DNA from: an uncultured Hyphomicrobiales bacterium
GTDB lineage: Bacteria; Pseudomonadota; Alphaproteobacteria; Rhizobiales; Beijerinckiaceae
Reading direction: 5' to 3'
Assembly (NCBI GenBank): GCA_903877935.1
Contig: CAIRGA010000146.1
Coordinates: forward strand, 1-46,434
Length of the DNA stretch: 46,434 bases
The position numbers and the translations under genes were made by a program. The notes beneath the pieces were generated by a model that was not told where the DNA came from, did not search any database, and saw only the letters and a list, made by a program, of their open reading frames with translations. Position 1 is the first letter of the stretch. Every line of letters starts with the position of its first letter. Below are positions 1-46,434 of the stretch, piece by piece.

Positions 1-397
1 CCTCGCTGTGCACAACCTTTGTTGGATAGGATGAGTCATTCATTTTAAAAGATCCTGTTTAAGTGGGCCCAAGCTTGGATGAAACCTAGCAGAGATCGGG
101 CCGGAAATACAGTTGAACCGCACCCTTCGTTAGAATTCCGAATTTATCGTAGCAAAAGCACTCGCCAATGAGTGACGCTTCAAAGGGACTAATTTAAAAT
201 GATGTCATGAGTTGAAATTCTTTTTTTGTTATTATATACTTTGAAAGTTGAGTGTTCGTTTATCTTTTAATCTGTTCTGTTTTTGTTTTTATTGCCTAAA
301 TTATTTTTTAAAGTGCCAAATAGCATTTTATTTAAATCAACTTTACGGCATTAATTGAATAAAATCTTGCCTTTAACCCGTTCAATCAATTTTAAAA

Positions 398-835
398 ATG
401 GATCATTGTTCCATGAGTGTTCAAACGTCATCGACTGCGATCATCGAGCTCACCGCCGATATTGTTTCCGCCTATGTCAGCCACAATATTGTAAGCCCCT
501 CGGAGCTTCCAAACCTTATTCATGATGTTTACGACGCACTGATTTATTTTAGACCCGCCGAGAGCTATGTGGAGGTAACCGAACCGGTGAAGCCTGCCGT
601 TTCGGTCAAAAAATCAATAACGCCCGATTTCCTGATCTGCCTCGAAGATGGCAAGAAATTTAAATCGTTGAAACGGCATTTGCGCTCGCAATATGGCATG
701 TCACCGGACGATTACCGCGAAAAATGGGGACTTCCGCACGATTACCCGATGGTTGCGCCCAATTATGCCACCGCTCGTTCGGCCTTGGCCAAAGAAATGG
801 GTCTCGGTCAAAGCCGCCGCACGGCGCGTAAATAA
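398..835 (+). CDS. mucR: MucR/Ros-family zinc-finger transcriptional regulator
   Basis: 145 aa ORF containing PDFLICLEDGKKFKSLKRHLRSQYGMSPDDYREKWGLPHDYPMVAPNYATARSALAKEMGLG, the MucR/Ros signature; terminator-like hairpin follows. Confidence 0.93.
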   Translation: MDHCSMSVQTSSTAIIELTADIVSAYVSHNIVSPSELPNLIHDVYDALIYFRPAESYVEVTEPVKPAVSVKKSITPDFLICLEDGKKFKSLKRHLRSQYGMSPDDYREKWGLPHDYPMVAPNYATARSALAKEMGLGQSRRTARK

Positions 836-857
836 CCCACCCATAACCGCAAAGACG

Positions 858-884
858 AAGGAGGCATGCCTTTTGCCTCCTTTT
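858..884 (+). terminator. Rho-independent terminator after mucR
   Basis: AAGGAGGC-(atgcctttt)-GCCTCCTT followed by T-rich tract. Confidence 0.7.
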
Positions 885-1008
885 CTTCGCTTCGTCGATG
901 ATTTGACGCATTGTTGTTTTGACGGAAACTGCCTAAATAGCATTCATCCGGAAGGGCCTCGGCCTGACCGTCTTTTCCAACCGATGAACAGAACCTAGGG
1001 AGACCGCC

Positions 1009-1605
1009 ATGTTCAGCCTTCCCGAACTACCTTACGCCTATGATGCGCTTCAGCCTTATATGTCGAAGGAAACCCTCGAATATCATCACGACAAGCATCA
1101 CCTTGCTTACGTGAACAACGGCAATAATCTGGTCAAGGGTACCGAATTCGAGGGCAAGTCGCTCGAAGAAATCGTTGTCGGCTCCCATGGCAAAAATGCG
1201 CCCCTCTTCAACAATGCGGGCCAGCATTACAACCACATGCATTTCTGGCATTGGATGAAGCCCAATGGTGGCGGCGCCATTCCAGGCAAGATCGAAAAAG
1301 CCATCGTCTCGGACATCGGCTCGGTCGACAAGTTCAAGGAAGATTTCATCGCTGCCGGCACGACCCAGTTCGGCTCCGGCTGGGCATGGCTCGCGGTGAA
1401 GGACGGCAAGCTCGTCGTCGCCAAGACGCCAAATGGTGAGAGCCCGCTCGTCATGGGCGCGAAGCCGATCCTCGGCGTCGACGTTTGGGAGCACTCCTAT
1501 TACATCGATTATCGCAACCGTCGCCCTGACTATCTCAAAGCCTTCGTTGATCACCTGATCAACTGGGATTATGTGCTCGAAATGTACGAAGCAGCGACCA
1601 AGTAA
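1009..1605 (+). CDS. sodB: Superoxide dismutase (Fe/Mn type)
   Basis: 198 aa; FSLPELPYAYDALQPYMSKETLEYHHDKHHLAYVNN and DVWEHSYYIDYRNRRPDYLKAF motifs. Confidence 0.96.
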   Translation: MFSLPELPYAYDALQPYMSKETLEYHHDKHHLAYVNNGNNLVKGTEFEGKSLEEIVVGSHGKNAPLFNNAGQHYNHMHFWHWMKPNGGGAIPGKIEKAIVSDIGSVDKFKEDFIAAGTTQFGSGWAWLAVKDGKLVVAKTPNGESPLVMGAKPILGVDVWEHSYYIDYRNRRPDYLKAFVDHLINWDYVLEMYEAATK

Positions 1606-1617
1606 TCGACTGAATAA

Positions 1618-1643
1618 AAAAGGGGCCGCAAGGCCCCTTTTCT
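1618..1643 (+). terminator. Rho-independent terminator after sodB
   Basis: AAAAGGGGCC-GCAA-GGCCCCTTTT perfect 10-bp stem with tetraloop. Confidence 0.85.
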
Positions 1644-1661
1644 TTGCGCGATCGGATCAGG

Positions 1662-2795
1662 CTAATAGACTTCACGCAACATAGCGAGATAATCCGCTTC
1701 CTTTGCCGGTCTCGCATTGGTGGCGTGCGTGTGATCAAGCATTGCCGCTTTGGATATTGTTTCCAAAAGAGAATCGGGAACGCCGATTTCTTTTAAGGTA
1801 GCTGGCAATCCAAGTTTTTTACTAAAATCAGCCATGAAAGCCGCGAGATCATCTTTCGCGCCAATCCCGACCGCCTGTTTTAATCTTGGATAGGTCGAAT
1901 TGCCCCCAACCGCCTCGTTAAAGCGCAACACCGGCGGCAGAAGGATCGCGTTAAGCGTTCCATGGTGCAACCGTAATTCTCTATATCCACCAAGGGGATG
2001 GGAGAGGGCATGCACCGCACCAAGCCCCTTTTGGAACGCCAAAGCGCCCTCCATCGCGGCAATCATCATCTCGCGTCGAGCGGGTAAATTCTTAGGATTT
2101 TCAACCACTTGCGGCAAAGCCACCATCGCCCGCTCCAACCCATCAATCGCAATTGCCGCCGCCACCGGATTATCAACAGGCGAAATAAAGCATTCAATAC
2201 AATGACTTATAGCATCCATGCCGGTCGCAGCGGTGAGCATAGGCGGCAAGCCGAGCGTCAATTCCGGGTCACAAATCGCCCGTTTCGGGATCAAAAACGG
2301 CGATAAAAGCCCCAATTTCCGACCATCCTTAAAACTGATAATCGCCCCTCTTCCAACCTCACTCCCGGTCCCGGCAGTCGTCGGAATCGCCAAAACCGGC
2401 GCTGTTTTAGCCGTAATCTTGGCCATTCCACCGTTAATTACCGCAAAATCAGCCAGATTTCCCTCGTGATGGGCCAAGACGGCAACGGCCTTCGCCAAAT
2501 CCATCGCCGAGCCACCGCCCAAGGCAATCATCCCGTCACATTTTTCCGCCCGATACACTAAAAGCGCCTCAAAAGCCGCTTCTTCGGTCGGGTTGGCCGG
2601 AGTTTCATCAAAAATCGGGGTCTTTTGATCAATTCCGCCGTCTTTTAGGACATGCTCCAACACGCCCGCAGCCACGATCCCGCGATCGGTGATGATCAAA
2701 GGCCTGTCAATGCCCGCCGCCCTCAAATCCTCGGCCAAAAAACGTCGCGCACCTGAATCCAAGCGAATTGTGGTCAAATAGGATATCAAAGCCAC
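1662..2795 (-). CDS. Iron-containing alcohol dehydrogenase
   Basis: 377 aa; GGGSAMDLAKAVAVL, IPTTAGTGSEVGRGAII, GLGAVHALSHPLGGYRELRLHHGTLNAILLPPVLRFN typical of group III Fe-ADH. Confidence 0.9.
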   Translation of the reverse strand: MALISYLTTIRLDSGARRFLAEDLRAAGIDRPLIITDRGIVAAGVLEHVLKDGGIDQKTPIFDETPANPTEEAAFEALLVYRAEKCDGMIALGGGSAMDLAKAVAVLAHHEGNLADFAVINGGMAKITAKTAPVLAIPTTAGTGSEVGRGAIISFKDGRKLGLLSPFLIPKRAICDPELTLGLPPMLTAATGMDAISHCIECFISPVDNPVAAAIAIDGLERAMVALPQVVENPKNLPARREMMIAAMEGALAFQKGLGAVHALSHPLGGYRELRLHHGTLNAILLPPVLRFNEAVGGNSTYPRLKQAVGIGAKDDLAAFMADFSKKLGLPATLKEIGVPDSLLETISKAAMLDHTHATNARPAKEADYLAMLREVY

Positions 2796-2994
2796 GTTAT
2801 TCCTCCCATTTTTGGCATTTTCGACGCATTTTACACGCCCGTCGCGCCACCCTTTAAACCCGATGTGATCTTATTCGTGTCCGCCTGACAAGTCTTTGAA
2901 AGCGCATTCAGAAAAGATTGTCAGCGCCCCATATTTGGTTTAATGACCCGCTTGCGTCACATCGACACCCTTGGAGGCGTTGACGCACCCAACC

Positions 2995-3032
2995 GGCCGT
3001 CGGATCGGCTCGATCCAGGCGGCTTCTTTTTT
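2995..3032 (+). promoter_or_regulatory. Terminator-like hairpin in the rplY 5' leader (candidate attenuator)
   Basis: GGCCG-tc-GGATCG-gct-CGATCC-agg-CGGCT followed by TTCTTTTTT, then GAAGGA (SD) and ATG at 3041. Confidence 0.45.
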
Positions 3033-3040
3033 GAAGGAAT

Positions 3041-3688
3041 ATGATCATGTCCAATGCTGCAAAGCAGATTGATGCGGCGGTCCGCGCGTCGAACGGCAAG
3101 GGGGCCGCTCGTGCAGTTCGTCGTGAAGGCCGCGTCCCGGCCGTTATCTATGGCGGTGGCGCTGAGCCAACCTCCATTTCGCTCGATTTCAACGCGACCA
3201 AGAAGTTGATTTTCGCTGGCCACTTTCTTACGACCGTTTTCGAGGTCAATGTGGACGGCAAGAAGATCCGCGTCATTCCGCGCGATTATCAACTCGACCC
3301 AATTCGCGACCAACCGCTCCACGTGGATTTTCTTCGCCTGACGGCAGGCCAGAAGATTAAGGTCGAAGTTCCTGTTCACGTGATTAATCAATTGGCATCA
3401 CCAGGCATTAAGCGCGGTGGCGCTGTAAACCTCGTGCAGCACTCGATTGAAATGATGGTACCGCCAGACGCAATTCCCGACGGCGTGAATGTTGATTTGA
3501 CCGGCGTTGAAATCGGCAAGTCGATCCATGTCTCCATGATCAAGTTGCCAGAAAACTGCACGGCCGTTGATAAGTCGGATTTCACGATCCTGACGATCGT
3601 CGCAACCGGCGGCATGAAGGACGAGCCAGCTGGCGACGCGGCAGCCCCTGCTGCTGCTGCAGCAAAAGCGGCTCCTGCCAAGAAGTAA
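3041..3688 (+). CDS. rplY: 50S ribosomal protein L25/general stress protein Ctc
   Basis: 215 aa; GKGAARAVRREGRVPAVIYGGGAEPTSISLDF and the C-terminal TL5 domain; followed by pth as in many alphaproteobacteria. Confidence 0.95.
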   Translation: MIMSNAAKQIDAAVRASNGKGAARAVRREGRVPAVIYGGGAEPTSISLDFNATKKLIFAGHFLTTVFEVNVDGKKIRVIPRDYQLDPIRDQPLHVDFLRLTAGQKIKVEVPVHVINQLASPGIKRGGAVNLVQHSIEMMVPPDAIPDGVNVDLTGVEIGKSIHVSMIKLPENCTAVDKSDFTILTIVATGGMKDEPAGDAAAPAAAAAKAAPAKK

Positions 3689-3713
3689 TCAGCGGCTAGC
3701 CGCATCGATTAGG

Positions 3714-3744
3714 CGCGCCGCGGGTCTCTCGCGGCGCGTTTTTT
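3714..3744 (+). terminator. Rho-independent terminator after rplY
   Basis: CGCGCCGCG-GGTCTCT-CGCGGCGCG then TTTTTT. Confidence 0.85.
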
Positions 3745-3776
3745 ATGATCATTGCAACGCATGATAAGAAGCTCCA

Positions 3777-4373
3777 ATGCTCCTCTTTGTAGGTCTCGGC
3801 AATCCCGGCTCACGCTATGTCGGCAATCGCCATAATATCGGCTTCATGGCGGTCGAGGAAATCGCGCGCCTTTATAAAGCTGCACCTTGGCGAAGGCGCT
3901 TTCAAGGCGCTGTGACCGAGGTAACAATTGGTTCGGAAAAAACGCTGCTCTTGTTGCCCGAGACCTTCATGAATGAATCCGGCCGTGCCGTTCAAGAAGC
4001 CATGCAGTTTTATAAAATTGCACTTAAAGATATTATCGTCTTCCACGACGAACTCGATCTGCCGCGCACTAAAATGCGCGTGAAGTTAGGTGGAGGCAAT
4101 GCTGGCCATAATGGCCTTCGTTCTATCACCGCCCAATGTGGCAATGAATATCGCCGCGTTCGGCTCGGCATCGGCCATCCGGGGCACAAAGATGCCGTTC
4201 ATGGATTCGTCTTGAGCGATTTTTCTAAAGGCGACCGCGAATGGGTCTCGGACCTTTGCCGCGCGGTTGCTGATAACGCTCCACTGCTAACGTCGAGCCA
4301 AGATTCAAGCTTTCAAAGCAAAGTACATCTGCAGATGGAAGCACGGGGATGGGGCGAGGAGAAGGAACAATAG
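3777..4373 (+). CDS. pth: Peptidyl-tRNA hydrolase
   Basis: [59 protein letters not shown]. Confidence 0.96.
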
Positions 4374-4449
4374 TCGTCCTCCTTGCCTTTTGTCTCATTT
4401 CCCGACACAACCACGCTCAATCATTTCATCACACGGGTTTTAAATCACC

Positions 4450-5547
4450 ATGGGTTTCAAATGCGGCATCGTCGGACTGCCTAATGTCGGCAAATCGACC
4501 CTCTTCAACGCACTCACGCAGACAGCGGCGGCACAGGCGGCGAATTATCCGTTTTGTACCATTGAGCCGAACGTCGGCGACGTTGCCGTTCCTGACCCGC
4601 GTATTGAGGCGCTGGCGGCCATTGCGGGCTCAAAAGAAATAATTCCTACCCGCATCACCTTCGTCGACATTGCCGGTATCGTACGCGGGGCGTCGAAGGG
4701 CGAAGGTCTTGGCAATCAGTTCCTCGCCAACATCCGAGAGGTCGATGCCATTGCCCATGTTGTGCGCTGTTTTGAAGATGGCGACATCACCCATGTTGAA
4801 GGTAAGATTGATCCGCTGGCTGATATTGAAACGATTGAAACCGAGTTGATGCTTGCCGATCTCGATAGTCTCGAGAAGCGCATCGTTCCGCTTGAGAAAA
4901 AGGCCAAGAGCGGTGACAAAGACGCGAAAGAACAGGTCGACATTATGTCGCGTTGTTTGGCTCTCTTGCGCGAAGGCCGCCCTGCCCGCTTGGTCGAGCG
5001 CTCGACGGAAGAAGAACGCACTTTCCGCATGTTAACACTACTGACCGCCAAACCAGTGCTGTATGTTTGCAATGTCGAAGAAGCCTCCGCACATGATGGT
5101 AACGCCTTCTCGGCCCGCGTGATGGACTACGCCAAAAAAGAAGGCGCAAAAGCCGTCGTCGTGTCCGCACAAATCGAGAGTGAAATTGCGGTGATGGAAG
5201 CCGTTGACCAGAAAGATTATCTCGACGCTGTTGGCCTTGATGAGCCCGGCCTTAACCGCGTAATACGTGCCGGGTACGAACTCTTGGATCTCGTGACTTA
5301 TTTCACCGTCGGCCCGAAAGAAGCACGCGCCTGGACGATTTCAAAAGGTACAAAAGGCCCAGCAGCTGCAGGTGTTATCCATACGGATTTCGAAAAGGGC
5401 TATATCCGCGCTGAAACCATCGCTTACGACGACTACATCGCCAACAAAGGCGAAGCCGGCGCGCGCGACGCGGGCAAGTTCCGCTTAGAAGGAAAAGAAT
5501 ATGTCGTCGCTGATGGCGATGTATTGCATTTCCGTTTTGCCAATTAA
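4450..5547 (+). CDS. ychF: Redox-regulated ATPase YchF (Obg-like)
   Basis: GFKCGIVGLPNVGKSTLFNALTQTAAAQAANYPFCTIEPNVG; C-terminal TGS domain. Confidence 0.97.
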   Translation: MGFKCGIVGLPNVGKSTLFNALTQTAAAQAANYPFCTIEPNVGDVAVPDPRIEALAAIAGSKEIIPTRITFVDIAGIVRGASKGEGLGNQFLANIREVDAIAHVVRCFEDGDITHVEGKIDPLADIETIETELMLADLDSLEKRIVPLEKKAKSGDKDAKEQVDIMSRCLALLREGRPARLVERSTEEERTFRMLTLLTAKPVLYVCNVEEASAHDGNAFSARVMDYAKKEGAKAVVVSAQIESEIAVMEAVDQKDYLDAVGLDEPGLNRVIRAGYELLDLVTYFTVGPKEARAWTISKGTKGPAAAGVIHTDFEKGYIRAETIAYDDYIANKGEAGARDAGKFRLEGKEYVVADGDVLHFRFAN

Positions 5548-6308
5548 GGCATCAGCTGCCCGCCATTAACTTCAATAACCTGCCCGGTAACATAACCGGA
5601 CAGGCTGTCGGAGGCGAGATAGAGAAACGTTCCCGCGCACTCTTCGGCCACTCCTAAACGTCCCATCGGGATCGATTGCCGCATCGCTTCAATCTGTTGT
5701 GCATTGGAATAGCGTTCATGAAACGGAGTCGCAATCGTGCCCGGAGACACGGCATTCACGCGGATGCGGGAGCTGATCAATTCTTTCGCCATGCCTTTTG
5801 TGAAGGCTGAAACAAACGCCTTTGTGGAAGCGTAAAGTACAGCACCACCACCGCCGCCGTTACGTGCGGCTATCGATGAAACATTGATTATATTGCCCGA
5901 GCCTTGCGCTTTCATGATGTCAGCAGCGGCTTGCATGAATTTAATCACCGAACGAATATTTAAATCCAACACGCGATCATAATGATCATCGGTAATTTCA
6001 GCGAGCATTTTGCGCCCCAGCATCCCACCCGCATTATTAATCAAAATATCAAGGCGACCAAACTGCTTGATCGTATCGGCCACAACCCGTGCAGGCACTG
6101 CTTTATCGATCACGTCACCATGACATAGCGCTGCTTCACCACCCGCTGATGCGATATCAGCCGCAACGGCTTCGGCTTCGGCCTTTGATGCATTGTAATG
6201 CACCATCACGTTAGCACCATTTGCGGCAAATGCTTTGGCTGCAGCGGCACCAATACCGGTAGAGCCACCCGTTACGAGCACGACTTTATTGTGAAGGTCC
6301 ACAATCAT
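5544..6308 (-). CDS. SDR-family oxidoreductase
   Basis: VTGGSTGIGAAAAKAFAANGANV; NNAGG; YASTKAF; 254 aa. Confidence 0.93.
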   Translation of the reverse strand: MIVDLHNKVVLVTGGSTGIGAAAAKAFAANGANVMVHYNASKAEAEAVAADIASAGGEAALCHGDVIDKAVPARVVADTIKQFGRLDILINNAGGMLGRKMLAEITDDHYDRVLDLNIRSVIKFMQAAADIMKAQGSGNIINVSSIAARNGGGGGAVLYASTKAFVSAFTKGMAKELISSRIRVNAVSPGTIATPFHERYSNAQQIEAMRQSIPMGRLGVAEECAGTFLYLASDSLSGYVTGQVIEVNGGQLMP

Positions 6309-6343
6309 ACGCTTTACTTTCTCATCACATGAAACGCTGTGAA

Positions 6344-6889
6344 TTAATGCCCGTCAAAGGCAATTAATGTTCTAACCGGTACGCCAAGTGCCTCTAATTT
6401 CGCTCGTCCGCCGAGCTCTGGTAAATCAATCACAAAACAGGCGGCTACCACTTCCGCACCCATCTTCTGTAAAAGCTTCGTCGCACCTTCGGCCGTTCCA
6501 CCCGTCGCTATTAGGTCATCAATCAAGATGACCTTTTCACCGGGCTTCACCGCGTCAGTGTGAACTTCCATTTCATCGACGCCATATTCAAGCGAATAGG
6601 CAATCGAAACGGTTGTGTGCGGAAGTTTGCCCTTCTTACGGATGGGAATAAATCCTGCGGAAAGCTGATGTGCAACCGCGCCACCTAAAATAAATCCACG
6701 CGCTTCCATACCGGCTACTTGATCGATTTTACTACCCGCAAAGGGCTGTACCAACTCATCAATGGCACGACGAAACGCCCGGGCATTACCGAGCAAAGTG
6801 GTAATGTCCCGAAACATGATGCCGGGCTTTGGATAATCCGGAATAGAGCGGATCGAGTCACGCAGGAAATTCGTCGTCGATTGTGTCAT
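6344..6889 (-). CDS. apt: Adenine phosphoribosyltransferase
   Basis: [47 protein letters not shown] motif. Confidence 0.95.
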
Positions 6890-6940
6890 TAATCTTATCC
6901 ATCTCTTTTATCCGCACGCTAGCACAGCCTTGCGGATCAA

Positions 6941-7816
6941 TCACGCGTTCAAAACCCGGCCGGCCACGGCATCAAGCTTGGCCAATAATGCAGGATCGCG
7001 CGCTTGTGGCGTGGTCATAATGGCAAACTCCAGCGCTTTGTGCGAGCCCACGGGGCATTCTTCCCGCATAATGGCAAAATCCTTTGCCAGACGTGCCACC
7101 AATCGTCGCGCCTTCTCCGTATTGCCATGCATGACTTGGATAACCGATTGCACATCCACCACGTCATGATCGGGATGCCAGCAATCAAAATCTGTGACCA
7201 TCGCAATTGTCGCATAGGTGATTTCGGCCTCACGCGCCAATTTGGCTTCCGGCATCGCCGTCATACCAATCACCGAACAACCTGCTGCCTTATAGGCAAG
7301 ACTCTCGGCGAGGCTTGAGAATTGCGGCCCCTCCATGCACAAATAGGTACCACCCTTTATAGCCGTGATATTCTCGATCTCCGCCGCCATGCCAATTCGT
7401 TCAACCAAACGCGGGCCTACCGGATGCGCCATCGACACGTGGGCAACGCACCCTTTGCCAAAAAAGCTTGATTCTCTCTTATGCGTTCGATCGATATATT
7501 GATCGACAAGCACAAAGGTGCCAGGCGGCAATTCCTGTTTGAAGGAACCGCAGGCGGAAAGCGAAATAAGATCGGTTACGCCCGCGCGTTTCATCGCATC
7601 GATATTCGCACGATAATTGATATCAGACGGTGAGAAGCGATGCCCACGCCCGTGACGCGGTAAAAATACAACTTCGATCGAGCCAATCGTACCCGAACGC
7701 AAAACGTCTGATGTTTCGCCCCACGGACTGGTAATGCTCAATTCGTGTAAATTCTCGATCCCCGGCAGGTCATAAACCCCCGAGCCTCCGATGATACCTA
7801 GCTTGGATTGGGACAT
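6941..7816 (-). CDS. mtnP: S-methyl-5'-thioadenosine phosphorylase
   Basis: KLGIIGGSGVYDLPGIENL; MEGPQFSSLAESLAYKAAGCSVIGMTAMPEAKLAREAEI. Confidence 0.95.
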   Translation of the reverse strand: MSQSKLGIIGGSGVYDLPGIENLHELSITSPWGETSDVLRSGTIGSIEVVFLPRHGRGHRFSPSDINYRANIDAMKRAGVTDLISLSACGSFKQELPPGTFVLVDQYIDRTHKRESSFFGKGCVAHVSMAHPVGPRLVERIGMAAEIENITAIKGGTYLCMEGPQFSSLAESLAYKAAGCSVIGMTAMPEAKLAREAEITYATIAMVTDFDCWHPDHDVVDVQSVIQVMHGNTEKARRLVARLAKDFAIMREECPVGSHKALEFAIMTTPQARDPALLAKLDAVAGRVLNA

Positions 7817-7876
7817 AGATTGACGCTCCGTTAGATGCGCTATTAGGCCTTAAGACAGCGGCATAACGCAACAAGA

Positions 7877-7904
7877 AAAAGGGCTCCGTTTCCGGAGCCC
7901 TTTT
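7877..7904 (-). terminator. Rho-independent terminator after the petABC operon
   Basis: AAAAGGGCTCCG-TTTC-CGGAGCCCTTTT, 12-bp perfect stem in the mtnP/petC spacer; symmetrical, so may act in both directions. Confidence 0.85.
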
Positions 7905-7930
7905 CAATACGTTGCACAATCACAAAAGCT

Positions 7931-8794
7931 TTATGCGTGACCTTCGACATTTGCCCAGATCTTCTTTTTGGTGAAGTAAAGAAGACCGGCAAAGACGAGC
8001 AAGAACACGAGAGCGCGGAACGCGATTTCCTTACGTTGTTCCATGTGAGGCTCAGCGGCCCACATCAAGAACGCGGACACATCTTTGGCATATTGCTGAA
8101 CCGTCTCGGGAGCCTGTGGCTTTCCATCTGCACCCTTGAGATACGTTACAGCGCCATCCTGCAAAGGAGGTGGCATCGCAATGATGTTTCCAGGGAAATA
8201 TTTGTTATAATATTTGCCATCAGGAACGGTTACGCCAGCTGGTGCTTCTTCATAGCCCGGCAAAAGCGACGCGATATAGTCAACGCCCTGCTCTTGGTAT
8301 TGCGTGAAGATATCAAACACAAACCATGGGAAACCCCGTTCATAGGTGCGTGCCTTAGCTATCACCGAGAAGTCTGGTGGTGCGGCGCCGCCATTTGCAG
8401 CTGCCGCGGCTTGCTTATTTGGAAATGGTGCCGGCCAAAAGTCGGCCGCACGAGCCGGGCGCTCGAACATATCACCGGCATCATTTGGCCCGTCCTTGAC
8501 CTTGTATGTCGCAGCAAGTGCCGTCACCTGCTCTTTGGTGAAACCCGGCCCACCCTTTTCCGCCAAAGTGCGGAAGGCAATCTTGTTCAGCGAATGACAG
8601 TTCGAGCAAACCTCGTGGAAGACTTTAAATCCACGTTGAAGCTGAGTTTCATCATAGGTGCCGAAAGGGCCTGAGAACGACCATGTTACACGCGGCGGAA
8701 TTTCGCGTTCGTGGCTCTGGGCGAATGCCGCGCTGCTAGCAAGACCGGCAAGTGCGACTACTGCGATAAGGGTTTTGATCGATTTCATCGTCAT
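7931..8794 (-). CDS. petC: Cytochrome c1 of the bc1 complex
   Basis: MTMKSIKTLIAVVALAGLASSAAFAQ signal peptide; EVCSNCHSLNKIAFR haem site; C-terminal TM anchor. The ORF-track start at 9118 overlaps cyt b; ATG at 8794 is preceded by an SD (AGGA). Confidence 0.94.
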   Translation of the reverse strand: MTMKSIKTLIAVVALAGLASSAAFAQSHEREIPPRVTWSFSGPFGTYDETQLQRGFKVFHEVCSNCHSLNKIAFRTLAEKGGPGFTKEQVTALAATYKVKDGPNDAGDMFERPARAADFWPAPFPNKQAAAAANGGAAPPDFSVIAKARTYERGFPWFVFDIFTQYQEQGVDYIASLLPGYEEAPAGVTVPDGKYYNKYFPGNIIAMPPPLQDGAVTYLKGADGKPQAPETVQQYAKDVSAFLMWAAEPHMEQRKEIAFRALVFLLVFAGLLYFTKKKIWANVEGHA

Positions 8795-8805
8795 ATTTCC
8801 TGATC

Positions 8806-10083
8806 TCAACCTTTGGTGCTCGGCGAAGCTGCCGCGCCCGAAGCCATTGCTGAACCCGAACCACCCTTGCCGAGAACCGAGTCTGCAATCGAAGCAGGCA
8901 AGGATTTTGGCGTCTCGAACAGACCGAGAAGCGGAAGCACGAGGATGTAATAAGCGAAATAATAAACGGTGCAGATGCGCGAGGCGACAACATACATGCC
9001 TTCTGGTGGCTTTGAACCGAGCCAGCCAAGGATCACGGCGTTGATCGCAAAGAGCCAGAAGAAAATCTGGAACACAGGACGATAATTGCCCGAGCGAACC
9101 TTCGACGTATCGAGCCACGGCACGACAACCATGATCGCGATCGAGCCGAACATCGCCAACACACCAAGGAGCTTGTCAGGGATTGCGCGCAAGATCGCGT
9201 AGAACGGCAAGAAGTACCATTCCGGCACGATATGCGATGGCGTGACCGCTGCGTTTGCTTCGATATAGTTATCGGCATGGCCTAAGAAGTTTGGAATGTA
9301 GAAAGCAAACCAGACATAAACCATCAAGAAGCAGGAAAGCGCGAAGGCATCCTTCACCGTGAAGTAAGGATGGAAAGGCAGCATGTCCTTGTCGGTCTTC
9401 TTTTCAATGCCGGTCGGGTTGTTCGAACCCGGAACATGCAAGGCCCAGATATGCAGGACAACAACACCTGCGATCATGAACGGCAGCAAGTAATGCAGCG
9501 AGAAGAACCGGTTCAACGTTGGGTTTGAAACCGAATATCCGCCCCAGAGATAGGACACAATCACTTCACCCACGCCCGGAATGGCTGAGAACAGGTTCGT
9601 GATAACGGTAGCTCCCCAGAAGCTCATCTGGCCCCATGGCAGCACGTAACCCATAAACGCCGTTGCCATCATCAACAGGAAGATGATCACGCCGAGGATC
9701 CAGAGCACTTCGCGTGGCGCCTTATATGAACCGTAGTAAAGCCCGCGGAAGATATGCACATAGACGGCGATGAAGAACATCGACGCGCCGTTGGCGTGGA
9801 GATAACGCAGCATCCAGCCATAATTCACATCGCGCATAATCAATTCGACAGAGTTGAACGCCATGTCGGCGTGCGCTGTGTAATGCATCGCTAGCACCAC
9901 ACCGGTGATGATCTGTGCGACGAGCATAAATGCTAGAATACCGCCAAACGTCCAAAAATAGTTGAGGTTCCGAGGATTAGGAAACACAACAAAGGACGAG
10001 TGAATGAGGCCCATAATCGGCAGGCGGCTTTCGAACCACTTGCCTACGGCGCTCTTGGGTACATAGGTGGAATGTCCGCTCAT
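8806..10083 (-). CDS. petB: Cytochrome b of the bc1 complex
   Basis: 425 aa multi-[53 protein letters not shown]. Confidence 0.96.
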
Positions 10084-10152
10084 GGCTTTATCCCTGAATG
10101 CTTGGAGCCGTTAGCTCCTTAAACCGTTTGTAACTGACTGAACCAGAAAGGC

Positions 10153-10689
10153 TCAGCCGATGCGGATGGCCTTGTCGCTCGTGAACGCGTAAGGCGGCAC
10201 GGGCAGATTGATCGGGGCTGGCCCCTGGCGGATACGGCCAGAGGTATCAAACACCGAACCATGGCAAGGGCACTGCCAACCATGGAAGGCGCCTTCATTG
10301 CCAAGCGGTACACAACCGAGATGGGTACAGTTGCCATACACGATCAACCATTGATCCTTGCCTGGCTTCACACGGACCGAATCAGGCTCGGGATCGCGAA
10401 GGCTCGCAACATCCGTGTCTTGCGCTGCTTTAATTTCGGCCGCCGTCCGGTGACGAACGAATATCAGTTTGCCGCGCCAGAAAAGTTTGACGATCTGGCC
10501 TTCGGCGACGGGAGAAAGGTCGAAATCAACCGGCGCGCCGGCTGCAATCGTTGCCGCATCTGGCGCCATCTGGCTGATAAACGGCCAAATGGTCGCTGCC
10601 AGGCCGACCGCACCGGCGGCGCCTGTCGCTATAAAGAGAAAATCGCGTCTCGTGGGTTCGGCAGAGGCCGATGCGTGAGTTGTTGCCAC
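10153..10689 (-). CDS. petA: Ubiquinol-cytochrome c reductase Rieske iron-sulfur subunit
   Basis: Tat-like RRDFLF N-terminus; CTHLGCVPLG and CPCHGSVFD Rieske motifs. Confidence 0.96.
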   Translation of the reverse strand: MATTHASASAEPTRRDFLFIATGAAGAVGLAATIWPFISQMAPDAATIAAGAPVDFDLSPVAEGQIVKLFWRGKLIFVRHRTAAEIKAAQDTDVASLRDPEPDSVRVKPGKDQWLIVYGNCTHLGCVPLGNEGAFHGWQCPCHGSVFDTSGRIRQGPAPINLPVPPYAFTSDKAIRIG

Positions 10690-10948
10690 TTTGTCATCCT
10701 CGCACCCAGCGCCCCCTCGGCGGGTCTCCGTGAAGAGATGTTCGCCTCGGTGATTCCGGAATTCGGCTGGCGGCGCTGGTTGCCAAGCCGGTCCTCAAAC
10801 GTCATTGATCGCTACAGGTCGCAAAAGCTCCCTATATCGAGGCGTCATGTGACATGAGGCGCAGCACTTGTCCATAGTCCGGATGGATGTTGGTTATGCG
10901 TTTTTAAAGCATTTTGCCGCAGATGGTGGATAAAAGGAAAATATTGTC

Positions 10949-11404
10949 GTGCAATTGGCGCTCTACCAACCCGATATCCCCCAGAACGCGGGCACCATGC
11001 TCCGGCTTTGTGCCTGTCTCGGTGTTACGGCCCATATTATTGAGCCAACCGGTTTTCCGGCGTCTGACAGGGCTTTTCGCCGCGCCGGCATGGATTATCT
11101 CGATCAAGTGACCATCATAAGGCATATTGGATGGGCAGATTTTGACAATTTCCGCCGGACGGAGGGCTTAAGGCTGGTCCTCGCCTCGACAAAAGCCGAA
11201 ACCCGTTATACCGATTTTAGTTACGCTAAGACCGACATCCTGCTCATGGGACGCGAATCGGCCGGCGTGCCTGATGAAGTGCACGAAATGGCCGAAGCCC
11301 GGATCCTGATCCCGATGCGGCAAACGTTACGGTCGATGAATGTGGCGGTGACGGCAGCAATGATTATGGGAGAGGCGTTGCGTCAATTGGACGCTTTTCC
11401 GTGA
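10949..11404 (+). CDS. trmL: tRNA (cytidine(34)-2'-O)-methyltransferase (SPOUT)
   Basis: GTG start; QLALYQPDIPQNAGTMLRLCACLGV; LLMGRESAGVPDEVHEMAEARILIPM. Confidence 0.92.
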   Translation: MQLALYQPDIPQNAGTMLRLCACLGVTAHIIEPTGFPASDRAFRRAGMDYLDQVTIIRHIGWADFDNFRRTEGLRLVLASTKAETRYTDFSYAKTDILLMGRESAGVPDEVHEMAEARILIPMRQTLRSMNVAVTAAMIMGEALRQLDAFP

Positions 11405-11431
11405 AGGTTTTGAATAAAGAGAGACGGCGGC

Positions 11432-12328
11432 ATGACGAATTCTCCGGATATTGAGGCACGCAAGTCGCGCGCAGAGGCCTGGTTTCAGTCCTTACGCGAT
11501 AAAATCTGTGCCCATCTCGAGCAATTGGAAGACGAGGCGACCGGCCCCTTTTTCCCGGAGGCGACCTCTCCCGGCCGATTTGTCCGCACCCCTTGGCATC
11601 GGACAGATCATTCAGGTGCGAAGGGCGGCGGCGGCGTGATGTCCATCATGAAAGGTCGCGTTTTCGAAAAAGTCGGCGTCCATTGCTCGACGGTCTATGG
11701 CGAGTTCGCGCCTGAATTCCGCGGCCAGATCCCCGGCTCCAACGAGGACCCGCGCTTTTTCGCCACCGGCATTTCGCTCATCGCCCATCCTTGGAACCCG
11801 AATGTGCCGACCGTGCATATGAACACGCGCTTCGTGGTCACGACCAAAGCCTGGTTTGGTGGCGGCGCTGACCTCACCCCCGTGATGATGCGCCGTCGTA
11901 CCCAAGAAGACGCTGATTCCATCGCCTTCCACGCGGCGATGAAAGCGCCTTGTGATGCCCATTCCTCCATTGCGCCTTATGAAAAATATAAAGCCTGGTG
12001 CGACGAGTATTTTCATCTCAAACACCGTAACGAGCCGCGCGGCATTGGCGGTATTTTCTATGACTATCTCGACTCAGGCGACTGGGAAGCCGACTTGGCC
12101 TTCACGCAAGATGTCGGCCGTGCGTTTGAGGCAGTCTATCCAGCTATCGTCCGTGCGAATGTCACAACCCCTTGGACGGATGTCGACCGCGAGGAACAAC
12201 AGATCCGCCGCGGCCGATATGTTGAGTTCAATCTGCTTTACGACCGCGGCACGATCTTCGGTCTCAAAACCGGCGGCAATGTCGACTCGATCTTGTCGAG
12301 CATGCCGCCGACGGTGCAGTGGCCTTAA
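11432..12328 (+). CDS. hemF: Oxygen-dependent coproporphyrinogen-III oxidase
   Basis: [76 protein letters not shown]. Confidence 0.96.
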
Positions 12329-12341
12329 AAAATCAATAAAC

Positions 12342-12461
12342 CGTCATTGCGAGCGATAAGCGAAGCAACCTAGTTGATGTTGACGTTTAAAACACAATCT
12401 AAACATTGCACCTTATCTGCATGTATTAGCTAGGTTGCTTCGCTTATCGCTCGCAATGACG
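12342..12461. repeat. Perfect 32-bp inverted repeat (REP/MITE-like palindromic element) between convergent hemF and ilvE
   Basis: CGTCATTGCGAGCGATAAGCGAAGCAACCTAG (12342-12373) and its exact reverse complement (12430-12461), 56-nt spacer. Confidence 0.93.
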
Positions 12462-12466
12462 ATGGC

Positions 12467-13321
12467 TCAATTCCCCTTCGCATATTCCGCATAAAGCTCC
12501 TTCGCTTTGCGGTAGTGCGGCCCGGGTTGCAGATCACGCTCATCGATGCGCGTGATCGGTTGAACCTTGCCATAATTGCCCGCCGAGAAGAGTTCATCGG
12601 CACTCTTGAAATCCTTATAGGACAAAGCACCCTGCACCACTTTCTGGCCAGACGCTTCAAGAAGTGTAATTGTCCGTTGTCGGGTAATACCATTTAAAAA
12701 CGTACCATTTGGTACAGGCGTAAATACAACTCCGTCTTTCGCCATAAATACGTTCGCCGTTGCAAGTTCAGCGACATTGCCAAGCATGTCGGTCAGCAGA
12801 CAATTATCAAACCCGCGCGCCCGACATTCGAGCAAAGCGCGGCCATTGTTCGGGTATAAACAACCGGCCTTTGCGTCGAGCGGCATCGTTTCCTGCGTTG
12901 GCCTGCGATAGGGCGACAACGTAATCGACGAGCCTGCTTCTGTAGGCATCGGTGCTTCGTAAATCGACAAAAGCCAGCGTGTCGACTCTGCATCGGGCGC
13001 TACAACGCCCCCGCTGCCCGTTTCAGGCCAATACATCGGGCGAATATAAAGCGCCATGTCTTTGTCAAATTTAGCAATGCCCTCCCATGCAAGCTTCACC
13101 CACTCCTCAACACTCACCAACGCTTTCAAATGCATGGCAAGAGCCGAGCGGTTTACACGCGCGAAATGCAGGTCAAGATCAGGGGCTACGCCCTCATAAT
13201 AACGCGCACCATCAAATACCGAGGAGCCGAGCCAAAACGCATGGCTGCGTGGCCCCATAATCGGCGGATTGCCCTCAAGCCAAGCGCCTTCAAAAAAAGT
13301 CCAGGTTTTTGACCAGTTCAT
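12467..13321 (-). CDS. ilvE: Branched-chain amino acid aminotransferase (class IV PLP)
   Basis: 284 aa; SHAFWLGSSVFDGARYYEG; LLTDMLGNVAELATANVFMAKDG; GITRQRTITLLE. Confidence 0.85.
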   Translation of the reverse strand: MNWSKTWTFFEGAWLEGNPPIMGPRSHAFWLGSSVFDGARYYEGVAPDLDLHFARVNRSALAMHLKALVSVEEWVKLAWEGIAKFDKDMALYIRPMYWPETGSGGVVAPDAESTRWLLSIYEAPMPTEAGSSITLSPYRRPTQETMPLDAKAGCLYPNNGRALLECRARGFDNCLLTDMLGNVAELATANVFMAKDGVVFTPVPNGTFLNGITRQRTITLLEASGQKVVQGALSYKDFKSADELFSAGNYGKVQPITRIDERDLQPGPHYRKAKELYAEYAKGN

Positions 13322-13341
13322 GTGTGTTTCCCTTTTTTCTT

Positions 13342-13390
13342 CGGCAGTCGGCAGTCGTCAGTCGATTGCCGAATTCCGATTGCCGTCACC
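13342..13390. repeat. Heptamer-phased array (seven 7-nt units, each starting CG)
   Basis: CGGCAGT|CGGCAGT|CGTCAGT|CGATTGC|CGAATTC|CGATTGC|CGTCACC, intergenic and overlapping the dipeptidase stop codon. Confidence 0.75.
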
Positions 13391-14774
13391 CCGCCAACGC
13401 CGCCAAAATGCGCGCCCAAGAACGCGCACCTTTTTCAAAGCTCGTCAGATCGTATTTTTCATTTGGTGAATGGATCCGGTCATCATCAAGACCAAAGCCA
13501 ATTAAGAGTGTATCAAGCCCTAAAATTCGCTTAAAGTCACCGACAATAGGAATCGATCCACCCGAACCAAGGGTGACGGGTGCAACGCCCCATTCCTCCT
13601 GCAAAGCCGTTTTAGCAGCCACAAGATCGGGCATATCGAAAGGTAGTGCCAAAGCGGGCGAACCTTTATGGCTGATAAATTCAACACGACAATCCTTCGG
13701 CAGACGTGCATGAACATGAGCATGAAACGCATCGCGAATTTTTGCAGGTTTTTGATCACCCACCAAACGAAAAGAAACTTTCGCGCTGGCCTCCGCTGCT
13801 ATCACCGTCTTAGCGCCAACGCCCGTATAGCCCCCAATGATCCCGTTCACATCGCATGTCGGACGAGATTGAATCATTTCAATCAAACCGCGACCTTTTT
13901 CACCTGCAGGCTCAGACAAGCCAACGCCACCTAAAAATTCTTCCGCCGTTAATCCAAGCGTATCCCATTGCGCAAGAACTTGAGATGGCGTCTCAGGAAC
14001 GCCATCGTAAAAATCCTTCAGCGTCACTCGACCATCCGCATCATGCAGATCAGCTAGGATTTTGGTAAGCACGCGAATGGGATTTTGCGCGCCGCCGCCA
14101 AAGAGGCCGGAATGTAAATCACGATCCGCCGCTTTGATCGTCAATTCCTCATATACCATGCCACGCAGTGATGAGGTTATTTGTGGGGTGTTTCGGTCCC
14201 ACATCGATGTGTCGCAGACAAGTGCCACGTCCGCTTTCAGCGCTGCCTTTTCTGCCTCAACGAATGCGGGTAAATGTTTGGAGCCGTCTTCTTCCTCGCC
14301 CTCGATCAAAAACGTCACGCCAATCGGCAGCGCGCCAACCACTTCTTTGTAAGCACGGCAGGCTTCAATAAAGGTCATGATCTGGCCCTTATCGTCCGCC
14401 GATCCGCGCGCGCGGATCACCTTGCGGCCATCCGGCAGTGACGTGATCACCGGCTCAAAGGGCGGCGTGTCCCACAAATTTAAAGGATCAACCGGCTGAA
14501 CATCATAATGGCCATAGAAAAGGGCATGTCGTTTTGAGGAGCCATCCACGCGTGCGGTTACGGCCGGATGCCCACCGGTTGGCTTGACCTCTGCCTGAAT
14601 GCCAATGCTCTCGAGTTCAGCCTTTACCCATTCGGCTGCATTGCGACATTCGCCGGTATAAGCAGGATCGGTCGAGATCGATTGGATCTTCAAAAAATCG
14701 AACAACCGCGCCAAGGCGGCATCACGGTTTGCATCAAGACGGGCAAGCACGGCATCAACGTGGGACATGGTCAA
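13386..14774 (-). CDS. M20-family dipeptidase/peptidase
   Basis: 462 aa; FYGHYDVQPVDPLNLWDTPPFEP; RGSADDKGQIMTF; EGEEEDGS. Confidence 0.93.
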   Translation of the reverse strand: MTMSHVDAVLARLDANRDAALARLFDFLKIQSISTDPAYTGECRNAAEWVKAELESIGIQAEVKPTGGHPAVTARVDGSSKRHALFYGHYDVQPVDPLNLWDTPPFEPVITSLPDGRKVIRARGSADDKGQIMTFIEACRAYKEVVGALPIGVTFLIEGEEEDGSKHLPAFVEAEKAALKADVALVCDTSMWDRNTPQITSSLRGMVYEELTIKAADRDLHSGLFGGGAQNPIRVLTKILADLHDADGRVTLKDFYDGVPETPSQVLAQWDTLGLTAEEFLGGVGLSEPAGEKGRGLIEMIQSRPTCDVNGIIGGYTGVGAKTVIAAEASAKVSFRLVGDQKPAKIRDAFHAHVHARLPKDCRVEFISHKGSPALALPFDMPDLVAAKTALQEEWGVAPVTLGSGGSIPIVGDFKRILGLDTLLIGFGLDDDRIHSPNEKYDLTSFEKGARSWARILAALAG

Positions 14775-14833
14775 TCAATCCTGTGAAAGGTTTCCCTCCA
14801 TGTCTACCCGTCCTCGCCGAGAGCGCAAGGGCT

Positions 14834-15763
14834 CTAGCCTTTCACAACGCCTTTAAGCAGAGGTATTTTGGCAAGAAGAACCGCTATGGCACATGAAACA
14901 ATCCGGCTCTCGAGCGTGTCCGCACGACTCGTTAAAATAATCGGCACCCGCGCGCCGACGACAATTCCAGCGGCTTCCGCATGCGCCATAAAGGACAATG
15001 TCTTTGCCAAAATATTACCCGCTACAAGATCCGGCACAACAAGCACATTCGCTTTGCCCGCGACATTGGAACGAATATGCTTTTGCGCGACCGCTCCCAT
15101 ATTAATCGCGTTATCGAGTGCCAAAGGACCGTCAAGCAACGCACCCATAATTTGACCCCGGTCTGCCATTTTACACAGTGCCGCAGCATCCAATGTCGAT
15201 TGAATTGCAGGGTTGATGGTCTCGGCTGCCGACAGCAACGCAACCCTCACCTCCTCTATGCCAATCGCGTGAGCAAGATCGATGGCATTTTGAACAATAT
15301 CCGCCTTATCATGAAGATCGGGCGCTATATTGATCGCTGCATCGGTTACGATCAAAGGCTCAGCATGACCCTTTGTCGCCATGACGTAACAATGACTGAT
15401 GCGTCGTTCGGTTCGTAAACCACAGTCGCTATCAATAACAGCTTCCATTAATTCATCCGTATGCAGGCTTCCCTTCATCAGCGCATCGACTTTACCTTCG
15501 CGCACAAGTGATACCGCTGCTGCGGCAGAAGCATGGCTATGGGGCGTCTGCGTCATCGGCCATACAACCGAATCGATCCCCGCTTCTTGCGCAGCCAGAC
15601 GAATTCGGGCTTCAGGACCAACGAGGAAAGGCTCGATCAACCCAGCTTTAGAGGCGGCAGCAACACTCTCCATCGTCACCGCGTCGCAAGGATGGGCAAC
15701 AGCCACCCGCAAACAGGGTTGGCCTTTGGCACGTGATAATAAGGCCTCAAAAATCGGATGCAT
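14834..15763 (-). CDS. Phosphate acetyl/butyryltransferase-family protein
   Basis: MHPIFEALLSRAKGQPCLRVAVAHPCDAVTMESVAAASKAGLIEPFLVGP; NVLVVPDLVAGNILAKTLSFMAHAEAAGIVVGARVPIILTSRAD. The ORF-track start at 15859 overlaps the GST gene; Met at 15763 preferred. Confidence 0.88.
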   Translation of the reverse strand: MHPIFEALLSRAKGQPCLRVAVAHPCDAVTMESVAAASKAGLIEPFLVGPEARIRLAAQEAGIDSVVWPMTQTPHSHASAAAAVSLVREGKVDALMKGSLHTDELMEAVIDSDCGLRTERRISHCYVMATKGHAEPLIVTDAAINIAPDLHDKADIVQNAIDLAHAIGIEEVRVALLSAAETINPAIQSTLDAAALCKMADRGQIMGALLDGPLALDNAINMGAVAQKHIRSNVAGKANVLVVPDLVAGNILAKTLSFMAHAEAAGIVVGARVPIILTSRADTLESRIVSCAIAVLLAKIPLLKGVVKG

Positions 15764-15785
15764 GGAATAGGCCTTTCTGATCGAC

Positions 15786-16397
15786 TTAAGGGAGTGCACT
15801 CGGCCGCGCTGAAACCTCATGATGCCATCGCAGCAAATGTACCATTTCATCTGGTACACGTGTCTTTGTCGGTTTCATAAAATCAATGGCGCACAGGGCC
15901 GTAATATCGGCAATCGAATAGGCGTCGCCCGCCAAAAATTGCGACCCGCCGAGCTGTTCATCCAGCAAAGCCAAACCTGCCATCATTTTGGGCCGGTTGG
16001 CTTCTGCCCATTCCGCGACTTGCGGCACCTCATGTTTTGCCATGCCCGGATGCCCGTGTCGGAAAACATGTGCGATAGGCACAAAGAGTTCGAGCTCCGC
16101 CCGTCGATTCCACATCTCCACCCGCGCCTTTTCGATCGCCGTCCGCCCAAACAAAGCGGGCTCTGGCCGAATTTCCTCAAAGTAGCGGCATATCGCAACC
16201 GATTCCGTAATAACCGTCCCATCATCAAGCTCTAAAGCGGGCGTTCGCTGCAGCGGATTAACCTTTGAAAACGCTGCATCCCTATGCTCAAATGCCCCCA
16301 AATCGACCGTGACGGTGGGAATTTCGATGCCCTTCTCCTTCAGAAAAATCCGAACGCGGCGCGGATTCGGTGCTCGAACACTGTCATATAGCTTCAT
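15786..16397 (-). CDS. Glutathione S-transferase family protein
   Basis: MKLYDSVRAPNPRRVRIFLKEKGIEI; NPLQRTPALELDDGTVITESVAICRYFEE. Confidence 0.92.
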   Translation of the reverse strand: MKLYDSVRAPNPRRVRIFLKEKGIEIPTVTVDLGAFEHRDAAFSKVNPLQRTPALELDDGTVITESVAICRYFEEIRPEPALFGRTAIEKARVEMWNRRAELELFVPIAHVFRHGHPGMAKHEVPQVAEWAEANRPKMMAGLALLDEQLGGSQFLAGDAYSIADITALCAIDFMKPTKTRVPDEMVHLLRWHHEVSARPSALP

Positions 16398-16552
16398 CTG
16401 TCACCCCTTGGTTCGGCTTTTAACGGTTCCACGCCTCAAGGCGGACGTCAACCACACGCGATAAACAGTTTAGTTTCAATTTGAGGTTTTTAGACAGTTT
16501 GAATTTAACCCAAGGTTGTTAGCCTTTGAAGAATTGAGGCAGGTGTTTATCA

Positions 16553-18043
16553 ATGATCGCGGAGCTTAACAGCCTTATCGCACACAGTCGGCGTGTCACC
16601 CAATTCGCCTTTGGGATGGATCGTCCGACGGCCGTGCCGTCGGGACTATCCAATTGGACGGCACGCGGGTTTGATGATGAGCTGCTGATGACGTTTGCGC
16701 GGGCAAGGCCTAAGGCAATTCTGCTGCAATTACTCATGCTGATGCCAATCCTCACCATCAGCGCCTTTAGTCCCCCGATTTTGCTCATTCCATTCGGAGC
16801 ATTCCTTATTGGATTAGGCCTCGCCGCGTCGCTCATTCTTGCCGATTACTGGCCTAAATTTAAACAGCTAACGGCAAAACGGCTTTTCCTTATTTTTGAA
16901 GCGCTACAGGGCACCGGCTGGGCTTTAATCAGTCAAGCTTCTCCAACGCCTGACTTCATCCCCGATATGGCCTTTTTGGTCTTTATACCCGTTGCCCTAG
17001 GCGGCTCATCCTTGGTCTTCTCGTCCGCCATTCGGGGAGCACTCGGGTTTCATCTTTTGCCAATTCTTATCGGCGATTTTATTGCTCTCGGACTATCCTC
17101 CGGGCGATCAACACCGGATGCCCTTTATTTATCCATCGCGCTGATCGGCTTCTTTCTTTATCTCGCCGGTCGAATAACAGAAACAACACTCGATCATCTC
17201 ACCATTCGCGCGGAAAAAGATGCTTTGATCGCCGACCTCGAACAAGCCAAAGCGCATTCGGATGAAGCGCGTCGCCGTGCGGAAGAACTCAATCTCGCCA
17301 AATCGCGTTTCCTTGCGACCATGAGCCATGAGCTTCGCACGCCGCTCAATGCGATTCTTGGATTTTCTGAAGTCATGGAAGCGGAACTTCTCGGCCGCCA
17401 TCGGGTCAAGGCCTATCGCATCTATGCGCGCGATATTCATGAGAGCGGGCAGATGTTGCTCGGTATTATCGATGAAGTCCTAGACCTCTCACGTATCGAA
17501 GCCGGACGCTACACGCTCGAAGAACAAATATGCCAATTGGCTCAATCCGTGTCTGAATGCGCGCACCTCCTACAGCTCCGTGCCCATTCACGGGGCGTTA
17601 TCATGATGATGACGGTTGATCCGGAATTAGAACCCATCGTTGCCGATGAACGCGCGCTGCGGCAAATCACGCTGAACCTTCTGTCGAATGCTATTAAATT
17701 CACACCGTCGGGTGGCGAAATTTCAATCCTCGTCGGCCGCAATCCGTTGGGCGGCCAATTCATTCAAGTGACAGATACAGGACCCGGCATCCCCGCGCAT
17801 GAAATTCCGATTATTCTTGAAAGCTTTGGTCGCGGCTCCCTCGCCGTAAAAACCGCCGAGCAAGGCTCCGGCCTTGGCCTGCCAATCGTACGCGGTCTCG
17901 TGGCGATGCATGGCGGTGAATTTTCAATTCAATCCCGTGAGGGTGAAGGAACGTCGGTTACGATCACGTTACCCGAGCACCGGGTGATCCGCAGTAGCGC
18001 GCAAGCATCGATAATCGAAACCCATGATCGCGTCGCGGCCTAA
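16553..18043 (+). CDS. Membrane sensor histidine kinase (HisKA/HATPase_c)
   Basis: Multi-TM N-terminus; coiled coil; LATMSHELRTPLNAILGFSEVM H-box; NLLSNAIKFTPSGG N-box; DTGPGIP; GSGLGLPIVRGLVAMHGG. Confidence 0.95.
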   Translation: MIAELNSLIAHSRRVTQFAFGMDRPTAVPSGLSNWTARGFDDELLMTFARARPKAILLQLLMLMPILTISAFSPPILLIPFGAFLIGLGLAASLILADYWPKFKQLTAKRLFLIFEALQGTGWALISQASPTPDFIPDMAFLVFIPVALGGSSLVFSSAIRGALGFHLLPILIGDFIALGLSSGRSTPDALYLSIALIGFFLYLAGRITETTLDHLTIRAEKDALIADLEQAKAHSDEARRRAEELNLAKSRFLATMSHELRTPLNAILGFSEVMEAELLGRHRVKAYRIYARDIHESGQMLLGIIDEVLDLSRIEAGRYTLEEQICQLAQSVSECAHLLQLRAHSRGVIMMMTVDPELEPIVADERALRQITLNLLSNAIKFTPSGGEISILVGRNPLGGQFIQVTDTGPGIPAHEIPIILESFGRGSLAVKTAEQGSGLGLPIVRGLVAMHGGEFSIQSREGEGTSVTITLPEHRVIRSSAQASIIETHDRVAA

Positions 18044-19072
18044 TCAATCGGCCCGGTCATCAACCTTGGCTTCACCAAAGGTTGCCATGCCGTCATGGCA
18101 AGCAGCCGCGGCCTTGATCACGCCAATCGCCAACGCGGCCCCTGAGCCTTCGCCGAGCCGCATGCCGAGATCGAGGATGGGCTTTTTACCAAGCCTGTTC
18201 AGCACATCACGATGGGCGCCTTCCGCAGACACATGCCCCGCCACGCAATGATCAAGCGTGTGTGGATCAATCGCATGCAAAATAGCGGCTGACGCTGTTG
18301 CAACATAACCATCAATCACGACCGGAATCCGCTCCATACGGGCCGCTAGAATGACGCCCGCCATCGCGGCGATTTCACGTCCACCGAGACGGCGTAAAAC
18401 TTCCAAAGGATCGCCTAAATGATCCTTATGAAACGCCAATGCTGCATCAACGGCTGCAATCTTGCGCTTCAATCCTTCATCGTCAACGCCCGTTCCACGT
18501 CCAACCCAATGCGCCGTATCACCACCATAAAGAGCCGCATAAATCGCTGCTGAAATCGTTGTATTACCAATGCCCATTTCACCGATGGCGACAAGATCAT
18601 GTCCGCCGCCAATCGCTTCCATTCCAAAGGCCATGGTGCCGACGCAGGTCTTCTCATCCATGGCGGCTTCAATGGTGATGTCACCGGTGGGAATATCCAA
18701 CGCGAGATCATAGGCTTTAAAACCGATATCGAAGGTCTTGCAGATTTGATTGATGGCCGCGCCGCCTGCCCCAAAATTGTCGAGCATCTGCTGCGTAACG
18801 CTCGCCGGATAGGGGGATACACCCCGCGCCGTCACACCATGGTTGCCGGCAAATACAGTCACCAAAGGCCGCATAATGGCAGGCCGTGATTTGCGCTGCC
18901 AAGCAGCCAGCCATTCGACGATCTCTTCTAAACGGCCCAGACTACCCGGTGGTTTCGTCAAGAACCGATCCCGTCCACGAACGGCCTCAACGGCGGCCAA
19001 ATCAGCCTCCGGCATCTCGGAAATGACACGGCGGATATCGGCGAAAGGGCTTTCGGATGTAAAGGCTGCCAT
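18044..19072 (-). CDS. cobT: Nicotinate-nucleotide--dimethylbenzimidazole phosphoribosyltransferase
   Basis: RDRFLTKPPGSLGRLEEIVEWLAAWQ; FAGNHGVTARGVSPYPASVTQQM; GIGNTTISAAI. Confidence 0.95.
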   Translation of the reverse strand: MAAFTSESPFADIRRVISEMPEADLAAVEAVRGRDRFLTKPPGSLGRLEEIVEWLAAWQRKSRPAIMRPLVTVFAGNHGVTARGVSPYPASVTQQMLDNFGAGGAAINQICKTFDIGFKAYDLALDIPTGDITIEAAMDEKTCVGTMAFGMEAIGGGHDLVAIGEMGIGNTTISAAIYAALYGGDTAHWVGRGTGVDDEGLKRKIAAVDAALAFHKDHLGDPLEVLRRLGGREIAAMAGVILAARMERIPVVIDGYVATASAAILHAIDPHTLDHCVAGHVSAEGAHRDVLNRLGKKPILDLGMRLGEGSGAALAIGVIKAAAACHDGMATFGEAKVDDRAD

Positions 19073-19176
19073 GGTCGACTCACAAAGGGTTGAAATTGAG
19101 GTGCGCCCTTAGACGCCTCTCATTCTAAAGACGCAAGTAGAAAACGGACATCATTCAGCCCGGACGCGACCTTGGA

Positions 19177-20403
19177 TTAAAATTCCAAATCGAGCCGCTC
19201 CAGCCCGTGGAAATGATAAACATCGCGATAAACCGGCTTTTGAGCCAGCCTCAGTCTCGGCAACCGCTCAAACAAGACGTTCAACGCTACCCGCATTTCA
19301 AGACGCGCCAAGGGTGCGCCAACGCAAAAATGAATACCGCCACCAAAACTTTGTTGCGGGTTAGGATCACGCGTCGGATCAAGCCGATCAGGATCGTTAA
19401 AGCGGGCCGGATCGCGATTGGCTGCACCCAGCATCAAGCCAATTTCATCGCCCTTTTTGAGCCAAAGACCGTTCCATTCCAAATCTTCTAACACATACCG
19501 TGTGAAGAGATGCAGCGGCGCATCAAATCGCAGCACTTCTTCAACCAGCCTTTCACCACCGGCCTCGTCCGAAAGTGCCGCGCGCGCATCGATGCCTTCC
19601 TCGAGGATGGCTTTCACACCATTACCCAACGAATGCACGGTCGCCTCATGTCCAGCATTCAACACCAAAATGCAGGTAGAAATCAGCTCATTTTCGGTGA
19701 GCTTCATCCCTTCTGCTTCCGCGCTGATCAGGTGGCTGATCAAATCATCCGCGGGCGTTTTCCGGCGCTCTGCAATATAGGCCGTTAGGTAGGCAACGAA
19801 TTCCTGCGTCGCTTTAACGGCCTCATCTTCCGCCGCACGACTACGGCCAAACTGATACATCGCCACCATTTTATGCGACCAGTCGAGCAATTGCGGTGCC
19901 ATGTCGGTCGGCACGCCCAACAATTCTGCAATCACGATAACTGGTATGGGCGTTGCAAACGCTTCGATAAGCTCAACACTACCCTTTGCCTCAAACCCAT
20001 CAATCAATTCATGAGCAAGTTTCTCAATGCGTGGTGCTAAACGCTCCACTTGGCGCGACACAAAGGCGCGATTGATCAAGGTACGAAGCCGCGTATGATC
20101 AGGTGGCTCAAGCGATAGAAGCGAATGGTCTTCAACATCGTAGAATGATTTGACGTGTGCCGGAATTTCCGGCCATCCTAAGTCATTACGCGTTGCAACA
20201 TGTAAAATTTGTCGCCCGAAGCGTTTGTCACGAAACAAAGCCGTCACATCGGCATGAGAAGCAAAGCACCACATGCCGAATTGCTTCCAGAAAAATGCCG
20301 GCGAACGCTGCCTTATCGCATGATAAGCAGGATAGGGATCGTTAAAAAACGTCGGTTCGCGCGGATCAAGATCAAGAATCCGATCAGGCGATAGCGGCGT
20401 CAT
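19177..20403 (-). CDS. Cytochrome P450
   Basis: FGGGIHFCVGAPLARLEMRVAL haem-thiolate motif; NAGHEATVHSLGNG I-helix. Met at 20403 sits 1 nt after the ccrM stop (TGA-G-ATG). Confidence 0.95.
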   Translation of the reverse strand: MTPLSPDRILDLDPREPTFFNDPYPAYHAIRQRSPAFFWKQFGMWCFASHADVTALFRDKRFGRQILHVATRNDLGWPEIPAHVKSFYDVEDHSLLSLEPPDHTRLRTLINRAFVSRQVERLAPRIEKLAHELIDGFEAKGSVELIEAFATPIPVIVIAELLGVPTDMAPQLLDWSHKMVAMYQFGRSRAAEDEAVKATQEFVAYLTAYIAERRKTPADDLISHLISAEAEGMKLTENELISTCILVLNAGHEATVHSLGNGVKAILEEGIDARAALSDEAGGERLVEEVLRFDAPLHLFTRYVLEDLEWNGLWLKKGDEIGLMLGAANRDPARFNDPDRLDPTRDPNPQQSFGGGIHFCVGAPLARLEMRVALNVLFERLPRLRLAQKPVYRDVYHFHGLERLDLEF

Positions 20404-20404
20404 C

Positions 20405-21595
<1,191 letters not shown>

Positions 21596-21689
21596 TTAAT
21601 CGACAGGAGGAATCCTAAGGTTCGCATGGTAAACAGAGCGTTTAGCGATCGGATTCAAAACGAATTGATTTAATTACCTCGTATCATGG

Positions 21690-21704
21690 TTACCGGAAGG
21701 TTAA
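21690..21704. promoter_or_regulatory. CtrA-like site upstream of ccrM
   Basis: TTAC-CGGAAGG-TTAA (other strand TTAA-N7-GTAA), one mismatch to TTAA-N7-TTAA; overlaps the rnhB stop. Confidence 0.35.
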
Positions 21705-22306
21705 CCCTTCAACGGTGCAAAACTGAAGCGATGGATAGGGCACGCCCCGAGCATTTTAATCGCTTCCAAATGTTCGACGGTGCCATAGCCCATATGGCGT
21801 TCAAGGCCAAAGCCCGGCCAGAATTCTGCGGCCCTTACCATCAGCCGATCCCGCGTCACCTTGGCTAAAATCGAAGCCGCAGCAATTGAAACCGAGCGTG
21901 CATCGCCCTTCACCAAAGCCAGGCCTGGACATGGCAAGCCATCAGGCACATCTCGTCCGTCGATCAACACATAAGCCGGTTGAACCGCTAATCCGCGAAC
22001 CGCATCTGCCATGCCCCGCAAGGTTGCAGCCCTTATATTGATCGCATCAATGGTTTGCGCTGAAACGCTGACAATCGCAGCATGGCTCGTGGCAAGGATA
22101 TGCTCATAGAGCGCTTCCCGTTTTGCCGCCGTCAATTTTTTAGAATCATTGAGACCGATCGGGATATGGTCCGGATCCAGAATACACGCAGCCACAACAA
22201 CGGGACCCGCGAGCGGGCCACGACCGGCTTCATCGACACCTGCAACAGGTGCAACTCCACGAACCATCAAATCGGCTTCAAAGAAATAGTCGGGCTGATG
22301 GGTCAC
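21701..22306 (-). CDS. rnhB: Ribonuclease HII
   Basis: GTG start; [39 protein letters not shown]. Confidence 0.96.
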
Positions 22307-22313
22307 GCGAGAC

Positions 22314-23432
22314 TCAAAATAAATTCAACTGATCGCCAGCTCGTGCAGGCCGCTCGAACAAATCATTACGTAGGCGAAGGCGTTGCCTATTCAATCCCAG
22401 CCGTTCAGTCGCAAGCCTAAACCGTTGTGCAATCAATTCGGCATAAGGCCCCTCGCCGGTCATTCGCTCGCCGAAGCGGGCGACATAATCCTTGCCACCA
22501 CGCGCCGTTTGCACCAGCGATAACACGTGCCGCAATTTTCCGGGATGGTGCTCCAGTAACCATTCGCGAAACAAATCGCGTATTTCGAGTGGCAGCCTTA
22601 AAAAAATATAATTCGCTTCAAGCGCTCTTGCGCCCGCGGCAGCTTCTAATATTTTCTCGATCTCATGATCATTCAACGATGGGATAAGGGGAGCCACCAT
22701 CACACCCGTCGGTATGCCGGCCGCGATTAATTGCCTCACAGCATCAAGCCGCTTTGAAGGAGTGGCGGCGCGCGGTTCCATTTGCCGTGCGAGCACAGGA
22801 TCAAGCGTTGTGATCGATAGATGGACCTTCGCAAGGCCTTGCGCCGCCATCGGTGCCAAAATATCAATATCGCGCGTAATCAAGCCGGATTTGGTTACGA
22901 TACCGACGGGATGCTTAAATCGCGCCAAAACTTCCAACACGGAGCGCATAATTTTTCGCTCACGTTCAATCGGTTGATACGGATCCGTATTGGTTCCAAT
23001 CGCGATCATGCGCGGCGTGTAATTGGACGCCGATAATTCACGCTCCAATAATTCCGCCGCACCCTCTTTGGCATAAAGCTTTGATTCAAAATCAAGCCCG
23101 GGTGACAGTCCCATATAAGCATGCGTCGGACGCGCGAAACAATAAATGCAACCATGCTCGCACCCGCGATACGGATTGATCGAACGATCAAACGGCACAT
23201 CGGGCGATTCATTGCGCGTGATAAGCGTACGCGGCTTTTCAACCGTCACGCTCGTTTTAAAAACTGGAAGATCGGCCATCGAGTCCCAACCATCGTCTTC
23301 CGCAAGACGCGCAATCGGTTCAAAACGGCCTGAAACATTGGTCACAGCCCCGCGTCCGCGCCGCCGATCCCCATCGACGCCGTCAACGGCGAGCCTTTCA
23401 GCCACAAGCTCATTCTCGTTTGCGCGCGCCAT
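22314..23432 (-). CDS. PA0069/SplB-like radical SAM protein
   Basis: [40 protein letters not shown] (CxxxCxxC); 7 nt before rnhB. ATG at 23432 preferred over TTG at 23435. Confidence 0.93.
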
Positions 23433-23448
23433 CAAAGCCTCTTAATCA

Positions 23449-23463
23449 GAACATTATGAGAAC
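23449..23463 (-). promoter_or_regulatory. Alphaproteobacterial LexA (SOS) box upstream of radical SAM-rnhB
   Basis: + strand GAAC-ATTATGA-GAAC = GTTC-N7-GTTC on the minus strand, 16 nt upstream of the ATG. Confidence 0.7.
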
Positions 23464-23559
23464 ATCACGAAGCGCTATGATTCATCAAGCCCGAATTGGG
23501 TATCGGATGCCAAAAACAGAGGCAGGCATGTTTCATTTCTCTATGCTATTCGACGCGGC

Positions 23560-24090
23560 ATGATATCCGTGATCCTCCCCGCTCTTACCGAAGAGCCCGC
23601 AGCCATTGAAACGCTCGCCGCATTGGTCGAGGGCGTGGCCGAAGGCGTGCTGCGCGATTGTGTGTTGGTCAGCAGGAAGCCGTCGGACATGCTTGAAGGG
23701 TTTGCCGATGCCGCCGGCTGTGGCTTCACCGTAGAGGCAGGCCCTCATGAGGCCTTGGTTAAAAAAGGTGCCGAGCTGATTCGCGCCGATTGGTCCTTGG
23801 TCATAACGCCCGGTCTCGTCCCGTCTGGTGATTGGCTAACCGAGCTTGCCGATTGGATCGCCGATCGGCCGAGGCCAATGCATGCCGCACTCATCCCGTT
23901 CTATACCCGACGACATTGGACGGCCCGTCTCAACACCTTGATGATCAATGGCCAACCCATCGTCACAGGTAAACCGCATCCGCTACAAGGTAGCGTTGTC
24001 GCAACGGCGTTGCTGCGGCAAGGTACCTTGCCGCGGCTTGATATGCGCGCCCTTGATGCGCGAATGGTCGATCGCCGAACAATCTTTTAA
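23560..24090 (+). CDS. Putative glycosyltransferase family 2-like protein (short)
   Basis: 176 aa starting MISVILPALTEEPAAIETLAALVEG; GT2-like beginning, low-confidence family. Confidence 0.6.
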   Translation: MISVILPALTEEPAAIETLAALVEGVAEGVLRDCVLVSRKPSDMLEGFADAAGCGFTVEAGPHEALVKKGAELIRADWSLVITPGLVPSGDWLTELADWIADRPRPMHAALIPFYTRRHWTARLNTLMINGQPIVTGKPHPLQGSVVATALLRQGTLPRLDMRALDARMVDRRTIF

Positions 24091-24167
24091 GACACAGCTT
24101 TTGGACAGTTTATCCACAAGGCATGCACAGGCTAAGCCTGATTTATCCTCAGTCGCGCTTGAACGCC

Positions 24168-25280
24168 TTAGCCATGTTTCAGCGCCTCACCCGGCCATAG
24201 CGCCTTTCGCGCGCGGTCATATTGCGGCGGCCTTGGCAGGTCGACGCCGAGTGCATCGGCTGCGTGCCAACCCCAGCGCGGATTGTCGAGGAAGGCGCGC
24301 GCCAACGCGATTTGGTCAGCCTTACCGTCCGCTAAAATCTGCTCGGCCTGTTCCGGCGAGACGATCATACCAACCGCGCGCGTCACGATGCCCGTCTTCT
24401 TCTTGATCGCATCGGCAAAATCAACTTGGTAGCCCGGGCCAACCTTAATGCGGGCCGCCGGATCAAGACCGCCCGAACTCACACACGCATAGGCCGCTCC
24501 TTTTGCCTTCAGCGCGGCAGTTAACTGAATAGCATCGTCAACGGTCACGCCGCCATCGATCCAATCCGATCCAGCAATACGAACGCCAACGGCAATGGTT
24601 GCGGGCACGGCTGCTTTTACGGCATCCATCAAATGCAAGGCGAACGCCATGCGTTTTTCATGGGTGCCGCCCCATTGATCCGTCCGCGTATTTGAAATTG
24701 GCGAGAGAAATTGGTGCACAAGATAGCCATGCGTCATATGAAGTTCGATCACTTCAAATCCAAGCCTTACCGAGCGTTTCGCTGCTTGCACAAAGGCTGC
24801 AACCGTATGCTCAATCCCCGCATCATCCAGGGCTTCTGGCGTATGCCAATTCGGGCCAAAGGCTTTCGCGGAGGCGCTCACGGTCTGCCAAGGATCTTGC
24901 GCAGCCTGTAGCGAACCGCCGCCTTCCCACGGGCGCTGCGAGGAAGCTTTACGTCCCGCATGGCCCAATTGAATGCCAAACAACGTACCGGGCAAGGCAA
25001 CTGCACGCGAAGCCGCTAAAACCCGCGCCATCGCCCGCTCATTCGCATCCGAATACAGACCAACGCAACCATGCGTGATCCGGCCTTTCCGCTCAACGCC
25101 TGTGGCTTCCACCATCACAAGGCCCGCACCGGACATCGCCAAATTCATAACGTGCTGAAGATGCCAATCGGTCATCGACCCATCATCGGCCGTATATTGG
25201 CACATAGGCGCAACGGCGATGCGGTTAGGAGCCGTGACGGGACCAATGGCGAGGGGTGTGAAAAGATGGGGTGTAGTCAT
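24168..25280 (-). CDS. NADH:flavin oxidoreductase (old yellow enzyme, YqjM-like)
   Basis: LFTPLAIGPVTAPNRIAVAPMCQYTADDGSMTDWHLQH; HMTHGYLVHQFLSPISNTRTDQWGG. Confidence 0.94.
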   Translation of the reverse strand: MTTPHLFTPLAIGPVTAPNRIAVAPMCQYTADDGSMTDWHLQHVMNLAMSGAGLVMVEATGVERKGRITHGCVGLYSDANERAMARVLAASRAVALPGTLFGIQLGHAGRKASSQRPWEGGGSLQAAQDPWQTVSASAKAFGPNWHTPEALDDAGIEHTVAAFVQAAKRSVRLGFEVIELHMTHGYLVHQFLSPISNTRTDQWGGTHEKRMAFALHLMDAVKAAVPATIAVGVRIAGSDWIDGGVTVDDAIQLTAALKAKGAAYACVSSGGLDPAARIKVGPGYQVDFADAIKKKTGIVTRAVGMIVSPEQAEQILADGKADQIALARAFLDNPRWGWHAADALGVDLPRPPQYDRARKALWPGEALKHG

Positions 25281-25302
25281 TAGGCGTTCGTCCTTTTTTG
25301 GG

Positions 25303-25389
25303 GAATGGCGAATGGCGAATAGGGAGTAGAAGGTTTAACGGCAGCCGATTAGCCCTTATTCGCTATTCGCTACTCACCATTCGCTAAGC
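25303..25389. repeat. Two facing heptamer-phased arrays (GARTRGC units) forming an imperfect inverted repeat
   Basis: Left GAATGGC|GAATGGC|GAATAGG|GAGTAGA (25303-25330); right CTTATTC|GCTATTC|GCTACTC|ACCATTC (25355-25382). Confidence 0.75.
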
Positions 25390-26433
25390 GCTTCTTCTCT
25401 TCTCAATCGCAATATCCACCAAGCTCAACAGCGTGAACAAGGTCTGGGCACCGGCCTGCGCGGTATTGCTGGTGGCATCATATTGCGGGGCAACTTCCAC
25501 AACGTCCGCTCCCACAATATCAAGCCCAGCAAGGCCGCGAATGATCTCGAGCGTCTCGCGCGTGGTAAGCCCACCGACTTCAGGTGTACCGGTACCGGGC
25601 GCAAAAGCCGGATCAAGACTATCCACGTCAAAGCTGACATAAACAGGGCCATCTCCGACAACGGAACGGGCCTTCGCGATAATCGCTTCAATCCCCATCT
25701 TAGGGACTTCCTCGGCATGAATAACCGTCATGCCGCTCTCATAGGAAAATTCCCAAAGATATTCAGCACCCCCTCGAATACCGATCTGGATGACACGCTC
25801 AGGGTCGAGCACGCCATCAAGCACCGCTTTTCGAAAGGGTCCGCCATGATGAAATTTTGAGCCTTCATAGGGGCCGGACGTGTCACAATGGGCGTCAATA
25901 TGAACCATGGCAACAGGCGCCTTGCGGCCGATCGCTTTAAGAATCGATCCCGTAATCGAATGATCGCCCCCGCATGAAACAGGAATAACGCCCGCGTCGA
26001 GCACTAAATTGTAATAGGTCTCAATATCCTCATGGCAGCTTTCAAGGCTGTAGCGGCTCCGGAACGGGATATCGCCCACATCCGCGACGCGGAGCGAGGA
26101 CACCGGCATCCGCTTCAAAACATGTTCATAGGGCCCAACCCGTTCAACGGCACGTACGGCACGCGGTCCAAGGCGCGCGCCAGCACGGTTCGTGACGCCC
26201 AAATCCATCGGCACACCAATCAAGGCAACGTCAAGATCCTTGAATTTCTCGGCGTATGCCTCAGGCTTATAAGGCGCCCCACAGAGCGTTCCGGGTTCGG
26301 CGAATGGCCATTTCCGACGTTCACCTGTAAAAACCGTATCGGCTACCCGCTTAAATTCAGGATCAAAAATATCCCCGCCGGAAGCAGAGCCATATTTTTC
26401 GCGTAAATCGGCAAGATGTTTATCATTGGCCAT
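25384..26433 (-). CDS. speB: Agmatinase/ureohydrolase
   Basis: GVPMDLGVTNRAGARLGPRAVR; CGGDHSIT; HIDAHCDTS; SFDVDSLDPAFAPGTGTPEVGG. Confidence 0.93.
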   Translation of the reverse strand: MANDKHLADLREKYGSASGGDIFDPEFKRVADTVFTGERRKWPFAEPGTLCGAPYKPEAYAEKFKDLDVALIGVPMDLGVTNRAGARLGPRAVRAVERVGPYEHVLKRMPVSSLRVADVGDIPFRSRYSLESCHEDIETYYNLVLDAGVIPVSCGGDHSITGSILKAIGRKAPVAMVHIDAHCDTSGPYEGSKFHHGGPFRKAVLDGVLDPERVIQIGIRGGAEYLWEFSYESGMTVIHAEEVPKMGIEAIIAKARSVVGDGPVYVSFDVDSLDPAFAPGTGTPEVGGLTTRETLEIIRGLAGLDIVGADVVEVAPQYDATSNTAQAGAQTLFTLLSLVDIAIEKRRSA

Positions 26434-26594
26434 ATCAGGCACCCTCATTGTCGTCGAATCTTGGATCCGGTCCCAAACTAGCCCATCAGCACCAACTTGG
26501 CGAGCACGGGCGGGAGCGGCAAAACATACCCTCGCGCATCACCCGACGCTGCGCTAAGGTCAGGCCAACACGTCACCCAATTTTGGTTTTACGC

Positions 26595-27764
26595 ATGATT
26601 CCGTTTAATCCGCATGTCCGCGATACAGGTACCCCGCCCATCCCCGAAGCCCAAGGCTGGGCCAGACATTATGATGGATCGCGCGGACCTTTGATCGATC
26701 TATCGCAAGCTGTGCCGGGCTACCCTCCTCATCCCGATCTTTTAAAGCGTCTGGCCGAAGCGGCAGGCACGACAGCAGCGGCTAAATATGGCGATATCTA
26801 CGGCGACCACTCCTTGCGCGAAGTTCTCGCGGCGGAACTAACCTCCCTTTATCGCGGCAAAGTAGAGGCTGACGAAATCGCCATTACCTCAGGCTGCAAT
26901 CAAGCCTTTGTTCTTGTTGCAATAGCGTTAGCAAAAGCGGGGGACAACATTCTCCTGCCAGCGCCTTGGTATTTTAACCATCAAATGACGCTGAATATGC
27001 TTGGTGTTGAACCGCGCGCTTTGCCCGCCCATGCGACAAACAACTTTATCCCCGATCCGATTGAAGCCGAAGGTCTGATCGATTCATCAACCCGTGCGAT
27101 CGTTTTGGTTACGCCCAATAACCCAACGGGTGCCATCTATCCGCCAGCAACCATTGCCGCCTTTGCGGCCCTTTGCCGCCAAAAAAACATCTGGCTGATC
27201 GTTGATGAAACCTATCGCGATTTTCTCCCCGAAGGTTATGGCCAACCCCACGCGCTCTTTAATGAGCATGGTTGGCAAGGCAATGTTCTCTCGCTGTACA
27301 GCTTCTCGAAAAGCTATTGCATCCCGGGGCATCGCGTTGGTGCGATAATTGGCGGACAAGCCATTCTCGATGAAATCGGAAAAGTAATCGACTGCGTACA
27401 AATCTGCGCCCCACGCGCCGCACAGACGGCGCTCACTTGGGCCATTCCATCGTTGAATGATTGGCGCGCCAACAATACGCGCGAGATTACCCTTCGCGCC
27501 GCAGCCTTTCGTGAAGCCATTGCTGCCTCACCCGGCTGGACGCTCAATTCGATTGGCGCCTATTTCGCTTATGTCACCCATCCGTTTAAAGATACATCGG
27601 TCTTTCAAGTCGCCGAAAAACTCGCTGCCGAGCGGGGTGTTTTAGGTCTTCCCGGCCCTTGGTTCGGGCCAGGGCAAGAACACCATCTGCGCCTTGCTTT
27701 TGCCAATGTCGCCATAGACCCTATCCGTGACATTCCAAACCGTTTGGCAGGATTTCACATCTGA
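26595..27764 (+). CDS. Class I/II PLP-dependent aminotransferase
   Basis: MIPFNPHVRDTGTPPIPEAQGW; ITSGCNQAFVLVAIALAKAGD; VTPNNPTGAIYPP; LYSFSKSYCIPGHRVG. Met at 26595 preferred over 26448. Confidence 0.92.
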   Translation: MIPFNPHVRDTGTPPIPEAQGWARHYDGSRGPLIDLSQAVPGYPPHPDLLKRLAEAAGTTAAAKYGDIYGDHSLREVLAAELTSLYRGKVEADEIAITSGCNQAFVLVAIALAKAGDNILLPAPWYFNHQMTLNMLGVEPRALPAHATNNFIPDPIEAEGLIDSSTRAIVLVTPNNPTGAIYPPATIAAFAALCRQKNIWLIVDETYRDFLPEGYGQPHALFNEHGWQGNVLSLYSFSKSYCIPGHRVGAIIGGQAILDEIGKVIDCVQICAPRAAQTALTWAIPSLNDWRANNTREITLRAAAFREAIAASPGWTLNSIGAYFAYVTHPFKDTSVFQVAEKLAAERGVLGLPGPWFGPGQEHHLRLAFANVAIDPIRDIPNRLAGFHI

Positions 27765-27835
27765 CCCATCCGATTCATTTAAAATACCGTAAAAAGATAT
27801 CATTCTTAACGTGTCTATAAACGCTAAAGGTTCCC

Positions 27836-29911
27836 ATGCGCCTGCTCTCAATTGTCATCGCCCTCTTCGCCCTCCTTTCCATCGGCCTCGGTGCTTCAGG
27901 GGGCGGCATGCAAGCGGTTGGCCTCGGCGTTGTGGGCGTTTTGCTCGCCGTCACAACATGGCGGGCACACAGCATGTCCCGCTTCCTACAAATCTTCGCG
28001 ACGATCTTTGCGACAGAATATCTGGCCTTTGGAAGCATATTAACGCTCGAAGCGCATGATTTGTGGCCCGCCGCGCTCGAAGCCATAGCGGTGCCCGAGA
28101 GCCTGCCGATCACCGTCGGCGTGTTTGGTCTGATTATTTACGCCATTTCCTTTGTGCCGGGCATCATCGCCATCATGCGCATCGCCGACCGCTTCTTTGA
28201 TGGGCGCGATCGGGTCACTGTTCGTCTATGGCCCTTGCCTGCCTTCACGATCATCGAGCAAACCTTGGCGCGCGGCTTCGTGGTATTTCTTGTTGTCGTC
28301 AATCAAGCGCAAGTCGCCATCTCGGTTCGGCTTTCTTATTTTAACCGCGACTGGTTCAATGCCATTCAAGAAAAAAACAGCGACGCCTTTTGGTCACTGC
28401 TTTACACTGTCTTTTTGTTTTGGGCCGTCATCTATATCGTATCGGCCATCATCGAATATGTCGTGCAGTCGCAACTCATGATCCGTTGGCGTCGTTGGCT
28501 TACTGCTCGTTATGTGTCGGATTGGCTGGATAACGGCAGCCATTATCGTATGTCACTTGCCGGCAGCGGGGCAGATAACCCCGATCAGCGTATCGCTGAC
28601 GATGTCGATATGTTTATCAATAAAACCTATAGTTTCTCGATCTCGCTTTTATCGTCCACAAGTTCGCTCGTTTCCTTCTCGATTATCCTTTGGACGATCT
28701 CGGCGAATTTCACGATTCCCGGCACCGAAATTGCCATTCCTGGATTCTTGTTCTGGGTCGCCATGGCCTATTCGGGCTTTGGGACACTTGTGACCCATCT
28801 AATTGGTCGCCGCCTCATCGGGCTCTATTTCGATCAACAAAAATACGAAGCCAATTTCCGCTTCTCGCTGGCTCGGTTACGGGAATATGCCGAGCAGATT
28901 GCCTTGCTCAAAGGCGAGCCAGCCGAACGCGGCCTCTTAATGCACACGTTTGGTGATGTAATCCGCAACTTCCTATCCATTGTTTCACTTCGCAAAATGT
29001 TGATGGCCTTCACTTCGGGCTATGGTCAAATTAGTCCCCTTATTCCGTATGTTGTCGCTGCCCCGTTTTATTTTATCGGTAAGATCCAGCTCGGCGTTTT
29101 AACCCAAACCGCGAGCGCCTTTGGTCGCGTGGAAGGATCGCTGAGTTTCTTTATCGATGCCTATACCTCGCTTGCTGATTACCTCTCGGTTATTCGCCGT
29201 CTGACAGGTTTTGATACATCGATCGATAAAGCCCGCCATCTCGGTAAGGCACCGCTAACGATTGCAACGCGTCGTGCCGATGATAATCGCCTAACCACCC
29301 ATCAGCTCCGTTTAGCCTTGCCGGATGGCACCGTGATTGTCGAAGCTGATCTTGCTTTCAACGCTGGCGAAGCCGTCTTGATTTCCGGCCCTTCCGGATC
29401 AGGTAAATCGACCCTTCTTCGCGCGATTGCGGGTATATGGCCTTATGGTGCGGGTGAGATCACTCTTCCAACCCACGCAAGCGTGTTATTGCTCCCACAA
29501 AAGCCTTATTTGCCGCAAGGCACTTTGCGGGCTTGTGTTGCCTATCCTTCAGACACCGCAGACTATAGCGATGCCGAGCTCACCTCAGCGTTGAGCGCCG
29601 CAGGGTTGGGCAAGCTATCGCAATCGCTCGATGAACACGGCAATTGGTCGCAACGTCTTTCTGGCGGCGAACAACAACGCATCGCCATTGCACGCGCTCT
29701 GCTTGCAAAGCCCGATTGGCTCTTTTTAGATGAAGCAACGTCGGCGCTTGATGAAGATAGCGAAGCAAGATTGTATGCGGCACTGAAAGATCGCTTGCCT
29801 AACACCACCCTAATTTCCATCGGCCACCGTTCAACGCTTAAAGCATTTCATAAGGCAGCCATCAGGATGGAACCCATTGAAAAGGGCGGTTTTAAAGCCG
29901 TAGCCATTTAA
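27836..29911 (+). CDS. ABC transporter, fused permease-ATPase (SbmA/BacA-like, YddA type)
   Basis: 691 aa; WRRWLTARYVSDWLDNGSHYRM; Walker A LISGPSGSGKSTLLRAIAGIWPYG; LSGGEQQRIAIARALLAKPDWLFLDEATSALD. Confidence 0.93.
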   Translation: MRLLSIVIALFALLSIGLGASGGGMQAVGLGVVGVLLAVTTWRAHSMSRFLQIFATIFATEYLAFGSILTLEAHDLWPAALEAIAVPESLPITVGVFGLIIYAISFVPGIIAIMRIADRFFDGRDRVTVRLWPLPAFTIIEQTLARGFVVFLVVVNQAQVAISVRLSYFNRDWFNAIQEKNSDAFWSLLYTVFLFWAVIYIVSAIIEYVVQSQLMIRWRRWLTARYVSDWLDNGSHYRMSLAGSGADNPDQRIADDVDMFINKTYSFSISLLSSTSSLVSFSIILWTISANFTIPGTEIAIPGFLFWVAMAYSGFGTLVTHLIGRRLIGLYFDQQKYEANFRFSLARLREYAEQIALLKGEPAERGLLMHTFGDVIRNFLSIVSLRKMLMAFTSGYGQISPLIPYVVAAPFYFIGKIQLGVLTQTASAFGRVEGSLSFFIDAYTSLADYLSVIRRLTGFDTSIDKARHLGKAPLTIATRRADDNRLTTHQLRLALPDGTVIVEADLAFNAGEAVLISGPSGSGKSTLLRAIAGIWPYGAGEITLPTHASVLLLPQKPYLPQGTLRACVAYPSDTADYSDAELTSALSAAGLGKLSQSLDEHGNWSQRLSGGEQQRIAIARALLAKPDWLFLDEATSALDEDSEARLYAALKDRLPNTTLISIGHRSTLKAFHKAAIRMEPIEKGGFKAVAI

Positions 29912-29931
29912 AGGCGCGGCCTGTTGCTTTT

Positions 29932-30408
29932 TTAAAAAAGCGCGCGCTCAAATTTCAGCTCGCTCTTTTCACCAAGCAGATAGAGAAAGCCATCTTTGAC
30001 CTGCCATTGCAACGAGGTGCGAAGGCTCAAGAGATAGGCCTTCTCAAATTCATTCGTCGCCTTGTCGCATTCCTTTTTCGTCAATGCCAAAGGCCCAACG
30101 GCAATCCCCTGATTTTTAGCGGGATAGGCCGTGGCCGAATAGGTATTGCATCCCGCAAATCCGCGCATCCGCAATTGCGAATCCAGCAATAGGGTTGGCT
30201 GGTTATCGCCCGCAGGCTTTCCATTCAGCGTTGACAATATCCACTGTACATTGAGCGGGAATTGCTTTTGCGTCATCATGGCAGCGCCATTCGATGCGCC
30301 ACCTTTCGGCATCTCCTGCGCGGCAACCGGTGGCGTGATGGCGAGACACAAGCAACCCAGTGCAACCCATGCGACGTGCTTTATCTGTTTCATCCCAATA
30401 CCCTTCAA
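29932..30408 (-). CDS. META-domain (HslJ-like) secreted protein
   Basis: Signal peptide; FPLNVQWILSTLNGKPA; MRGFAGCNTYSATAY. Alternative Met at 30393. Confidence 0.75.
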   Translation of the reverse strand: MKGIGMKQIKHVAWVALGCLCLAITPPVAAQEMPKGGASNGAAMMTQKQFPLNVQWILSTLNGKPAGDNQPTLLLDSQLRMRGFAGCNTYSATAYPAKNQGIAVGPLALTKKECDKATNEFEKAYLLSLRTSLQWQVKDGFLYLLGEKSELKFERALF

Positions 30409-31395
30409 TCAGATGAGCCCTAAACGAGCCTCAAGCCGCTCGATTAATATATTTGTTGCCGTAAACACATAATCGGCTTCGCTAACCGAAACACGCAGCG
30501 CGCCCTCAGCCACGAGCCATTCGGAAAGGTCAAAGATTAAGCCCTTCTTGGTATGAAACCCAATTTCTTCGCCTTGATCCCCTAAAACCGCCACGCCAAA
30601 CCGTTCCACGCTGCGCTGCGCAATCGATTTAGGCATACGCGCAAAACTAGCCCGCACGACGCGATGGGTCCGCGCTTCTTCCTCAGCCGCAATCCGTGCC
30701 AAGATCGTGCGTGCCGATTGCAGGTTTATTTCGCTCCAGTCGGCAGCAAGCGAAGCCACAAGATTGGCTTCGCTTTTCAGCATTGTGCCATCGTCCAATA
30801 CCTTTAACGCATTGGCAACCAGTGTGGCTCCCGTGGTCGTAATATCCACGATGAGTTCAGCAGCACCTGAGGCTGGCGCACCCTCGGTTGCGCCAAGGCT
30901 TTCGACAATGCGGTAATCGGTTACGCCATGCTCGGCAAAATATCGCCGCGTTAGATTGATGTACTTCGTTGCAACCCGCATCTTGCGGCCATGGCGCAAT
31001 CGAAACGCCGACGCCACATCTTCCAAATCCGCCATGGTGCGGACGTCAATCCATGCTTGCGGAACGGCTACCACAACATTGGCATGTCCAAAACCTAACG
31101 GCGTCAACATATCCAGCTTTTGATCCGCATCCGGAATGGACTCGCGGATTAAATCTTCGCCTGTAATGCCAAAATGCGCGCCACCTTGCGCCAATTCTCG
31201 CGCAATCTCGGAGGCTGATAAAAATAAAACTTCAACACCCGGCAAACCGGCTATCGAACCGCGATAATCCCGTGCACCGCGCGATTGCGTCAACGGCAAG
31301 CCAGCACGCGCAAAAAAGCTAAAGGCATTTTCTTGCAAACGGCCTTTAGACGGAACGGCAATCACCAGAGGACTTGGCGCAGAAGGCGTCTTCAT
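30409..31395 (-). CDS. hisG: ATP phosphoribosyltransferase
   Basis: [48 protein letters not shown]-type motif ([25 protein letters not shown]). Confidence 0.95.
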
Positions 31396-32507
31396 GCCGC
31401 ACCTCCCGATAGCCGATCAATAAACACGGCGCATCCAACGGCCGGAACCGGAGATGCCGCGCCAAGTGTTTGCAATAAACGATCATATCGCCCGCCACCC
31501 ACCAGCGGACGACCATTCGCATCGCCCGAGCGGCGAAACTCGAAAACAGCGCCTGTATAATAATCGAGGTTCCGACCAAACCGCGCCGAAAATGAAATGG
31601 CGTTTAACGGTACACCGCGCGCTTCAATAAATCCGGCACGCGTTTCGAAGGCGTCCAATGCAAAACCAAGATCAAGCTCGGCATCATCCACCAATTTTCG
31701 TAAAGCTACGGACGCCGTATCAGGATCGCCCTCAATCGCCGAATAGCATTCCAAAACACGCAGCGCTTCGTTCGGTAATGCGCCCTCTGTCGCGTTCGAC
31801 GCTTGCGCCAAAAAGCGCTCGGCAATTTCACCTGCGCTACGGCCGCCAACGGTCGATATGCCTGCAATTTGTAAAAGATCTTCAACAAAGGCGCGAGCCG
31901 CTTTCGGGTCTTGGCCCTCAAGCGCATTTAACAGCCCCGCATGTTTCATCGCCTCAGGCGCCGTATCGGCCATCGATGAAAGCGTTGCGGCGTCAAGTAA
32001 GCCCTTCGCAAAGGCCCGCTTTAAACGGCGTTGCCAAACAGGCTGCAAGCCAAGGGCCCCAAGCAAAGCACTAAACAACCCCATGTCGCCAAGCTTAATG
32101 TCAATTTTCGTTTCGCCCGTCTCAGCCACGGCCTCATAGGCGCGTGCCAGAATTTCGGCGTCCGTCGCTTCACGGTCTTGCCGGCCGAACGACTCGATGC
32201 CCGATTGCACGAATTCGTCAGCCTCGCCCTGACGCACCCGGAAAATTGGACCCGAATAACAAAAGTTCTTGGCTTTTCCAGCATCGGACGACGCAAGGTA
32301 GTCGATCGCGACCGGGATCGTAAATTCGGGTCGGAGCGCCAATTCTCGGCCCTCACTGTCGCTGGTAACGAACAAACGGTGCCGAATTTCTTCGCCCGAA
32401 AGATCGAGGAAAATATCGGCGGGCTGCAAAATCGACGGCTCGATGCGCGCATACCCTGCGCGCTCAAAAACCGACAGCACTGTTTCGGCATTTCTAATCG
32501 GTGTCAC
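31392..32507 (-). CDS. hisZ: ATP phosphoribosyltransferase regulatory subunit HisZ
   Basis: HisRS-like class II core ([43 protein letters not shown]); 4-nt overlap with hisG. Confidence 0.93.
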
Positions 32508-32603
32508 AATCGCATTTTCCGTTGGTCGGGCCGCTCTTTAGCAGGCCCGCGCCTCATAGGCGACTAAAAACGCGCAAGAAGCGTTAAACTTCACTAAACA
32601 CCG

Positions 32604-33623
32604 TTAAAATTGGAGGAAAAACCATTTATTCGCCTTAGGCATATTACCCTCGGAAATGGAATAGATGGCCGAGTAAATGCCCAATTTCCAGCCCTCTTTG
32701 GGCCTTTTTAAGCCAATATAGAGGGAGTTTTGGGCTTTTGGGCTCGTGAGAGGGTCAAAAACGCGCTTGACGATCGGCTCGCCATCAGGCCCGATAATCG
32801 CAAAGGTCTGAACATCGCCCTTTTTAACCCCCATCACACGAACATAGGCAACGATCGCCTGCGAGTCATGGTCAGGCAGACGTGATTTTAAGTCACCCTG
32901 TTCGATATCTTCGCCCGATACGGGCCCATCGACAAACCCAAAGTTCAACACAATCCGATCATGGTAGTCGAAGGTCAGATCTTTTTCATCAAACAAGGTT
33001 GGGCCCTGCTTCTCCGAACATGAGCCTGGGGCAAGGTTAGGTGCAAAAGGATCAACCACCTCGCCATTATGACGAACCGTCAGATGGAGATGGGGAAACT
33101 CTGTGGCGCCCGAAAGACCCACGCGCCCAAGAACGGCACCGCGCACAATGCGACTTCCGGGTTTAACGCCAACGGAGCCTTGCGCCATGTGGCAATATTG
33201 CGTTTGCCAACCGTCTTTGTGATCAATCACAACACCATTGCCACATTCTTCACCCGCTACATCGGCCTTGGTTGCCGATGTCAATATCGCGTCCGGCACG
33301 CCATCCCGAACCGCCTTCACCCGACCATCCGCGACAGCCAGAACGGAAACACCCTGCTTTTGAATTTTGATCGATGGAATCCGAAAATCCGTCCCATCAT
33401 GGCCCTCATAGGTCATCGCGCCACAATGATAATCGCGGTAGTCGGAGCCAGTGCCGTGATCGACATAATTTTGAACAAAGCAATCGCCACCCAACGTACA
33501 TTCGAGCGGAATGGCAAGATGCAATGGATCAGCCGCCGCTTTTCCGCTCCACGCCTCCCCCAAAGTAAGGGCCATTCCGAAAATCAGGAACGCCCTCAAA
33601 TAAATAGCCCATCTGCTCGCCAT
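32604..33623 (-). CDS. M23-family metallopeptidase (LytM domain), secreted
   Basis: GHDGTDFRI; GNGVVIDHKDGWQTQYCHMAQGSVGVKPGSRIVRGAVLGRVGLSGATEFPHLHLTVR. Confidence 0.92.
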   Translation of the reverse strand: MASRWAIYLRAFLIFGMALTLGEAWSGKAAADPLHLAIPLECTLGGDCFVQNYVDHGTGSDYRDYHCGAMTYEGHDGTDFRIPSIKIQKQGVSVLAVADGRVKAVRDGVPDAILTSATKADVAGEECGNGVVIDHKDGWQTQYCHMAQGSVGVKPGSRIVRGAVLGRVGLSGATEFPHLHLTVRHNGEVVDPFAPNLAPGSCSEKQGPTLFDEKDLTFDYHDRIVLNFGFVDGPVSGEDIEQGDLKSRLPDHDSQAIVAYVRVMGVKKGDVQTFAIIGPDGEPIVKRVFDPLTSPKAQNSLYIGLKRPKEGWKLGIYSAIYSISEGNMPKANKWFFLQF

Positions 33624-33879
33624 ACCATCAAGCTAGCAAAACTTTTTGCGAAGGCGTAGCAGAATATTGACGTTACGTTAATTATTAAACAAAATTTCAC
33701 AAACCGACTGGCGCTCTTTCTTCGGAGTTATCCGTAAGGTTATGGGGGAATCCATCTCGATTATTGATATTTTTTAAGGAAAAAGATCGTTATTATGGAT
33801 TGATAAGGAAAAATACGCCAAAACGCGTGGCCTGACGTGATCTGGCTTTTTAGTCCGTTCTGCGTGTGAGACGATGAGC

Positions 33880-35394
33880 TCAAAGCGCTGAATGGCGCGC
33901 CAGTACACGCCGCACTGCCTCAACCATATCGCCTTCGGCCACGGCAAATTGCGCCTCGGCCTGTTGCTTTAAATAGGCGTCACGATCAGGAGCCGAGGAA
34001 AGCGTCGCGCCGAGCACGAGGTCCTTGATCAGCACTTGCCCCTTTTCGCGCTCGTCCGAGCCCTGAATAACCACGCAGACCGAGCCGCGCTTATCAGCAT
34101 ATTTCATCTGCGCCTTCATGCCCGAGCCACCGAGATAGAGTTCCGCCTTGATGCCCGCTTGCCTCAGCGTTGAGACAAGCCGCTGATACTGCGCGATCTG
34201 GTCCTTATCCATGACGAGCACGACCACAGGGCCTTGCGCCTCTGCCTGCCCACCCAGCTTGCCGAGCACTGAAAGTGCCGAGAGCAAACGCGACACGCCG
34301 ACTGAGAAGCCCGTGGCAGGCACTGGCTCACCGCGAAACCGCGCAACCAACCCGTCATAGCGCCCGCCGCCTGCGACAGAGCCGAAGCGAACAGGCTTGC
34401 CGTCATCGCCCTTCACTTCGAAGGTAAGTTCGGCCTCAAACACGGGTCCGGTGTAGTATTCAAGGCCGCGCACGACGGATGGGTCAATCACCACGCGGCC
34501 ATCTTCATAACCACCTGCAGCAACAAGCGAAGCAATGTCCGCGAGCTCATTGACGCCTTCTGCACCGATCGACGAACCGGAAACAACAACCGCCAAATTT
34601 GCCATTGTCTCAGAGGCCGTCGCGGCCTTTGCCGACGTAAACGCTAAAATGGTTTCGATGGCCGTGGCATCTAACCCCGCGCCCTTGGTAAAATCACCGC
34701 TTTCATCTTTGCGGCCTGCGCCTAACAAGGCTGCAACGCCCTCTGGTCCAAGACGATCCAGCTTATCAATAGCGCGCAACACAATCAGCCGCCGCGCCGC
34801 GTTCTCCTCGCCTGCCAAGCCAATGGCTTCCATCACGCCGTCGAGCACCTTACGGTTATTGACCTTGATCACATAATCGCCACGCTTAATGCCAACCGCC
34901 TCCAGCGTATCGGCCATCAACATGCACATTTCGGCGTCCGCCGAAACACCCGGCGCGCCTACCGTATCCGCGTCAAACTGCATAAATTGCCTAAACCGCC
35001 CCGGACCGGGCTTTTCATTCCGGAACACATAGCCATTGCGATAGGAGCGATAGGGCTTTGGCAGCGCGTCAAAATGCTCGGCAACATAGCGGGCGAGCGG
35101 CGCCGTTAGATCATAGCGCAATGAGAGCCATTGATCATCATCGTCTTGAAACGAGAATACGCCTTCATTCGGGCGATCGAGATCGGGCAAAAACTTGCCC
35201 AATGCTTCCGTATATTCAATAAAAGGCGTCTCGACCGCTTCAAATCCATAAAGTTCGAAGGTCGTGCGGATCTTCTCCAGCATGCCCCGCATGGCGGCGA
35301 GTTCGGCGGGTCCCCGATCCCCAAAGCCCCGCGGCAAACGGGCCTCGACCTTACGAGGTGCGGCGTCTTTGGCAGAATCGGCGGGCGAACTCAT
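33880..35394 (-). CDS. hisS: Histidyl-tRNA synthetase
   Basis: [69 protein letters not shown]. Confidence 0.95.
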
Positions 35395-35588
35395 GGGGCA
35401 ACCTTGGCTTAATCGATAAACATCTAGGCCAGCGTCCTAACGCAGGCCACGCCAAGCGGCAAGGGTTGCGTTTGCCGATCTCTGCAATCGATTGTCACCT
35501 GTCTTTTATGGCAGGTACGGATTTCGCTGAAATGCACGACATAAGAATGATGGCAAAGCACTTTCAGAGGCAATAGAAGGCTTTTATA

Positions 35589-35849
35589 ATGCTTCGCGTA
35601 CTCCGTCGTATTCTCCGATCCGCGTCACCGCATAACGACCTGTCATTGCTCCCGCGAGAAGTGACGATCGTCTTCGGCGCGGCCCTCACCGTCGCGCAGG
35701 CCACCCGCTATTCCCTTCATCGCAAGGGCGGCCGCCATCGTCGAAAACTACGGCTTTTGGCACGCCAAATGGAGGCCGAAACAAACGCCCGTCCGCCCCT
35801 CCCTCAGCCCACGAGCCCCGCCGATCTCTTGCTCAGCCCTTCTGAATAG
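35589..35849 (+). CDS. Hypothetical small basic protein
   Basis: 86 aa ORF upstream of the TA pair; no recognised domain. Confidence 0.35.
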   Translation: MLRVLRRILRSASPHNDLSLLPREVTIVFGAALTVAQATRYSLHRKGGRHRRKLRLLARQMEAETNARPPLPQPTSPADLLLSPSE

Positions 35850-35870
35850 ACTAGTCTATAGACCAGTCTA
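35847..35870. promoter_or_regulatory. Two tandem 12-bp palindromes, probable toxin-antitoxin autoregulatory operator
   Basis: TAGACTAGTCTA|TAGACCAGTCTA (two TAGAC-NN-GTCTA sites), 12 nt before the antitoxin ATG. Confidence 0.75.
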
Positions 35871-35882
35871 TTTTGATCAGAT

Positions 35883-36146
35883 ATGGCCATGACAAAAAAC
35901 ATTGAAATCGGCGCCTATGAGGCCAAAACGCATCTGCCCAGACTGTTGCTCGAAGTAGCGGCAGGACAGAGCTTCACCATCACCCTTCGCGGCAAGCCCG
36001 TGGCGGAGTTGAAGCCGACCCAACCCCACACAAGGCGCACCCACGCGGAAGCGGTGCAGGCTATGATTGAATTTATGGATCGCCCCGATCGTCCAATCAT
36101 CAGCGACAAGGACCTGAAAGCCATGATCGAGGAAGGTCGAAAATAA
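35883..36146 (+). CDS. Phd/YefM- or VapB-like antitoxin
   Basis: IGAYEAKTHLPRLLLEVAAGQSFTITLRGKPVAELKPT, classic Phd/YefM N-terminus; 1-nt stop/start overlap with the toxin. Confidence 0.92.
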   Translation: MAMTKNIEIGAYEAKTHLPRLLLEVAAGQSFTITLRGKPVAELKPTQPHTRRTHAEAVQAMIEFMDRPDRPIISDKDLKAMIEEGRK

Positions 36147-36568
36147 TGACGCTTGTGCTTGATGCGTCTGTCGCGATGCGATGGCTGGCAGATGGCGGAA
36201 GCGACGCCGATAAAGCCTATGCGAAACGCGTGCTGAAAAGCATATTTACAGAAGATAATATCGCCTATGTCCCCTCTCATTGGACACTTGAAATTGCACA
36301 TATCTTATCACGAAGCGAGAAGAAAGGATCAGTCGCAGCGGATGACGCGGAATACTTTCTGAACGTCTTGAACGCGATTAAATTTGTTACTGATTTTGAA
36401 ACGAGTTCGCTTGCCTTAACATCGATTTTATCTCTTTCACGACGTTACGGATTGCCGAGCTACGACGCAGCCTATCTCGAACTCGCGATGCGTCTATCCG
36501 TACCCTTGGCAACACTCGATAAAGAGCTACGCCGAGCGGCGGAACGTGCCGGTGTCCCGCTCGCATAA
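36146..36568 (+). CDS. vapC: PIN-domain VapC-like toxin ribonuclease
   Basis: LVLDASVAMRWL; VPSHWTLEIAHIL; YGLPSYDAAYLELAMRLSVPLATLDKELRRAA. Confidence 0.93.
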   Translation: MTLVLDASVAMRWLADGGSDADKAYAKRVLKSIFTEDNIAYVPSHWTLEIAHILSRSEKKGSVAADDAEYFLNVLNAIKFVTDFETSSLALTSILSLSRRYGLPSYDAAYLELAMRLSVPLATLDKELRRAAERAGVPLA

Positions 36569-36596
36569 AAAAGGGCCAGGTTTCCCCGGCCCTTTT
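36569..36596. terminator. Bidirectional terminator between vapC and an aminotransferase gene
   Basis: AAAAGGGCC-aggtttcccc-GGCCCTTTT between convergent genes. Confidence 0.75.
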
Positions 36597-36621
36597 GTCC
36601 ATTAAAATTGAAGTGAACGGC

Positions 36622-37974
36622 TCAAGCCACCGCCAAGATCACTTTCATCACCTTGTCCAACAATTCATCCATTTCATTGTCGGTCATGATCAAAGGTGGC
36701 GTTAACGCCAACGTATCCGCCGTAATACGGATCATGATACCATGATCGCGGAAGCCCTTATCCATCGCATCATAAGCGCGCTTGCCGATGCCATCCGGGT
36801 GCGGCGCAAGATCAATCGCGGCCACCAAACCGATGGTGCGAATATCGAGAACATTCGGCAAAGGTTGCAGCGTTGACATCAACGCATCCATCCACGCTTG
36901 CTCACGCTTTCTGGTCTTCTCAAATAGATCTTCTTCACGATAAAGATCGAGCGTTGCAAGGGCTGCCGCAGCGGCCAAGGGATGGCCCGAATAAGTATAG
37001 CCATGGAACAATTCGATCGCATGCTCTGGGCCCTTCATAAAGGCGTCGTGCACGGTCTTGCTCGCAATCACGCCGCCCATCGGCACGGTGCCGGAATTCA
37101 CGGCCTTTGCGAAGCAGATAAAGTCAGGCGTTACGCCAAAGCGCTCAGCAGCGAATGCATGACCAAGACGCCCAAAGCCCGAGATCACCTCGTCAAAGAT
37201 CAACAAAATATCATGCTTGGTGCAGATTTCACGCAACCGCTTCAAATAGCCCTTGGGTGGCGGTAGCACGCCGGTTGAACCAGCCATCGGCTCGACAATA
37301 ACCGCCGCGATGGTTGAGGCATCATGCAATGTCACAATCCGCTCGAGTTCATCGGCCAAATGCGCGCCCCATTCAGGCTCGCCCTTGGTGAAGGCCTGCT
37401 CCTTGCGGTTATAGGTGTGCGGCATATGGTCAACGCCGGTCAGCAAGCCACCGAAGAATTTGCGGTTATTCACGATACCGCCGACCGAGATGCCGCCAAA
37501 ACCGACGCCATGATAGCCACGCTCGCGGCCAATCAGACGGGTTTTCGATCCCATTCCCCGGACATTCCAATAGGCAAGTGCCATTTTAAGCGCCGTATCA
37601 ACGGCTTCCGAGCCGGAATTGCAGAAAAACACGTGGTCGAGCGTCTCGGGCGCCATCGCCGCAATCCGCGACGCTAACGCAAAGGCAGTAGGGTGGCCAA
37701 AGTTAAAAGAAGGCGAGAAATCAAGATCAGCTGCCTGTTTTTGGATCGCGTGCACAATCGATTCACGGTTATGCCCAGCATTGCAGCACCATAGTCCCGC
37801 AGCGCTATCCATGATTTTCTTGCCTTCCGGCGTCAAATAATACATGTCTTTTGCCCCGGAAATCATTCTGGGGTTTTTCTTAAAGGCCCGATTTGCAGTA
37901 AAAGGTAACCACCAAGCTTCTAAATCATTCGGAACCGCGTCATGGCGGGAAGATTGATCAAATGCTAGCGACAT
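36622..37974 (-). CDS. Class III aminotransferase (omega-amino acid--pyruvate, BauA-like)
   Basis: EAWWLPFTANRAFKKNPRMISGAKDMYYLTPEGKKIMDSAAGLWCCNAGHN; LIFDEVISGFGRLG; FAKAVNSGTVPMGGV. Met at 37974 preferred. Confidence 0.93.
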   Translation of the reverse strand: MSLAFDQSSRHDAVPNDLEAWWLPFTANRAFKKNPRMISGAKDMYYLTPEGKKIMDSAAGLWCCNAGHNRESIVHAIQKQAADLDFSPSFNFGHPTAFALASRIAAMAPETLDHVFFCNSGSEAVDTALKMALAYWNVRGMGSKTRLIGRERGYHGVGFGGISVGGIVNNRKFFGGLLTGVDHMPHTYNRKEQAFTKGEPEWGAHLADELERIVTLHDASTIAAVIVEPMAGSTGVLPPPKGYLKRLREICTKHDILLIFDEVISGFGRLGHAFAAERFGVTPDFICFAKAVNSGTVPMGGVIASKTVHDAFMKGPEHAIELFHGYTYSGHPLAAAAALATLDLYREEDLFEKTRKREQAWMDALMSTLQPLPNVLDIRTIGLVAAIDLAPHPDGIGKRAYDAMDKGFRDHGIMIRITADTLALTPPLIMTDNEMDELLDKVMKVILAVA

Positions 37975-38145
37975 GGTGTACCTCTTCTTCAAATTAATGT
38001 GCGTTGTGTATTTTGTAGCCTATTCGGCGCGTATCCACCCTATCAGCGCTTGCCGGGCGCGGGAAGTCCCTCGTTTACAACTCGTCGCACCCCTTCGCGC
38101 GCGGGTTTGAGGGATTCGCTGGTAAGGACCGCAGGAATACGGAGT

Positions 38146-39543
38146 ATGCACGAACTAGCGCCCGAAAAGGTGGAACAGAAGGAAGCCTTGGAGGCGCTCA
38201 ACAAAATTCTTTCGTCCGAAGAATTTACGGCCTCGCCGCAACTCGCCGCATTCTTGACATTCTCTGTGCAACGGACGCTCGACGGCCAAGGGCCTGCGCT
38301 CAAAGCCTATACCATTGCCACCGAAGTATTAAGTCGCCCCCCCAGCTTTGACCCGCAAAATGATCCGATTGTTCGGGTTGAAGCGACCCGTTTGCGCCGT
38401 GCCATTGATCGCTATTATGTCAACGATGGCGCCCGCGACACTCTGCGAATCATCATGCCGCGCGGCGGCTATTCAGTTACCTTTATCGTACCGTCCGATA
38501 ATTCCTCAGAGGCTTCCCCGCAGCGCGCCCCTAAAATAGCGCGGCGCCAGAGCCGGCTTAATTTTAAAACGCCCATCATTATCGCAGGCATTTTTATCGC
38601 GTCGACGGCGGCAGCGACCATCAGTTGGAAAAATTGGTCTACGATTTTTCCTGACACGACGAACACTGCGGCCCTCTCAACGGATAGCTCGCCCGTAACC
38701 CGTATTTCGCCCAATGCAACCAAACCGAATGCTGGTCCAAAGCCCGCGACTTGGAAGCCACGCATGGCAGCCTTTTCAATTTCGTCTGATCCCGCTGCCA
38801 ATAATCTCGTGCATGAAATCGGTGACGTACTCTCACGCTTCGATGGGATTATGGTTTTTGATGAGACAGCTTTGGCCGACCAAACATCCGAGGATTTATA
38901 TCAACTCGACGGACGTGCCAAAGCCGGCAAACCTGATCTGATCGATATCCGATTGATCCATACCGCTTCCCATCGCACCGTTTTTGTTCGAACCACGCCG
39001 TTGCCAAAGGATGAAGAATCCGTTCAGGAATTAGCGAAAAAAATAGCCGTTTTAATTGGCGGTCGCGATGGCATCGTCATTACGGATGCCATGCCCGCGC
39101 GCATGGACGAACTTAGTCAACCGATTAACCCGCGAACCTGTCTATCCGTCGTTAATGCGGCCATCAGGACACAAGAATCAGATCTCGTCGTATCTGCGCG
39201 TTCGTGCCTTGATGTCATGCTCAAACATGCAAGCAATAGCGGAATGCTTTTATCCATTTCAGCGGATTTACGACGACGAGAACAGCAAGGCGATTTGGCA
39301 AAAGCGGAAAGCGAAGCTCAATTGGCGCTTGCCCTAGACCCCCACAATGTGCGCGCGATGCATGTCTTAAGCGAACTCGTCGATACCAAAAATCCGGGGC
39401 TCGCTTTAAGGCTTGGCGATTTAGCCGTGGAGCTCAATCCATACGATCCGGTTATTGCTCATTCGCAGGCGGAACGGTTACGCGCAGCCGGCCTGACAGG
39501 ACGAGCCGATAAGCTTCAATCCGAACTCGTCGGCGCGGAATAA
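38146..39543 (+). CDS. TPR-like protein with an N-terminal domain as found in TolB/adenylate-cyclase-associated regulators
   Basis: LSSEEFTASPQLAAFLTFSVQRTLDGQGPALKAYTIATEVLSRPPSFDPQNDPIVRVEATRLRRAIDRYYVNDGARDTLRIIMPRGGYSVTF; one TM (IIIAGIFIASTAAATI); helical TPR-like C-terminus. Confidence 0.75.
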   Translation: MHELAPEKVEQKEALEALNKILSSEEFTASPQLAAFLTFSVQRTLDGQGPALKAYTIATEVLSRPPSFDPQNDPIVRVEATRLRRAIDRYYVNDGARDTLRIIMPRGGYSVTFIVPSDNSSEASPQRAPKIARRQSRLNFKTPIIIAGIFIASTAAATISWKNWSTIFPDTTNTAALSTDSSPVTRISPNATKPNAGPKPATWKPRMAAFSISSDPAANNLVHEIGDVLSRFDGIMVFDETALADQTSEDLYQLDGRAKAGKPDLIDIRLIHTASHRTVFVRTTPLPKDEESVQELAKKIAVLIGGRDGIVITDAMPARMDELSQPINPRTCLSVVNAAIRTQESDLVVSARSCLDVMLKHASNSGMLLSISADLRRREQQGDLAKAESEAQLALALDPHNVRAMHVLSELVDTKNPGLALRLGDLAVELNPYDPVIAHSQAERLRAAGLTGRADKLQSELVGAE

Positions 39544-39554
39544 TCGCTCGATCT

Positions 39555-39773
39555 TTAGGCGCCGATATGCGCCGTATAGCCGGCCTTGGTAACAGCTTGA
39601 GCGAGAATATCCGACGAAACAACCGAAACCGCCTCGACACGGCCCGATCCCAAATCAATTTCCACCACCGAGGATGGGTCCGCCTTGCGGATGACCCGCT
39701 TCACGGCTTCCACACAGCCGCCACAGGTCATACCCTCGACATTTAAGACAATTTTCTCGGGAAGATTGGACAT
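39555..39773 (-). CDS. Heavy-metal-associated (HMA) copper-chaperone-like protein
   Basis: 72 aa; VLNVEGMTCGGCVEAVKRVI. Confidence 0.92.
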   Translation of the reverse strand: MSNLPEKIVLNVEGMTCGGCVEAVKRVIRKADPSSVVEIDLGSGRVEAVSVVSSDILAQAVTKAGYTAHIGA

Positions 39774-39907
39774 GATAAAGCCTTTTAGCCTGATATAGGA
39801 GGCATTTTAGTTTACGCAACGATATGTTAGTTTATCGAATCATATCGTATTTCAATCAAAATCGTTTCTTTAAAATGTCATCTTGTTCGTGATATGCAAG
39901 GCATGGA

Positions 39908-41230
39908 ATGAAATTAGACCTACCCGTTTTCGCAAGGCCGTCGGAAAATACCCTATTGGGGCTGGTCTTTGCGGCTATTTTCATTACCGGACTAGGTATT
40001 TTCTCTCTTTCGGCATCGATTATCGTATCCTCCGCGTTTCTGGCGGTGTCCTCGCTTGCTGCCTATAGCGTCGCCAAGCGGCGCAATGATCTCCATGCTG
40101 CCCAGACAGACAATCGGCCTGACGTGATCGAAACGCTTAATCGCCGTCTTGCGAGCGTCGAGGGTTCGGTGAAGGGCATTGAAAACCGCATCGCATCCAT
40201 CGACACAGCGGTCCATGCTCAAGTAACCCGTCAAATGGATCCACTCATTCAGACCGTCCAATTATTGGCTGATATTATCGGTCAACACCATCAAAATGCG
40301 CCACCGAAAGTAAATGCCGAGCCTGAGCCTGTAAGCGCCCCGTCGTTTAATCCTTTACAACAACGCCGCAGTGAAGCGCTTATTCGGGAGGGGCTTCAAT
40401 CCGGCCGGCTGATAACAACAACTCAAGATATCGTTGCTTTGCCGACCTCCCGCCCCGCCTATCGCCTGTTTCATGCCCAGATTGAAAATTCACCCGCTGC
40501 TCCCATGAGCGAGGCGGGATTGCGGGCCGAAGGGCTAGGTGTGACTATCATTCGGCTATTTGACCGTGTTCGCTTTGCACATGCGTTTGAATTAGCGGCC
40601 CAATTGGCCCTCTCGGCCGACAGTCCGCTGCTGGTCTGCCCGCTTACGCTTGAAACTTTGGATGATGGGGTTGCGGGCGCAGAAATTGCTGACTTGCTGG
40701 CTCGAAGGCCCGCTATGGCCAAACGCCTTTGTTTTTTATTGAACGAGGATACTCTTTTTCTGGATACCGGTATTGCCGGCCAGAATATGAGAAACCTTTT
40801 GCGAGCCGGTTGCCGTTTTGCCTTCGAGCTTAAAACCGATATGCGCATCGATCCGTTCATTCTCCAAAGCCGAGGTGTTTCGCTTTTATTATCGCCCGCA
40901 GCCCTCATTCTTGCCGCTCGAGATGGCAAAGTAGGGATCGATATCGATCCTATGGATCTCGTTCATTTGCTCGATCGCCATGATATTGATTTAGGCATTT
41001 CTCATATTAAATCGGATGGCGAACTTCGTGCCATCCGCGCAATGGGCATCAACCTCATTTTGCGGACGTCCGAACCCGACAATCGGCAACGAATTGTTAA
41101 ATTACGCCCAGAACCAAAAATGCCATCGCCCCGGCTAGCCCGAACAAATGAACAGGCGGGGCACCCAAATGACCCCATACGCCTCGAACCAGAACCTCTG
41201 AAGGCCAGATTACGCCGCATGTCCGCTTGA
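39908..41230 (+). CDS. Degenerate EAL-domain membrane protein (TipF-like)
   Basis: Two N-terminal TM segments and coiled coil, then an EAL-like fold (ALIREGLQSGRLITTTQDIVALPTSRPAYRLFHAQI...) without catalytic EAL residues. Confidence 0.75.
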   Translation: MKLDLPVFARPSENTLLGLVFAAIFITGLGIFSLSASIIVSSAFLAVSSLAAYSVAKRRNDLHAAQTDNRPDVIETLNRRLASVEGSVKGIENRIASIDTAVHAQVTRQMDPLIQTVQLLADIIGQHHQNAPPKVNAEPEPVSAPSFNPLQQRRSEALIREGLQSGRLITTTQDIVALPTSRPAYRLFHAQIENSPAAPMSEAGLRAEGLGVTIIRLFDRVRFAHAFELAAQLALSADSPLLVCPLTLETLDDGVAGAEIADLLARRPAMAKRLCFLLNEDTLFLDTGIAGQNMRNLLRAGCRFAFELKTDMRIDPFILQSRGVSLLLSPAALILAARDGKVGIDIDPMDLVHLLDRHDIDLGISHIKSDGELRAIRAMGINLILRTSEPDNRQRIVKLRPEPKMPSPRLARTNEQAGHPNDPIRLEPEPLKARLRRMSA

Positions 41231-41293
41231 CAGTCAGGCGTGTCCGGTCGATAGCCGCCTCTCCCTTCTTCGACCAACAGCGGCGGCCAAACC

Positions 41294-42172
41294 ATGAATG
41301 ATTCATCCCATACGCCTGTCATTTTAAGTGGAATCTCGTCGATTTCGTCGCGCTACGACGTTATTTTGTGTGATATTTGGGGTGTTTTACACAATGGCGT
41401 AAAGGCCTATGCATCCGCCAGCGAGGCTCTGACCCGGTATCGCCAACAGGGCGGAAAAGTTATTCTAGTATCGAATGCCCCACGCCCCGCACTCGACGTC
41501 GTTGGACTTCTGGATGGAATGGGTGTTGCACGCTCGGCCTATGACGGCATCGTTACTTCGGGCGATGTAACCCGCTCGATGTTGTCAACAGGCACTTGGA
41601 AACGCTATTTTTGGCTGGGCCCTCAACGCGATGGCGGTCTATTCAACGGCTTGCCTATCGAGGCAACGACCCTCAACAAAGCAGATGTGATTGTCTGCAC
41701 AGGGCTCTTTGATGATGCAACAGAAACGCCCGATGATTATCGTGATTTTATTGCTGAGGCGCGCGCGCTTCATCTGCCCTTCTTGTGTGCGAACCCGGAT
41801 ATTCTGGTCGAACGTGGTGGCGATCTGATTTATTGCGCAGGCGCAATTGCTGGCCTTTATGAATCAGCGGGCGGTGAAACGCTTTACTCCGGTAAGCCTT
41901 ATCGCCCCATTTATAAAGCCGCGCTGGAGGTGGCAGCATCCCTCTTAAAGCGCGAGCCTGACCTTACCCGGACACTCATGGTCGGCGATGCCATTCGTAC
42001 CGATGTTGCCGGCGCCAATGGCATGGGATGCGATTCCCTCTTTGTGCTGCGTGGTATTCATATGCACGAACTAGGTCTCGATAAGGGGGCATTAGACGAT
42101 GGCAGCTTCGCGGCCTTTATCGCGCGTTCGCCGTTTCAACCAACCCACGCGATCGATACGTTAAGCTGGTGA
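41294..42172 (+). CDS. HAD-superfamily hydrolase (TIGR01459-like)
   Basis: YDVILCDIWGVLHNGVKAY; VILVSNAPRP; LMVGDAIRTDVAGANGMGCDSLFVLRG. Confidence 0.9.
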   Translation: MNDSSHTPVILSGISSISSRYDVILCDIWGVLHNGVKAYASASEALTRYRQQGGKVILVSNAPRPALDVVGLLDGMGVARSAYDGIVTSGDVTRSMLSTGTWKRYFWLGPQRDGGLFNGLPIEATTLNKADVIVCTGLFDDATETPDDYRDFIAEARALHLPFLCANPDILVERGGDLIYCAGAIAGLYESAGGETLYSGKPYRPIYKAALEVAASLLKREPDLTRTLMVGDAIRTDVAGANGMGCDSLFVLRGIHMHELGLDKGALDDGSFAAFIARSPFQPTHAIDTLSW

Positions 42173-42173
42173 G

Positions 42174-42569
42174 CTAGCGACGAAGATTCATCGATTCCAA
42201 TTTTGAGGCCAGAACCTGCGTCGAAAAAGGGGCAATGGCGTAGGCATTAACGCCTGCGTCCATCGCCTCAAAAAACTGCTTTGGCTCAGGATCTGTGGTG
42301 ACGACCATCACGGGTATCGTAGAGAGTAACGGATCTCCTCGCACCGTTCGCAATAAGTCATTGCCTCCCATCGGCTCCATGTTCCAATCCGTGATCAAAA
42401 TATCGGGCTTTGTCTCGCGTAACCGTGCCAGCGCATCAACGGGGTTTGTCATGCCCTCCATTTGGACAATGCCTATTTCACCTAGCATCCGCTTTAAAAC
42501 GGGCGTCGCCGTCTCTTTGGGATCAAGAATCAGCACCGTAAATGTAGGATCCATCCGCAACATCACCAT
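42174..42569 (-). CDS. Stand-alone CheY-like receiver protein
   Basis: PDILITDWNMEPMGGNDLLRTVR; VMVVTTDPEPKQFFEAMDAGVNAYAIAPF. Start may be Met at 42554. Confidence 0.85.
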   Translation of the reverse strand: MVMLRMDPTFTVLILDPKETATPVLKRMLGEIGIVQMEGMTNPVDALARLRETKPDILITDWNMEPMGGNDLLRTVRGDPLLSTIPVMVVTTDPEPKQFFEAMDAGVNAYAIAPFSTQVLASKLESMNLRR

Positions 42570-42750
42570 ACTCCCTATCGATACGCAGGAAGCTCATATA
42601 GGCGAACAGCGGTAAACGAAGCGCCAGCCATTTCGTTCAAATACGATCCAAGCCATACCAAAGAAACATCCGCCAGGCTCTTGACCAGCGGCGTCTCAGA
42701 CGCCACCGTCCGCCGCGTTTATGATTTTACACTGCATCCGATTGGTTCCG

Positions 42751-43752
42751 ATGTCTGATTCCGCCTTGCCATCCCCCTCAAAAGCCTCCCCGCTGATCAT
42801 TTGGCGAGGAAACGACCCCTTGCCTGCTGCGCTCACGCGCCCAATTGTGGTGATCGGTAATTTTGACGGACTGCATCGTGGCCATCGGGCGGTTATCGAA
42901 GCGGGGCGCTCCCTTGCCTTGGCATCAGGTCGACCGCTAACGGTCTTGACGTTTGATCCGCACCCCAGAAGCTATTTCCGCCCCGACGAGCCCGTTTTTC
43001 GGCTGACGCCTGACCCGTTAAAGGCCGCCATTCTCGGTCATTGGGGCGTCGACGGCCTCATCATTCTCACCTTTAATCCAGAGATGGCCGCCACAACGGC
43101 CGAAGATTTCGTCGAGAAAATCCTTTTTGGTGCAATCGACGCCGCAGGCATAGCTATCGGTCATGATTTTCATTTCGGCAAAGGCCGTCAGGGCTCGCCA
43201 AGCTTCATCGCCGAGCGTGCCAAGGTAAAACGCCGCGCCTCCATCATCGTTCCGCCACTCACCGCCTTTGACGAGCCGGTCTCGTCCACCGCCATCCGCA
43301 CGGCCTTGGCCGAAGGCGACCTGCAACACGCCAATCACCTTTTGGGCTATCGTTATCTCTTTCAGGCTGACGTCCGGCATGGCGAGAAAATCGGCCGAAC
43401 GCTTGGTTTTCCAACGGCCAATCTTCGTTTACCCCCCGAAAACAGCCTCATGGAAGGCATTTACGCCGTCCGCGTCGAAGTGGATGGTCACGTGCATAAC
43501 GGGGTTGCGAGCTTCGGCCGGCGCCCGACATTCGACAATGGCGCGCCTTTGTTCGAAATCTGGCTGATGGATTTCTTAGGGGATCTTTATGGCAAAACGC
43601 TCACCGTCGAATGCGTCAAACGCCAGCGTGGCGAGCTGAAATTTGATGGCGTCGAGGCGCTCATCGAGCAGATGCACAAGGATGCGGCGGAGGCACGGGC
43701 AATTTTGGCCGCCCCTCCAGCAGAAGATGCACCGAGCCTGTTGCCGCTGTAA
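42751..43752 (+). CDS. ribF: Bifunctional riboflavin kinase/FAD synthetase
   Basis: VVIGNFDGLHRGHRAVIEAGR; TFDPHPRSYF; GEKIGRTLGFPTANLRLP. Met at 42751 preferred over 42721. Confidence 0.93.
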   Translation: MSDSALPSPSKASPLIIWRGNDPLPAALTRPIVVIGNFDGLHRGHRAVIEAGRSLALASGRPLTVLTFDPHPRSYFRPDEPVFRLTPDPLKAAILGHWGVDGLIILTFNPEMAATTAEDFVEKILFGAIDAAGIAIGHDFHFGKGRQGSPSFIAERAKVKRRASIIVPPLTAFDEPVSSTAIRTALAEGDLQHANHLLGYRYLFQADVRHGEKIGRTLGFPTANLRLPPENSLMEGIYAVRVEVDGHVHNGVASFGRRPTFDNGAPLFEIWLMDFLGDLYGKTLTVECVKRQRGELKFDGVEALIEQMHKDAAEARAILAAPPAEDAPSLLPL

Positions 43753-43760
43753 CAAACCTT

Positions 43761-43922
43761 CCTTCTCCCCGGGAGAAGGTGTCGCGAAACGCGGCGGATG
43801 AGGGCCTAATGCTCCCCGCGATCGCTCAAAAATAGCCAAACCCAAATTTGTACCTAGGCAATCGCCGTTAGAACCTCATCCGGTCGCGTCCCGCGACCAC
43901 CTTCTCCTTCAAGGAGAAGGGC
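43761..43922. repeat. RIME/REP-like intergenic element: two inverted copies of CCTTCTCC(N)GGAGAAGG-TG-TCGCG-n-CGCG-CGGATGAGG
   Basis: 43761-43779 CCTTCTCCC-C-GGGAGAAGG followed by tgtcgcgaaacgcggcggatgagg; inverted copy cctcatccggtcgcgtcccgcgaccaCCTTCTCCTT-C-AAGGAGAAGG ends at 43920. Confidence 0.9.
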
Positions 43923-44061
43923 TCTTTCCTGAATTTTCTATCGGCCCAAGCCTGATATTCCCGTTCGTACTCCGACCTTCTACCCCATGGCATCTTACCC
44001 AAGAATGCGCTATTCGGCTGGTCTCGTTAAATTTGAAGCCGTCCTTGAGTAGCCCAACGCC

Positions 44062-46434
44062 ATGACCGATACCGCCCCTAAGCGCGATTATTCCGAGACC
44101 CTGTTTCTCCCGCAAACCGAATTTCCGATGCGCGCGGGCCTGCCGCAGCGCGAGCCGGAGCTGATTGCGCGCTGGAACAAGATGGATTTGTATAAGCGCC
44201 TGCGCGAAACCTCAGCCGGTCGCCCGCGCTTTGTGCTGCATGATGGCCCTCCCTACGCCAACGGCAACATCCATATCGGCCATGCGCTCAACAAGGTGCT
44301 GAAGGATTTGGTCACGCGCAGCCAGCAAATGCTGGGCTTTGACTCCAATTACGTCCCCGGCTGGGATTGCCACGGTCTGCCGATCGAATGGAAGATCGAG
44401 GAGCAATACCGCGCCAAGGGCAAAAACAAAGACGAAGTCCCCGTCATCGAATTCCGCAAAGAATGCCGCACCTTCGCCGAGCATTGGCTCTCCGTGCAGC
44501 GCGAAGAGTTCAAGCGTTTAGGGATTACGGGCGATTGGGATCATCCCTACTCGACGATGGCCTATCACGCCGAAGCGCAGATTGCGCGCGAGATCATGAA
44601 GTTCAAGGATAACGGGCTTTTGTATCGCGGCTCGAAGCCCGTGATGTGGTCGGTGGTTGAGAAGACGGCACTGGCCGAGGCGGAGATCGAGTATCACGAC
44701 CATACGAGTGATATGGTTTGGGTGAAGTTTCCGATTGTGCCACGCAATGACGGAACAATTGGAGGTATTCTTCGAGAAGATGATACAGACCTTGCTAAAA
44801 AAATAACAAATGCGATGTTAAATTCGTCAATTGTTATTTGGACAACAACACCTTGGACACTTCCAGGCAACCGTGCAATTTCTTATTCACTTAAAATTGA
44901 ATACGCTATCTATGAAGTTGTAAGCAATGATCGTGATTTTGGCCCGCGGATTGGCGAAACTTATGTTATCGCGAAAAAATTATTTTCGGCTGTAGAGCAA
45001 TCTTCAAAAATAGCTTTGAAACATCTTTATGATCTTCGGCCCGCAGATTTGTCGGGTTGGGTTTGTGCGCATCCGCTCGCGTCCCTCGGTTATAATTTCA
45101 TGGTTCCCCTTCTCGACGGCGATCACGTCACAGATGACGCTGGCACCGGGTTCGTCCACACCGCACCGGGCCATGGTCGCGAAGATTTTGAAATATGGAT
45201 GTCAGCCTCTACTCAAATTAAATTACAAATGTTCGGCATCGACACCCGCATCCCTTTCACCATCGATGATGACAGCATCTACACCAAGGAAGCCCCCGGC
45301 TTTGAGGGCAAGCGCGTTATCACCGAGAAGGGCGACAAGGGTGACGCGAATGAAGCCGTTATCAAGGCGCTCATCGACCAAGGCAATCTGGTTGCACGTG
45401 GCCGCTTGAAGCATCAATACCCGCATTCATGGCGCTCGAAAAAGCCGGTGATTTTCCGCAACACGCCGCAATGGTTTATTGCGATGGATAAGCCATTTAC
45501 CCTCGATGCTTCCTTCTCCCTGAGGGAGAAGGAAAGCGCTCACACGCTTCGCCAAACCGCCTTCAACGCGATCAAGCAAACCGAATGGGTGCCCGCAACA
45601 GGTGAGAACCGCATCACGGGCATGATCGAGAACAAGCCCGATTGGGTGATGTCGCGCCAACGCGCATGGGGCGTGCCAATCACGGTATTTGTGCATAAAG
45701 AAACCAAAGAACTTCTGCACGATCAACGCGTCGATGAAGCCATTGCCGCAGCCTTCGATATCGATGGTGGCGATGCGTGGTTTGCCGATGGTGCTAAGGA
45801 TCGCTTCTTAAAACCTTTCGGCCATAATCCCGACCACTATGACATGGTCATGGACGTGCTTGATGTGTGGTTTGATTCAGGCTCCACCCATTCCTATGTG
45901 CTCAACACGCCCGCCTATTTCCCGACGCTCGCGGGCATCCAACGCATCGTCGATGGCGGTAAAGACCGCGTGATGTATCTGGAAGGTTCCGATCAGCATC
46001 GTGGCTGGTTCCAGTCGTCGCTTTTAGAGAGCTGCGGCACGCGTGGTCGTGCGCCGTTTGATGTCGTTCTCACCCACGGTTTCGTGCTCGATGAGAAGGG
46101 CCAGAAGATGTCGAAGTCTTTGGGCAATGTCACCGCCCCGCAAGACATCATCAAAGACTCAGGCGCCGATATTTTGCGCCTCTGGGTGGCGGCAGCGGAC
46201 TATTCGGACGATCTGCGCATCGGCAAAGAAATCTTGAAAACCTTTGTCGAAACCTACCGCAAACTGCGCAACACGCTGCGCTGGATGCTGGGCACACTCG
46301 CTCATTACGATGCCGCCCACAGCATCAAGGCAGCCGACATGCCCGAGCTTGAACGCTTGATGTTGCACCGTTTGGCAGAACTCGCGCCGATCATCAGCAA
46401 AGCTTACGAGACCTATGATTATCGCAAGGTCATC
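44062..46434 (+). CDS. ileS: Isoleucyl-tRNA synthetase, 3' end truncated by the window
   Basis: Open frame for 791 codons to the window edge, hand-translated to about 45600 (not in the ORF track because no stop is reached): [72 protein letters not shown] (KMSKS) near 46100. Confidence 0.95.
45510..45534. repeat. REP/RIME-like palindrome inside ileS
   Basis: TTCCTTCTCCCT-G-AGGGAGAAGGAA, 12-bp perfect arms with 1-nt centre, same core as the intergenic element at 43761-43922; translated as part of [13 protein letters not shown]. Confidence 0.8.

Follow-up and report, generated by a model that had tools for sequence, protein, structure and literature searches.

Does a perfect LexA-type box place a poorly characterised radical SAM gene, together with the ribonuclease gene behind it, under control of the SOS response? 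The question is raised by a locus within a 46,434 nucleotide contig (the window) from an uncultured bacterium of the Hyphomicrobiales, family Beijerinckiaceae. The predicted LexA operator, GTTCTCATAATGTTC (GTTC-TCATAAT-GTTC), occupies 23449..23463 of the minus strand. Read directly from 23463 down to 23449, it lies 16 nt 5' of the ATG at 23432 of a PA0069-family radical SAM gene (SplB-like, COG1533; 22314..23432, minus strand, 372 aa) and falls outside the open frame of that gene. The gene for ribonuclease HII, rnhB (21701..22306, minus strand), begins with a GTG at 22306, 7 nt past the radical SAM stop codon. A ccrM-type adenine methyltransferase gene (20405..21580, minus strand) starts at 21580, 120 nt past the end of rnhB at 21701. 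The original prediction had described this box, the distances of 16, 7 and about 120 nt and the three gene identities, and all were borne out. Profile matches support the identities, with the NCBIfam RNase HII model at E 1e-71 together with Pfam RNase HII for rnhB, and NF050803 at E 2.1e-184, below its curated cut-off, for ccrM.

Conservation of the box and probable control by LexA

A single match to GTTC-N7-GTTC has no significance alone. The window holds two matches against 1.46 expected by chance, and the genome to which it belongs holds 49, most of them within genes, which is what would be seen if the box were a chance match and the radical SAM gene lay outside SOS control. It is conservation among orthologues, set against near-zero controls, that takes the box far past chance. 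Protein similarity was the sole criterion for collecting radical SAM orthologues, of which 80 came from a genome collection and 30 from relatives including the window's own, and 109 had sufficient upstream sequence to be scored over 300 bp on the strand of the gene. The repeat is present in 99 of the 109. Spacers of 0–6 and 8–15 nt occur in 0–6 loci each among the same upstream regions, control tetramers of the same composition in 0–2 loci, and a control stretch inside the radical SAM gene carries the repeat in 1 of 110. When redundant orthologues are removed at protein identities of 90, 75 and 68%, the box remains in 77 of 84, 54 of 61 and 31 of 35, where shuffling gives an expectation of about 0.5, 0.5 and 0.2. 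The consensus among orthologues is GTTCTTGNTTTGTTC. Three exceptions among the alphaproteobacterial orthologues (L062, L089 and L132) have a box with one mismatch, three others (L076, L134 and L109) have an exact box either farther upstream or on the opposite strand, and no clear box was found upstream of the alphaproteobacterial orthologue L139. The original prediction had named conservation upstream of orthologues as a check, and its answer is presence rather than absence of the motif. With the box kept at one exact spacer length over a background near zero, a chance origin becomes extremely improbable.

The genome's own SOS genes provide a second comparison that the original prediction had called for. 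The genome encodes lexA and recA, each with GTTC-N7-GTTC upstream, and the repeat also precedes uvrA/ssb, imuA, dnaE and rmuC, where imuA is identified by a match of 44.8 bits, below the curated cut-off of 150 bits. A position matrix trained solely on orthologue boxes from other genera, then applied to the 49 genome matches, places in its top nine recA, lexA, a Fic-adjacent site, dnaE (two copies), uvrA/ssb, rmuC, the radical SAM gene and imuA, in that order. The tenth-ranked match is intragenic and scores 2.8 bits lower than the ninth. The box of the radical SAM gene is weaker (16.6) than those of recA (24.6) and lexA (20.9). The matrix nevertheless ranks it together with the SOS boxes, and therefore the boxes of the radical SAM family and the SOS boxes of this genome are, at the level of sequence, one motif. 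The motif GTTCN7GTTC is also that described for LexA in a 2025 study of the Caulobacter SOS response (PMC12700426), in which two SOS genes carry GTTCttgttatGTTC, a sequence identical to the box at several radical SAM orthologues.

The Fic-adjacent site is a high-scoring LexA-like sequence, GTTCTTTTTTCGTTC (L002; genome G000, contig C11, 12759-12773), located 93 nt upstream of an ORF that carries Fic domains, and a link of this ORF to the SOS response is possible. An identical box, GTTCACGTTTTGTTC, occurs at L024 and L157 on contigs C103 and C220 of the same genome, one of them before dnaE; the second copy, at a contig end, may be an assembly duplicate. The other match in the window (408-422, plus strand) overlaps the start of a short gene and, given its low matrix score of 8.3, was judged probably a chance match rather than a LexA box.

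Outside Alphaproteobacteria the operator itself changes. At radical SAM orthologues of non-alphaproteobacterial Pseudomonadota, the E. coli-type CTGT-N8-ACAG replaces the GTTC repeat in 24 of the 27 best loci and is found in 8 of 20 more distant ones; these loci are placed to phylum, with class assigned for L099 and L106 only. The first of these, from the gammaproteobacterium Marinobacterium rhizophilum, has CTGT-N8-ACAG at its radical SAM orthologue, and no box was found upstream of the orthologue in the second, from Methylomonas. SOS control has been retained although its operator was replaced, which argues strongly for selection on that control. The comparison strongly supports placing this radical SAM family, so far poorly characterised, among the core SOS genes, held under LexA even where the LexA motif differs, and such retention is a strong hint that the family handles DNA damage.

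Given the orthologue conservation, the SOS boxes of the same genome and the operator switch, control of the PA0069-family gene by LexA is very likely. The proposal that DNA damage induces the gene thus gains strong support on the side of LexA/SOS control, while LexA binding and induction as such are predictions from these sequences.

Promoter layouts and neighbouring genes

A sigma-70 scan called no promoter at the site upstream of the radical SAM gene. A predicted −35 element, TTGATG (23483..23488, minus strand), was placed by eye where TTGAT is invariant in nine genomes of the genus, and a ribosome-binding region, AAGAGGC (23437..23443, minus strand), is predicted in a purine-rich stretch of GAGG/GGAG type kept across the genus. 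Here the box mostly lies 16–17 nt from the ATG, with the purine-rich stretch between them and the TTGAT upstream. The −10 element is predicted at the left edge of the box, where LexA, once bound, would cover it, and the transcript would have a leader of about 20 nt. In many other genera the box, GTTCTTGNNNTGTTC, includes a −35-like TTGNNN, with a −10-like element some 16 nt farther on. At 29 orthologue loci (among L031-L110 and L121-L140) the ATG comes 23–26 nt past the box and the −10-like element about 7 nt before the ATG, an arrangement that, by eye, predicts a leaderless mRNA. Both layouts are predicted to let LexA block RNA polymerase.

The intergenic region that contains the box is shared with a divergent gene of 176 aa (23560-24090, plus strand), which has no Pfam or NCBIfam match. 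Relatives of this gene divergently adjoin the radical SAM gene in many Hyphomicrobiales, and the box might on this basis serve mainly the divergent gene, with the radical SAM gene a bystander. However, the box persists at many orthologue loci where the divergent gene had no detected relative, the box-to-ATG distance on the radical SAM side is narrow at the 29 loci described above, and control continues in non-alphaproteobacteria under a different operator. A bystander role is consequently very unlikely, and the radical SAM gene is the preferred target of the box. The stretch separating the SOS promoter from the divergent gene holds a genus-conserved TGCC-N9-GGCA element, TGCCTCTGTTTTTGGCA on the minus strand (23508-23524).

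The original prediction also had RNase HII co-induced with the radical SAM gene, and this part holds for a narrower range of organisms. In 76 of 110 radical SAM loci rnhB lies downstream in the same orientation. The gap between the two genes, 7 nt in the window, is mostly short in sister genomes, and gaps below about 60 nt are typical of the genus and a few others. In most other genera the gap is often 100–1100 nt, and at loci with such gaps no second box was found before rnhB. Tight coupling of rnhB, as judged from gene spacing, is mainly a trait of the window's genus. In the window rnhB is probably on the radical SAM transcript; co-induction is plausible, even likely, in this genus and uncertain elsewhere. 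A more ambitious reading joins the two genes into one functional SOS unit, where RNase HII would remove ribonucleotides left by SOS polymerases. The spacing in the genus, the frequency with which rnhB follows on the same strand and the box carried likewise by imuA of the same genome are consistent with such a unit. Set against this are the long gaps elsewhere, which have no box of their own, and 30 loci that lack rnhB although 1400 nt or more of downstream sequence is available, and we hold the idea as a tentative extension that is on balance doubtful. The adenine methyltransferase gene is best treated as a neighbour because a one-mismatch CtrA-like site, TTAACCTTCCGGTAAC, precedes it (from 21704 down), and ccrM is probably under its own promoter and outside the SOS unit.

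Our results suggest a model in which a LexA operator is embedded within the core promoter of the PA0069-family gene, which would belong, as a conserved gene, to the SOS regulon of Proteobacteria. In the uninduced state, LexA would occupy the direct repeat and block RNA polymerase. RecA on single-stranded DNA would trigger LexA self-cleavage, and the radical SAM gene would then be transcribed, with the transcript very probably continuing into rnhB in the window's genus. The product is a [4Fe-4S]/SAM radical enzyme, most likely acting on damaged or abnormal DNA. We infer LexA binding, induction, read-through into rnhB and DNA as substrate from the sequences compared here.

Family, fold and cysteines of the radical SAM protein

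The protein belongs to the PA0069 family, with a score of 542.5 bits against NF033668 (rSAM_PA0069; curated cut-off 360, E 3.6e-163) and a match to PF04055. The next best curated family, that of Rv2578c (NF038135), reaches 218 bits, under its cut-off of 430. An AlphaFold2 model (mean pLDDT 87.8) was used in a fold search, in which the six best solved structures are all spore photoproduct lyase (E ~2e-9 to 1e-8, TM 0.54–0.60), with 4k9r/4fhg at E ~2e-9 and TM 0.56–0.60. Searches of PDB sequences with the protein gave no convincing homologue, and the fold search alone gave matches. The three cysteines of the CxxxCxxC cluster motif (C91, C95 and C98) are invariant in 110 orthologues, and the Tyr within the motif is conserved among them.

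This likeness could mean that the protein works as a genuine spore photoproduct lyase reversing a thymine dimer, such that SOS would induce direct reversal of UV damage, the interpretation given in PMC3323433. The nearest solved fold and the conserved CxxxCxxC with its internal Tyr are compatible with that identity. However, the hydrogen donor of the B. subtilis enzyme is an indispensable fourth cysteine, C141 (PMC3742179). The window protein has exactly three cysteines, all in CxxxCxxC, as do 61 of 110 orthologues in number, and no fourth conserved cysteine was found among the 110; the argument is from the absence of any fourth cysteine. Because of this absence, and with TIGR04070 (spore photoproduct lyase) scoring 21 bits where its cut-off is 400, the protein is not assigned to the spore photoproduct lyase family, and reversal of the thymine dimer is an unlikely function. 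The missing residue, essential in spore photoproduct lyase, cautions against the name 'spore photolyase' for the PA0069 family.

Our best guess is a radical SAM enzyme with a spore photoproduct lyase fold that acts on DNA, and it is the SOS regulation that makes a DNA-acting enzyme the best guess. Given the missing fourth cysteine, its chemistry would differ from the hydrogen-transfer chain of spore photoproduct lyase. DNA repair is the role we favour with some confidence, and a literature search found no DNA-repair activity of the PA0069 family. The fullest version of the proposal is an SOS-induced radical SAM enzyme that reverses or processes a DNA lesion by chemistry unlike that of spore photoproduct lyase, with no cysteine as hydrogen donor; its control by LexA would have survived across Proteobacteria despite wholesale replacement of the operator, and in this genus it would be locked to RNase HII for the simultaneous removal of SOS-polymerase ribonucleotides. 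As a whole it is speculative, and more probably wrong in some part than right throughout.

Comparison with known systems

The locus had been put forward as an uncharacterised repair module, a description that is only partly right. A 2012 paper had already put splB-like genes under SOS control, and the analogy with spore photolyase fails at a catalytic residue. In that paper Sanchez-Alberola et al. (2012, PMC3323433), studying multi-chromosome species, predicted that splB of alpha- and betaproteobacteria is SOS controlled, and did not see the trait in Gammaproteobacteria. By homology, their splB would correspond to the PA0069 family. The present case resembles theirs in that a LexA box precedes an SplB-like radical SAM gene of Alphaproteobacteria and in arguing from conservation across divergent LexA motifs; it differs in reaching a genus of Beijerinckiaceae type as well as relatives whose boxes are E. 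coli-type, including one named gammaproteobacterium. The SplB radical SAM protein (COG1533) is SOS regulated in several species and was described in work on Bacteroidetes SOS networks (PMC8565304). The Bacteroidetes SplB is of the same broad family and likewise under LexA, although phylum, operator and LexA type are different. B. subtilis SplB shares the fold (E 2e-9) and CxxxCxxC with the window protein, which nevertheless differs in its ~17% identity over the fold alignment, its lack of a fourth cysteine, its SOS-type promoter and its score far under the TIGR04070 cut-off. The Rv2578c family, next best among curated families, is fitted far less well than the PA0069 model (218 versus 542 bits). 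Literature searches for PA0069 together with LexA, and for Rv2578c together with LexA, found no paper. PA0069 was reportedly placed within the P. aeruginosa LexA regulon by Cirz et al. in 2006. SOS control of the splB-like family is already known, and the window locus is a well-supported further instance. To this our analysis adds the two promoter layouts, the absence of the catalytic cysteine, limits on the rnhB claim and the extension of the family's SOS control beyond Alphaproteobacteria.
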